From NCBI GenBank assembly GCA_037783545.1, contig JBBELK010000490.1, positions 930,001 through 994,000 on the forward strand: DNA of 64,000 nucleotides, read 5' to 3'. A model generated the notes under the pieces. That model was not told where the DNA came from. It was given only the letters and a program-made list of their open reading frames with translations, and did not search any database. Shown in pieces: positions 1 through 64,000 of the stretch. This DNA is from Henricia sp. BOLD:AAB3569. Taxonomy: Eukaryota; Echinodermata; Asteroidea; Spinulosida; Echinasteridae. Position 1 is the first letter of the stretch, and the number at the start of each line of letters is the position of its first letter. A program made the translations under genes and the position numbers.

Positions 1-35
1 TTGTTTTACTATGCATGTATACAGCTAAAGACTTA

Positions 36-417
36 ACATACATTGGAATTTAGATAGAACAGCTCTGTTCGTCGATTTCATTTAGTTACTTGTTCATTTA
101 TTTTTAATGGAAATCGTTCAACACAAGGCCAAAATTGTCACTCAAGGTGAGGGCTAAGATAGTTGAAGAAAGATGCAATTGCAATGTACAAAGATATTTA
201 TCATAGGCATATATGTTAAACCGTTAACGTACATTGGATTTTAGATAGAACAGCTCTGTTCGTCGATTTCATTTAGTTACTTGTTCATTTATTTTTAATG
301 GAAATCGTTCAACACAAGGCCAAAATTGTCACTCAAGGTGAGGGATAAGATAGTTGAAGAAAGATGCAATTGCAATGTACAAAGATATTTATCATAGGCA
401 TATATGTTAAACCGTTA
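36..417. repeat. Two tandem 191-bp units
   Basis: Two consecutive near-identical copies start at TAACRTACATTGGA and run through a TAGATAGAACAGCTCTG segment to CATAGGCATATATGTTAAACCG. The shared CAGCTCTG word sits at 60 and 251, giving the 191-bp period. The opening of each unit resembles the ~72-bp monomers that follow at 418, so the long unit is probably a monomer with an extra ~120 bp. The window edge may cut off further copies. Confidence 0.85.
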
Positions 418-551
418 ACGTACGTTAGAATTTAGGTAGAACGGTCCTGTTCGTGGACGTCCTTTCATATGGGTATGAGATGTAGCGTTGACGCGCACCA
501 GAATTTAGATGCGACGGTTCTTTTTGTAAGTCCCCTTCCATATGCATATAA
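418..551. repeat. ~72-bp monomer family, array 1
   Basis: About two monomers of a short repeat. Each opens with (A)CCGTTRACG, continues with GGAATTTAG and a TGTTCGT-like centre, and ends at a CATATG-rich AT segment. Related arrays lie at 2,156-2,320 and 7,284-7,510. Divergence between monomers is visible by eye, so this is an older array. No coding potential is credible. Confidence 0.6.
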
Positions 552-1500
552 TACCTAAGTCACAATTCAAGCGGAGGCCGGGCGGCGTGTGCGATTTATA
601 GGCATCGGCCGGCGTGTAGAGGTCGGCGAAAGATCGCGCGATAGGGCGGTCACAGTCACAATTAAAAGTGCCCCGCACGCTGCCATGACGGGGCCCGGGG
701 TGTCGCCGGCCGGCGATCGGCCGACTTTCCTGGAAATGGGGTCGAATTCTTGGCCCGTTTATCGGCCGGTGTCCAGCAGGCACTCGTCCGATGTCCTGCC
801 TATGTCCCTGCGATACCCCTGCGGTATCAGGCAGGGTGCCGGCCAATTCTTATAGGCCGTACGACGGCCGGACGGGCATCTGTAGTGTGCCTGTCGAATG
901 GCCAGCGATCAACGGCCGCGATCTGGCGGCCGGTTGTCAATTTGGGGGTGAGGTATATATAGCGGCGCTCCTCTGACCTTCTTTATTCATTTCGACCTTT
1001 CTCTAGGAGCACTCTACGAGACGAAGAAACAAGAAGACAAAGAAGAAAATGCCGTTAATACCTCCACAGCGCTTGCGGCCACATCCACAGCGCTTTTGGG
1101 CACCTGCGAGCCCAAGTGGCTGGTCGGCCAGACGCCGGCCGGGCGCCGCCAAGTCGGCCGGACGCCGGGAGGGGTCCGTCCGGCGTCTGAGCGGCGTCTG
1201 GGCGGCGCCTGGCCGATATATGGATTGTCTGGGTTGTCCAAATATTGGCCCGGCGCCCGCCCGATGTGTGCGATGCCCTGCCGGACATCGGTCAGGCATC
1301 GATCGATTTAGTGGCGATCAGTTTGCGATGCGAAACGCCGCACCAGGTTTACAATCCGATTGAAAAGTAACTCGATGCCCGCCCGATGCACAAAAATGAC
1401 CCGGCAGCCGCAAGGAGTCCCGTGGGGCGCCGGCCGAAAATGCCTAAAAATCCGTCGCAAACTACTCGCAAACCCACCGCAAGCTAATTGTGACTGGGGT
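552..1500. repeat. GC-rich repeat, copy 1
   Basis: A sharply bounded stretch rich in CpG, GGCCGG, CGCCGG and CCGATGTC words inside AT-rich DNA. Its first ~140 bp (552-692) and its last ~350 bp (about 1,137-1,500) are repeated in copy 2 at 1,531-2,152; the middle differs by insertion or deletion. Overlapping open frames occur on both strands because GC-rich DNA has few stops. They share no recognisable domain and are not called as genes. CpG survival suggests either a recent arrival or an unmethylated state. Confidence 0.7.
954..962 (+). promoter_or_regulatory. TATA-box-like site in the GC-rich repeat
   Basis: TATATATAG lies between GGGGTGAGG and GCGGCGCTCC, an isolated AT island in very GC-rich DNA. 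It is followed about 87 bp later by a purine-rich leader and an ATG at 1,049 that opens a 104-codon frame. The geometry resembles a Pol II core promoter. The frame has arginine/proline-rich, repeat-derived composition and no known domain, so the product is doubtful. Confidence 0.3.
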
Positions 1501-1530
1501 ATAGTTAACCCGTTAACGTACGTTGGAATT

Positions 1531-2152
1531 AACACCTAAGTCGCAATTAAAGCGGAGGCCGGGCGGTGTGTGCGATTTATAGGCATCGGTCGGCGTGTAG
1601 AGGTCGGCAAAAGATCGCGCGATAGGGCGGTCACAGTCACAATTAAAAGTGCCCCGCACGCTGCCAAGACGGAATGGGGTCGAAATCTTGGCCCGTTTTT
1701 CGGCCGGTGTCCGGCAGGCACTTGTCTGATGTCCTGCAAATGTCCTGCCTATGTCACTGCGATACCCCGGCCGATGTCTGGCCGATTTCCGGCCGGGCGC
1801 CGCCAAGTCGGCCGGACGCCGGGCGGGGCCCGGCCGGCGTCTAAGCGGCGTATGGGCGACGCCTGGCCGATATATGGATTGTCTGGGTTGTCAAAAATTA
1901 GGCCGGCGCCCGCCCGATGTGTGCGATGCCCTGCCGGACATCGGCCAGGCATCGACCGATTTATTGGCGATCAGTTTGCGATGCGAAACGCCGCACCAGG
2001 TTTTAAGTCCGAGTTAATTAAAAGTAACTCGATGCCCGCCCGATGCCCAAAAATGACCCGGCAGCCGCAAGGAGTCCCGTGGGGCCCCGGCCGAAAATGC
2101 CCAGAAATCCGTCGCAAACTACTCGCAAACCCATCGCAAGCTAATTGTGGGG
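1531..2152. repeat. GC-rich repeat, copy 2
   Basis: Second copy of the element at 552-1,500, sharing the CTAAGTCRCAATT opening, the GATCGCGCGATAGGGCGG segment and the GATGTGTGCGATGCCCTGCC to CTAATTGTG ending. It lacks most of the TATA-bearing middle. A 211-codon frame runs through it on the plus strand (1,570-2,205), but it is a by-product of composition. Both copies are flanked by the GTTAACGTACGTT monomer repeat, so they look like insertions into, or a higher-order unit of, that array. Confidence 0.65.
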
Positions 2153-2155
2153 TAT

Positions 2156-2320
2156 TAGGTAGTAAGAACGGTCCTGTTCGAAGATGCCATTTCATATGGG
2201 TATGAATTTACCGTTGACGCGCACCGGAATTTAGATGTGACGGTTCTTTTCGTAAAACCTCCATTTATATGCATATAAGTTAAACCGTTAACGTAAATTG
2301 GAATTTCATGCTTCTTCGCT
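2156..2320. repeat. ~72-bp monomer family, array 2
   Basis: Roughly two monomers with GTAGTAAGAACGGTCCTG, CCGTTGACGCGCACCGGAA and ACCGTTAACGTAAATTGG openings and CATATG ends, matching the arrays at 418 and 7,284. It directly follows GC-rich copy 2. Confidence 0.6.
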
Positions 2321-2329
2321 GCGCTCATT

Positions 2330-3130
2330 CGCATGAAAAACAGTTTTACTCTAATGAATGACTCGATGAACACAAGACATTTGATTCAGATTTTAATTTA
2401 TTTACAGCTTGGGAGTTGGCCGGGACTGTCTCGAGCGCAACGTCAAATAATTGTACAAGTTTAAAGTTTTAATCTTATTGGTCAACGTTAGCGATACCGC
2501 CACCTGTTAGGTTAAGTGAAAACAAAAGCAAGATATGTAATCAACACCAACGAAAGCACATTCATCTTCGGGTTCCATCTGGAACCAAACTCTTTAAGCT
2601 CTTCGGACATCGTCCGGCTCTTGTCAACCCAATTATCTGAAAACGAGTTCTTTTACATAAAGTTAAATTATTTATTTTAAATTACAATGAGACATTTCGT
2701 TCCAAACAAAATGCCTATTTATAGTTGTGCGTTTTGGAATAAAAAGGGAAGACAAATTAAAAATCATAAAGCATAACGTGGAATTCATTCACAAGTTCAA
2801 TAAGCTATACGAGATTTAGGTAAAACCCCGTTTGAAGATTGAGAATGGTAAACTCTCCAGGAACATGGCAATGCTTTCGGTATCAGTCCATGCAGCAAAG
2901 CTGCAGGCACTCGGAGGCCACGAAAAACCCCGATTCACGAGGAAACGTGGGTGCATCCAAGGATACCAAAGGAGGGTGCACTCCCTTGTTCATTGCCCCA
3001 TTACCTGGATTGCTTACCGTGTTTGAATCGGATTGTTAGCGATAAATTCCAAATTTAAGTGGACAAAAAAGACGGAAATACAGAAAAATAAATCATATTT
3101 GTCGCTTCCATTTGGAACCAAACAGTTTGC
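2330..3130. other. AT-rich DNA, no gene seen
   Basis: No coding, RNA or transposon signature was recognised. One copy of a GGACATCGTCCGG palindromic word near 2,606 relates this stretch to the tandem repeat at 3,133-3,487. Confidence 0.5.
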
Positions 3131-3132
3131 TC

Positions 3133-3487
3133 TCAACTCAATTAACTCAAAAAACATACGTCATTTATAAATAGAAGGTGAATGTGTTATTCTGGTCAAA
3201 AGTTATTTATACATAATAAGTATATAGGCTACTCCTGTACATGGGCCTATATCGATTCTCTCTGTATAAACAGCCTTTTAGGCTCTTTGGACATAGTCCG
3301 GTTGTGATCAATTCTCTCAACTCAATTAACTCAAAAACCATGTCATTTATAAATAGAAGGTGAACGTTATTCTGGTCAAAAGTTATTTATACATGAGTAC
3401 TTCTGTACATATATCGATTTCTTCTGTATATAAACAGTACAGCCCTTTATAGGCTCTTTGGACATAGTCCGGTTGTGATCAATTCAA
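3133..3487. repeat. Tandem duplication, ~170-185-bp units
   Basis: Two adjacent copies run from CTCAACTCAATTAACTCAAAAA through TTATAAATAGAAGGTGAA and ATATCGATT to GGACATAGTCCGGTTGTGATC. The first covers about 3,133-3,302 and the second about 3,303-3,487, differing by small indels. A diverged third GGACATCGTCCGG segment lies at 2,600. The palindromic GGACATAGTCC word could form a small hairpin. No function is apparent. Confidence 0.7.
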
Positions 3488-3489
3488 CA

Positions 3490-6400
3490 TTCTCATATTT
3501 AGTAAAAGCATAGTACAGTACTTGTTTCTTCGACAATAAAATGTTAGTTGCACATCATTGAACAGATAATTCTAAACCAAACATATACGAAATACCGACT
3601 GCTCTATAGACTTACATGCGATAGCAAGATCCGAAGTGCGATATCTGCTCCGACTCGTTTTACTATGCGTAATGCGTGTATAACCACAACAAGAGGGAAA
3701 ACATTAAATTATTGTCCGATAATAAATATGGAGTCATAAAGTCTCCTGAATCTTACCATTTTACACTGAAGTGACATATACTCTCTACTTTATAGTAAGG
3801 AAAGGTGAATCATTATACCGAATAAATATCATTTAGCCATACTTATTCGGATAGAATTATTATACATGTAGAGTGATCATTGGAAAAACTGCAATCTGGA
3901 ACCAATAAACTTGCTTTGACATGTAGAAAGTGATCCATGTGTTTCTATTCACGTTTGGATAGTATTTTTGACCGTGTGGGCATGGTTCGGAGAAACGTTA
4001 GTCAGATATAAGAAAAAGATATTGAAATTCGCAAATTAATCCGGACAATGCTTGCTTTAGCTGAACATTATAGACCATACCCAAGTGAAAACAACACCCT
4101 ATGCGTTTAGGGCGAACCAGTGCACTTTAGCAATGGACGTTACAGATTGCCAGCGAATGTTGAGACCCAACTACCATGACGTCGCAGTTTTGTCTATTAC
4201 AAAATTCCCTTTGGAAAAAGATGAAAATGGATCAACCCAAAGTCGGGTTGTAAACACTGTAAACGTGGCACATGTATATTATTTTAGTAAACAATGTTTA
4301 AAGTGTTCCGTTTTATTTGACAAGGGGGCGTAAAGTGCAATTAACTTCAGTGAAATAATGTGTTTAAACCATGATAAGAAAGGAATGTGCCGTTGGATGT
4401 GCGCAGTTTGCTTATAATATGCGCTTCAGTCGGGGAAAAAAACCCTGTTGATAAATGAATAAGCGTTTGGTACTGCAAAATCGGACATAGAATTAGGTAA
4501 CGACGAATTCATGCTAAAGCACTTTTTTGACTTGCACTCGGAGCAAAACGCAAGAATGGCGTGGTGACGCAAACGCACAATAGTATAAGGCTAAGGCTGG
4601 AATGACGTGTACATAATGCTGAGCGCTAATTGGTCAGCTCGACAACAGCACAGAGAGCACGCTAATGTGCATACTTACGCAGTTAGATTACGTGGAGCGC
4701 TAAAACAAATTCTGACGACAGAATTCTTTTGATAAATCGGGGAAAACAAACATCCACTGTCTTACTCACAGCACATAAAATACGGCGCGGGATTTTAAAG
4801 AAAAAGAGCAAAAGTTAATCTTAACACCGATTTTACCATAGGGCAATCTGCCAGAAGTTCCGATGATACGGACAAAAAACAAATGTGTTAAGAACTCCCC
4901 TTTGTTTTATAAATTTCACACAAAACAAAATGTGAAGTGAACAAGAAAATTATCAATCCGAGCAATTCGTTGGTTGGTTGGTTCGTTCATTCAACTCTAC
5001 GACCCCGACCAGGGTATGAGAGCTTGTAACAGGAAATTGAGGCGTTAAGAGATTAATGTGATAAAAATCAACCTTTGGAAAAAGTCGGGTCAGAACCTCA
5101 TCTACTCGAGCATGCTCCAGAAATTGTCAAACTACCTTGCACGTACATTTTATGGGTCACATATTGGTTGTGTGCGCGACCAGTCTAGTGCGCATGTGCA
5201 GTGTAAAAGCCTGAATCGTGCAACCATTAATACAAGCACCCATTTCAGACCGCCCAGAAGCGAGCCAACTGGTTAATTATTTAAAATCTGATGAGGGCGG
5301 GCTTTTAAGTAAATCTTTAAACAAATGAACTATAAATAATTTAAATATCATTTAAACAGCGGACACATTTCATTGGAAAATTCCTACCAATTAAATAAAT
5401 CTTTAGCTTGAAGATCTTTGCCTTGAGGAAGTCAGGTGGAGGGGGGCCTAGTTTCTTACACATGAAAAGGCAGTCTTGTATAGGAATGTAAACACAATTA
5501 AGTTATTATTGAATATTCCTTTCTTTTAGCATAACCATGAGCAGATCCATAACTTTTATATTCCATTATAGCGTGAAAAACGGTACAAATAATTTTCTTG
5601 GAAAATTGAAATACTGCAAAGTCTGCAATAAGTTAGTGTGTGCATTAATAAAACAACGTCATTCTCGGAAATACGTAATCTTTGACATTACCGATGTACC
5701 CTTTACGAGATTCAAGCTCGAGGGAAATTCATTTTCTCGAAAAGGAAAACATTAATGAACGGGTTATTCCAGGCAGAAACCAAACTAAAACGAGGTACAA
5801 GAACATAAATATATTGCATGAACAGATACCTCAGATAATCTGTACAGAAGAGACACTAATATACATGTATTCCGATTGTACAGCGGGCATGACGCAAATG
5901 GATATTTCCATAAAAACATGAGTCCGAGTGTGACAGTTTGATGCATTTGTAAAATTGGCAATTTCAAGTTAACAAGAAATTTCTGTGCAATTTCTAAATA
6001 TAGAATATTTAACAATTTACAAACACTTTTTTGTAACACTTGCCTTGGTATCACAGTCAAATTGTTGACAAATTGTTTCACGACGTAAGGATGGACTATT
6101 CTTGCAATTACATTTCAACTTTTCCACCATTTTCTCTGAAAAGGGGTAGTTGTTAATTAAACACAAATGTAGATTTTGGATTTTATCAATTCAAATTACA
6201 TTATGAGCGAAATTTGTTGTGTTCGATTCACCCTTATATGCCGAGGGCAATCGTTCTCTGAAGTCCGGCAATTATAAAAATTCAACTTAAGAAGTGTCAC
6301 GACGTATTCATGTAATGACCCAAAATTATAATTTAAGTTAAAAGTTATCAAAAAAAAATAACGTCGGTCCTAGTTTTTTCATTGAACTCAAAATGGGTTG

Positions 6401-6930
6401 GTGTAATAATTGCACTACCTTATGAAAATTAGTTTACACAACATATGGATTGAGAACGTGCATGACAAAACGAAATGGCGATGGGAAAATATGACGTGAT
6501 TTGTAAACAGTCTCAACACCCATGGGAAAAATGAAAAGGCCAATGGAATATCCGTTCATATCCGTTTAATTAAAGCGTGGTATAGTTTTAAAAATACACG
6601 TATAGGGTAAGTACAAGGTAAATATTTCAATCCTTTCCTTGTCGGTTAGTTAAGATTAGACTGGAAGCTAGGTCAATAAACAAAATGTAAAATGTCAACA
6701 CATTTAACCGAAGCAGGACTGTTTAGCCAATCTTAAATCTGTGAACTTGAACACCATGTGATAAAAAGAAAAGCTACATTACGCTCGTGCGTGTATGCCG
6801 TAAGGCGGCCATTGCAGATCCATGCCAGCTCTTCCCTCAGAACCGTGTCGTTAAAGTACCGTAAAGCACCACGAAGGACAACCGAATCTGGGAACAAATT
6901 ACAAAAAACACAAGAGGCAAGCAACACTGC
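3490..6930. other. No gene recognised
   Basis: About 3.4 kb of AT-rich sequence with only short frames (all under 105 codons) and no conserved motif visible on either strand. Base composition, frequent stops and the lack of exon-like conserved blocks argue against a protein gene, but single short exons of a spliced host gene could not be excluded by eye. Confidence 0.45.
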
Positions 6931-6934
6931 GGGA

Positions 6935-6957
6935 GTGGGTGGGTGGGTGGGTGGGTG
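6935..6957. repeat. (GGGT)n microsatellite
   Basis: Five to six units of GTGG/GGGT in a row, interrupted once near the start. A simple repeat. Confidence 0.9.
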
Positions 6958-7283
6958 TATACGGGGCGAGCTATTTGCACTTCCAAATTGAGTTGCATTG
7001 CAAATAATTTTACTTAATGTAGAAGGCGTAAATTTGCGGTACAAATTGTGAGAAAAGTAAAGCTGAACCTCGTGCTCGAGAGACAGACGGACGGCCTGAA
7101 GGACGAACAGGCGTCAGCCCATGCATTATATACTGTACGGAGTACTGTATATAATTATGTACACAATGGGGGCATTCGTATTCCCACAGTGGGGGCATTC
7201 GTGCATGGGGGCATTGTGCGAACATTCCTACGCACAATACAAACAACCGTACAAAGCCATCTTGATCATTCAAGCGAACAAAA

Positions 7284-7510
7284 CTAAATTTTAGGTAGAA
7301 CGGTTCTGTTCGTGGATGCCCTTTCATATGGGTATGAGATGTACCGTTGACGCGCACCGGAATTCAGATGTGACGGTATTGTTCGTAAAGCTGCCTTTCA
7401 TATGCATAAGTTAACAGTTAACGTACGTTGGGATTTAGGTACAACGGTCCTGTTCGTGCAGTCTTTTATATGCAATTTTGTGTGAACCAATAACGCACAT
7501 CGTCTCCATC
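7284..7510. repeat. ~72-bp monomer family, array 3
   Basis: About three monomers: openings TTTTAGGTAGAACGGTTCTG, ACCGTTGACGCGCACCGGAA and AGTTAACGTACGTTGGGA, each with a TGTTCGT centre and a CATATG/TATATGC end. Same family as 418-551 and 2,156-2,320, here 5 kb away and directly upstream of the fold-back element at 7,573. Confidence 0.65.
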
Positions 7511-7590
7511 ACTTATTTCGTTGAATTCAATATTCATATTGAATTAAATATTCATGTAAAATCCGTAAGATATGGTGTTCAGCACCTGCC

Positions 7591-7794
7591 ATCTCGCGTC
7601 TCGCATCTCGCATCTCGCGTCTCGTTTCGAATCTCGCGTCTCGAATCTCGCGTCTCGCATCTCGCATCTCGCATCTCGAGTCTCGCGTCTCGCGTCACGC
7701 GTCACGCGTCTCGCGTCTCGCGTCTCGCGTCTCGCGTCTCGCGTCTCGCGTCTCGCGTCTCGCGTCTCGCGTCTCGCGTCTCGCGTCTCGCGTC
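7591..7794. repeat. TCTCGCG heptamer array
   Basis: About 29 copies of a 7-bp unit, near perfect in the second half and mixed with TCTCGCA and TCTCGAA variants in the first. All three forward frames stay open because 7 is not a multiple of 3 and the unit has no stop, giving repetitive Arg/Ser/Leu/Ala peptides that should not be annotated as proteins. Its reverse complement closes the opposite arm at 13,249-13,297 and recurs at 13,349-13,416. Confidence 0.95.
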
Positions 7795-8950
7795 ATGCAT
7801 CTGGCATTTTTACTACCAAATCTCGATTACAAAATCCAGAATACATACACCAGAGTATATCTTCCACACGGGGCTGATGAAGTGAGAACAATTTCACAAT
7901 TTTCTGAACAGACTCCAGCAAAACTGATTTATACTGTCCTCTTCCACTTAAAAAGTCTTTATTGATTCTGATCCAAAGCACACTTAATTTGGTTTCAGCT
8001 TCAACCGCACACTAATTAGTACCTTTTTAGGGAGTTAAAGAGACCCCTTCCAAAGAAAGGAACTAAAAAGTAACGATTTTGCACAGAAACGCACATCTTA
8101 TTAGTCGAGTATCTATGGGGGTGGGGGTGGGGGTGGTCCCGTGCACCCGTGCACACAACCCCAGTACAAAACCAATCCCACTTTTTTAGGTGCATTTTAT
8201 GGTCTTAAAACACATTTTTGATGTTAACAGTGAACAAACCCGATGCACTCGGGATATTCAAAATGGCGGCCATTAAAAATGGTTCAAAATCATATATTAG
8301 CCAAATAATATGATGAAAGCACTTAACAAATTGCTAGCTATATGTTTTTGACACTCACAAATTTATTTCTGGGTTTCCCTTTGTTCTATCATGCTTCAAA
8401 TTCAAAATGGTGGCCAATATGGCGGACAATATGGCCGCCTACAGCGGCCAAATATGAGAAAAATGATTTATAATGGACAAAAATAATGACAAATACATAC
8501 ATAACAAAGGTTATATATGTTTTGACCCTCGTAAATTTATTTTTGGGGTCCCCTTTTTTCTATCATGCTTCGAAATGAAAATGGCGGCCAATATGGCTGC
8601 CAAAAGTGGCCAATATGAGAAATATGATATACATGTATAATGAACAAAAAATATGATAAACACATACATGTCCATTAAATGCAATCCCCAGAATCAACCA
8701 TTAGAGATATCCAAGATGGCGGCCAAAGTGCCTGCCAACAATGCTAAAAAATTGAAAAGAATTAGCTAACAAATATGCTAAAGGCATAATGCAATTGTTA
8801 GTTGTAAGTTTTTATCCCCACAATATAATTTCTAGTCATTTTTGCTATCATACAATTTTTCTCCGCGAGGGTGTTTTCATCTGACCCTTTCGTTCTGGGT
8901 CAATATTGAAGGTCAAAGCTCAGCAAATAAATAAATCACATTTTCAACAA

Positions 8951-9377
8951 AATCTAGCCTAACTGGAGAACGGAACGGGGTATACACGTCAAATTTAGTA
9001 CAATTTTACCACAAAAAAACAGTCTAACTTGAAAACGGAACAAGGTATGAACTGGAAACTTGGCACAATCCTAGGTCTTAGATTAATGATCCCGATGTTT
9101 GCGTTACTTCACGATGACGTTATAATTAGTGACCTAGTTTTTGAAAAAGTCTTAAAAAGTGGATTTTTTGGACAAAAGACAATCTAACTCGAAAATGGAA
9201 CAATGTATAAACTTGAAACTTTGTCCGGTTATGGACCATAGACAAGGGATCTTGATTATAGTATGATGTCATCATAACGTCATCGATTACGTAATTATAA
9301 TAAATTTAAAAATGGGCAAACAAAAAAGATGTTGAGACAAAAACCGGCCTAACTCGGAAACGGAACATGGTATGAAC
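8951..9377. repeat. Degenerate ~163-bp tandem repeats
   Basis: The phrase CTAACTYGRAAACGGAACA-GGTATGAACTTGAAACTTGG recurs at about 8,957, 9,022, 9,185 and 9,347. The spacing is 163 bp for the later pairs and shortened for the first. The last copy is cut at GGTATGAAC by the MITE at 9,378 and resumes at 10,083. The repeats lie in the fold-back core. Confidence 0.7.
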
Positions 9378-10082
9378 TAGTCTTGGCCCAAGACTACTCT
9401 AGTCGATATTGGTTTGTGTACGCGTTGGCCATATAGTGCGCCCTCTTGCAGCACTAACGGACCAGTCTTTGCTCACTAGAGTAGTCTTGGGAATTTCTCC
9501 CGGAAGTTTAAACTTTTTCTTTGTTTTTGCCTAGGCTTTCCTAGGGAACCAATCAGCGAGTGACCCAAATACAGCAGAGCGTGGGAATGCAGCGAGCGAC
9601 CCAAATACAGCGCGTCGACCGCAGAGCGTGACCCAAATACACCGCGTGCACGCGCTTCGAATGGTTTGAAAAATATAAGGGGGCTTACAAGAATCATCGA
9701 ACATGACCGTTTTATCGTTGCTAATATTTTCGGTGGCATAAGTTTCTTGGCAAATGTTTGCGAATATATTTACAAACATGTTTGCAAAGGCGTATGACAT
9801 CGCAAAATACATTTGTTTATGAAGATAATTGCGACATTGCAAATATTTGCAAAGATATCTGTGGTATGCCATGTCCCTTGTGTGCCATCATAAACCCCTC
9901 TGCAGCTATTTACATAAAACGGTACCGCCCCCAATGCTGAACTTCCGGGAGAAATTCCCAAGACTACTCTAGTGAGCAAAGGGCCAGGGCTGGCCAGTTA
10001 GTGCTGCAAGAGGGCCCACTACTGGGAAAGGCCAACGCGTACACAAACCAATATCGACTAGAGTAGTCTTGGGCCAAGACTA
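9378..10082. mobile_element. 705-bp MITE, ~130-bp TIRs, 9-bp TSD
   Basis: The ends are long inverted repeats starting TAGTCTTGGCCCAAGACTAC: 9,378-9,507 against 9,940-10,082, with small indels. Each end is flanked by a direct GGTATGAAC (9,369-9,377 and 10,083-10,091). Removing the element and one copy rebuilds the phrase found in the neighbouring 163-bp repeats, which confirms the insertion. A 9-bp duplication with long TIRs fits Mutator-like (MULE) elements; that family call is an inference. The interior has short direct repeats of GACCCAAATACA and no transposase. Confidence 0.85.
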
Positions 10083-10099
10083 GGTATGAACTTGAAACT

Positions 10100-10815
10100 T
10101 GGTACACTCTTAAACCTCAAGAGTACGCATCCTGACAAGTATGTGACTTGTAGATGACGTCACTTGCAACTTCATAATTTGAAAATACCTTAAATGACGA
10201 TTTTGGAAACAAAATTCCTTCAGACCTATGACGTACTGTTCTATTTGCCAAATCGATGGTCACTGCATTGGACCTTAGTGTGTGATATATTTAGGTTATG
10301 TCATCTTGACGATACTTCATTTCAACCTTTTTTAATACTCTATTTAAACCTTTAAACAGCTAGAATCCCCCTTTCCACATTTGTTGAGTTTCTCTGTTTA
10401 TCATGGAGGTGTATGTGTCTACAACACCATCAGAACTTGTTTTTCACAAAAAATCGACAGGCTTTTGCTTAAAACGTAAAGCAGTTTCGACCCTCTTCAC
10501 CCGAAATTCTAAAACGCTCGAGGTCACTTGGTCTGTTTATCAACAGGGTTTTGACGTCATCCTGAGAAATATACAAAACGGTCTGTGCAGTATTGAATGG
10601 AAAATACACGAAGTGAATGTTTATCATGCCTGTTTTGTCCTTGTAATCCAAAATCCTTGTAATATGACAACAATCTACTATTACCTGTTTTGTGAAGAAA
10701 AAACGGTGAAATTGTGGCTCACTCACAATGAAGTAAATACTGGTGCATTGCGACGGGTGGTTTTGTCACAGGACGAGCGGCATTCACAGCGGTCTGTGAA
10801 CAGCATAGAACGGTT
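10100..10815. other. Fold-back core, no gene supported
   Basis: Continuation of the 163-bp repeat family until about 10,330, then unique-looking sequence. A 148-codon plus-strand frame (10,403-10,849) starts at a reasonable ATG (ATCATGGAGG), but it ends inside a dispersed repeat and has no recognisable domain. It is not called as a gene. Confidence 0.4.
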
Positions 10816-10816
10816 C

Positions 10817-11275
10817 CCGGCGGGCATCGGCCGGTACAAGTTAGAATGAGCGACTCATTTCTTTCTCTATTGGTAATAGAAAAGAAAATCTTTCTGCTCT
10901 CTTTTTTTTCATAGTGTCTGGTAAAACAAACAACCACGCAGCTACTGGGCATATCTCTGGCTTTTTGGACCAACAGAATTCTTCAAAAAACACCATGTAA
11001 CACAGACGGTTTTCCAAGTTGTTTGCGTGTAAACGTATGGAGCTAACAATCGTGTTGACTACTCTTTCTCGGGATTGCGTCACGGGGTCACGCTCATATC
11101 ATGAATACCTAATGAGCGTTTCAAAAATCGCGAAAATCTCATTTCGAAAAGCGCACTTTTGCTTGCAATTTATCCACTTAAAACCGACAATTAAAAATTA
11201 ATAAAAATCCACGTCGGCAAGAGGGATGTTTGGACTATCGAAAAAAGCCTAAATGCTGGATTTTCGTCAAGGGGG
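10817..11275 (+). repeat. Dispersed repeat, copy 1
   Basis: Homologous in the same orientation to 19,219-19,685. Shared landmarks are TTTTTTTTCATAGTGTC, CAACCACGCA-CTAC, GAGACGGTTTTC-AAGTT, GTGTTGACT-CTCTTTCTC, CGTCACGGGGTCACGC, CATATCATGAATACCTAATG, ACTTTTGCTTGCAATTTAT and GAGGGATGTTTGGACTATCG. No open frame is conserved between the copies, so this is a non-coding element of unknown type. A LINE fragment follows its 3' end here but not in copy 2. Confidence 0.8.
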
Positions 11276-11277
11276 AT

Positions 11278-11955
11278 ACTTCCTCTTTAAGATTCAAAAG
11301 AGAGCTGTTCGCATTATCTCTAAAGCAGGTTATAAAGATCATACAGCACAGATGTTTGCAAATTTAAAAATACTCAGATTTAGTGAATTATATGACTTTA
11401 ACTTGGGGAAGTTTATGTACAATTATAAGAACAATAATTTACCCCTTGTTTCAATCCTTGTTTTATTTTAGCATCCGAAGTACATGCCTACAATACTCGT
11501 GGAGCCTAGCCCTCTCGGGATAATCTTTACAAACACTTTAATAGGACTTCTTTACATAAAAATAGCCTTGTACAGCGTGGTGTTCTATATTGGAATAATC
11601 TTACCCAGGCCTTAAAGTCAGCCCCTTCTTCTAGAGTTTTTGCTAAAAACCTTAAAAGGGAACTTCTACATACTTAATCATAATGTCAATTAATGTAGAA
11701 TATTCTTACATTGGTGATGGTGCTCTGGCTTGACATCCGTTCATGAGGTCTGTTTTTGTCTTGTTATTCATATTTGTCTGTCCCAGGTCAGGGCACAAAA
11801 GCTAACGCCTTACCCAGTACCTAATGTTGTATTCTTTATAATGTACTCGTCATTGATATTAAGATGTTTTCTACATTTTATTGTAGTAAATTATCTTTGT
11901 ATTGTGTGAATTCAACATTGAAATAAATGAATTGAATTGAATTGAATTGAATTAA
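11278..11955 (+). pseudogene. 5'-truncated non-LTR retrotransposon (LINE) 3' end
   Basis: The first ~65 codons read as the C-terminal tail of a LINE reverse transcriptase: IQKRAVRIIS, LKILRFSELYDFNLGKFMY and NNLP are typical of jockey/CR1-like ORF2 ends. The frame then breaks at 11,471 and resumes in another frame with YNTRG, an L-Y-W-N-N-L block and a FAKNLKRELL ending at a stop near 11,676. A 3' untranslated stretch follows and ends in a (TTGAA)n run at about 11,925-11,955, a simple-repeat tail as seen on CR1/L2-type elements rather than a poly(A). The catalytic core is missing, so this is a dead 5'-truncated insertion. Confidence 0.8.
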
Positions 11956-13248
11956 CCCATAAAAACGCAAAATTAGGAGGGGAAATTGTTTTGTTATTAA
12001 TACATGCTGCTGGAAGTTTGTCATAGGGCCTATGCCTGTACCTAGTTTTCTGAAGATCAAGCATAGTTTCATGGGCATTGTTGCCGCATAAGTACAAAAC
12101 ATACTAAAAATGTGATTTTTGAATTGGCTGAACTTTTACCTTTATTTGACCCAGGACGGAAGGGTCAGATGAAAACGCCCACGCGGAAAAAAATGTATAA
12201 TAGCAAAAATGACTAGAAATTAGATTGTGGGAATAAAAACTTACAAATAACAATTGTATTATGACTTTAGCATATTTTTTGGCTAATTCTTTTCTTAATT
12301 TTTTAGCATTTTTGGCAGGCACTTTGGCCGCCATCTTGGATATCTCTAATGGTTGATTCTGGGGATTGCATTTAATGGACATGTATGTGTTTATCATATT
12401 TTTTGTCCATTATACATGTATATAATTTTTCTCAAATTGGCCACTTTTGGCAGCCATATTGGCCGCCATTTTCATTTTAAAGCATGATAGAAAAAAGGGG
12501 ACCCCAGAAATAAATTTACGAGGGTCAAAAACATATATAACCTTAGTTATGTATGTATTTATCATTATTTTTGTCCATTATAAATCATTTTTCTCATATT
12601 TGGCCATTTTTGGCGGCCATATTGGCCGCCATATTGGTTACCATTTTTAATTTGTTTTTGTGAGTGTCAAAAACATATAACTAGCAATTTTTTAAGTGCT
12701 TTCATCATATTATTTGTCCAATATATGATTTTGAACCATTTTTAGTGGCCGCCATTGTGAATATCCCGAGTGCATCGGGTTTTTTTCACTGTTAACATCA
12801 AAAATGTGTTTTTGGACCATAAAATACACCTTAAAAAGTTGGTTTGGTTTAGTACTGGGGGTGGGTGCACGGGTGCACGGAACCACCCCCCGCCCCCACC
12901 CCCATAGATACTCGACTCATATATGTGCCCGGGACATGAAAGGTACAACATTGGAAGATGTGCGTTTTTGCGCAAAATCGTTACTTTTTAGTTCCTTTCT
13001 TTGGAAGGGGTCTCTTTAACTCCCTAAAAAGGTTCTAATTAGTGTGCGGTTGAAGCTGAAACCAAATTAAGTGTGTTTTGGATCAGAACCAATAAAGACT
13101 TTTTAAGTTGAAGAGGACAGTATAAATCAGTTTTGCTGGAGTCTGTTCAGAAAATTGTGAAATTGTTCTCACTTCATCTGCCCCGTGTGGAAGATATACT
13201 CTGGTGAATGTATTCTGGATTTTGTAATCGAGATTTAGTAGTAAAAAT

Positions 13249-13467
13249 GCGAGACGCGAGACGCGAGACGCGAGACGCGAGACGCGAGTCGCGAGATGGC
13301 AGGTGCTGAACACCCCTAGAAGCATAAGAACACTCAAAGCAAAGCGCCAAGACGCGAGACGCGAGACGCGAGACGCGAGACGCGAGTCGCGAGACGCGAG
13401 TCGCGAGTCGCGAGATGGCAGGTGCTGAACACCCCTATAAGCATAAGAACACTCAAAGCAAAGCGCC
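13249..13467. repeat. CGCGAGA heptamers within a 117-bp tandem duplication
   Basis: Two arrays of the reverse-complement heptamer (13,249-13,297 and 13,349-13,416). Each is followed by the same ~50-bp sequence, GATGGCAGGTGCTGAACACC to CAAAGCAAAGCGCC. The distal end of the fold-back has thus been tandemly duplicated. Confidence 0.9.
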
Positions 13468-14516
13468 GACAGAATTTCAAAGAAAAGCCATTTTCCTCAT
13501 ACATATACAAAAGGTATAGGAGTTGAGAAGTTGATCAGATTGTTTTTCCTTTAAAATGAGTCATCGTCATCAAGCATCGGGGAAAGATTACCATGCACTG
13601 ACACCCTTAGAGACCCCATGCGCTAAACCTATGAGACAACTATCTGGGTACGCATAAAACAATTGAAGATAACTCGACAACCAGTTGCCGTAGACTCCTA
13701 AACTTGAGATCTGTGTCTCATTGTTTTATATATGCTTTCCAATGAGACTGAAATTGGCGTATTTTGGTTCCAAGTTTAGCTACCAGGGCTCAATTTTGCC
13801 TAAAATCATCAGATTTATCTGATATTTCTTCAGAATCTTGAAGATCTATACGGGTAATTCCATGAGGTTGGGTATATAAAAAAAAGCTGTGTCCAGTAAG
13901 TTCTTTTATTTAAAGACTGGATAATTATTTATCTGGTGAAATATTGTTGTACTGAATATAGCTAGGTGTCCCAATATACTCATGTTGTTCTCACTGACAA
14001 ATCTCTCACAGATCATGAAAGATTTGTCTTACCTACGCAACATGGACACCACATATGTTTAACACTACGAGTACATTTTGGAGGTATGTAGTTTTGTTAT
14101 AATGTGGTGTAAATACTTATATATGTGTTTCTTTATGAAATGAATATACTTACTAAAGTAGCTGGGCTGGAATGTTGCTCATATTTAAGACCTGGTATAT
14201 GTCACACTTTTTGTACCCAACCCCGTGGAATGACCAATACTTGTTGGCAAGCCTATGGTACAGAGAATGCACTCTGAATGGAGTGGACAACTTCTAGTTC
14301 TAATAGTGGTCAGTATAGACCCCAATTCTGGTTTTCAGATGCCGTGTGTAATGCGCCATGATCTCATTCAATACACATCCTGCTGTGTAATTACCGAGTG
14401 TTGCAGCCATTTCAGTAATACCTTTCATTGATATGCATGCTAATGGTCGGAAAGAGCATAATAGCAATACACAGAGATGGTCTGTTTTAGTATAGTTCGA
14501 TACTTGCACAACCGCT

Positions 14517-14690
14517 CAGTCACCATTTTCATCTCTGTCCTCCTCTCCGATCTCTTCCCCGTCATCTTCATCTCCGCTGGCCTCCTCTTGACTTCCATCT
14601 TGCTCATCAACTACATCCTCACTCTGTTTTCGTCTATGTCCTTTTTAGCCTCATAGTACAGATTATCTGGTTCCTGCTCCCTTACTCAAC
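14517..14690 (-). pseudogene. Acidic C-terminal tail of the palindrome protein, left copy
   Basis: On the minus strand this reads DEQDGSQEEASGDEDDGEE followed by a few more acidic residues, then TGA at 14,517-14,519. It is the natural C-terminus of the protein whose body lies at 15,168-16,112, now separated from it by the MITE at 14,698-15,176. The homologous tail in the right arm is at about 17,170-17,280. Acidic low-complexity tails are common in nuclear proteins, but no function can be assigned. Confidence 0.65.
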
Positions 14691-14697
14691 CAGGAAT

Positions 14698-15176
14698 CAG
14701 GAATAAGTCGCAAGCATGTAGCTTGTTCGGTTCTATAGTTATGATCCGATAACGATGACAAGCCTTCCGTTGTTTACCAAATCCACATTCCAAGAAAACC
14801 GGCCTTGAAATAAAATAGATACGTCACCGAAATTGTGAAATAATAAGCCTTCGGACGATACCAAATTCATTCATTCATTCATTCAAATGTAGGGGGCTTC
14901 AACGAATAATAAGGGTGACAACATGTATGGAAAATCGGTGTTATTCATAAGATTTTGATTACTTCCTAGAACAAAAGAACACGGACAATTCACACAAATC
15001 ATCTTTATTTTCATCTTTAAGTATCGTTTTTACAATAAACACATTAATGACGGTAATCTATGATAACTACACTTCCTCAAAGTACCAAAACCCGAAAATC
15101 GACTTTGTTCACGATTTTACCCACATACCCAATTGACTGGGCCATTACTCGAAACGGCATCAGCGACTTATTCCTG
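14698..15176. mobile_element. 479-bp MITE with 14-bp TIRs interrupting the left copy
   Basis: The ends are CAGGAATAAGTCGC and its exact reverse complement GCGACTTATTCCTG, both flanked by AT (14,696-14,697 and 15,177-15,178), which may be a 2-bp target duplication. The right arm of the palindrome is continuous at the matching place, confirming an insertion. Its outer TIR bases supply the stop codon (CAG GAA TAA on the minus strand) that now ends the 15,168-16,112 frame. The interior has an ATTC microsatellite near 14,865 and no coding potential. Confidence 0.75.
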
Positions 15177-16112
15177 ATTACGTTGTACCGGGTCACATAT
15201 GTGAGCGACCATGTTAGTTCGTTTGATCTTTTGTATGATCACTTTCTTGCACTGTGGAAGGGTGGCAGGGTCGAAACTCTTCATCTTCTTCCATTCTGCC
15301 CTCTTGCTCGTCTTAATTTTCTTTGGCATCTTGGTCTTCATGGCGAGATAGCGGGCTTTGTCCTTTGTCAGGATGTGTCTCCTCCTTGCGGCCATACATG
15401 TCACACGTGAACGACATGAGGATGTCCTTGACAGGGGCAGGGACTGTCTCCCCCTTGGCAAGCTCTCCAAAGGCCTTAAGAACCCCCTGTCTTTGAGCAT
15501 TGCGTCAAAGAAACGAACCTTTCCTTCGTGGTTGAAGGCCGCTGTATACATGTAGTCTGAGCCAGTGAATGCATGGAATGCTGGTAGAGCTGCACACAGG
15601 TAAATAAATTGACCAACACCATCAAGCATGCTGTGGTTTATAAAGTATAAAAAGAACTCAAACAACCGATTCGCCATGGATCCAACGTTACCTCGATTCA
15701 TGAGAATGTCTCCATTGATGCGACAAGCGTGCTTAATTGCAAGTGAGAAGAACACATCGGAGTCATCACAGCGAATGAGAATAGTGTTCCTCAAAAAGCT
15801 GGCAGTGGCAGCACAGACTGCATTGTGGACCATCATAGTGTCAGCACTGGTATTTTCCAATCTCGGCACGTATAACCTCAGACTGGAGGTAAGACAGCGC
15901 GCTCCACCATGGCTTCCGTGCAACTTTTGCACCAGACTGGCCTTGTTGGTGGAGCACACGCTGCCATTGAGGTGGCCCAGAGACAGCGGGAAAGTCATCT
16001 CGAGAATCTTAAACCTTTGACTTTCACAGCACGGAACCGCATCGATCAAAGACAATTGCAGGGAGCAGCGGGGTGCTGTCACAGGGGCTCCTACTCTGAG
16101 AAACCTGACCAT
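15168..16112 (-). pseudogene. Transposon-borne protein with CDDSDV and AFHAFTGSD motifs, left copy
   Basis: A 314-codon frame. Conserved-looking blocks in order are a VHNAVCAATASFLRNTILIR segment, CDDSDVFFSLA, a gap with decayed sequence, LPAFHAFTGSDY, and a KGK/EGKVRFFDAML segment, followed by a lysine-rich tail. This block order matches a multicopy protein family common in invertebrate genomes (D-[ST]-D-V, then ALPAFHALTG-D), often left unnamed. The spaced acidic residues suggest a PIN/FEN-like nuclease fold, but that is only an inference. The second motif has S where family members usually have C (TGCD). The 5' part is missing, the reading starts near the palindrome centre, and the MITE supplies its stop, so this copy is not functional. 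The right arm holds a second, more broken copy. Confidence 0.6.
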
Positions 16113-16149
16113 GCCCAGTCCCGATCACAAGACTTTGCAAGAACAAAAT

Positions 16150-17280
16150 GAGATGTGACTCCTTTAAGAAGGCGATGCGGTCCCGTGCTGTGAAAGCAAA
16201 AGTCAACTTGAAGATGTCCTGAAGTACCCCCTAACACCATTCCCGCTGTCACGCTTGGCCACCTCAATGGCAGCATGTTGTTACACCAACAAGGCCAGTC
16301 CGGTGCACAAGTTGCATGGAACCCATGGTGGAGCGCGCTGTCCTACCAGTCCGAGCAGTCCGAGGTGACACGTGCCGAGATTGGCGAGTACCAGTGCTCA
16401 GGTCACCTCGAAGCTGACATTATGATGGTCCACTACACAGTCTGTGCTGCCACCACTAGCTCTTTTCGGAACACCATTCTCATCCGATGTGATGACTCCG
16501 ATGTGATCTTCTCACTTGCAAAGCACGCTTGTCGCATTAATGGAGACACTCTCATTGATCTTGGTCACAGTGGCAAAAACAACCGTCGCTGCATCAACAT
16601 GACCATTCTTGCCACGAAACAAAGACCCGAGGTAACGTTGGGTACATGGCGATTTAATCGGTTGTAGGAGTTGTTTACTTTACAAACCTTAGCATGCTTG
16701 ATGGTGTTGGTCAATTCGTTTACATGCATTCACTGGCTCAGCCTACCGGTACATGTATACAGCAGCCTTCAACCGCAAAGGAAAGGTTCGTCTCTTTGAC
16801 GCGATGCTCAAAGACAGGGAGGTTCCTAAGGCCTTTGGGGAGTGTGGCAAGAGGGAGACAGTCCCTGCTCTATCAAGGACATCCTCATGTCGTTCACGTG
16901 TGACATGTACGGCCGCAATAAAGGCCAATATGCCAAAGAAAATGAAGAAGAGCAAGAGGGCAGAATGGAAGATGATGAAGGGTTCGACCCTGCCACCCTT
17001 CCAAGAAAGTAAACCCACAAAAGATCAAACGAACTGATATGGTCGCTCATATCTATGGGACCCATGGATCCTGGTTGAGGGAAAGTACCTCCCGCTGTGG
17101 TTTGAAGGGGAGCAAGAACCAGATAATCTGTACTATGAGGCTGAAAAGGACATAGATGGAGGAGAGTGAGGATGAAAATGACACTGTAGTTGATGAGCAA
17201 GATGGAAGTCAAGAGGAGGCGAGCGGAGATAAAGATGACGGGGAAGAGATCGGGGAAGAGGGCAGATGAACATGAGGACT
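16150..17280 (+). pseudogene. Second, frameshifted copy of the palindrome protein
   Basis: Homologous to the left copy but facing the other way, spread over several frames: MMVHYTVCAATTSSFRNTIL and CDDSDVIFSLA around 16,425-16,520, GKVRLFDAMLKD near 16,780, CRSRVTCTAA near 16,890, and the acidic tail by 17,170-17,280. Frameshifts and stops between blocks rule out an intact product. Having two independently decayed copies allows block-by-block comparison of which residues are held: the DDSDV motif is kept in both. Confidence 0.65.
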
Positions 17281-18089
17281 GAGCTTGCACAACCGTACCG
17301 AATTATACTAAAACAGTCCATCTATGTGTATTGCTATTCTGCTCTTCCATTAGCATACATATCAGTGAAAGGTAATTACACAGCAGGATTTGTATTGAAT
17401 CTGACAAACAGAATTGGGGCCTATACCGACCACGATTAGAACTAGAAGTTGTCGACTCCATTCAGGGTGCATTCTCTGTACCATAGGCTTGCCAACAGGT
17501 ATTGGTCATTCCACGGGGTTGGGTACAAAAACTGTGACATACCAGGTCTTAAATATGAGTATCATTCCAGCCCAGCTACTTTAGTAAGTATATTAATTTT
17601 ATAAAGAAACACATGTTACACTACAATAGAAGTAATTACACCACATTATAACAAAGTTACATACCTCCAAAATGTACTCGTAGTGTTAAACATATGTGGT
17701 GTTCATGTTTGCGTAGGTAAGACAAATCTTTTATGATCTATGAGAGATTGGTCAGTGAAAATAACATGATTATATTGGGACACCTAGCCATATTCAGTAC
17801 AACAATATTTCACCAGATAAATAATTCTCCAGTCTTTAAATAAAACAACTAACTGTACCAAGGCAACATGGACACCTTTTTTTTTTATATATACCCAGCC
17901 TCATGGAATGACCCGTATAGATCTTGAAGATTCCGAAGCAATAGCCCTTGTAGCTAAAATTTGAACCAAAACATGCCAATTTCAGTCTCATTGGAATGCA
18001 TATACAAAACACTGAGACACAGATCTCAAGTTTAGGAGTCTACGGCAACTGGTTGTCGAGTTATCTTCAATTTGTTTACGCATACACAG

Positions 18090-19215
18090 ATCTTGGGCAT
18101 TTGGGGCGTTATAGGTAGGGTTAGCCTAAATCGACGTAGCACCCACATTTGTTGCACTATTGAGCTCAGTGACCACTTAAACCGAAGCTCATGGCCTTGG
18201 GCAGATTTTTTATATCCATACAAGACAGGTCAGTGGTAGAACAATATGTTTTCAGAAGTTGTAAGCGTCTCGGGGTCGGACTAAGTTACAACAATTTTGA
18301 CCTCGTCTTGGAGAAACTTGATATAGAAACCCACAAATCCTTGAAGAATGGGGTTAAATTGTTTTTCTAATGTTTTCTAATCATATTATGATGGGACAAT
18401 TATTCAGGTCAAATTGCCCCAGATACGTGATTTTAAGGATTTTTTAGTAGAAACTGCTTAAAACAGCTATTATTTTGACCTGTAGGCCAAATGCCATCCA
18501 TGGGCAACTTAAGAATACCCTTTTCATATGCCCCGAGGTGTACTACAACAGAAAATAAACATTAGAGCTGTGCACTTTTTTCGCCATTAAACGGCCCAAC
18601 CCCGGGGACTAATACGCACATTTTGTGAATAACCAGGCAAAATTGTGATATAAACACCCAGTTTTTCCGAGCCGCATACGTTTCCCGTACGTGTACCATT
18701 TCTAATGGCCCTAACACGTACATGCTGCATGCAGTTACATCAGTTTAGTCATTCATGACATGAAAAATAACACGGGGCGTGTCGCAATGCGCGTGATTGG
18801 AGGGCTTTCGAGTATACCGTCTATATTGTCTAGCGGAAAATGTTATTGGATGGCCGTCGTCTACGGTCACTACACGGTTCAAAACAAAAGAACACTACTT
18901 GGTCAACTTCAAGTTGACTGTTGCACCAGCTCGACCGTTGTTAGCGACATGGAAAAAAAATATATAAATATCTATTTTGAGTTAAAACCACTTTCAAACA
19001 ACAGACCAGCTGCAACAGATTTCAAAAATACCTTTGTTGCAAAAATCCATCAAGCGGTTGCTGTTTTATGCTAGTTAAATTGCGTCCAATTTACGTGCGG
19101 AATCATCAATGAAAATGAATGGACAGCTAGTTTAAAAATTGTGATGTGATGCATAGCACCTATACGCGCGCACACACTGCAGCCTAGCCGTACACATAAC
19201 CCAACTCACGGCAGC
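18090..19215. other. No gene recognised
   Basis: No transposon or coding signature was recognised. A 104-codon plus-strand frame at 18,760-19,074 has ordinary amino-acid composition but no motif that I can identify; it could be a fragment of a degraded element. Confidence 0.4.
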
Positions 19216-19218
19216 CTA

Positions 19219-19685
19219 CCCGGTACAAGTTTGCCTATATAAGTACACCTTCGCGCTACTAATTTTTCTCATCCTTCGAAATAATAAAGAAAATGTTTCT
19301 GCTCTTTTTTTTTTCATAGTGTCTTGTAAAACATACAACCACGCAACTACCGGGCATATTTCTGGCTTTTTCGACCAAAAAAATTGTTCAAAAAACACCA
19401 TCTAACAGAGACGGTTTTCGAAGTTTTTGCGTGTAAACGTACGTATGGAGCGAACAACCGTGTTGACTTCTCTTTCTCAGGATTCCGTCACGGGGTCACG
19501 CGCATATCATGAATACCTAATGAGCGTTTCAGAAATCGCGAAAATCTCATTTTCGAAATACGCACTTTTGCTTGCAATTTATGCACTTAAAACCGACAAT
19601 TAAAAAAAAAATTAAAATCCACGTCGGCAAGAGGGATGTTTGGACTATCGAAAAAAGCCCAATTGCTGGATTTTTCTTTCAAGGG
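19219..19685 (+). repeat. Dispersed repeat, copy 2
   Basis: Same-orientation homologue of 10,817-11,275, with the same order of blocks from the oligo-T CATAGTGTC segment to GAGGGATGTTTGGACTATCG. It is preceded by GCCTATATAAG (about 19,232-19,242), a TATA-like word absent from copy 1. Confidence 0.8.
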
Positions 19686-20454
19686 GATTATAGCTCTGTA
19701 TCTACTACATAAATGAAAAATAGACATTTTGTTTGTCCCTGGTGTCAGCATATAATATCTTATTATTATGCCTTTGAATATATCTCCAAACAATGTTTTT
19801 ATTTAGAACTACTTCAAACAGACCTAGGCCCGCAGATTCTGGAAGGTCTTCACCATACCACGACGATGAGGGTGATGAGGACGATGAATATTGTGTGATG
19901 GATGAAGGTATATCAAGCATGTAGTGAAGTTATAAAATACAACACGACAGTTAAGGATAACATCTGTGAATAAATAATTGTAAATAAATACATGTAGTGC
20001 CCTCATAAAGCAAGGAAAACGGATGGAAAGAATGAAGAAACATGATTCCCAATATCCCCCTCCCGCCCCCATATACCTGGCTAGGTCGCTGGTTGACACG
20101 GGTTTTTTTTCAAGCCCTAAAACATCAATCATTTTTGGATATTTATTTTCTTGATCCAGATGGAGACAAGCACCGAGATTCCGTCTTCATGAAATTGGAC
20201 AAATCTATGACCGAAACATATACTGCACACGACGATGTGAATTCACTCCCCACGGTACATATAATTAACATATATGGGGTTTCCTCCAAGATTTGAAGGA
20301 AATTAACCATAATTCTCTTGTTTTGTGACTTCACAAGGTTTTATATTTGCTTTGTTTTATACATACATGAATGATACATAACGAAAGCTTTCAGAGCTTT
20401 TATGGGCAACATACCATTGAATTTGATCATGGAATGTGATGTTTGTATGTGGGG

Positions 20455-20640
20455 CGTTCAGTCGACATCGTACAAGTCGACATCGTACAAGTCGACAAAT
20501 CGCCTAAGTCGGCCGTCCGACGAAAGTCCCGATCGTCTACAATGCATTTCCATTGAAATGTATGTTTCTAAGTCGGCATTTGTGGGTCGCCATTTCGCCC
20601 AAGTCGGCATGTTATTCTCGGTCCATTTCAACAAAATGCA
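20455..20640. repeat. Short direct repeats of GTCGACATCGTACAA and AAGTCGGC
   Basis: The 15-bp word GTCGACATCGTACAA occurs twice in tandem (20,460-20,490), followed by another GTCGAC and by four spaced AAGTCGGC words up to about 20,665. It lies downstream of the DIRS pol fragment on the minus strand, so it could be part of that element's 3' region. Function unknown. Confidence 0.6.
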
Positions 20641-20668
20641 ATACAAAATCCTTTGTGTAAGTCGGCAC

Positions 20669-21119
20669 TTAAAAACCACACAATATGGCATCGATTTCCT
20701 TCCCTACGGTTTCCAAGAAGTGTTGAATGAAAAGATAAACACTGCCTGACCTCTGTTTATTGGCATGCACGGACCGTGGTCGCCAGTGTATCAGTGTCGT
20801 CATGTTACAGCCAAACAAGGCTGCGTTCGAAACGCGCGAACACTGCAAACGTTTGCATCGTTCGCCAACAGCTGGTATAAAGGAAACATTTAGCAACCGC
20901 CAATCAATGAGGGCATTGGTAAAGTGATTGCCGTCTGGGCATAGTACAATAAGAGTACCTTTAGCATTACAGATTTTCAAATATCTTAATGCGTAGACGA
21001 TAAGGGCAATGGGAGGACATAAATAATTGTTGTCATTTGACCAGTCAAAGCAAAAAGCATCCACCCCTGACGAACCTCTGCACCAGAACCTAGTGTAGAA
21101 CTTGTGTGTTTTACAACTA
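20669..21119 (-). pseudogene. DIRS-like pol C-terminal segment
   Basis: Contains FWCRGSSGVDAF and WSNDNNYLCPP, the conserved block that follows RNase H in DIRS-type pol proteins. It lies 3.5 kb from the RNase H portion only because of the element at 21,123-24,637. Taking out that element and one GTA brings the two halves together in a continuous frame at the expected spacing. The conserved part ends around the KGTLIV-like segment; beyond it the reading decays and probably changes frame. Confidence 0.75.
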
Positions 21120-21406
21120 GTATAGGCGAGGATATGTCCCCGATTATCTTTCACCTTCGTGGCACACCTCTGAGAATTAAAAAATAATAGCTGTTTTATA
21201 TAGATTTTGACACGCTGAATCCAAATATGCTTGTTGGGGGTCGTGAATTCCTGCAGTTAATTAGAAAAATGCAATTTAAAAGATTAAAATGCAAGACATG
21301 TATTTTCCCATAATGCATTGCGCTGCCATAGAAATATAATGACGTAATTCTTTTTCAACCAATGAAAGCACGCGGCCTGCACACATGACCTCTAAGGGAA
21401 GTCAAC

Positions 21407-21526
21407 ATGGCAGCCTCCATGGCCATGGAGAGCGCTTGTCTGTCGGATTTCAAGCATGTTTTAATCAAGCATGTTTTAAAGTTTGGCACTTTTGGGACTG
21501 TTTGGAGTGTGATACATGTATACAGG
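21407..21526 (+). other. Exon-like segment inside the TIR element
   Basis: An ATG in good context (AACATGG) opens about 40 codons (MAASMAMESACLSDF onward), ending near ATACAG/GTACGAGG, a plausible 5' splice site. It would be the first exon of a spliced gene, either a transposase or a captured host exon. No downstream exon was identified, so this is only suggestive. Confidence 0.25.
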
Positions 21527-22521
21527 TACGAGGAAAATGATAAAACAAATGTTTCTTTTTTTCCGAAACGATCGAGTTGGGGAAATTATTTCGGTGCGCG
21601 GTGGACACAGCCTACAGCCACGAAAATACACGCTGCAACGCGACGCCAACGTTCACTGTTCCGCATGCATGTTCACTGGCGGGTAACTGTTCAGTTGTGA
21701 AAAGCGGTAAGCACTTTTGTCATTATACATCATCAGGAGGTAAGAGGGAAAGAAATGACCATGGCTTCAGACCTTGTGTGCTAAACATGTGGAAAGGCTA
21801 AAACAGTATATTTCCCACTCCAAATTTTGGGTTTTGTATTTATTCGGAAGTGTTTTCAACCAGTCTAATTGCACAGGATTTGAAGACATGACCACTACTC
21901 TATTCTTTGCCTGGAAATAGAACAAGTCAGACATCACCTTAGACATTATGCAAAAGTCATTGTGAAAGTAGCAGACAAAAAATGTCTTTTTAAGTAAAAT
22001 CCTAATTTTGTTTACAATCAAATTTTTGTTTTCTATTTAGATTTACACTTACTGATAAGCCATGATTGCAAGGAGGAAGTGATGTAGGCTAGACTTGTAA
22101 ATCCTTATTGAAACAATTGGGATGCAAGGGGAATGTTTTTCCTTGACATGCATTTCTCTTTAAGTATTGTTTTTCCCCCTCTCCTAACCCCAGCCATAGT
22201 TTTTGTATTTTGTAGTTTGTCTCACTTTGTCCCTTACCCCTATTTATTCAGTTTCTAGCCCTACCCAGTAGGTATAAGGCATAGGTATTGAAAGCTGGAG
22301 ACTGTGGTCTAAATGAGATAGGACAAATCACTTATTCATACTTTATACTTGGGGGATAGCAAGCTGGGCAGTGGGTTGGGGCATATCTTAAATGATCTCT
22401 GGGAGGGGTGGTTATCTCATTGAAGAGTTTATCCCTATGTAGGGCTTGCTATAAGCTTACGTGATAGCCAATCCCAATCAGTGAGGAAGAACTGCACTAC
22501 AGTGATTCGAGACCACCAGTT

Positions 22522-22566
22522 GGCTTTATAGCTCAAAGGTCTGCGATTCGAATCCCGGTGGAGCCA
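22522..22566 (+). other. tRNA-derived remnant with A- and B-box-like words
   Basis: GGCTTTA and TGGAGCC can pair as a seven-base acceptor stem (two G-T pairs). Between them are TAGCTCAAAGG, resembling a Pol III A box, and GATTCGAATCC, matching a B box and T-loop. Only 45 bases separate the ends, so the anticodon arm is missing and this cannot be a working tRNA. It may be the head of a SINE or a deleted tRNA pseudogene. Confidence 0.4.
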
Positions 22567-22967
22567 AGTTGCTTTTCACTGCTTCCAGATTTCCCTAACT
22601 CATCGACATTTGTCCACATTTGTATCGTTAATATTTTGGGTTTAATGTTTTTTGTTTTTTTTTTACTTTCAGATCTAACCAACTGACAGGGGGCAGGTTT
22701 TCTTATTTAATAGAAGCACAAAGCACCTTCTCATGCTTAAAACACAGTGACAATGTGACTGCCCCTGCCATGGCCGCTGTGCAAAGGCTCTATACCCATT
22801 TTTTTTTTCGACTCAGCTTTCACTCTGCAAATGACTTTGTAATATAGCAAACAGGTTAATGTTGGGTCGTTGACTTGAGAGCATGTGGTCATCAAGCTCG
22901 GAATTAAAAAGTGAACCATTGATCGACATTGATTCCCCATTATTTCTTTAGATTTATTTGTTAGTGC

Positions 22968-23139
22968 CAGTGACGTAGCTAGACCGTTCTTATTTTTTTT
23001 AGGAGGGGGGTGTTGACCACGTTTTGTCGACGGCTGCCAGGCATTCGCGGTGTCGCTCAGCGGAATAAAATAAATATTATTGGGGGTGTCACCCCTCCCC
23101 CTCCCCCTCCCCCTCCCCCTCCCTCTAGCTACGCCACTG
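22968..23139. mobile_element. 172-bp MITE with CAGTGRCGTAGCTAGA ends
   Basis: CAGTGACGTAGCTAGA at the left and its near-perfect reverse complement TCTAGCTACGCCACTG at the right. The interior has G-rich then C-rich runs, including a (CCCCCT)n microsatellite at about 23,090-23,125. An 8-bp hAT-type duplication was looked for and is not clear. It is nested inside the 3.5-kb TIR element. Confidence 0.65.
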
Positions 23140-25699
23140 TGTTAACCTGTGGAATTACTTATCTTGTTTTTAGTAGACTGGACCTTGGGTGTTCCTTTAT
23201 CCTTGTATTGGCCAATATTTATTTAAACTATGGGCAGACATTTTAAAAAACTCTTTTGCTTTTTGTGCCTTAATTTGGCAATTCAAAACCTGTTTAGTTA
23301 ACTTGCATTTCCTTTTTTACAAATCCATTCCATTATGTCTGCTATTTTTCTGTCTGTGTTTTCCATGATTGACAAAAACAAAACATGTGGGCTTGAACAT
23401 TTATAAAAATGTTTCTTGGTCACATGATTTTGATAAGATATACAGGAAAGAATTGTAGTGAACCATGGTCCGTTTCACTCCCTGTGTACAAAACATGTGA
23501 GACTGACTAGTGAAAAGTTGTTTATTTTTCTTAGAGAAATATTTCCTTTTAAATTTGTGTCTGCATACACTAATGATTAACAAGTCCTTTTACTGGAAAA
23601 ATGCTTAATACCGATTTGCATACGTGCAGTGTACGTGTACAGTTAAACTTTAATAAGAGCACTGTTAATACAACATTTTGCTAATAAAACATGGACATCT
23701 AGGTCCCAAATGCATTCTTGTCATTGTTTTCATCCCAATTTAGACTTCTGCTATATAACAAGGTATCTTGCAAAATTGCAAGGACTTCTTATTAACGAGG
23801 TTTGATTGTACATGTACATACATGTCCAAGACTTTTCCCATGAATAAACTAGATGTACCAACCAATTACAAATAAATTAGTTGTAATTTAGAAACACCTG
23901 AGGAACAATGTTTTTTCCATTTTTTTTCGTGGTCACCTTTAACGATATCTGTTAAAAGTTTTATTTAATTTTGACAGCAATAATTGTACAATTTAATGAA
24001 TTTATTTCAATGTTAAATTGAAATCTTTCCTGCTGGATATTTGCATTATATTGTCAATTTTAAAATAACCATGTTCCCTAAGCTGTGTATTCTGGTGTAT
24101 GGTTATAGAAAGTCTATTTGGTTGGAGTATCATAACCAGTGTGAGAATGAGATATTGGCAAATAAGCTCAAATAACTACATTGCAAAGAAGACTTTGAGA
24201 AAGTTAAATGTATGTACATACATGGAAACAAACCTTTTATTAAGTTTAGACTTTATTATAAATAGTACAGTTTTTCTTCACCTCCTTTTGACAAACTGTA
24301 CCTTTAATAAGCTTCTTTATATTTATATGTTTAACTTTGTGAACCTTTTCCCGAGCAATTAACATCAGTAATCACCAGATGTAGTCAATTAAAAACGATC
24401 CAGAATAAAATGGGTGAGGTACTTTCATTTTCATTCGAAATTGTTTTAATTTTGGTAATGCACCTTTAATTGCAAATATCTACAAAACTGCAAGTTTAGG
24501 AAACCCCCAACAAGTAAATTCGGATTCCCCGTGCCCAAATCTATAAAAATCAATCGCATTTAATTAATTCTCAGAGGTGTGCCACCAAAATCATTTTCTG
24601 AGCAAGATAATCGGGAACATACATGTATCCTCGCCTAGTAGGAGAAGCAAAACAATCGCATGTGTGCGGTCGCCATAAAGCGGTTGATCTATTGACCAGT
24701 CGTCAAAGTCGGTAATTCTGCTGATTTTGTCTGCAATGGTATTGCAAGAACGAGGAATCCATTCTGGTAAAAGAACAATGTTGTGCTTTAGACAAAGGGA
24801 GAAGATCGACAAAGATAACGTGTACACGTGCAAATCGGGCTTGCCACTGCCATGTAAGAGTATGCGTGGTACGCTGATATTATCCGTGTACCATCTAATT
24901 TTTTGATGGGACAATTCGTCTCGAAGTTCAGTGAGTACTTTGAAAATAGCACCCATTTCGCGCCATGTAGAACTGCGCGACGATTCGAATTCTGACCAGA
25001 CACCGTTGACTTTTAACTGCTCAAAATCGGCCACGTAACCGCAATAACCGACATCGCTTGCGTCCGAATAAACCGCACGGTTGGGAATATGTTGATGTTT
25101 AATAGAAAATCCGTTGAGATTCTCGAAATTCGATTGCCAAAACTTGAGTTATGTTACGACATCGTCCGTTAAAAGTATTAAGTCGTCCCATGAAAACCTT
25201 GTTTGGATCGTACGATACATGACTCGGGTCATTAGTCGGGTAACGGGTCCGAGAGCGAGGGACATGGAGATCAATTGACCAGTGACTTTTGCGAGAGTTC
25301 TAGCGCTTGTTGGTTGTAATTGTGCGTGGTCGGATAATAACTCATGAATTGAGGCGTTGAGCTTTGTGATCTTAGCCGTAGGGACCGAGAACGTCAGAAA
25401 GTGCGAGATCAAAACGAGGCCCAAGTACGTAATAGATCTATTAGGCTGTCAAACGCATTTCGTTTTGCTAGGAACGAAACCACTACGGATAAGTGAATCT
25501 TTCACGATGGACGAGTTACGTAGAGCGGAAGGTAGATCGGGGGAAATGACTAACCCGTCATCAATGTACACAAAGCACGAAATGCCTTGAGCGCGCCATG
25601 AATAGACGAGTGGTGTAGTGATCTTTGTGATTAAACCATTCTTGTGACGTCACACTATTGTTCAAACTATAGATTATTTTCACGAATCGACAGTTTACT

Positions 25700-25775
25700 G
25701 TAGATTCGTAACAAAACTGTAGTTTCGTAAAATCTTTTGTTTTACGAATCTACAGTTTCGTTACAGTTTTGTTTC
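25700..25775. repeat. Palindrome of TGTAGATTCGTAACA-type words
   Basis: ACTGTAGATTCGTAACAAAA and a related GTAGTTTCGTAAAA are mirrored by TTTTACGAATCTACAGT and GTTACAGTTTTGT. The segment can fold into a hairpin with alternative pairings. Confidence 0.65.
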
Positions 25776-25885
25776 CAAAAGGTGCAGTTTCACTGTATAA
25801 ATCCCGAGACAATTCCGATTTTGTTGTCTCCAAACTTCAAAATGACTCCAGAAATGTCAAAATCTTCTGCATCAGACATATGGTC

Positions 25886-26127
25886 TTTCTATAAATTAGG
25901 GGTCTAGTGTTGGTGTCCCCCGTTACATTTTACATCTTGTTTTTGTAAATTCAGGACACATTATTTAAATACTTTCCATCTCAAAGAGTGAGTACATACA
26001 GTACAATTCATACAAAATGGTTTAAAAGCCATTTTAATATTTTTTTTACGAAAAATACCACATTTCAGGTGTAACGGGGGACACCAAATGTCACACTTTT
26101 GGACCCTAATTTATAGAAAGACCCAAT
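25886..26127. mobile_element. ~240-bp inverted-repeat element inside the TTAA insertion
   Basis: GGTCTTTCTATAAATTAGGG with GGTGTCCCCCGTTAC at the left is mirrored by GTAACGGGGGACACC with CCTAATTTATAGAAAGACC at the right. The arms are about 55-60 bp with a short central mismatch. No clear target duplication was found. It is a MITE-like element, nested at the third level. Confidence 0.65.
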
Positions 26128-26322
26128 TGTTGTTAGCAGCACACCACGAACGAAATGACTGAGGCACCAGAATGCAGCGTGTTCACATGAGTGATTCTAT
26201 TCTTACACCAAAACAGAACGCCGTGCATTGTATCCAAGGGAAAAAAGCCCACTGCTTACGTAATTCTTTTGGGTGGCTTGTTGGCGCGTTACTTTGTTCT
26301 GGATGGTGGAATGGTTTAAGTC

Positions 26323-26418
26323 GGAGAATGGACGAGAAAGTGTAGATTCGTGAAAGAATAGGCTCGGCTTCGCCTCGCCCATTCTTTTCACGAATCTACA
26401 CTTTCTCGTCCATTCTCC
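26323..26418. repeat. 96-bp near-perfect hairpin
   Basis: GGAGAATGGACGAGAAAGTG and the following GTAGATTCGTGAAA are mirrored exactly by TTTCACGAATCTAC and CACTTTCTCGTCCATTCTCC, giving about 35-40 paired bases with a GGCTCGGCTTCGCCTCGCC centre that can itself pair. It forms the right end of the TTAA insertion. Confidence 0.85.
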
Positions 26419-26952
26419 TTAACATAACATGCTGAGGACAATCCGAAGGGCAAGACGCGGAAAACGTAAAATCTGGTTTTTGATAATGAAAAATTCCAAG
26501 AAAGACCGAGATATATTTGGTGCTCCGGAAAAATGTCTACGTGGTGGTAACCCGACTCTAGATCAAAACTGAAAAAATACTGATCGTAATCGAGAACTTG
26601 AGCGATGTGCCGAAGATCATCGTATTTGAACTAGCCGTAGTTTTTTTACCCGATGCAACAGTGAGGGGGTTACAACAATACGGCCGAGTGGGAACCTGAA
26701 TAATGCAACGTTTGTCGAGAAGTTCGGCAATGGCGGATTGAACAAAATCTGAATGTTGCAAACTAGATTGGTTATTATTGGCAAAAAAACGGGGAAGGTG
26801 CGACAAAGAAAGGAATCTTATAGCCGCTCTCAATAACATCAATCACGTAATTGCTAGCTTTCAGAACGTTTTTCCAATAATCCAAACACTGAAACAATCT
26901 ACCTTGAACGCCTTGCGGCGGGGATGGACGACTTTGGTCGTGTTCCCAATCC

Positions 26953-27816
26953 CTATGTTCTAGTGGATGGGGCTGGTCCGGGTTGTCCGTGCTGTCGCTG
27001 TAGGGATCCGAGGGCAGGGCATGCTGCTCGAACGTGTCCTTGCAAACCGCACTGGAAGCACATGCGGTTGTCGAAGTAGGGCTGGGCTCGGTAGTATGGA
27101 CGAAAAGGGTTAGGCCGCATATAAGAAGCAGTAGGATAAGCTGCAGTCGCCTTGGGGAAAGAGGCCGTGTTGGTAGTGGTCTGTATGAAGCCACCGACTC
27201 GCTTCTTGGGGGCAGGTTTTTTAGCGGCGGCGGCTTTCTCTGCTTTTTTATCCGTTTCTCGTTGGACGAATCGGATGCCAGATCGTCGGCGACATATTCC
27301 TAAACAACCCCCCAACTAAGCTCAGATCGATCAGCTATGCGTATTAGTTTTTGGCGCTCCTTAAGAGCTGTGATAGCCTGTTCAAGGTTGCTCTTGGCCT
27401 GGTCAATGTCAAGCGTTTCAATAGACAGCCGAAGTGTGACGTGCGTTGCCATGGCAATTGGATCTAAACTATCATGGCCGTCGGGAAAAGTACCATTGGA
27501 AAAGCACTGGGACACGGATGAGTGATTTTTAGTTTAGATCCAATTGCCTAGGCAACCAACAAAAGGTGACGTATTCACTTCGGCAGTCTATATTCTGAAG
27601 AGCCGAGTTAACGAAGGTCAGGACCTTGTCGCAATGATTGAACTGTTGTTGGTTGCCCTCCCTTTTAAAAGTAGGAACTTCGGCAGAAAGTCTTTGTTTT
27701 TTGCAGGCGGTCTCGACTCGAGAGTCCAAGGTGTTGGCGAGTGCCTGAATTGCCCGTAGAATGTCTTGGTTTCCTTCGGTGGGCTGTGAAAGCATGGGGG
27801 TATCTTCGTGCGACAT
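26953..27816 (-). pseudogene. DIRS-like gag with CCHC zinc knuckle, split by a MITE
   Basis: Translation from an ATG near 27,816 (MSHEDTPMLSQ) runs to about 27,590. It is interrupted by the 165-bp MITE, then continues 27,421-27,300 (TLDIDQAKSNLEQAITALK) and through a lysine/alanine-rich stretch to a CCHC knuckle, CFQCGLQGHVRAAC, at 27,019-27,060. Removing the MITE and one TA keeps the frame across the site. The protein would package element RNA. A frameshift separates the first and second halves near 27,300. Confidence 0.65.
27424..27588. mobile_element. 165-bp TA-flanked MITE, copy 1
   Basis: The ends GACAGCCGAAGTG and CACTTCGGCAGTC are the tips of ~50-bp inverted repeats that include GCAATTGGATCTAAACT and its mirror. 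TA flanks both sides (27,422-27,423 and 27,589-27,590). Copy 2 at 51,785-51,949 has exactly the same length. TA duplications and this size fit a Tc1/mariner-derived MITE, though the TIR family is not identified. Confidence 0.9.
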
Positions 27817-27989
27817 GTTAGTACAAACACGGAGTACAACAATTAACGATACGGTAGATGAACAAATTCTGTACAGCAATTAATATCGACTGCTTGACCG
27901 AGAGTGAACTAAAAAGCCCATACGTGGCTTATGTGTCACGCAGTTATGCAAGTGAACCATAAAGCATTGTCCTGAATGGTACAATGCAC

Positions 27990-29790
27990 GAACAGATGTC
28001 GTGCGAATACGAAAAGAAATTTGGAATTCCAAGACATTACTCTTTGACAATTCAACGCTAAAATTGTGAATCTGATGACGTGTTATTGGCACAGTCAATC
28101 TCATCATGACGTCACTATTGTGTGCACAAATTGTTCAAGGTTGTACTGAATAACAAGTTCTTACATGTATATGTGGTGAAAGAATATTTCCAAGATTTTA
28201 TCATTTGGTCAAATTCGATCCCTCCCACATTGGCTCTATTTGCATTCAAAATGCTAAACAATGCTACATTTTCGAACAACTTCCGGTTGGGAGCGGAAGT
28301 AGGGGTCACACAAGGGTCATATCATTGAATGATTTGTTCAGTTGATTGAGACATATCATGCTGTGAACATTTTTCTCAAGTATCTATTACGGTTCTTGAG
28401 ATATGAATTTTTGAAATAATCACCTTTGAAATCTTGTAATTTGACACTTTTGACGACATCATGACGTCACAATTCTGTGCATAAATTGTTGAACAATCTG
28501 TTGAACATCAAGTTCTCAAATGTGGTGAAGAAATCATTCAAATATCTATTGTAATTCTCAAGATACAGCATTTTTAAATAATTCAGCTCCAACACTTTTC
28601 GTAATTTGATACCCTATTACGTAACCACCGTGTATGTGATGACGTCACTGGTATAGTCATGAAGTCCACATGTGCAGCAACATTTCGTTTTATAGAACAA
28701 TGGTCAAATACTCTCCCACTTTGGCTCTATTTCAATTCAAAATGCTTTAAAAAGGGCACATTTTACAACCCGAAGTTGGGGTCACACAGGGGTCATGTCA
28801 ATGTATGATTTGTTCACTTCATTGAGACCTATCACGCTTTGAAAGAAGTATTCAAATATCTATCACGGTTCTTGAGATATGAATTTTTGAAGTATTTAAC
28901 TTTGAATTGCTGTAATTTGACACCTGATGACGTCACGATGGCGTCACACTTGATGTCATCATGATACTATACATGCTGCTGAAAGTATGCCATAGGGCCC
29001 ATGTCTGTGTCTAATTTAGTAAAGATTCAGCTTGGTTTCATGGGCATTGTTGCTCAGTAAGTGAACAAATTGAGATTTTCGTTTTCGTTGAACTTTGACC
29101 TCCAATTGACCACAGAAGGAATTAATGGGTCAGATGAAAATGCCTACACAAAGACAATTTTAGCCCATGATCTGATATATAAGCCTGCCAAATACGACGA
29201 TCTTAGGTCACATGGTGTTCGACACGGAAGCATTTAAAAACATGCATATTTTTGTTATTTTTGGGGTGTAATTTGATACTCGACGACGTCACAGTGACGT
29301 CACGCTTGATGTTATCATAATATAATACATGCTGGTGAAAGTCTGCCACAGGACCTATGCCTGTACTTGGTTTCTTAAAGATTCAGCTTGGTTTGATGGA
29401 CATTGCTGCTCAAAAAGTGCAAAAATTATAATTCTCGCTTTCGTTGAACCTTGACCTCAAATTGACCCCAGAAGGAAGGGTCAGATGACAATGCCCACAT
29501 GAACAAAATTGTAGGCCATGATCTGATCTATAAGCCTGCCAAATACGAAGATCATGGGTCACTTGGTTTTCAAGACGGAGGCATTTTAAAACATGCATAT
29601 TTTGGTCATTTTTGGGTTGTAATTTGATACCCGATGATGTCACGGTGACGTCACACTTGTATGCACATCTTCACATTGGGGTTGATGTTCCTACAAAGTT
29701 TCAAGTTGATAGCTTGAACCGTTTTGAAGAAAAGCTCTGGAAACGTTTGAGTGGAAAAAGAAAAAGAAGGAAAAACTAGAGCTTCGTCTG
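27990..29790. repeat. Repeat block A, inverted at about 32,740-34,520
   Basis: Blocks such as TTGACACTTTTGACGAC..., CAAGATACAGCATTTTTAAA, CATAGGGCCCATGTCTGTG, GGGTCAGATGAAAATGCC and CTTGAACCGTTTTGAAGAAA recur reverse-complemented and in mirrored order at 32,740-34,520; part recurs again at 34,720-35,640. It is bounded on the right by the CTAG end at 29,776. Several TGACGTCA octamers lie in each copy. Confidence 0.75.
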
Positions 29791-29815
29791 TTCTATGACC
29801 AGAGCAAAGGACTTT
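29776..29815 (-). repeat. Helitron-like 3' end 1 (minus)
   Basis: Minus-strand order: CTGGTCATAGAACAG hairpin, ACGAAGCT, CTAG (29,776-29,779), T. The hairpin has one mismatch. Confidence 0.5.
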
Positions 29816-30209
29816 TTCACATTTTTTAACTTCAAAACTTGAAAAACGCCTAACCAGAATACAATGATTAACTAAATTATCTATTTTTGAACAATTTTAA
29901 ATTATAAGCCAAAAACTGTTTGACTAATGGTTATCGAGGTCAAAGGTCACCCTTTTCATTGTTTTTAAAGCTTGGCTATACCTAACCATAATGCTATGAG
30001 TCCTGTGTTGTTTGTTATCACTTTAAAATTATAAGCCAACGAAGATTTGACCACTAGGAAACGAGGTCAAAGGTCAAGCAATGTGCATCAATTAACGACA
30101 TTTGCTAGTGATCGTATGTTGCGCAGGAATCACGATCATGGGTCAATCGGCTGATTTGTTATGAATGTTTGAATGTGGAAAACATTAAATTGTATGCTCC
30201 TTTAATCTG

Positions 30210-30790
30210 ATACCTGATGATGAACAGTTTTTGAGTTGTGTCAGTTTGCCTGGGTGGGGGAGTACTGCTATACAGATCTACCACTTCGAGGTGTTTGATG
30301 AACTGTGAGATACCAAGTTATGGTGCAGGCAAAAACTTTTGATTACTTAATTAGCTCTTTGAGGAGTATCATAACATGTAGGTTCAGGATTTATACTAAG
30401 AGAGTATTGAGACAAATTTCATATAAAACAAAATAACATGTACATTTAATGGAAATAGTACAGAAGCCTTCATCGATTCAGAAAATATGTTTAGATTTGA
30501 AAATATGGCAATTTTCAGTTTTTGCACATTTAAAAACATCGATTAGGCCTAAGTTACTGTAAAATTAGTACTATTGGTCATAATGTCACATGCAGTTATA
30601 AATTAAATATTTAAAAAGTTTATCCTGAAAACTAAGTTTAGAGGCAAGTTTTATATCCCTTTGCGAATTCTAAACTGTTCATTGTTCACTGTTTGTTTTG
30701 TTCACATTTGGGATGGAAATCCGATGTTTACTCGAAAAACTGATATACATATATTAGTCATCAAAGGCAGAAATCAGAGCACATAATTTG
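30210..30790. repeat. Repeat block B
   Basis: CAGTTTGCCTGRGTG, CTATACAGATCTRCCACTTC, GTTCAGGATTTATACTAAGAGAGT and TACAGAAGCCTTCATCGATT are found here, directly again at 35,975-36,430, and inverted at about 37,550-38,115 and 44,060-44,680. This gives at least four copies over 15 kb. Confidence 0.8.
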
Positions 30791-30999
30791 TTAAGATAGA
30801 AAAGAGTTTGGCCAAGAAGGAACAATTTCGTAATTAGATTTGTTGAAGATGGTTCAATAAAATCCTGACAATAAAATGATATCAGGCCTATATTAGGCTT
30901 TGCACCTTACTAAACCTAAAAGGAAGAAATCAAACATTGGAATGAATGCTTCACGGCAAAACTACGACATTCCCTCAATAACATACAATTACTTTCTTG

Positions 31000-32330
31000 T
31001 AGAGAGTGAAATGTCCTTTTGTTAAACCATCTTCTGTTGAATTACACGTCCGTTGAAGACACAGTTAAAAGACTGCTTTCACGCAAAAAAATAGCGCGTC
31101 ACCGTCTCGGCCGGCGTTGTGTCACACAGGGCACACGTAATAAACAGCTACGGTAAAAATTCATTTCTGCGAGGTTTGCTCGCATTGAGAACGGTCAATT
31201 CTAAAACTAGGCTCCTGGCATAACACTGGTCACTGCTCAGTCAACCGAAAACATAATGACATGATCATGGTGTCATTTTAAAGAGGAGATTCAACCCTAA
31301 CAGATGATATCTCCTGTCTATTCATACGCGCCCTACTTTAGTTACAATTAGCAATAATATTTCGGTTTCGTTTTTTTAATCCAACCTGTATTTACGGAAA
31401 TGTTGACTTGGCTAAACTTTGGCCTTCAATTGACGAGCATGCTTAGCTTGCAAAATTAGATGTTAGCATATAAAGTATTTAATTTAAAAAATGTTTACCT
31501 TTAATGTGTTACCTTTGAAGGATTGATGACGTAATCAATGTTTTAACAACACAGACATGTTTGGTGGTCGACGCACTCTATAATCACCACTACTGGACTA
31601 ATTTGCGCAAACCCTGTTTTTAAAGGGTTATTTTAAGACTTTTTAATTTCGCCGCTAGAGGGCGCCCTTTTATGGAATGACGTAGAAACTTACATTTTTG
31701 GAAACCCTATTTACCTTAGACACTAACACTACCAACCGCATCTCGGCAGCTTTCCCCACTTTTACAAAATAGGTTCATTTAAATGCCTTCCGGTTTCTAC
31801 CGGAAGTGAGCAAGGTCACAGGTTATGACGATATTTTTTTGGATACCCCACCCTAGTCGAACTCAAACACCTTTGACCCCATCCAAATACCTCTTACCAG
31901 TTTCAAATGGCAAGGCAAAGTCTGTTTGACCAATAGGGAATGAGGTCAAATGTGAAGGCATGGGGGCATCTGAAAGACCTTTATTAATAATCGCATATGC
32001 CGAAAGAATCAAGATCGTAGGTCAAACGGTTGATTTTTTATGAATGTTTGCATATGGAAACATTAAATTTAATGCCCCTTTAAACTTACACCTGATGACG
32101 TCATGATGACGCTATTGTTAGATGCACACCTCTTCTACTATGTCTTTGATATTACCAAGTTTGTTTAAGAACAACCTCAAGTTTGGGAACAACCTTAAAA
32201 AGTGCCGACAACGCCCATGTGTTATGTCAATGGGGAAAAATCAGAAGAAGAAATAAACGGAAAAGCCAAAAGTTAACGACCTTTGCTAGTGATCGTATAT
32301 AGGAAGGAATCGAGGTTGTAGCTCGCATTT
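31000..32330. repeat. Repeat block C
   Basis: CTAGAGGGCGCCCTTTTATG, CATTTAAATGCNTTCCGGTTTCTACCGGAAGTGAGCAAGGTC, CCACCCTAGTCGAACTCAAA and GTGCCGACAACGCCCATG recur directly at about 48,230-49,210 and inverted at about 38,280-39,240, 40,900-41,870 and 44,830-45,560. The palindrome TTCCGGTTTCTACCGGAA and the GCGCCC run are constant landmarks. Confidence 0.8.
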
Positions 32331-32512
32331 GTTAATATTTCATATTTATAATATTTGTATCACCTTTAATCTGACACGTGATGACGTCATTATGAGATCA
32401 TCAGTTAAATACCTTTGTTAATGACTGTATATGGCGCATGAATGCACGATCATAGGTGAATCGGCTGATTTGTTACGAATGTTTGAATATGGAAATATTA
32501 AATTGTATGCTC

Positions 32513-32715
32513 ATTAGGTGATCGGGCCAACAGCCCGATCACCTATTACTCTCGTACGATTTATTTGTCTCTTTTTTAGGTGATCGGAACTCATTCCGAT
32601 CACCTATTACTATTGTACGATTTCTTTGTCTTTTTTTTTTTTTTTTGTTAGGTGATCGGAACTCATTCCGATCACCTATTGATATTGTACGATTTCTTTG
32701 TCTTTTTTTTTTCCT
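32513..32715. repeat. Ladder of three AGGTGATCGG hairpin units
   Basis: AGGTGATCGG and its mirror CCGATCACCT occur as three successive hairpins (loops GCCAACAGC, AACTCATT and AACTCATT), each followed by ATTRMTMTYGTACGATTT and an oligo-T run. The unit is about 65-70 bp. Similar hairpins occur inverted at 49,736-49,829, and a single ATCACCT arm precedes the CTAG ends at 34,692 and 35,968. Confidence 0.8.
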
Positions 32716-34660
32716 TTTTTTTCCTTTTTTTTCTTTTTCCACTTAAACGTTTCCAGAGCTTTTCTTCAAAACGGTTCAAGCTATCAACTTGAAACTTGGT
32801 AGGAGCATCAACCCCAATGTGAAGGTGTGCATATAAGTGTGACGTCATAATGACGTCATCAGGTATCAAATTACAAGCCAAAAATTACCAAAATATGCAT
32901 ATGTTAAAATGCTTCCGCCTGGAAAACCACGTGACCCATGATCTTCGTATTTGGCAGGCTTATATATCAGATCATGGCCAACAATTTTCATCTGGGGTCA
33001 ATTTGAGGTAAAAGTTCAACGAAAACGAAAATCTCAATTGTTGCACTTATTGAGCAACAATGCCCATCAAACCAAGCTGAATCTTTAAGTAACTAAGTAC
33101 AGGCATAGGTCCTACGGCAGACTTTCACCAGCGTGTATAATATTATGATGGCATCAAGCGTGACGTCATCGTGACGTCATCAAGTATTAAATTACACCCC
33201 AAAAAACAAAAATATGCATATTTTAAAATGCTTCCGTCTTGAAAACCACGTGACCCAGGATCTTCGTATTTGGCAGGTTTATAGATGACATTCTGTGCTA
33301 CAATTTTCTTTGTGTGAGCATTTTCATCTGACCCTTCCTTCTGGGGTCAATTGGAGGTCAAAGTTCAACGAAACTGAGAATCTCAGTCTTTACACTTACC
33401 AGCAACAATGCCCATCAAACCAAGCTGAATCGTTAGTAAATTAGATACAGACATAGGCCCTACGGCAGACTTTCACCAGAATGTATAGTATCATGATGGC
33501 ATCAAGTGTGACGTAATCATGACGTCATCAGGTGTCAAATTACAAAAATTCAAAGGTTATTATTTCCAAAATTCATATCTCAAGAACCGTAATAGATACT
33601 TGAACAATTCTTTCACAACATGATAAGTCTAAAAAAACTGAACAAATCATACGATGTCATGATTTGGTCCAAACCGGAAGTTGTTCGAAAATGTGCCATT
33701 TTTTAGCATTTTGAATGCAAATAGATTCAAAGTGGTAGTGAATTTAACCATATTTCTAAGGAACGAAATGTTTCCACACATGTGGACTTTGACTATACCA
33801 TTGGTGACGTCATCAAATGGACGGTGGTTACGTAATGTGGTGTCAAATTACGCAAATTTGGAGCTGAATTGTTTTAAAATGCTGTATCTTGAGAACTACA
33901 ACAGATATTGGTATGATTCCTTCGCCACATTTAAGAACTTGATGTTAATCAAATTGTTGAACAATTTGTGCAAAAAATTGTGACGTCATAATGTCGTCAC
34001 AGGTGTCAAATTACCAACATTCAAAGGTTATTATTTCAAAAATTCATATCTCAAGAACCGTAATAGATACTTGAACAATTCTTTCACAGCATTATAGGTC
34101 TAAATGAACTAAACAAATCATACACTGACATGACCCCTGTGTGACCCCTACTTCCGGTCTAAACCGGAAGTTAATCGAGAGTGTGCCATTTTTTAGCATT
34201 TTGAATGCAAATAGAGCCAAAGTGGTAGGGAATTTGACCATAGTTCTACGAAACGAATTGTTCCCACACATGTAGACTTTATGACTATACCAATGATGAC
34301 GTCATCACGTGCGCGGTGGTTACGTAATATGATCTGAAATGACAAAATCTTGAGAACTGTAAAATATATTCAAAAGATTATTTCACCACATGTAAGAACT
34401 TGTTCTTCAGTAGATCCTTGAACAATTTTTGCACACAATAGTGACGTCATGGTGAGATTGACTGCCAATAATGACGTCATCAGACACACACTAAAATTTT
34501 AGCGTTGAATAATCAAAGAGTCATATGTCTTAAGAATTCCAATACTGGCAATCGATATGTGAATGTTTCTTTTGCAATTAATATCGACCAACTCAAGTTT
34601 TCAACCAATGTTAAAAGTGTGACGTCATCATAAGATTAATGTTTGTCACCCGATCACCTA

Positions 34661-34692
34661 GCGTTTGTTTAAAAACAAACGCCAAGCTCTAG
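34661..34692 (+). repeat. Helitron-like 3' end 2 (plus)
   Basis: GCGTTTGTTTAAAAACAAACGC hairpin (nine perfect pairs), then CAAGCT, CTAG (34,689-34,692), then T. Confidence 0.6.
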
Positions 34693-35936
34693 TTTCTTAT
34701 TATTTTTCTTATTTTTCCACTCAAACGTTTCCAGAGCTTTTCTTCAAATCGGTTCAAGCTGTCAACTTGAAACTTTGTAGGAACATCAACCCCAATGTGA
34801 AGGTGTGCATACAAGTGTGACGTCATTGTGACGTCATTGGGTATCAAATTACAACCCAAAAATGACTAAAATATGCATGTTTTAAAATGCTTCCGTCTGG
34901 AAAACCACGTGACCCATGATTTTCGTATTTGGCAGGTTTATAAAATTCAACGAAACTGAGAATCTCAGTTTTTACACTTACCAGCAACAATGCCTATCAA
35001 ACCAAGCTGAATCGTTAGTAAATTAGATACAGACATAGGCCCTACGGCAGACTTTCACCAGAATGTATAGTATCATGATGGCATCAAGTGTGACGTAATC
35101 ATGACGTCATCAGGTGTCAAATTAAAAAAATTCAAAGGTTATTATTTCCAAAATTCATATCTCAAGAACCGTAATAGATACTTGAACAATTCTTTCACAA
35201 CATGATAAGTCTAAATGAACTGAACAAATCATACAATGTCATGACCCCTGTGTGACGCCTACTTCCGGTCCAAACCGGAAGTTGTTCGAAAATGTGAATT
35301 TTTTTAAAGCGTTTTGAATGCAAATAGATTCAAAGTGGTAGTGAATTTGACCATATTTCTACGGAACGAAATGTTTCCACACATGTGGACCTTTTGACTA
35401 TACCATTGGTGACGTCATCACATGGACGGTAGTTACGTAATGTGGTGTCAAATTACGCAAATTTTGAGCTGAATTGTTTAAAAATGCTGTATCTTGAGAA
35501 CTACAACAGATATTTGCATGATTCTTTCGCCACATTTAAGAACTTGATGTTTATCAAATTGTTGAACAATTTGTGCACAAAATTGTGACGTCATGATGTC
35601 GTCACAGGTGTCACATTACAAGATTTCAAAGGTTATTATTTCAACAATTCATATCTTAAAACGGTGCAAGCTATCAACCCCCCAGCTATGGCGGATATGC
35701 AGGGAGGAGATATTAGTTACCGGATTAGTGTATACAGCAGCCGATTTCACGAAACTTTACGCAATTGCGCAAGTCCCCTTACGCCATAAGTTATTGCGCA
35801 AGTAATGGCGTAAGTGGACTTGCGCAATTGCGTAAAGTTTCGTGAAATCGGCTGCTGAACTTCCATTTTTGCCATTCCACAGGTGATAACAACGTCTGAA
35901 ATTCATCACAAAATGTTCATTTATCCCGATCACCTG

Positions 35937-35968
35937 GCGTTTGTAACAACAAACGTCATACCTCTAGT
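35937..35968 (+). repeat. Helitron-like 3' end 3 (plus)
   Basis: GCGTTTGTAACAACAAACGT hairpin, CATACCT, CTAG (35,965-35,968), T. It is a variant of end 2; the unit between them (34,693-35,968) would be one element of about 1.3 kb. Confidence 0.6.
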
Positions 35969-36478
35969 TTATTTCTATACCTGATGATGAACATTTTTTG
36001 AGTTGTTTCAGTTTGCCTGAGTGTACTGCTATACAGATCTGCCACTTCCAGGTGTTTGATGAACTGTGAGATACCAAGTCATGGCGCAGGTAAAAACTTT
36101 TGATTACCCAATTAGCTCCTTGAGGAGTATCATAACATTTAGGTTCAGGATTTATACTAAGAGAGTCTTGAGCCAAATTTCATATAAAACAAAATAACAT
36201 GTACATTATGTAAATAGTACAGAAGCCTTCATCGATTGAGAATTTTTGTTTTAGATTTGAAAATATGGCAATTTTCAGTTTTTGCACTTTTAAAAACATC
36301 AATTAAGTTACTGTAAAATTAGTACTATTTGTCATAATGTCACATGCCGTTATAAATTAAATATTTAAAATGTTTATCCTGAAAACGTAGTTTAGAGGCA
36401 AGTTTTATTTCCCTTTGCGAATTATAAACTGTTCATTTTTACTACATCAATACTCATCTGCTGTCTAACGATGTAGTC

Positions 36479-36715
36479 AGCGAAAAAGATTGTTAATTGA
36501 CTTTTTCGCTTGCAGCGAAAAAGCCTTTTTGGCTTTTTCGCTTTGCGGCGAAAAAGCCTTTGTTTTCGTTTTGATTTGTTTTCTTCCGTTTATTGGCTTT
36601 TTCGTTTAGAATGAAAAAGCCTTTGTTTTCGTTTTGATTTTTTGGCTTTTTCGTTTAGGAAGAAAAAGCCTTTGTTTTCGTTTAGATTTTTTTCTTCTTC
36701 CGTTTATTTCTTCTT
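36479..36715. repeat. GCGAAAAAGCC / GGCTTTTTCGC palindrome cluster
   Basis: At least five alternations of CGAAAAAGCC and GGCTTTTTCG separated by TTTGTTTTCGTTTTGATT. Related clusters lie at about 41,920-41,965, 49,590-49,712 and 52,980-53,088, often next to a CTAG end. They can form multiple hairpins. Confidence 0.85.
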
Positions 36716-39242
36716 CTGATTTTTTCCCCATAGACAAAGCGCATTGATCTTAACCAAACTTGGTGACATCAAAGACATAGTATAAGAGGTGTGCACCCAA
36801 GAATGGCTTCATTGTGACGTCATCAGTTACGTCATTATAACACTTTAAAAATGCCTAAAAAGCGGAAAATTGCCGAAATATGCATCATATGATCAGATCA
36901 TGAGCTTCAATGTTCTTAATGTAGGCATTTTCATCTGACCCTTCCTTCCTTGGTCAATCGAAGGTCAAAGTTCAGCCATTTCAAAATTCACATTTGTTGT
37001 GTTTTTGTGTACTTATGAAGCAATTTTAGCTATTAAAGTACGCTTGATTTTCATAAAACTAGGTACAGGCATGGGCCTCATCACAAACTTCCACCACCAT
37101 GTACAACTTCACCATGACGTCAATGATTACGTAATTATAATTATTTAAAAATGGCAAAAAAGTTGATTTTCTTCATAAAAATTAGCAAAAAATGCATTTC
37201 GTAAAATGTTTCCCTCTATAAAACCACACGACCCAGGGTCTTCATATTTAGCAGACATTATAGATGAGATCCTGGGCTACAATTTGCTTTGTGTAGTCAT
37301 TTTCATCTGACCCTTCTTTCCTGGGTCAATTGAAGGCCAAAGTTCAGCCAAGTCACTATTTGGGTAAAACCATGCATAAACCCGGCCATGCACTCGCGTT
37401 TTGCTACCGTGAAAGTGATATAGCGCCCTCATAGTGATACATGTATAGCTAAAGAGAGAATGCGCAATACGTGTAAACATATAGTACATGTACTTGTCTG
37501 ATTACGAAATTGTCCTCCTTGGCCAAACTCTTTTTAATCTTAACAAATTATGTGCTCTGATTTCTGCCTTTGATGACTAATATATGTATATTAGTATTTC
37601 GAGTAAACATCGCATTTTCCATCCCAAATGTGAACAAAACAAACTAAAAATTAACAGTTTAGAATTCGCAAAGGGAAATCAAAATTGCCTCTAAACTGAG
37701 TTTTCAGGATAAACTTTTTAAATATTTAATTTATAACGCCATGTGACATTATTACAAATAGTACTAATTTTACAGTAACTTAATTGATGTTTTAAAAAGT
37801 GCAAAAACTGAAAATTGCCATATTTTCAAATCTAAACAAATCTTTTCTCAATCGATGAAGGCTTCTGTACTATTTACATAATATACATGTTATTTTGTTT
37901 TATATGAAATTTGGCTGAAGACTCTCTTAGTATAAATCCTGAACCTACATGTTATGATACTCCTCAAGGAGCTAATTAAGTAATCAAAAGTTTTTACCTG
38001 CACCATGACTTGGTATCTCACAGTTCATCAAACACCTTGAAGTGGTAGATCTGTATAGCAGTACTTCCCCCACTCAGGCAAACTGACACAACTCAAAAAC
38101 TGTTCATCATCAGTTATAAGATTAAATGAACATACAATTTAATGTTTTGCATATTCAAACATTCGTAACAAATCAGCCGATTCACCTATGATCGTGATTC
38201 CTGCGCCATATACGGTCATTAACAAAGGTATTTAACTGATGATCTCATAATGACGTCATCACGTGTCAGATTAAAGGTGATACAAATATTATAAATATAA
38301 AATATTAACAAATGCGAGCTACAACCTTGATTCCTTCCCATATACGATCACTAGCAAAGGTCGTTAACTTTTGGCTTTTCCGTTTATTTCTTCTTCTGAT
38401 TGTTTTCCCCATTGACATAACGCATGGGCGTTGTCGGCACTTTTTGAGGTTGTTCCCAAACTTGAGGTTGTTCTTAAACAAACCTGGTAACATCAAAGAC
38501 ATAGTAGAAGAAGTGTGCACCCAACAATGGCGTCATTATGACGTCATCAGGTGTAAGTTTAAAGGGGATGAAATTTAATGTTTCCATATGCAAAATTTCA
38601 TAAAAAATCAACCGTTTGACCTACGATCTTGATTCTTTCGGCATATACGATAATTAATAAAGGTCTTTCAGATGCCCACATGCCTTCACATTTGACCTCA
38701 TTCCCTATTGGTCAAACAGACTTTGCCTCGCCATTTGAAACTGGTAAGAGGTATTTGGTTGGGGTCAAAGGTGTTTGAGTTCGACTAGGGTGGGGTATCC
38801 AAAAAATATCGCCATAACCTGTGAACTTGCTCACTTCCGGTAGAAACCGGAAGTGCATTTAAATGAACCTATTTTGTGAAAGTGGGGAAAGCTGCCGAGA
38901 TGCGGTTGGTAGTGTTAGTGTCTAAGGTAAATAGGGTTTCAAAAAATGTAAGTTTCTACGTCATTCCATAAAAGGGCGCCCTCTAGCGGCGAAATTAAAA
39001 GGTCTTAAAATGACTCTTTAAAAGCAGTGTTTGCGCAAATTAGCCCAGTAGTGGTGATTGTAGAGTGCGTCGACCACCAAACATGTCTGTGTTGTTAAAA
39101 CATTGATTACGTCATCAATCCTTTAAAGGTAACACATTAAAAGTAAACATTTATTTAATTAAATACTTTATATGCTAACATCTAATTTTGCAAGCTAAGC
39201 ATGCTTAAAAAAAGTTTTAAAAATTAGAAAAAGCCCTACGAT

Positions 39243-39269
39243 CTGTTCATAGAACAGACGTAGCTCTAG
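39243..39269 (+). repeat. Helitron-like 3' end 4 (plus)
   Basis: CTGTTCATAGAACAG hairpin, ACGTAGCT, CTAG (39,266-39,269), followed by T-run. Preceded by AAAAAGCCCTACGAT. Confidence 0.6.
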
Positions 39270-39299
39270 TTTTTTTTCCGTTTATTTCTTCTTCTTCTG

Positions 39300-40030
39300 A
39301 TTTTTTTCCCATAGACAAAGCGCATAGGCGTTGTCGGCGCTTTTTCAAGTTGTTCCCAAACATTGATCTTAACCAAACTTGGTCACATCAAAGACATAGT
39401 ATAAGAGGTGTGCACCCAAGAATGGCTTCATTGTGACGTCATCCGTTACGTCATTATAACACTTTAAAAATGCCTAAAAAGCGGAAAATTGCCGAAATAT
39501 GCATTTTAAAATGGTTCCCTTGCCAAAACCACATGACCCAGGGTTTTCATATTTGGCAAACATTTAGATCAGATCATGAGCTTTAATGTTCTTAGTGTAG
39601 GCATTTTCATCTGACCCTTCCTTCCTGGGTCAATCGAAGGTCAAAGTTCAGCCAATTCAATAATCACATTGTTTGTATTTTGTTGTACTTATGAAGCAAT
39701 ATTACCTATTAAACTACGCTTTATCTTTATAAAACTAGGTACAGGCATGGCCCCATCACAAACTTCCACCCCATGTAGAACATCACCATGACGTCAATGA
39801 TTACGTAATGATAATTATTTAAAATTGGCAAAAAAGTGGATTTTCGTCATAAAAATGAGCCAGAAATGCATTTCGTACGATATTTCCCTCTATAAAACCA
39901 CATGACGCAGGGTCTTCATATTTAGCAGACATTATAGATCAGATCCAGAGCTACAATTTTCTTTGTGTAGTCATTTTCATCTGCCCCTTCCTTCCTGGGT
40001 CAATTGAAGGCCAAAGTTCAGCCAACTCAA
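39300..40030. repeat. Repeat block D
   Basis: GCGCATAGGCGTTGTCGGCG, GGCTTCATTGTGACGTCATC, a TCATCTGACCCTTCCTTCCTGGGTCAAT segment and ACTAGGTACAGGCATGG recur directly at 36,720-37,340 and 42,000-43,440, and inverted at about 47,160-48,130 and 52,380-52,930. The GGTCAAAGTTCAGCC segment is also present in blocks A and in the fold-back arms at 8,900 and 12,130, linking those elements to this family. Confidence 0.8.
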
Positions 40031-41872
40031 CATTTCCGTATATACAGGGTGGATAAAAAAAAACGAAACCGAGATATTATTGCTAATTGTAACTAAAGTA
40101 GGGCCCGTATGAATGAACAGGATATATCATCTGTTAGGGCTGAATCTCCTCTTTAAAATGACACCATGATCATGCCATGATGTTTTCGGTTTACTGAGCA
40201 GTGACCAGTGTTATGCCAGGGGCATAGTTTTAGATTTGATCGTTCTCTATGCGAGCAAACTTCGCATAAATCAATTTTTACCGTAGATGTCTATTCCGTG
40301 TGCCCTGTGTGACACGGCGCCGGAAGCAGTCTTTTAACTGTCTACCACGGACGTGTAATTCAACAGAAGATGGTTTAACAAAAGTTCAGTGAGTAGGATA
40401 CAATCTTTCATGTTATTTCAGTCTTATTTAAGAGAGTCCACTCTCTACAAGAAAGTAATTGTATGCGTTTGAGGGAATGTCATAGTTTTGCCGTGAAGCA
40501 TTAATTCCAATGTTTGTTTTCTTTCTTTTTAGGTTTAGTAAGGTGCATAGGCCTGAAATCATTAAGTCATTGTTATGATTTTATCGAACCATCTTCAACA
40601 AATCTAATTACGAAATTGTTCCTTCCTGGCCAAACTCTTTTCAATCTTAACAAATTATGTGCTCTGATTTCTGCCTTTGATGACTAATATATGTATATCA
40701 GTTTTTCGAGTAAACATCGGATTTCCATCCCAAATGTGAACAAAACAAACTAAAAATGAACAGTTTAATTAAATATTTAAATTAAATTGTATACGATCAA
40801 ACATTCATAACAAATCAGGCACCTATGATCGTGATTCCTGCACCATATACGGTCATTAACAAATGTATTTAACTAATGATCTCATAATGACGTCATCACG
40901 TGTCAGATTAAAGGTGCATGAAAATATTTTAAAATGCAAATTACAACATTGATTCCTTCCCGTATACGATCACTAGCAAAGGTCGTTAATGTATGGCTTT
41001 TCCGTTTATTTCTTCTTCTGATTTCCCCCCGCCCCCCATTGACATAACGCATGGGCGTTGTCGGCACTTTTTGAGGTTGTTCCCAAACTTGAGGTTGTTC
41101 TTAAACAAACTTGGTCACATGAAAGACACAGTAGAAGAGGTGTGCACCCAACAATGGCGTCATCATGACGTCATCAGGTGTAAGTTTAAAGGGGCATGAA
41201 ATTTAATGTTTCCATATTAAACAATTCATAAAAAATCATCCGTTTGACCTACGATCTTGATTCTTTCGGCATATACGATCATTAATAAAGGTCTTTCAGA
41301 TGCCCCCATGCCTTAACATTTGACCTCATTCCCTATTGGTCAAAAAGACTTTGCCTTGCCATTTGAAACTGGTAAGAGGTATTTGGATGGGGTCAAAGGT
41401 GTTTGAGTTCGACTAGGGTGGGGTATCCAAAAAATATCGCCATGACCTGTGACCTTGCTCACTTTCGGTAGAAACCGGAAGTGCATTTAAATGAACCTAT
41501 TTTGTAAAAGTGGTGAAAGCTGCCGAGATGCGGTTGGTAGTGTCAGTGTCTAAGGTAAATAGGGTTTCAAAAAATGTAAGTTTCTACGTCATTCCATAAA
41601 AGGGCGCCCTCTAGCGTCAAAATTAAAAAGTCCTAAAATGACCCTTTCATAGCAGTGTTTGCGCAAATTAGCCCAATAGTGCTGCTTATAGAGTAAGTCC
41701 ACCACCAAACATGTCTGTGTGGTTAAAACATTGATGACGTCATCAATCCTTTAAAGGTAACACATTAAAGGTAAACTTTTTTAAAGTTGAATAGTTGATA
41801 TGCTAACATCTAATTTTGCAAGGTAAGCATGCTCATTTTTTAAGTTAAAAAAATGTGAAAAAGCCCTACGCT

Positions 41873-41899
41873 CTGTTCATAGAACAGACGTAGCTCTAG
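41873..41899 (+). repeat. Helitron-like 3' end 5 (plus)
   Basis: CTGTTCATAGAACAG hairpin, ACGTAGCT, CTAG (41,896-41,899), T-run. With end 4 it delimits a candidate unit of about 2.6 kb. Confidence 0.6.
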
Positions 41900-44800
41900 T
41901 TTTTTGTTTTGATTTTGTTGGCTTTTTCGCTTTGAGCGAAAAAGCCTTTGTTTTCGTTCTGATTCTTTTTTTCCGTTTTCTTCTGATTTTTGTCCCATAG
42001 ACAAAGCGCATAGGCGTTGTCGGCGCTTTTTCAGGTTGTTCCCAAACATTGATCTTAACAAAACTTGGTCACATCAAAGACATAGTATAAGAGTTGTGCA
42101 CCCAAGAATGGCTTCATTGTGACGTCATCCGTTACGTCATTATAACACTTTAAAGAGGCAAAAAATGCATTTTAAAAATACTTCCCTTTCCAAAACCACG
42201 TGACCCATGGTCTTCATATTTGGCATACATACAGATCAGACCTTGCCCCACACTTTTTATTGTGTAGGCATTTTGATCGGACCCTTTCTTCATGGGTAAA
42301 TTAAAGGTCAAAATTCACCTATTTCACAGATCACAATTTTTCGGCTTTTTCATACTTATGCAGCAATTTCACCCTTAAACATTGCTGAATTTTCATGAAA
42401 TCAGGTACAGGTATAGTTCCCATGATACACTCTGGGCAGCATAAACATCATGATCGTGACGTCAGCGATGACGTCATTATTAACATTTAAAAATGCCGAA
42501 AAGTGATTTTTTAGCATCAAAATGATTACAATCTGCATTTTTAGAAATGCATCCCTTTTAAATACTACGTGACCCATGGTCTTCACATTTAGCATCCATA
42601 CAGACCAGACCATGCCCTACAATTTTCCTTGTGTAGGCATTTTTATTTGACCCTTCCTTCATAGGTCAATTAAAGGTCAAAGTTCACCTTGGTCAAAAAT
42701 CACAATTTTTCGGCTTTTTGTACTCATGCAGCAATTTCACCCCTTAAACTATGCTGGATTTTTATGAAATCAGATAAAGATATAGTTCCCATGCAACACT
42801 CTGAGCAGCATGTACATCATGATTGTGACGTAATCAGTGACGTCATTGTTTTTCATTGAAAAATGGCGCAAAAGTGATTTTTTGCATCAAAACGATTACA
42901 ATCTGCATTTTTAGAAATGGATACCTTTCAAAAACCACGTGCCCCAAGGTCTTCACATTTCGTATAGTAGACATATAGACCAGACCATGCCCTACAATTT
43001 TTCTCCTGTACGTATTTTTATCTGACCCTTCCTTCCTGGGTCAATCGAAGGTCAAAGTTGAGCCATTTCAAAATTCACAGTTGTTGTGTTTTTGTATACT
43101 TATGAAGCAATTTTAGCTATTAAAGTACGCTTGATTTTCATAAAACTAGGTACAGGCATGGGCCCTATCACAAACTTCCACCACCATGTAGAACATCACC
43201 ATGACGTCAATGATTACATAATTATGATTATTTAAAAATGGCAAAAAAGTGGATTTTCGTCATAAAAATTAGCCAAAAATGCATTTCGTAAAATGTTTCC
43301 CTCTATAAAACCACATGACCCAGGGTCTTCATAATTAGCAGACATTATAGATCAGATCCTGCGCTACAATTTGCTTTCTGTAGTCATCTGACCCTTCCTT
43401 CCTGGGTCAATTGAAGGCCAAAGTTCAGCCAAGTCAACATTTCCGTATATACAGGGTGGATTTAAAAAACGAAACCGAGATATTATTGTTAATTGTAACT
43501 AAAGTATGGCGCGTATGAATGAACGGGAGATATCATCTGTTAGGGTTGAATCTCCTCTTTAAAATGACACCATGATCATGTCATTATGTTTTCGGTTGAC
43601 TGAGCAGTTTTAGATTTGACCGTTCTCAATGCGAGCAAACGTCGCACAAATAAGTCTTTACCGTAGCTGTCTATTCCGTGTGCCCTGTGTGACACGGCGC
43701 CGACCAAGACGGTGACACGGTAACTTCTAACTGTGTCTACCACGGACGTGTAATTCTACAGAAGATGGTTTAACAAAAGGACAGTAAGTAGGATACAATA
43801 TGTTATGTTATTTCAGTCTTATTTAAGAGAGTCCACTCTCTACAAGAAAGTAATTGTATGTTAATGAGGGAATATCGTAGTTTTGCCGTGAGGCATTCAT
43901 TCCAATGTTTGTTTTCTTCCTTTTAGGTTTAGTAAGGTGCAAAGCTTAATATAGGCCTGATATCATTACGTCATTGTCAGGATTGTATTAAACCATATTA
44001 AACAAATCTAATTACGAAATTGTTCCTTCTTTACCAAACTCTTTTCAATCTTAACAAATTATGTGCTTTGATTGATACATTTGATGACTAATATATGTAG
44101 GCCTATATACGTTTTTTGAGCAAACACCGGATTTCCACCCCAAATGTGAACAAAACGAACTAAAAATTAACAATCTTTTTCGCTGACTACATCGTGAGAC
44201 AGCAGATGAGTATTGATTTAGTGAAAATGAACAGTTTATAATTCGCAAAGGGAAATAAAACTTGCCTCTAAACTACGTTTTCAGGATAAGCTTTTTAATT
44301 ATTTAATTTATAACGGCATGTGACATTATGACAAATTTTACAGTAACTTAATTGATGTTTTTAAAAGTGCAAAAACTGAAAATTGCCATATTTTCAAAAC
44401 TAAACAAATCTTTTATCAATCGATGAAGGCTTCTGTACTATTTACATAATGTACATGTTATTTTGTTTTATATGGAATTTGGCTCAAGACTCTCTTAGTA
44501 TAAATCCTGAACCTACATGTTATGATACTCAAGGAGCTAATTAAGTAATCAAAAGTTTTTACCTGCGCCATGACTTGGTATCTCACAGTTCATCAAACAC
44601 CTGGAAGTGGCAGATCTGTATAGCAGTACACTCAGGCAAACTGACACAACTCAAAAACTGTTCATCGTCAGGTATAATAATAAATGAGCATACAATTTAA
44701 TGTTTTCCATATTCAAACATTCGTAACAAATCAGCCGATTCACCTATGATCGTGATTCATGCGCCATATACGGTCATTAACAAAGGTATTTAACTGGTGA

Positions 44801-46490
44801 TCTCATAATGACGTCATCACGTGTCAGATTAAAGGTGATACAAATATTATAAATATCAAATATTAACAAATGCGAGCTACAACCTTGATTCCTTCCCATA
44901 TACGATCACTAGCAAAGGTCGTTAACTTTTGGCTTTTCCGTTTATTTCTTCTTCTGATTTTTCCCCATTGACATAACGCATGGGCGTTGTCGGCACTTTT
45001 TAAGGTTGTTCCCAAACTTGAGGTTGTTCTTAAACAAACTTGGTAACATCAAAGACATAGTAGAAGAGGTGTGCACCTAACAATGGCGTCATCATGACGT
45101 CATTAGGTGTAAGTTTAAAGGGGCATGAAATTTAATGTTTCCATATGCAAAAATTCACCGTTTGACCTACGATCTTGATTCTTTCGGCATATACGATCAT
45201 TAATAAAGGTCTCTCAGATTCCCCCATGCCTTCACATTTGACCTCATTCCCTATTGGTCAAACAGACTTTGCCTTGCCATTTAAAACTGGTAAGAGGTAT
45301 TTGGATGGGGTCAAAGGTGTTTGAGTTCGACTCGGGTGGGGTATCCAAAAAATATCGCCATAACCTGTGACCTTGCTCACTTCCGGAAGTATATTTAAAT
45401 GAACCTATTTTGTAAAAGTGGGGAAAGCTGCCGAGATGCGGTTGGTAGTGTTAGTGTCTAAGGTAAATAGGGTTTCCCAAAATGTAAGTTTCTACGTCAT
45501 TCCATAAAAAGGCCCCCCCTACGGCGAAATTAAAAAGTCTTAAAATAACCCTTTAAAAGCAGTGTTTGCGCAAACACACAGCCGGGTTACAAATGTCAAT
45601 GCACAATCAACGCGTTTACTAAACAAAATAACCATGTGACTACAGCCATATTTCTACCTGTCATAGCTGCCCTTTACCGGTCCCCATATTGCAGTACCGA
45701 GAGAGGACGCAATTCTGTGTACGTGTTAATGTCCGTGTTATTACATCTGTTAACTCCGCATCATATGGTAAATGTCAAATCCATAGGTTTCTCCACGACT
45801 TTCAACACGAACACAATTGTGACCTCCGGTCATTGCACACTTCCGGTGCACATAACTGGCCCTTAGTTTAAAAATGGTAGGAGGTGTTGAGGTGGGTTCA
45901 ACAGTCTTAGTGCCAAAGCCCATCACACTTTCCAAAAAAAAGGTTACCGGCATGATGACATTCTATAAAACGCAATTTTAACAGATGTCTGTGGGGAAGT
46001 TTGTCTAACTTCGCCTCACGTCAGTATGCCTGTTGTGTGAAACTTTACAAACGTCTCATGTGCAATATTGATTTGTAAAGCTTTTAAATTGTACACAGTT
46101 GGATGACTTATTTCTGCAAAACTCAACATCGGAAACAAAACTTCAAAGATATGCTGTCTGCGATTACCTTAATGACATACATGTATTATAATGACGTGAT
46201 GACGTCATCGTAAGTCATTATTACAATGAATTGAAAATTTCACTGACAAATTTTTAAACATCAATACAATATACAAGGTCGATCACCTTGGACAGTCTTT
46301 TTACGTCATGAAATAGATCATTCTAAAATATTGCACTGTACGCCGGTGTACGTGTCGTACGCACGACCTACCCCCAAAAAGAAATAAATAAATGTAACAG
46401 AAAACAACATATATACATGTACAATTGATTTTCATCTAAAAAACGCAACATTCGCCCCACCCCCCGCAAGCGGCGAAAAAGCCCTACGAT

Positions 46491-46517
46491 CTGTTCAACG
46501 AACAGACGTAGCTCTAG
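46491..46517 (+). repeat. Helitron-like 3' end 6 (plus)
   Basis: CTGTTCAACGAACAG hairpin, ACGTAGCT, CTAG (46,514-46,517), T-run. From here on the block order flips to the opposite orientation. Confidence 0.6.
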
Positions 46518-48177
46518 TTTTTAGTTTGTTTTGTTCACTTTTGGGGTGGAAATCCGATGTTTGCTCAAAAAACTTATATAGGCCTACATATATTAGTCAT
46601 CAAAGGTATCAATCAAAGCACATAATTTGTTAAGATTGAAAAGAGTTTGGCCAAGAAGGAACAATTTCGTAATTAGATTTGTTTAAGATGGTTTAATAAA
46701 ATCCTGACAATGACGTAATGATATTAGGCCTATATTAAGCTTTGCACCTTACTAAACCTAAAAGGAAGAAAACAAACATTGGAATGAATGCTTCACGGCA
46801 AAACTACGATATTCCCTCAATAACATACAATTACTTTCTTGTAGAGAGTGGACTCTCTTAAATAAGACTGAAATAACATAAAAGATTGTATCCTACTCAC
46901 ATGTCCTTTTATTAAACCATCTTCTGTAGAATTACACGTCCGTGGTAGACACAGTTAAAAGTTACCGTGTCACCGTCTCGGTCGACGCCGTGTCACACAG
47001 GGCACACGGAATAGACAGCTACGGTAAAGATTTATTTGTACGACGTTTGCTCGCATTGAGAACGGTCAAATCTAAAACTAGGCCCCTGGCATAACACTGG
47101 TCACTGCTCAGTCAACCGAAAACATAATGACATGATCATGGTGTCATTTTAAAGAGGATCTGATCTATAATGTCTGCTAAATATGAAGACCCTGCGTCAT
47201 GTGGTTTTATAGAGGGAAACATTTTACGAAATGCATTTTTGGCTAATTTGTATAACGAAAATCAACTTTTTTGCTATTTTTAAATAATTATAATTACGTA
47301 ATCATTGACGTCATGGTGATGTTCTACATGGTGGTGGAAGTTTGTGATGGGGCCATGCCTGTACCTAATTTTATGAAAATCAAGCGTACTTTAATAGCTA
47401 AAATTGCTTCATAAGTACACAAAAACACAACAAATGTGAATTTTGAAATGGCTGAACTTTGACCTTCGATTGACCCAGGAAGGAAGGGTCAGATGAAAAT
47501 GCCTACACAAAGAACATTGTAGCCCATGATCTGATATATATGTATGCAGAATATGAAGACCCTGGGTCATGTGGGTTCATACAGGGAAGCGTTTTACGAA
47601 ATGCATATTTTGGTAATTTTCATGATAAAAATCCACTTTTGTGCCATTTTTAAATTATTATAATTACGTAATCATTGACGTCATGGTGACGTTCTACATG
47701 GTGGTGGACGTTTGTGATGGGGCCCATGCCTGTACCTAGTTTTATGAAAATCAAGCATGGTTGAATAGCTAATATTGCTTCATAAGTACAAACAAATACA
47801 AAAAATGTGATTTTTGAATTGGCTGAACTGTGACCTTCGATTGACCCAGATGAAAATGCCTACACTAAGAACATTGAAGCTCATGATCTGATCTAAATGT
47901 TTGCCAAATATAAAAAACCCTGAGTCATGTGGTTTGGGCAAGGGAACCATTTGAAAAAGTGCATATTTCGGCAATTTTCCGCTTTTTAGGCATTTTTAAA
48001 GTGTTATAATGACGTAACTGATGACATCACAATGAAGCCATTCTTGGGTGCACACCTCTTATACTTTGTCTTTGATGTAACCAAGTTTGGTTAAGATCAA
48101 TGTTTAGGAACAACCTGAAAAAGCGCCGACAACGCCCATGCGCTTTGTCTATGGGAAAAAAAAATCAGAAGAAGAAA

Positions 48178-48204
48178 CTAGAGCTACGTCTGTTCTATGA
48201 ACAG
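48178..48204 (-). repeat. Helitron-like 3' end 7 (minus)
   Basis: Minus strand: CTGTTCATAGAACAG hairpin, ACGTAGCT, CTAG (48,178-48,181), T-run. Exact mirror of ends 4 and 5. Confidence 0.6.
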
Positions 48205-49029
48205 AGCGTAGGGCTTTTTCACATTTTTTTAACTTGAGCATGCTTACCTTGCAAAATTAGATGTTAGCATATCAACTATTTAACTTTAAAAAAGTTTACC
48301 TTTAATGTGTTACCTTTAAAGGATTGATGACGTCATCAATGTTTTAACCACACAGACATGTTTGGTGGTCGACTTACTCTATAAGCAGCACTATTGGGCT
48401 AATTTGCGCAAACACTGCTATGAAAGGGTCATTTTAAGACTTTTTAATTTTGACGCTAGAGGGCGCCCTTTTATGGAATGACGTAGAAACTTACATTTTT
48501 GGAAACCCTATTTACCTTAGACACTGACACTACCAACCGCATCTCGGCAGCTTTCACCACTTTTACAAAATAGGTTCATTTAAATGCACTTCCGGTTTCT
48601 ACCGAAAGTGAGCAAGGTCACAGGTCATGGCGATATTTTTTTGATACCCCACCCTAGTCGAACTCAAACACCTTTGACCCCATCCAAATACCTCTTACCA
48701 GTTTCAAATGGCAAGGCAAAGTCTGTTTGACCAACAGGGAATGAGGTCAAATGTCAAGGCATCTGGGCATCTGAAAGACCTTTATTAATGATCGTATATG
48801 CCGAAAGAATCAAGATCGTAGGTCAAACGGATGATTTTTTTTATGAATTTTTAAATATGGAAACATTAAATTTCATGCCCCTTTAAACTTACACCCGATG
48901 ACGTCATGATGAAGCCATTGTTGGGTGCACACCTCTTCTACTGTGTCTTTCATGTGACCAAGTTTGTTTAAGAACAACCTCAAGTTTGGGAACAACCTCA
49001 AAAAGTGCCGACAACGCCCATGCGTTATG

Positions 49030-49084
49030 TCAATGGGGTGCGAGGTGGGGGCGGGGGTGGGGGGGGGGGGTGGGGGGAGGGGGG
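49030..49084. repeat. G-run microsatellite
   Basis: A GGGGGC/GGGGGT-rich stretch in block C; the inverted copy at 41,025-41,040 has only a short C run in the same place. The run has expanded in this copy and could form G-quadruplexes. Confidence 0.85.
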
Positions 49085-49735
49085 AAATCAGAAGAAGAAA
49101 TAAACGGAAAAGCCATACATTAACGACCTTTGCTAGTGATCGTATATGGGAAGGAATCAATGTTGTAATTTGCATTTTAAAATATTTTCATGCACCTTTA
49201 ATCTGACACGTGATGACGTCATTATGAGATCATTAGTTAAATACATTCGTTAATTACCGTATATGGCGCAGGAATCACGATCATAGGTGCCTGATTTGTT
49301 ATGAATGTTTGATCGTATATAATTTAATTTAAATATTTAATTAAACTGTTCATTTTTAGTTTGTTTTGTTCACATTTGGGATGGAAATCTAATGTTTACT
49401 CGAAAAACTGATATACATATATTAGTCATCAAAGGCAGAAATCAGAGCACATAATTTGTTAAGATTGAAAAGAGTTTGGCCAGGAAGGAACAATTTCGTA
49501 ATTAGATTTGTTGAAGATGGTTCAATAAAATCATAACAATGACTTAATGATTTCAGGCCTATATCAGAAGAAGAAATAAACGGAAAAAAAAGAAAAAAAA
49601 TCAAAACGAAAACAAAGGCTTTTTCGTCCTAAACAAAAAAGCCAATAAACGGGAAAAAAAAAAAATCAAAACGAAAACAAAGGCTTTTTCGCTGCAAGCG
49701 AAAAAGCCAAAAGGACAAAGAAATCGTACAATATC

Positions 49736-49829
49736 AATAGCTGATCGGGATCAGCCCGATCACCTAAAAAAAGACAAAGAAATCGTACGAGAGTAATAGG
49801 TGATCGGGCTGTTGGCCCGATCACCTGAC
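49736..49829. repeat. TGATCGG hairpins, inverted set
   Basis: CTGATCGGGATCAGCCCGATCACCT-type and AGGTGATCGGGCTGTTGGCCCGATCACCT-type hairpins separated by AAAGACAAAGAAATCGTACG, the reverse complement of the ladder at 32,513-32,715. Confidence 0.8.
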
Positions 49830-50480
49830 AGATCACTTTCACGGTTGAATTGAGATACGTTCAATGGCATGGTCCCCGTTACATCAGTGACCATCGTTTT
49901 GTCAAATAATTCAAAATTGCTAAACTCCATCAACACTGAAGACACTGAAGTTGGGTAAACCGCAGGTTGCGTAAAATTAGTGGTTAAAAGTAGCCCGGGT
50001 TGGACTCCGTACCGCATACTACATGGGGATACGGAGTCCAGGGTATGAAGTTCCAAAAACAGGGGAAATTTTTTTGTAACAAACAAAATTCAATATTTCT
50101 ACCTTGTGCTGGAAGCCGCTAATGTGCTATCAAATTTCGGTATTTCGGTAGACTGTGTGGATACATTAGTGGTTGCTCGCAGAAAGGTTTGGCAGACCTT
50201 TTCGAAGGTTTAAGCCGACGTGAACGTGCTATTTATTTAACCATACACCCACGGCTTTGACCTAGTGATAGTGGAGTACATACTCGCTAGACGCATGGTC
50301 TTCGTTTCCCCACCCCTCCCTAGTCCCCCACCCCCGGGCTGTCCCCCTAAGACTAAGAGGTTGGGGTTGTCACTTTTCGTGTGATAAATTCCCCGCCCCT
50401 GTGGCAAAATTTGGACGAAAAATATCCTCGCCCATATGGGGACAAAACATGCACGTTTTTTTCCCCAGGTGCCCTGTAAT
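49830..50480. other. No gene recognised
   Basis: Non-repetitive by eye within the nest. A 108-codon minus-strand frame (49,760-50,086) overlaps hairpin repeats and has no recognisable domain. Confidence 0.4.
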
Positions 50481-50993
50481 TTTTTTTTTTACAGGGTGTA
50501 TCAAAAAAAAGTATACACTCAGAAAAATGTCAAAAAAATAAAAACGTTCTAAGTTTTCTAATTTCTCTCTATACATATTGGTAGGCAGACATTTGAAGCT
50601 TTAAATGACACCATGACCATTTGGAAAACTTCACGCATGACTGATCAGGTTATTGTTTAATTCATGTTGACAAACTTGGCTTGCGCTGAACTTTGACCTT
50701 CAATTGACCCATGGAGGAAGGATCAGACGAAAATGCCCACACGAAGAAAGTTGTAGCCCATGTCTGATCTATATGTCTGGGTCACGTAGTTGTGGAGAGG
50801 GTAATGCATATGTTGGTCTTGTTTAGCTTGTAATTCGACACTTGATGACGTCACGACAACGTCACTACAATCTTCAGACCAGGTTCTAAGTTTGTATCAA
50901 GTTTGAAGTTCGTAACTTGTTTAGTTTTCGAGTTATGCTCTGGACTGAGTTTGGACTAGAAGAAGAAAAAAAAGACATGGGAAAAAACATGAA

Positions 50994-51029
50994 CTAGAGC
51001 TACATGTACGTCTGTTCTATGAACAGAGC
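50994..51029 (-). repeat. Helitron-like 3' end 8 (minus)
   Basis: Minus strand: CTGTTCATAGAACAG hairpin, ACGTACATGTAGCT (an extra ACATGT relative to the others), CTAG (50,994-50,997), T. Confidence 0.5.
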
Positions 51030-51734
51030 GTTCATAGAATATTGATCCATTTTTGTCTACTTCCGGTTTCTACCGGAAGTGAACAAAATCAAAGGTCATT
51101 GTCTGTGTACGAAATTTAGATCTCGGCGCAGTGAATAGGTTATTATTATTACTGTTACTGCAAGAATTAGGGTCATATGTTAAAGAGCTGATTTTTTTTG
51201 GTTTTTTTGAAGATTTAAACCATTAATTTTATATTTATTGTAATATGACACTTGATGACGTCATCATGATAATATTGTGATATGTCCCAGACCTCGTAGC
51301 AGGCAACATGCATGAGAAAAATTTACTTCGTCACTACTCTAAAAGCAAGCAAATTATTCAACTTTAAAAAAAATACTGAATGTTACCTTTAATGCCTCGC
51401 CTTTGAAGGATCGATGACGTCACTAAAGTTTTGACCATACAAACCTGTTTGTCACTTCATCAGCCCTACAGTCACTAATATTGAGCTGATTTGCACAAAC
51501 GTAGCCATAAAAGAAATTGTTTTGACATTTGTTTATTTTGCCGCTAGAGGGCGTCCTTTCATGGAATGACGTCAGAACTTACATTTTTGGAAAGCCTATT
51601 TACCTTAGACACTAACACTATCAAGCCCAGCTATCTTTCATCACTTTTACAAAATAGGTTCATTTAAGTGCACTTCAAATCAAAGGTTCATTTTAAAAAA
51701 TCAAAGGTCATTGTCTGTGTACGAAACATATACC

Positions 51735-52280
51735 CTAGTCAAACTTGAGGCGGAATAAGCCGGAATGCCATCAGAATGAAAATAGACTGCCGAAGTGTGA
51801 CGTGCGTTGCCATGGCGATTGGATCTAAACTATCATGGCCGTCGGGAAAAGTACCACTGGAAAAGCACTGGGATACGGTTGAGTGATTTTTAGTTCAGAT
51901 CCAATTGCCTAGGCAACCAACAAAAGGTGACGTATTCACTTCGGCAGTCTATTCTTCGTATATTCCGGGATATTCGAAGTGCATTCTAAAAATTCTGACT
52001 ACATTCTGAGTGCATTCCACACCTGGGCCCATTCTTGTGGCCGGCCCGAATGTTTTACTCATGCTTAAAACATTCGAGGTGCATTCGAAGAGGAGAAATA
52101 TCGAACGGCATTCGAAGTGTATTCTAACTGCATTCTGACTGCAATATACATATTATTACGGCATTCCAACAGAATTCGAAACACTTTGATCGCGTTCAAG
52201 GGAAAAAGCGAAATGGCAAGCCATGGCAATCCTGCCAGAATGTCCCGAATGAGCCCGAGTGCACCTCGAGTGCATCTCGA
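51735..52280. repeat. Block with recurring GCATTC / GAATGC words
   Basis: ATTCGAAGTGCATTCT, GAGTGCATTCC, GAGGTGCATTCGAAG, GGCATTCGAAGTG and similar words recur at least nine times, and GGAATGCC/AGAATG appear on the other side of the nested MITE at 51,785-51,949. Several match CATTCC, the core bound by TEAD-type factors in animals, but the clustering may simply reflect degenerate tandem repeats. Confidence 0.5.
51785..51949. mobile_element. 165-bp TA-flanked MITE, copy 2
   Basis: Same length and nearly the same sequence as 27,424-27,588, with perfect GACTGCCGAAGTG / CACTTCGGCAGTC tips and TA on both sides (51,783-51,784 and 51,950-51,951). It sits inside the GCATTC-rich block. Confidence 0.92.
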
Positions 52281-53089
52281 TTGCTGTCTTTCATACGCGC
52301 CCTACTTTAGTTACAATTAGCAATAATATCTCGGTTTCGTTTTTTTATCCACCCTGTATATACGCAAATGTTGACTTGGCTGAACTTTGGCATTCAATTG
52401 ACCCAGGAGGGAAGGGTCAGATACAAATACCTACACGAACAAAATTGTAATCCATGATCAGATCTATATTTCTGCCAAATATGACGACCCTGGGTCACGT
52501 GGTTTTGGCAAAGGTAGCATTTTAAAAGTGCATATTTTGGTAATTGTTATCATAAAAGTCCACTTTTGTAGCATTTTTAAATTATTATAATTACGTAATC
52601 AGTGACGTCATGGTGATGTTTTACATGGTGGTGGAAGTTTGTGATGGGGCCCATGCCGTACCCAGTTTTATGAAGATCAAGCGTACTTTAATAGCTAATA
52701 TTGCTTCATAAGTACAAAAAACACAACTGATGTGATTTTTTAATTGGCTGAAATTTGACCTTCGATTGACCCAGGAAGGAAGGGTCAAATGAAAATGCCT
52801 ACACTAAGAACATTGTAGCCCATGATCTGATCTATATGTCTGCCAAATATGAAGACCCTGGGTCATGTGGTTTTGGCCAAGTTTGGTTAAGAGCGAAGTT
52901 TGGGAACAACCTGAAAAAGCGCCGACAACGTCTATGCGCTATGTCTATGGGGACAAAATCAGACGAAAACTGGAAAAAAATATTTACAAAAATCAACACG
53001 AAAACAAAGACTTTTTCGTCCTAGCGAAAAAGCAAAAAAAAAAAATCAGAACGAAAACAAGGGCTTTTTCGCGCAAAGCGAAAAGCCAA

Positions 53090-53133
53090 CTAGAGATACT
53101 AGGTCTGTTGATCAATAACAGAGCATAGGGCTT
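53090..53133 (-). repeat. Helitron-like 3' end 9 (minus)
   Basis: Minus strand: CTCTGTTATTGATCAACAGA hairpin, then CCTAGTATCT, CTAG (53,090-53,093), T. Diverged from ends 4-7 but same design. Confidence 0.45.
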
Positions 53134-53800
53134 TCCGCACTTCTTGTATTGTACGTTTGTATCCATGTAATACTGCATGTTGTACGATAATACATCATGC
53201 TATGCACACTACATTATATGTACATGTACAGTGTACAATGTAGATGCATACTGTACATTTACATGTAGCCTCGTTTTCGACAAATAGGCAGCAAGATTCT
53301 AGATCAATGTCTTTGTATGAAATTTAGACCTTGGTTAGTCAAGACCATTCCCGAAGGAATAAAGTTTGTATCTCCAACGGTTGATTTTTAAGAGTTTTTT
53401 TGTTTTTAACTTAAAGGTATTACATTTTAAACGCTTGTAATTTGACACCTGATGACGTCATCAAGATAACCTCTTTGGTATAGTACTTTACTATGGGTTC
53501 CTAATCGTGACTACGTTTGATGATGATCCAAGCTCTGCAAGCGACCCTTAGACCAGCGATACAGACTATGTGCTTTGTCTAAGGGACTTGGGGCAGTATA
53601 TATGTATGCATACTGTAAGCTTATGTACACTGATATACTGCACTGTGTGTATGATGTACATGTAGTATAGGCCGATACAGGAAGTGAACGACATTGGCTA
53701 ATGTATGCTGCAGAAACGCGCTTATTTGTTGACGTCATCGTGACGTCACAAATGTTGCAAATGTATTAGACCAAGTCAAAACAAACCTAAAACACAAATG

Positions 53801-53804
53801 TTGA
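53801..53804. repeat. Target-site duplication TTGA, left
   Basis: TTGA immediately before the left LTR, matching 63,179-63,182 immediately after the right LTR. A 4-bp duplication is within the range seen for Ty3-type integrases. Confidence 0.85.
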
Positions 53805-53904
53805 TGTAGTGGTAACCTCCCGCGATAATACGGTGTGAGGTGAGGTCCAGTCACAAAATTAATTGGGACGGCTTGTGTTAATTTCACCACAATGCAGGAA
53901 TCAT

Positions 53905-53910
53905 TTTATT
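53905..53910 (-). terminator. AATAAA polyadenylation signal in the 3' LTR
   Basis: AATAAA on the minus strand, 74 bases downstream of the TATA box and about 100 bases before the LTR end. This is the spacing expected for a short R region and a ~90-base U5. The 5' LTR copy is at 62,295-62,300. Confidence 0.6.
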
Positions 53911-53998
53911 TCCTCACTGATCCAGCAAATCAATCACAGGAATCAACAATCAATTACTCCCGATGACGATTGTAATTATTTATAATCCATTATCACAA

Positions 53999-54060
53999 TC
54001 AGATCAGATCCTCTAGATCCCTTTAGATCCTTTAAATCCCTTAGATCCTTTAAATCCCTG
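53999..54060 (-). promoter_or_regulatory. Decamer repeats upstream of the LTR TATA box
   Basis: About six degenerate copies of a 10-bp unit, GGATTTAAAG / GGATCTAAAG on the minus strand, end roughly 15 bases before the TATA box. Tandem short repeats in U3 often act as enhancers, so this is a candidate enhancer. The same array is at 62,389-62,450 in the 5' LTR, where it would drive transcription. Confidence 0.5.
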
Positions 54061-54788
54061 GATGGAGTAGGATAGGAGCACTTATAAGCCTCCGAGCAGA
54101 AAGCTTTATCTGAAAGAAAAGCCAAAACAGTAAAACACAAGGTCAGCAAATGCAATGCAAGAAACACATGTACCGGTAATTGTATATCCACTATGCACAA
54201 CGCGCATTCAGTGCGTGTGTGTACTGTCTGGCCTGCAAAGTACACGGGGCAGAGGTCAACAATTTCCCCACGACAGTTGCTAACTTGAGCGTGCATGACA
54301 ACGGCATGAGCGCGAAAGTTTCAGCGACAAAACGGCCCAACAAACTCGACTTTATGTGCGTGAAATGTCAAAATTACACTCACCACATGTTCTGTAGTTG
54401 TTCTCCCCAAGTTCTAAAGATGAACCATGGTTATGAGCCTGGCAAATAATGCAAAATAAAGGGGAAAACTTCCTCTCTTTCTGCAGAGGTTCACTCAAAC
54501 AGTCGGAGAAAACGGGAAAAGAACTCGCATCCCGCGCTCTCATGTCATGTCCAAACTGTTTACAGATGTTCGCATATCATGTCACTTACGGATCACTGCG
54601 CGACGGGACAAATGTTTTGCTGAACTGCGTTATAAAACAATGTACGCCACACGCACTATTTCCACTGCGGAAGGATCTGACCTTATGGTACTGTCTATAG
54701 CATGACCTTTTTGCATATATTAGGCAGTCTATAAATAATATTGTTGTTAAAGGGACAGGGCCATCGTTAAAGGGACCGTACCCTCACA

Positions 54789-54801
54789 ATTTCCCTGCTT
54801 T
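54789..54801 (-). other. Polypurine tract
   Basis: AAAGCAGGGAAAT on the minus strand directly abuts the TGTGAGGG start of the 3' LTR. Purine-rich with one C. In LTR elements this RNA segment resists RNase H and primes plus-strand DNA synthesis. Confidence 0.6.
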
Positions 54802-55296
54802 GAGACCAATCGCCCCGAGTGGTCCTACACCATCCAAGGAAACAATAATTAACATTACTAATTTCCAAACAAAATTTACACACTAACGTTAAACATCAAA
54901 AATTACGCATAGGTACATATCACACTAAGTACCAGATCTCAATCCCTCGCCGAGAAAACAAGTGTAAAACATTACCTGGGATCACATCAGTGATGTTTTT
55001 GTCTTTACGTCACTATTATTGTACTCTATAATCAGGTACCAAAAACATAGGCAGAGCAAATCTGCTACTCTGAACAAATGGAGACAAAATTGTCTTAGCA
55101 CCAATCTCATATCCAACTTGGAATGGAATGGTATGTGTTATCACAACGATAATTCTATTACCTGTATATGTACAAGCTACAGTTTCTCAAAAACAATCAG
55201 CACTTCTAAAATTTGGAAAATCCTCCTCAATGCACATCTTACATAATACTTTTTAAAAGTTCTATACTGTAGGATATATTGCAATCAAGGTCATTG
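54802..55296 (-). other. 3' untranslated region of the LTR element
   Basis: Between the SGNH stop and the polypurine tract. No conserved coding frame on either strand; only short chance ORFs. It belongs to the element, since it lies inside the LTRs. Confidence 0.6.
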
Positions 55297-55893
55297 TTAG
55301 GCATGCAAACATTGCAACACCGCCTCTTTCAGCCCTTTTCCATACTTTATCATACCATCACTTGTCAAATGAACTCCGTCCAAAAGACATCTTGGGTGGT
55401 TAATCTTTCTCTGAGCATACAGATACATTTGTGGGTGGTTCTTTAAAGTCTTACCAAGAGCAGAATTATATCTTCTTACTCTGTGGTTGAATGTGACCAA
55501 CCCTACCTGTCCTGGTCGCGATAACCTAGAGCGCTCAATCACTGAGAGTAGGATAATACAACGAGGAGTAATTCCCTCATTCTTAAGTTCGCTCACAAAT
55601 TGTAAGGTGTTCTCAACCAAAACTGCGGGTGTGACGTCTTCGTCACACAAATCGTTTGTTCCTATGTCTAAGATCAAAATGTCAATAGGTTTTCTTTTTA
55701 ATTTTCGAAGGAAAAACTCTAAATTTGAAAACAGGCGAGCATAACTCAATCCGGGGTGGCCCTCCACAGACAGAGTGCACTTTCCAGACAAGTCGACGAA
55801 ATCGAGCACAGACTTACGGTTGGTCTGCGCCTCTCTGGAAAGACGTGATACAAAGGAATGGCCATACAAAAATACATGAGGCAATTCTGTCAT
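55297..55893 (-). CDS. SGNH/GDSL-type hydrolase, third ORF of the LTR element
   Basis: An intact 198-codon frame from ATG to stop. It shows all SGNH blocks in order: FLYGHSF with the nucleophile candidate Ser13 (GHS in place of the classical GDS), HPGLSY with Gly48, DIGTND with Asn80, and DGVHL with Asp172 and His175. Family members are serine esterases, lipases or acetylhydrolases with a single alpha/beta domain of about 200 residues, so this is full length. There is no obvious signal peptide. It occupies the place of env, in the same frame as pol but after its stop and 360 bases. Expression would need splicing, an internal start or reinitiation; none is proven. SGNH domains are known in CR1/L2 LINE ORF1 and in some DIRS/Ngaro elements, but are not a standard Ty3 component. 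The substrate is unknown. Confidence 0.85.
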   Translation of the reverse strand: MTELPHVFLYGHSFVSRLSREAQTNRKSVLDFVDLSGKCTLSVEGHPGLSYARLFSNLEFFLRKLKRKPIDILILDIGTNDLCDEDVTPAVLVENTLQFVSELKNEGITPRCIILLSVIERSRLSRPGQVGLVTFNHRVRRYNSALGKTLKNHPQMYLYAQRKINHPRCLLDGVHLTSDGMIKYGKGLKEAVLQCLHA

Positions 55894-56253
55894 ACAGGCA
55901 GTTTATAACAAGGGATATTCAACTCTTAGAACACGTGACAAAGCTTTAAACTTCTGAAAAACTATTTCAACAACATATTTTGTTCATAAAACTAGCTCCT
56001 GGCTTATGAAAGCTCTTTCAAACGCTTAGTTATTTACATTACATGTACCAAAAGATGGTATATAGTGCTAATGGAGTTGGTCCAGTCACAGAGGAGGTAT
56101 ACACCACGGCCTGTGTCATGATTATGACACAGATAGCCTCCGCCCTGGGCCTCAACCACAAACACTCATTGGACGATGCACGCCTACGGTAGATTCTGTG
56201 AGCTATTACCATGCACCAACCTACTACCATAGTGGATGCAAATATTGACTAAT
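55894..56253 (-). other. Gap between pol and the SGNH ORF
   Basis: 360 bases with no conserved frame. TATAAA lies only nine bases before the SGNH ATG (55,902-55,907), too close to act as an ordinary TATA box for that start. A splice acceptor here is possible but none stands out. Confidence 0.5.
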
Positions 56254-59200
56254 CTAGGTGATTCCGTTAGGCCACTGGCCACGGCGTTTATTACGGAGTC
56301 GCTTAGACCTCCTCAACGCTGGCGTTTTCTGAGCGTGGCCCTCGCATCCATCATTGTCATGCACTGACTTAGGGTCATGCGGACTAATGCCATCTGGGAC
56401 AGTGGTAAGTGGATGGCTTTGCTTCTGGGACGGTACAGAAACAATAATGTCCTCGGAGCTATCCGATTCCACTTCTGTCTCAGAGTCAGAGTCACTCGAT
56501 GGAGGAACAGTAGGTCGAGGATTAACTTGCCCTGGTAGCTCACCTCGGGGATCCAAGATAAGCATTTTTCGGTTAAGCCACTTTATAGGACCTCCAACCG
56601 CCAGTCTCACTCCATATACATCACCGTCAGTGTTCCGCTTCACCACTACATGCTGTTCTGTGCCAAAAGTGTCACTTAATTTATGCCGTTCAGAGAAGTG
56701 GCAATGCCGTAACAGCACTCTAGCACCCACTGGTAATACACTGGCAAACGCACGCTTGTCATATTGTCGTCTGTTTCTTTCAGCAGACCTGATAATACGA
56801 TCTTGAGCAATCCTATGAGCCCTACGAAGATATTTTGCTTGCTGCTGGACAGCGTCCTCACTCCAGTCATGTTGGGTGTTACTGATCAAGTGGTCCATCG
56901 GGATAGATGGCTCCCTACCAAACATTAGTGCATATGGGGTATACCCGGTGACACTGTGGGGGGTAGAGTTGTACACAAAAACTAAGTGAGGAAGCAACTT
57001 TGGCCAATTTTTGCGGTTCTCGAGTTCAATGGATTTGATAAGCCCACAGAGCGTTTTGTTAAACCTCTCTGTTTGCCCGTTGCCTTGAGGGTGATAGGGT
57101 GATGTTCGAGTTTTCCTAACCCCGTATAGCTCACAAAGCTCTCGCACAAGATGACTCTCGAAGTTTCTTCCTTGATCCGAGTGGATCTGGGAAGGCAGAC
57201 CATAGTGGACAAACCAATGGTCATGTAACGCCTGAGCCACTACCCTTGCCGTTTGGTTTTTGCAGGGGACGGCCATGGCGAATTTGGTAAAGGCATCGGT
57301 CATGACTAACACTTCCTCGATGCCACCGCAACCAGGGTCAAGTTTCAAAAAATCAATGGCTAAGCGTTCTAATGGCTTGAAGGCCAAAGGGTGCCTCATT
57401 GGTGCTCGAATAGCCGGAGTTGGGGTCTTGGCCACCGTACACTGAAAGCATTGACTTATATGCTTCCTAACCTGGGAATTCATGCTTAACCAAAAACATC
57501 GGTGCTTTATAAGAGCAAGCGTCCTCCCAACTCCCTGATGACCCCACTGGTCATGCGCGGCCCTGACAATATCGGCTTGGAGTTGCTTTGGGACAAGCAA
57601 TTGGTGTGTTTGGTCACCATCTGGGTCTCCCTGGACCCTATACAAGACTCCATCATGCTCCCTGAAGGTTGACCACTCTCTCAACCACGACTTGACCTCT
57701 GGTATGCTTTGGTCGCAATGCGGGTCACCTTGGCTGGAATCCCACTTCTGCTCCCATAGACTCCATATCTCCCCCAAGGCATCGTCTGCCTTTTGTAAGA
57801 CTGCCAACTCGACATGGGAATATGAGGGTAGGAGCGAACTGGCCACAACTGGCTGATCTGTCCCCATCCCAACTTCTTGAAACGGCATGATTACCATTGG
57901 TTCAGACGACTGTAAGTTAGGCGTCAAGGGGGTACACTGCGCAATGGACAGCAAAATGTCTGCTGTTTCAGATACATTTAACTCAGGTGGGTTGCGGCTT
58001 AGCGCATCCGCACACCTGTTGGAACGACCAGACCTGTATTTTATTGTAAGATCAAAGGCTGCAAGCTGGGCAACCCAGCGCTGTTCGGTGGCTCCGAGCT
58101 TTGCGTTCTGAAGATGCGCGAGAGGGTTATTGTCTGTCCAAACCGTAGTGTGCCGGCCTAGTAAATACTCTCTGAATTTTTCGGCAACTGCCCACTTTAA
58201 GGCTAACAACTCTAGCTTAAAGCTAGACAAATCAGAGTAACCTCTTTCCGCACCTCTCAGTCCGCGGCTGGCAAAAGCCACAGGGTGCAGGTTGCCTTCG
58301 TCATCGTACTGTGAAAGGCATGCTCCTAAGCCTTTTAAGGAAGCGTCTACTTCGACCACGAAGTCCCGATCGAAATTTGGGTATGCTAGCACTGGTGTGC
58401 TACACAGTGTTTGCTTTAGCTCAGAGAATGCTTGATCTGCCTCAGGTGTCCATGGTAATAGGCCTCTCGACTTCCCTGCTTTTAATCTAGCTTTGCCGAC
58501 CAGCGAATGCAGTGGCGCAGAAATCTTGGCAAACCCCTTGACATAACGTCTGTAATAAGATGCCAGACCTAAGAATGATCTGAGCTTCTCCATAGTAGTG
58601 GGGACAGGCCAATTCTTGATGTGTTCGACTTTCCCAGGGTCCACAGACACTCCTTCTGCACCTACAATGTGACCTAGGTGTGACACTGACTTCCTAAATA
58701 ACTGGCACTTAGAGCCATTTAGCTTCAACCCGTGATGCTCTAGCCGGTCAAACACCTTGTCAAGTCTGTTGAGGTGTTCTTCCACAGATGGGGAAAACAC
58801 AAGCAAATCATCCAGATATAGAACAAGTTCGGAAAGATTCATATCCGCAAAGATGGATTCCATTATGCGCTGGAATGTACTGGGGCTGTTTGTCAAACCT
58901 TGAGGAAGTCGTAAAAATTCATACAAACCCCATGGCACTCTGAAAGCCGTTTGGGGGATGGAATCTGGGTGAACTGCTACTTGAAAGTAGCCATGAGCAA
59001 GATCTAATGAGGAGAACCATTGGGAACTCCCCACAGACTCCAAAGTCTCCTCTATTCTCGGGAGGGGAAATGCATCTCTCTGAGTCTTTGCATTAAGGCA
59101 CCTGTAATCTATACAAAGGCGTAACTGACCGTTTTTCTTCCTCACTAGCACTACCGGACTAGCGTAGGGACTGGTAGACCTTTGAATGACGTTGCGGTCC

Positions 59201-60519
59201 AATAGGTCCTGCAACAATTTCTTGACTTCGGTGACCTGGCTAGGGATAACACGCCGGTATGGTAGATTTACAGGCTTATCGTCCGACAGCTTAATTTCGT
59301 GAGGGATCAAATCGCAATATCCCAGGTCAAACGGACTCATGGAAAATGCCTTTTCATGTTTCTGTATGAGGCGAACAGCTAACTCGGCATATGTGTCTAA
59401 TAATTCACCCATTTCGACCCCTGGAGGGAGCAAATATGTTGTACCATCTGAAAAAGTGAACAACTGTCTTGGTTCGCTGGTACAAACTTCAACTGCACTA
59501 CGGCATTCCCGTAGTGTCTCGTCAGGCTCCTCAGCTTGCCCGTCAATAAGAATTTGGTGAATAGACACTTCAAATTTGCCATCACTGGAATTTACCAGTA
59601 CTTGTTCTGTCACCTCGACCTCTACTGCTTCGGCTATTTTAGCGAAAGCGGGTATAACTAAAGGCTCAGTGCTAGTGTTTGCCACTAAGACTGGAAAACA
59701 GTCCGCAATTCCTTGTACGTCATGAACAGCGTCTAGGACCTGGTAACTATCTGGTGATCTCTCATCAACAATGTTTGAGGTATTCGGACAGGGCTGTACC
59801 ACCACTGATTTACCCCCGATTTCTGAATCGGACTTGGTAATTAGGTGACCATGCAGGGTACCAACTGACTCTGCAGGTACGATTGTGTGCTCACGCACTT
59901 CAACGTCATAAACTGTAGCACATTTTTCGGATGAACTTTCGTGTTCAGGATCGGTATCTTCCGTGCTCACTGAACTGAACCACTGCAATGCCAGCTTTAA
60001 GTCTTCGCATTCATGCACTGACCCTAATTGCTTGAGCTTCGTGTACAACACGCGTAGCACATTACAACCCAGCAGCACTGGATACTTTTCGCTGTTGGCT
60101 TTTTTTGCTGTGTCGCTTAATATCAAGAAACTCGCAATAAATTTCTGCCCATATATCTCAACTGGTGCCTCCAAATACCCATCTACTGGCACTGCAAGTC
60201 CATTGGCACCTACAAGTTTTACAAACCCGCCGACATCATCAAGTCCACCTAGCTTTTTCGCCAAATTCTCGCGATAAAATTTTGCGGATATTAGTGACGT
60301 GACCGCCCCGGTGTCTAATACGCATTGGGCATGGGCCCCCGCAATGAGTATGCTTGCCGTAGGACTATTAGCGAGTAACCGATTTTTGTCGGCGGCGGAA
60401 ATTATTCTGTTTACAGGTTCATGCACATTTTTAGAAAAATCAAATTGTTGCTGGTTTGCGGGCTCATGCTTCGCCTCCGGCACAGTGCCCCTTATGACGG
60501 AGGCACTGCATTTCCCAAC
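56254..60519 (-). CDS. pol: Pol polyprotein: protease, RT, RNase H, integrase
   Basis: The frame opens after a TGA at 60,520-60,522. The first in-frame alternative start is a GTG at 60,483, so translation should come by -1 frameshift from gag. Numbering from that GTG: protease CVLDTGA with Asp57; reverse transcriptase about 405-660 with YLDD at 556-559 (typical of Ty3/Gypsy); RNase H about 705-830 with Asp713, Glu758 and Asp784; integrase zinc finger His977, His982, Cys1012, Cys1015; integrase core Asp1044, Asp1103, Glu1139 with the exact D-35-E spacing. A GPI-K-W-L-N-R-K segment near 1,298-1,306 stands where GPY/F modules occur. No chromodomain is seen. The C-terminus is an acidic serine-rich stretch then a basic tail. 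About 1,420 codons without a stop; every key residue is present. Confidence 0.95.
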   Translation of the reverse strand, partial: VGKCSASVIRGTVPEAKHEPANQQQFDFSKNVHEPVNRIISAADKNRLLANSPTASILIAGAHAQCVLDTGAVTSLISAKFYRENLAKKLGGLDDVGGFVKLVGANGLAVPVDGYLEAPVEIYGQKFIASFLILSDTAKKANSEKYPVLLGCNVLRVLYTKLKQLGSVHECEDLKLALQWFSSVSTEDTDPEHESSSEKCATVYDVEVREHTIVPAESVGTLHGHLITKSDSEIGGKSVVVQPCPNTSNIVDERSPDSYQVLDAVHDVQGIADCFPVLVANTSTEPLVIPAFAKIAEAVEVEVTEQVLVNSSDGKFEVSIHQILIDGQAEEPDETLRECRSAVEVCTSEPRQLFTFSDGTTYLLPPGVEMGELLDTYAELAVRLIQKHEKAFSMSPFDLGYCDLIPHEIKLSDDKPVNLPYRRVIPSQVTEVKKLLQDLLDRNVIQRSTSPYASPVVLVRKKNGQLRLCIDYRCLNAKTQRDAFPLPRIEETLESVGSSQWFSSLDLAHGYFQVAVHPDSIPQTAFRVPWGLYEFLRLPQGLTNSPSTFQRIMESIFADMNLSELVLYLDDLLVFSPSVEEHLNRLDKVFDRLEHHGLKLNGSKCQLFRKSVSHLGHIVGAEGVSVDPGKVEHIKNWPVPTTMEKLRSFLGLASYYRRYVKGFAKISAPLHSLVGKARLKAGKSRGLLPWTPEADQAFSELKQTLCSTPVLAYPNFDRDFVVEVDASLKGLGACLSQYDDEGNLHPVAFASRGLRGAERGYSDLSSFKLELLALKWAVAEKFREYLLGRHTTVWTDNNPLAHLQNAKLGATEQRWVAQLAAFDLTIKYRSGRSNRCADALSRNPPELNVSETADILLSIAQCTPLTPNLQSSEPMVIMPFQEVGMGTDQPVVASSLLPSYSHVELAVLQKADDALGEIWSLWEQKWDSSQGDPHCDQSIPEVKSWLREWSTFREHDGVLYRVQGDPDGDQTHQLLVPKQLQADIVRAAHDQWGHQGVGRTLALIKHRCFWLSMNSQVRKHISQCFQCTVAKTPTPAIRAPMRHPLAFKPLERLAIDFLKLDPGCGGIEEVLVMTDAFTKFAMAVPCKNQTARVVAQALHDHWFVHYGLPSQIHSDQGRNFESHLVRELCELYGVRKTRTSPYHPQGNGQTERFNKTLCGLIKSIELENRKNWPKLLPHLVFVYNSTPHSVTGYTPYALMFGREPSIPMDHLISNTQHDWSEDAVQQQAKYLRRAHRIAQDRIIRSAERNRRQYDKRAFASVLPVGARVLLRHCHFSERHKLSDTFGTEQHVVVKRNTDGDVYGVRLAVGGPIKWLNRKMLILDPRGELPGQVNPRPTVPPSSDSDSETEVESDSSEDIIVSVPSQKQSHPLTTVPDGISPHDPKSVHDNDGCEGHAQKTPALRRSKRLRNKRRGQWPNGIT
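60473..60516 (-). promoter_or_regulatory. -1 ribosomal frameshift signal between gag and pol
   Basis: On the minus strand GGGAAAT (60,516-60,510) is read in the gag frame as G GGA AAT, a canonical X XXY YYZ slippery heptamer. Slipping back one base enters exactly the open pol frame. Five bases downstream GCCTCCG (60,504-60,498) can pair perfectly with CGGAGGC (60,479-60,473). A competing 7-bp stem, CAGTGCC with GGCACTG (60,508-60,502 with 60,489-60,483), could compete or contribute to a pseudoknot. The gag stop TAA (60,494-60,492) lies in the loop region. Confidence 0.8.
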
Positions 60520-61553
60520 TCATTAGCATGAGTGGGTTGCGACTTCTCATTGCCTCGATTGTTTTCATTGACAAATTTGCGCTTGAAACAGTTTTCTATT
60601 GAGTGTCCCAACTTTTTGCAAAATGAACACTTTATCGTGGGCCTACGCGGAGTCGCATTGCCTCTCGGCACAACCTCGGTCAATTGCAGAAGTTTCTCAT
60701 TGGTCACTTTCTGTTGCTGTAAAAATTCACACTGTTGCTGCATCATCGTGGCCTGCTGTTCAACAAGTTTGTCCAATGTAGCCGTCAGGGCTTTTTGACT
60801 GCCTAAAAGCTCTTTCACCACTGAGTCATCACAAGAGGCTTTTCTAACGCCTTGCTCTAGTGAATCCACAACACTAAGTGTGGACTCACCGGTGACTTTG
60901 TGTGCATGATCCGTGTCCCGGAGCAGCTCAAGGGCAAGACCCCTCAACTCGAAAAATGTTGACTTGGGATGATCCACGACGAGCCGTCGCAATTCCCTGC
61001 GGACAGCAATGTCCTTCACACCACGCACAAATTGCTCCTTGAGGGCGCCCTCTCGGAGTTGACTCAAGGCAACTTGGTCTTTTTGATTGGCTGCCGCCTC
61101 CATACGGTCATAAAGCCGCATTATTGCCCGGCTAAATTCAGCCAAGGTTTCACCCTCCTGCTGCTCCCGGCCATAGAACATGCAATTTAAGGCTGGCACT
61201 GTTTCGACTGGCCCAAAGCGAGAATGCAGCAACTTTTTCAATTTGATAAAATCACCCCTATCTTTTTTAGGACAACAGAGAATTTCTTCACGGGCATCAC
61301 CCGTGAGGTGGTCTAAGGCTACACTGACTTTTTCTTCTTCGGATAAACTCAGTTGCCTAGCATAGCTTTCTAAGTCTTCAAGCCAATCCTTTAAGGTAGG
61401 GTCAGTTGACTTACGAGCAGGGCCAGAGAATTTACTAAGCCTAACTGTTGGTGCTCTCTGGACCCTTAAATTAGATAAAGCGCCGGCCAATGTTTCTGCT
61501 AGTGCCTGATTTGACTTGGCAATTAAATCAGCCACAGCTTCAGGAGATGCCAT
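60492..61553 (-). CDS. gag: Gag capsid/nucleocapsid protein
   Basis: The start chosen is the ATG at 61,553 in ACCATGG context, a strong animal start; the frame is open two codons further but only through a TTG. 353 residues. The central part (about 40-215) has the helical capsid pattern of Ty3-type and PNMA/ZCCHC12-like Gag, with KFSG, DWLEDLESYARQL, a LTGDAREEI segment and GETLAEFSRAI. A glutamine-rich coiled-coil-prone stretch lies at about 255-290. A single CCHC zinc knuckle, CSFCKKLGHSIENC (Cys309, Cys312, His317, Cys322), binds RNA. The protein assembles the particle and packages the RNA. It ends with a TAA overlapping the pol frame by 28 bases. Confidence 0.92.
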   Translation of the reverse strand: MASPEAVADLIAKSNQALAETLAGALSNLRVQRAPTVRLSKFSGPARKSTDPTLKDWLEDLESYARQLSLSEEEKVSVALDHLTGDAREEILCCPKKDRGDFIKLKKLLHSRFGPVETVPALNCMFYGREQQEGETLAEFSRAIMRLYDRMEAAANQKDQVALSQLREGALKEQFVRGVKDIAVRRELRRLVVDHPKSTFFELRGLALELLRDTDHAHKVTGESTLSVVDSLEQGVRKASCDDSVVKELLGSQKALTATLDKLVEQQATMMQQQCEFLQQQKVTNEKLLQLTEVVPRGNATPRRPTIKCSFCKKLGHSIENCFKRKFVNENNRGNEKSQPTHANELGNAVPPS

Positions 61554-62171
61554 GGTCAAAATTGGTCACACTCAACCACAGGTAAATACCATGGCCCTTT
61601 AAATCACAACATTGGGGCTTTAAGAAAAGGTCACGATTAAACTAGGCCTATCTCTTTAAATGTTAAATGCTAAGACATACTTAGTACCTCAAGGACTTAA
61701 TACATAGTACTTAATATATAGGCCTAAGTTAAAAGTTTATAAAACAATAAATGTCATCTTGAAGTAAAACACCTCAGGCCGAGCAAAAGTAAAGGCCAGA
61801 GTAACGACTTGCCAAAAAATGCACAAGTTGAATATAGCTACGGAAAATCGTAGCTTAAATTGTCAATGGCCAAAGGATATTATATTCCTGTTTGTGCTCA
61901 TCCTGTCAGCATGGCAGGCGTGTCCAGCAGCCACCGCAGTCTGAAGGCATTCCGCTGTTTATAGTCCAGTTTATAAAAAGTCACTCGCACTCGTAGCTTT
62001 AATGTCTTTTTTTGCAATCTTGCGTATGTTTGTGGATATGCTGGTCCATTTATGCTTGGCACACAAGCTGAAAAATGTCACTGCATCCAGGGATCATTTC
62101 CAGTTCCAGGCATGACTTGCGGATCTCAACTGAAGTCAAGTTGGTGAAGAAAATTGAAGAACACAATACCA
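61554..62171 (-). other. 5' leader of the LTR element
   Basis: Untranslated stretch between the PBS and the gag ATG, about 0.6 kb. It would contain packaging signals, but none can be pinpointed by eye. Several short upstream AUGs are present. Confidence 0.6.
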
Positions 62172-62189
62172 ATCCCATCCTCGTCGCCA
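62172..62189 (-). other. Primer-binding site, tRNA-Ser type
   Basis: Minus strand TGGCGACGAGGATGGGAT starts five bases after the 5' LTR end. It is complementary to the 3' end of animal tRNA-Ser(GCT)-type molecules (…ATCCTCGTCGCCA or close variants), which would prime minus-strand DNA synthesis. The isoacceptor call is from general knowledge of animal tRNAs. Confidence 0.75.
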
Positions 62190-62194
62190 TTTTC

Positions 62195-63178
62195 TGTAGT
62201 GGTAACCTCCCGCGATAATACGGTGTGAGGTGAGGTCCAGTCACAAAATTAATTGGGACGGCTTGTGTTAATTTCACCACAATGCAGGAATCATTTTATT
62301 TCCTCACTGATCCAGCAAATCAATCACAGGAATCAACAATCAATTACTCCCGATGACGATTGTAATTATTTATAATCCATTATCACAATCAGATCAGATC
62401 CTCTAGATCCCTTTAGATCCTTTAAATCCCTTAGATCCTTTAAATCCCTGGATGGAGTAGGATAGGAGCACTTATAAGCCTCCGAGCAGAAAGCTTTATC
62501 TGAAAGAAAAGCCAAAACAGTAAAACACAAGGTCAGCAAATGCAATGCAAGAAACACATGTACCGGTAATTGTATATCCACTATGCACAACGCGCATTCA
62601 GTGCGTGTGTGTACTGTCTGGCCTGCAAAGTACACGGGGCAGAGGTCAACAATTTCCCCACGACAGTTGCTAACTTGAGCGTGCATGACAACGGCATGAG
62701 CGCGAAAGTTTCAGCGACAAAACGGCCCAACAAACTCGACTTTATGTGCGTGAAATGTCAAAATTACACTCACCACATGTTCTGTAGTTGTTCTCCCCAA
62801 GTTCTAAAGATGAACCATGGTTATGAGCCTGGCAAATAATGCAAAATAAAGGGGAAAACTTCCTCTCTTTCTGCAGAGGTTCACTCAAACAGTCGGAGAA
62901 AACGGGAAAAGAACTCGCATCCCGCGCTCTCATGTCATGTCCAAACTGTTTACAGATGTTCGCATATCATGTCACTTACGGATCACTGCGCGACGGGACA
63001 AATGTTTTGCTGAACTGCGTTATAAAACAATGTACGCCACACGCACTATTTCCACTGCGGAAGGATCTGACCTTATGGTACTGTCTATAGCATGACCTTT
63101 TTGCATATATTAGGCAGTCTATAAATAATATTGTTGTTAAAGGGACAGGGCCATCGTTAAAGGGACCGTACCCTCACA
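62195..63178 (-). repeat. 5' LTR (984 bp)
   Basis: Same sequence as 53,805-54,788, by eye without a difference. It holds the promoter used for the element's RNA: decamer repeats at 62,389-62,450, TATA at 62,374, and a downstream AATAAA. TG...CA ends. Confidence 0.95.
62366..62374 (-). promoter_or_regulatory. LTR TATA box
   Basis: TATAAATAA on the minus strand, about 15 bases after the decamer array. Transcription would begin around 62,340, giving a short R region before the AATAAA at 62,295-62,300. The 3' LTR copy is at 53,976-53,984. Confidence 0.55.
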
Positions 63179-63182
63179 TTGA
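63179..63182. repeat. Target-site duplication TTGA, right
   Basis: TTGA directly after the 5' LTR on the plus strand, the partner of 53,801-53,804. Confidence 0.85.
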
Positions 63183-63855
63183 CCTCCATCGGCCTTTTTG
63201 TTCGCTAGATATAGCCATTTAAAGAATGCATGTTCAACTGAGTGTAATCGACACCTGTTGATGTCATCAAACTTTTGAAGGTACATGTATGTGTATGTTC
63301 ACTGACTCTCATTGAACATATGCACCAATTTTGGGACAATTTGCAAAAACTTCGCCACAGACATCTGTTTAAAATGCGTTTTGGCCATTTTCAGCCAGCC
63401 GCTAGAGGGTGCTCTTTCGTGTGACGACTTAACTTTTGGTATTTTTTTTTAATGCCAAAGGGGTCCTGAGACTAACACCGTTCACCCGATCTTGGTATCT
63501 GCTACCAGTTTTAAGAGACAGGGCAGCCTCGTTTTCGACCAATAGGAAGCAAGATTCAAGGTCAATGTCTGTGTATGAAATTTAGACCTAAGATTGTCAT
63601 GACCATTGCCGAAGGAATAAAGTTTGTATCTCAAACTGTTGAATTGTAAGAGATTTTTGAAAATTTAAGGCATTAAATTTCAAACGCTTGATTTTTGACA
63701 CCATTAAGATGTAAACACGTTGGTTCAGTACTCCACTATTAGGTCATTGTCGTGACAAAGTTTCATGATGATCCGATCTTTGCAAGGGACCCTTTGGCCA
63801 GTCAGGAGGACTATGTGCATTGTCTATTGGACTTGGGGGAGAAGAGGAAGAATAA
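63183..63855. repeat. Repeat block flanking the LTR element
   Basis: From about 63,525 it matches 53,275-53,600 in the same orientation: GCCTCGTTTTCGAC, GAAATTTAGACCT, CCGAAGGAATAAAGTTTGTATCTC, GATGATCC and GGGACTTGGGG. The two belong to the same repeat family as the nest, and the GCCGCTAGAGGGTGCTCTTT segment at 63,400 is related to block C. Confidence 0.75.
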
Positions 63856-63885
63856 CTAGAGGTATGTCTGTTGATAACAGAGCAT
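63856..63885 (-). repeat. Helitron-like 3' end 10 (minus)
   Basis: Minus strand: CTCTGTTATCAACAGA hairpin, CATACCT, CTAG (63,856-63,859), T. It closely resembles end 9 at 53,090. Confidence 0.45.
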
Positions 63886-63929
63886 ATGGCTTTCCGCTTT
63901 TCTTGTTTTTAATGTTTGTATGCATGTAA

Positions 63930-64000
63930 AACTGCATGCTGTATAATACTACATGTACACTTTGTACAATGTAAATGCATACCGTACATGTACATGTACA
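63930..64000. repeat. ACATGTAC-rich microsatellite-like DNA
   Basis: Overlapping TACATGTACA palindromes up to the window end. A similar stretch is at 53,195-53,270, in the same place relative to the neighbouring repeat block. Confidence 0.7.

What the first reader, a model, noticed from the sequence alone, without database searches (positions are those of the whole stretch)
55297..55893. A full SGNH hydrolase gene sits in the env position of a young Ty3/Gypsy element
The sequence shows an intact 198-codon ORF with GHS, HPGLSY, GTND and DGVH blocks between pol and the 3' LTR. SGNH domains are established in CR1/L2 LINE ORF1 proteins and in some DIRS/Ngaro elements, but Ty3 elements usually carry nothing or an env-like gene there. 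That all catalytic blocks survive in an element with identical-looking LTRs suggests the gene is part of the working element. A membrane-lipid or ester-removing role in particle release, entry or spread is an inference, as is exchange of this gene between retroelement classes.
Basis: partly seen in the sequence, partly recalled or inferred. Interest (0 to 1): 0.88.

Follow-up and report, generated by a model that had tools for sequence, protein, structure and literature searches.

The report
Retrotransposon lineage carrying an esterase gene
A young mobile element of the Ty3 type carries a complete esterase gene in the slot where retroviruses keep their envelope gene, and related families in the same genome carry it too, so it looks like a working part of an old lineage; a similar case was described before in rotifers.

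Summary
On the minus strand, 55297-55893 is an intact 198-codon SGNH hydrolase gene between pol and 3' LTR of a Ty3-type element (53805-63178) with identical 984-bp LTRs. It is no one-copy capture: in the unnamed 740-Mb genome 72 of 85 listed RT matches at >=60% identity have an SGNH match downstream (59 of 73 offsets 3.0-3.4 kb); 0 of 65 below 60% do. Of 52 SGNH places read (best matches, so biased to intact ones) 50 are open over 150 aa or more; 49 form 22 clusters. Six informative pairs give dN/dS 0.10-0.43 (four significant). One family with long pol frames lacks the gene, so it is not strictly essential. Exchange with LINE or Ngaro-type elements is not supported, nor excluded at depth: the Ty3-lineage esterases have Asp (48 of 48) where eight YR-type or LINE-like rows have the His reported as transposon-specific. 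The start codon lies close before the core and no membrane segment is evident, which speaks against an envelope role. Best reading: a soluble accessory esterase acting on membrane lipids or ester marks during particle assembly or traffic. Precedent: GDSL ORF3 of bdelloid Vesta1 elements (2017). New variant of a known kind.

The parts
53805..63178 (-). whole Ty3-type LTR element, 9,374 bp
   Evidence: LTR boundaries; domain order; seven sister copies
62195..63178 (-). 5' LTR, 984 bp, TG...CA
   Evidence: identical over 984 of 984 bases to 53805-54788
53805..54788 (-). 3' LTR, 984 bp
53801..53804 (.). target site duplication TTGA, one side
63179..63182 (.). target site duplication TTGA, other side
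62171..62189 (-). primer binding site candidate TGGCGACGAGGATGGGATT, 5 nt inside the 5' LTR; fits the 3' end of a serine tRNA (tRNA assignment recalled, not tested)
   Evidence: sequence read
60492..61565 (-). gag open frame, 357 aa, with a CCHC-like motif near its C-terminus (my reading)
   Evidence: weak Pfam hits below cut-off: PNMA E 3.1e-5 and Retrotrans_gag E 5.7e-4
56254..60519 (-). pol open frame, 1421 aa: protease (weak, E 0.043), RT, RNase H, integrase zinc finger and core
   Evidence: overlaps the gag frame by 28 nt in another frame
55297..55893 (-). SGNH hydrolase gene (ORF3), 198 codons plus stop; S13, G48, N80, D172, H175
55954..55961 (-). splice-acceptor-like TTTTTCAG ending 60 nt before the ORF3 start codon
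   Evidence: weak (51% of shuffles of this upstream stretch also hold such a site)
54789..54801 (-). polypurine-like tract before the 3' LTR (AAAGCAGGGAAAT)
   Evidence: sequence read; label by position

Best explanation
The gene is the third gene of an old and still recently mobile Ty3/Gypsy lineage. Shown or strongly indicated: an SGNH-fold serine esterase sits downstream of pol throughout one RT lineage of this genome, which one acquisition before the lineage radiated explains best; it was inherited with pol with some reshuffling between families, is under purifying selection where that can be measured, and is missing from at least one family. Inferred: ORF3 is made from a spliced or re-initiated RNA, since it starts 360 nt after the pol stop, as a soluble protein of about 22 kDa with a Ser13-His175-Asp172 triad and Gly48/Asn80 oxyanion hole. 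It then hydrolyses acyl or acetyl esters, most likely of membrane lipids (PAF acetylhydrolase and lysophospholipase/arylesterase types are among the closest folds), to help particles assemble on, traffic along or leave membranes. It works like the lipid-binding esterase of some LINE ORF1 proteins but is probably a separate acquisition. It is probably not an envelope fusion protein.
Against: A family with three RT matches in 1405-aa pol frames (L052, C195, C2027; RT 62%) has no SGNH found, so the gene is dispensable or can be supplied in trans. Thirteen of 85 RT matches at >=60% lack a listed SGNH downstream, ten of them in frames of 213-897 aa. The sequences read were chosen from the best matches, which favours intact copies. 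Two of the six dN/dS pairs are not significant (p 0.12, 0.089), some share a member, and very close pairs give 0.36-2.34, the two highest being with L019, which has GQS in place of GHS. Two frames (L018, L029) have no Met before the core, and in some families (L010, the L011 group, L029) the open frame runs on upstream with hydrophobic residues, so a longer, spliced N-terminus is not excluded. Activity, expression, splicing and substrate are untested. The acceptor-like sites are only mildly enriched (12 of 13 upstream regions against 7.3 expected).
Confidence: 0.62

Rival explanations
1. The esterase takes the part of an envelope protein: it is exported or carried on particles and opens or modifies membranes or surface glycans so that the element can leave or enter cells.
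For: It sits in the env position. Fold neighbours include sialate O-acetylesterases. Rodriguez 2017 and the 2019 giant-transposon review raise membrane penetration for GDSL ORFs (PMC5408684 and PMC6431247, passages read). In some families a hydrophobic open stretch lies upstream in frame.
Against: No membrane-strength stretch in the window protein; the whole 198-aa chain is one confident SGNH domain; 47 of 49 frames have a Met 3-10 residues before GHS, 34 of them exactly 10, and the upstream open stretches of L010 and the L011 group hold no Met of their own. Rodriguez 2017 argues the same way for GDSL ORFs, while calling an env-like function formally possible.
Confidence: 0.12
2. The esterase edits an ester or thioester mark on a host or viral protein, sugar or RNA and so blunts a host defence or matures the particle, without any link to membranes.
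For: SGNH enzymes include thioesterases and carbohydrate O-acetylesterases, and the model matches some of each. SGNH differs more between families than integrase does (mean identity 42% against 63%), which would fit an arms race or weak constraint.
Against: No direct evidence; faster change is also common in accessory genes (general knowledge).
Confidence: 0.25
3. SGNH genes are exchanged among retroelement classes: the Ty3 esterase came from a LINE or Ngaro-type element of an ancestral genome.
For: The same genome holds YR-type elements (RNase H, tyrosine recombinase, SGNH; L057, L058) and long ORFs with SGNH that look like LINE ORF1. A tree with Ty3, YR and LINE-like rows on one side is not rejected (AU p 0.293; 0.332 without the LINE-like rows). 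Rodriguez 2017 proposes such sharing in rotifers.
Against: Ty3 SGNH and the six YR/q rows (two with recombinase read, four of unread context) fall in separate groups, 100/98 and 98/91; in the wider tree Ty3 groups with GHSF-type proteins of unread context, YR plus LINE-like on the other side of a 98/97 branch. The position of the transposon-specific His191 of ZfL2-1 (PMC3905857, passages) is His in 6 of 6 YR/q and 2 of 2 LINE-like rows, Asp in 48 of 48 Ty3-lineage rows.
Confidence: 0.12
4. A passenger host gene captured by this copy or family alone, decaying neutrally.
For: One family without it persists; some matches hold stops.
Against: Sharp link to one RT lineage, many SGNH clusters and purifying selection, near-invariant catalytic residues.
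Confidence: 0.02

Closest known systems
Vesta1 and related LTR retrotransposons of bdelloid rotifers with a GDSL esterase/lipase ORF3 (Rodriguez, Kenefick and Arkhipova 2017, PMC5408684; abstract and passages seen)
   Same: LTR retrotransposon; SGNH/GDSL enzyme as ORF3 downstream of pol; catalytic residues kept; no envelope gene in that slot.
   Different: The GDSL clones there are 1.3 kb against 0.6 kb here; three of the four rotifer lineages encode dUTPase, none was found in pol here. Intragenomic ORF3 variation there was called mostly neutral; here divergent pairs show dN/dS below 1. Sequence kinship could not be tested, as no Vesta sequence was at hand.
Esterase ORF1p of CR1/L2/RTEX LINEs, type ZfL2-1 (Schneider 2013, PMC3905857; abstract and passages seen)
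   Same: SGNH fold; intact catalytic residues; retroelement-borne; plausible lipid role.
   Different: There a domain behind a coiled coil in ORF1, with the His191-Ser228 pair; here a stand-alone ORF3 with Asp at the His191 position in 48 of 48 rows.
Ngaro-type YR retrotransposons with an SGNH ORF after the recombinase (Xenopus, PMC9210276, passages read)
   Same: Stand-alone SGNH ORF after the last pol-like gene; elements of this layout, 189-194 aa SGNH frames, are present in this genome (L057, L058).
   Different: YR instead of integrase; SGNH in another group, GDS motif and His at the H191 position.
PAF acetylhydrolase catalytic subunits and bacterial lysophospholipase/arylesterase-type SGNH enzymes
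   Different: 11-21% identity over the 50 entries shown; cellular enzymes.

Membership tests
SGNH/GDSL hydrolase superfamily | four catalytic blocks with Ser, Gly, Asn, His (and Asp) | tested here: met
   S13, G45/G48, G78-x-N80-D81, D172-x-x-H175; 47 or 48 of 48 rows
SGNH/GDSL hydrolase superfamily | SGNH hydrolase fold | tested here: met
SGNH/GDSL hydrolase superfamily | Pfam score over curated cut-off | tested here: inconclusive
   window protein 25.7 of 32.9 and 23.3 of 23.6 bits; some other copies of the lineage are over it
SGNH/GDSL hydrolase superfamily | esterase activity | not testable with these tools
   needs purified protein
Ty3/Gypsy LTR retrotransposon | gag and pol in the order PR-RT-RH-IN between LTRs | tested here: met
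   protease match weak (E 0.043)
Ty3/Gypsy LTR retrotransposon | TG...CA LTR ends, short target duplication, primer binding site | tested here: met
   tRNA identity recalled, not tested
Vesta1-type GDSL-bearing LTR element | GDSL/SGNH ORF3 downstream of pol | tested here: met
Vesta1-type GDSL-bearing LTR element | common descent of the ORF3 enzyme and pol with Vesta | not testable with these tools
   no Vesta sequence available; dUTPase not found in pol here
transposon-type esterase (CR1/L2/RTEX/PLE) | His at H191 and Ser at S228 (ZfL2-1 numbering) | tested here: not met
   Asp at the H191 position in 48 of 48; a Ser occurs at the column near S228 in 43 of 48, one column off the Ser of most LINE-like and YR/q rows, which may be alignment
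Ngaro-type YR element | tyrosine recombinase instead of integrase | tested here: not met
   integrase core rve E 1.1e-13
env-bearing retrovirus-like element | membrane-anchored surface glycoprotein in ORF3 | tested here: not met
   no membrane-strength stretch in the 198-aa protein, single SGNH domain; no TM or signal predictor was run

The most novel reading that the evidence does not exclude
A whole animal-wide lineage of Ty3 elements has replaced the envelope gene by an independently acquired, catalytically distinct esterase (Asp instead of the His latch), and uses ester chemistry to release, move or spread its particles.
Probability: 0.12. Interest if true: 0.85.

Novelty: new variant of a known kind. 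Interest (0 to 1): 0.5.

Why it matters
Enzymes of one fold have ended up in at least two kinds of retroelement in this one genome (Ty3 and YR type, probably LINEs as well), which points to a shared need, perhaps at membranes, that is still unexplained. The lineage offers a natural comparison: many families with the gene, one without it, and outgroups that show none, so its effect on spread can be studied by comparison. The Asp/His difference separates this enzyme from the LINE and Ngaro-type ones and is a handle for biochemistry.

Tried and rejected
Single-copy host capture: rejected by the 136 matches and the co-location. Transfer from LINE or Ngaro-type elements of this genome: disfavoured, but the AU test does not exclude a deep common group. 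Viral relatives: the viral-contig scan with the family alignment gave 41 pattern matches and no relative by tblastn; the 50 shown matches among predicted viral structures are mostly phage proteins plus two giant-virus ones, 11-19% identity, so nothing specific. Solved-structure search by sequence: the designed PPR hits have no stretch that passes on its own and were ignored; with the profile only two bacterial GDSL proteins appear. NCBIfam has no match for the SGNH protein. Literature: eight searches (two searches listed 15 of 30 and 12 of 55 papers). Among the titles listed and the passages read I saw no SGNH in Ty3-type elements other than the rotifer work and reviews of it; only open-licence papers are held, so absence from print is not shown. 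Passages without relevant content: PMC9025612, PMC7599744, PMC8220671.

What was left out of counts: one search used 119 of the 136 SGNH matches (I left out further pieces of the same places when typing the list) and all 150 listed RT matches, which are the best 150 of 2394 candidates; 48 of the 119 SGNH places have no listed RT within 7 kb. L032 (DHS in place of GHS, serine kept) was dropped from alignments by the script's motif filter. L007 and L022 are broken and were left out of the alignments. The big tree used 50 of the 120 listed proteins. The clades tested by AU were picked after seeing the trees.

Full report
Observation. The finding's coordinates hold an intact 198-codon frame on the minus strand; the plus strand there is closed. 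It lies between pol and the 3' LTR of a 9,374-bp element, 53805-63178. The LTRs agree in 984 of 984 bases, the element is flanked by TTGA on both sides, and a primer binding site candidate follows the 5' LTR after 5 nt. With no difference in 984 aligned LTR positions, the 95% upper bound of the insertion age is 0.15-0.76 million years for assumed rates of 1e-8 to 2e-9 per site per year (the rates are assumptions). Gag and pol frames are open, and pol carries RT, RNase H and integrase; the protease match is weak. The gag frame has weak PNMA and Retrotrans_gag matches below cut-off.

Is it a standard part? A search of the window's own genome (740,731,340 bases in 2,104 contigs, unnamed) gave 136 SGNH matches, eight of them, the window's own included, 97-100% identical. 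The seven sister copies fetched (L001-L007) have the same layout, gag to SGNH, some with breaks in pol (L006, L007), between LTR-like repeats 98.6-100% identical. Of the 13 more distant stretches L008-L020 (SGNH 49-58%), ten show gag, PR, RT, RH, IN and SGNH in order, L017 RT to SGNH, L019 RH to SGNH, and L016 SGNH with integrase pieces on the other strand only; LTR-like repeats of 97.2-100% identity are seen in the ten, none in L016 and L017, and only tandem repeats in L019. Of six stretches at 43-47% SGNH identity, five show integrase before SGNH and L025 none in the 2.4 kb read upstream; at 32-35% L027-L029 still have RT (62%), RNase H, integrase and SGNH in that order; L030 and L031 show SGNH alone. 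Joining the RT list (best 150 of 2394 candidates) to the SGNH list gives 8 of 8, 45 of 53, 19 of 24 and 0 of 65 for RT identity >=94, 65-84, 60-64 and below 60%. A second SGNH list from the Pfam family adds one neighbour to the 65, which lies upstream and is the SGNH of the element next to it (C1083, compare), and two to the 13 exceptions, at offsets +7278 and -4622. Four outgroup stretches read directly (RT 53-57%) show no SGNH in about 2.9-3.6 kb after pol (L053-L056). So the gene marks one lineage.

Absence. L052 stands for three RT matches in 1405-aa pol frames (C162, C195, C2027). In L052 no SGNH is found in the 2.75 kb after pol, and none is listed within 9 kb of the three. The gene is therefore dispensable for at least one family, or supplied in trans; whether the three are separate insertions was not checked.

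Selection. Of 32 places read, 30 are open over 150 aa or more (L010 and L019 of these stop early near the C-terminus; L007 and L022 are broken), and 20 of 20; these were picked from the best matches. The 49 sequences kept form 22 clusters at 85% identity, one of them L030, outside the lineage. Most pairs between clusters are saturated. The six pairs of the lineage with synonymous difference above 0.04 and below saturation give dN/dS 0.10 (p 0.0024), 0.43 (p 0.12), 0.25 (p 0.014), 0.43 (p 0.089), 0.30 (p 0.00019) and 0.34 (p 0.00053); some share a member. Closer pairs are uninformative (0.36-2.34), the two values above 2 belonging to L019, which has GQS. A neutral simulation of the window frame leaves 8 of 2000 frames without a stop at 0.3 substitutions per site and 0 of 2000 at 0.75. 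Over 48 rows, near-copies included, the serine is kept in 47 and the Gly, Asn, Asp and His in 48.

Co-inheritance. For 13 loci, integrase and SGNH distances correlate at r 0.93 (0 of 10000 permutations as high), and at r 0.55 (2 of 10000) without the three deepest. There is also conflict: L010 falls beside the window family and L008 by SGNH but with L020-L026 by integrase; each data set rejects the other's grouping (AU p 1.25e-6 and 0.0235, plus 0.0087 for a third grouping), the groupings being chosen afterwards. This suggests some swapping of the gene between families of the lineage.

Origin. The genome also holds SGNH in YR-type elements (L057 and L058: RNase H, tyrosine recombinase, then SGNH; domains recognised by my reading of the frames), in four further frames of unread context that group with these (L061-L064), and in 625-652-aa frames that look like LINE ORF1 (L059, L060; context not read). 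In the tree the Ty3 rows, together with five metagenome proteins and four frames whose RT was not read or not found (L030 among them), lie on one side of a 100/98 branch; the YR/q rows (98/91) and LINE-like rows (99/95) form groups of their own. A profile search found 187 proteins at E <= 1e-3, 120 listed. In the tree of 70 rows built from 50 of them, the 26 closer ones fall with the window's families (99/98). The 24 further ones, among them uncharacterised proteins named from the clams Mercenaria and Ruditapes, share the GHSF start and are of similar length, their context unread; YR plus LINE-like rows fall on the other side of a 98/97 branch. Holding Ty3 with YR and LINE-like is not rejected (AU p 0.293, and 0.332 without the LINE-like rows), so the donor is open. 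A discrete character helps: in ZfL2-1 the residues H191 and S228 are called transposon-specific, bond across the two half-domains, and their double change blocks activity (PMC3905857, passages). The position four residues before the catalytic Asn is His in 6 of 6 YR/q and 2 of 2 LINE-like rows and Asp in 48 of 48 Ty3-lineage and 5 of 5 metagenome rows; among the 24 further proteins it is mostly Asp or Glu.

How it works. Shown: gene position, conservation, selection, predicted fold. Inferred: made from a spliced or re-initiated RNA, since it starts 360 nt after the pol stop. Acceptor-like sites occur in 12 of 13 upstream regions against 7.3 expected from shuffles, weak support. Inferred: acts on ester bonds, most likely in membrane lipids, by analogy of fold and of ZfL2-1, which binds acidic phospholipids and hydrolyses p-nitrophenyl acetate. 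Against an envelope role stand the missing membrane features.

Known or new. GDSL ORF3 in LTR retrotransposons of bdelloid rotifers is published (PMC5408684; abstract and passages seen), including the suggestion of gene sharing between retroelement classes. What is added here: another genome, a lineage both old and recently mobile with many families, evidence of purifying selection, one family without the gene, and an enzyme type distinct from the LINE-like and YR ones. This is a new variant of a known kind.

Noticed in passing
L052 (G000 C162:310000-316000), also C195:1635021 and C2027:15708: Family of the same lineage with 1405-aa pol frames but no SGNH found after pol: a natural loss or replacement.
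   Followed up: partly
L057 (C540), L058 (C109): YR-type retroelements (RNase H, tyrosine recombinase) with a 189-194 aa SGNH ORF at the end; frames of the same lengths recur several times in the list.
   Followed up: partly
L030 (C737), and C217, C245, C303: Stand-alone SGNH frame (203 aa in three, 185 aa at C303) in several places; no RT is recognised in the 6 kb read around L030. It groups with the GHSF-type proteins of unread context. Nature unknown.
   Followed up: partly
L025 (C130:1160400-1164900): Intact 200-aa SGNH frame with no other frame of 100 aa or more on its strand in 4.5 kb; dN/dS 0.34 against L024.
   Followed up: no
L010 (C548): SGNH and integrase trees disagree on its place, suggesting exchange of the SGNH module between families.
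   Followed up: partly
L059, L060 (C981, C133): SGNH inside 625-aa (three places) and 652-673-aa (five places) frames, probably LINE ORF1; context not read.
   Followed up: no
L018, L029: SGNH frames without a Met before the core while close relatives have one: lost starts, or a start on an upstream exon.
   Followed up: no
window 24591-25148, minus strand: Open frame that reads like a DIRS/Ngaro-type RNase H remnant (my reading; no Pfam match).
   Followed up: no
L015 (C412:1064700-1074600): Two SGNH copies 8.1 kb apart on one strand, as in a tandem of elements.
   Followed up: no
L031 (C585:58200-64200): Open SGNH frame with Ile at the catalytic serine, next to a long array of about 61-bp repeats.
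   Followed up: no
proteins P0012, P0018, P0020, P0025, P0033: Metagenome relatives whose longest contigs are 8.0-8.9 kb, about the length of one element; context not read.
   Followed up: no
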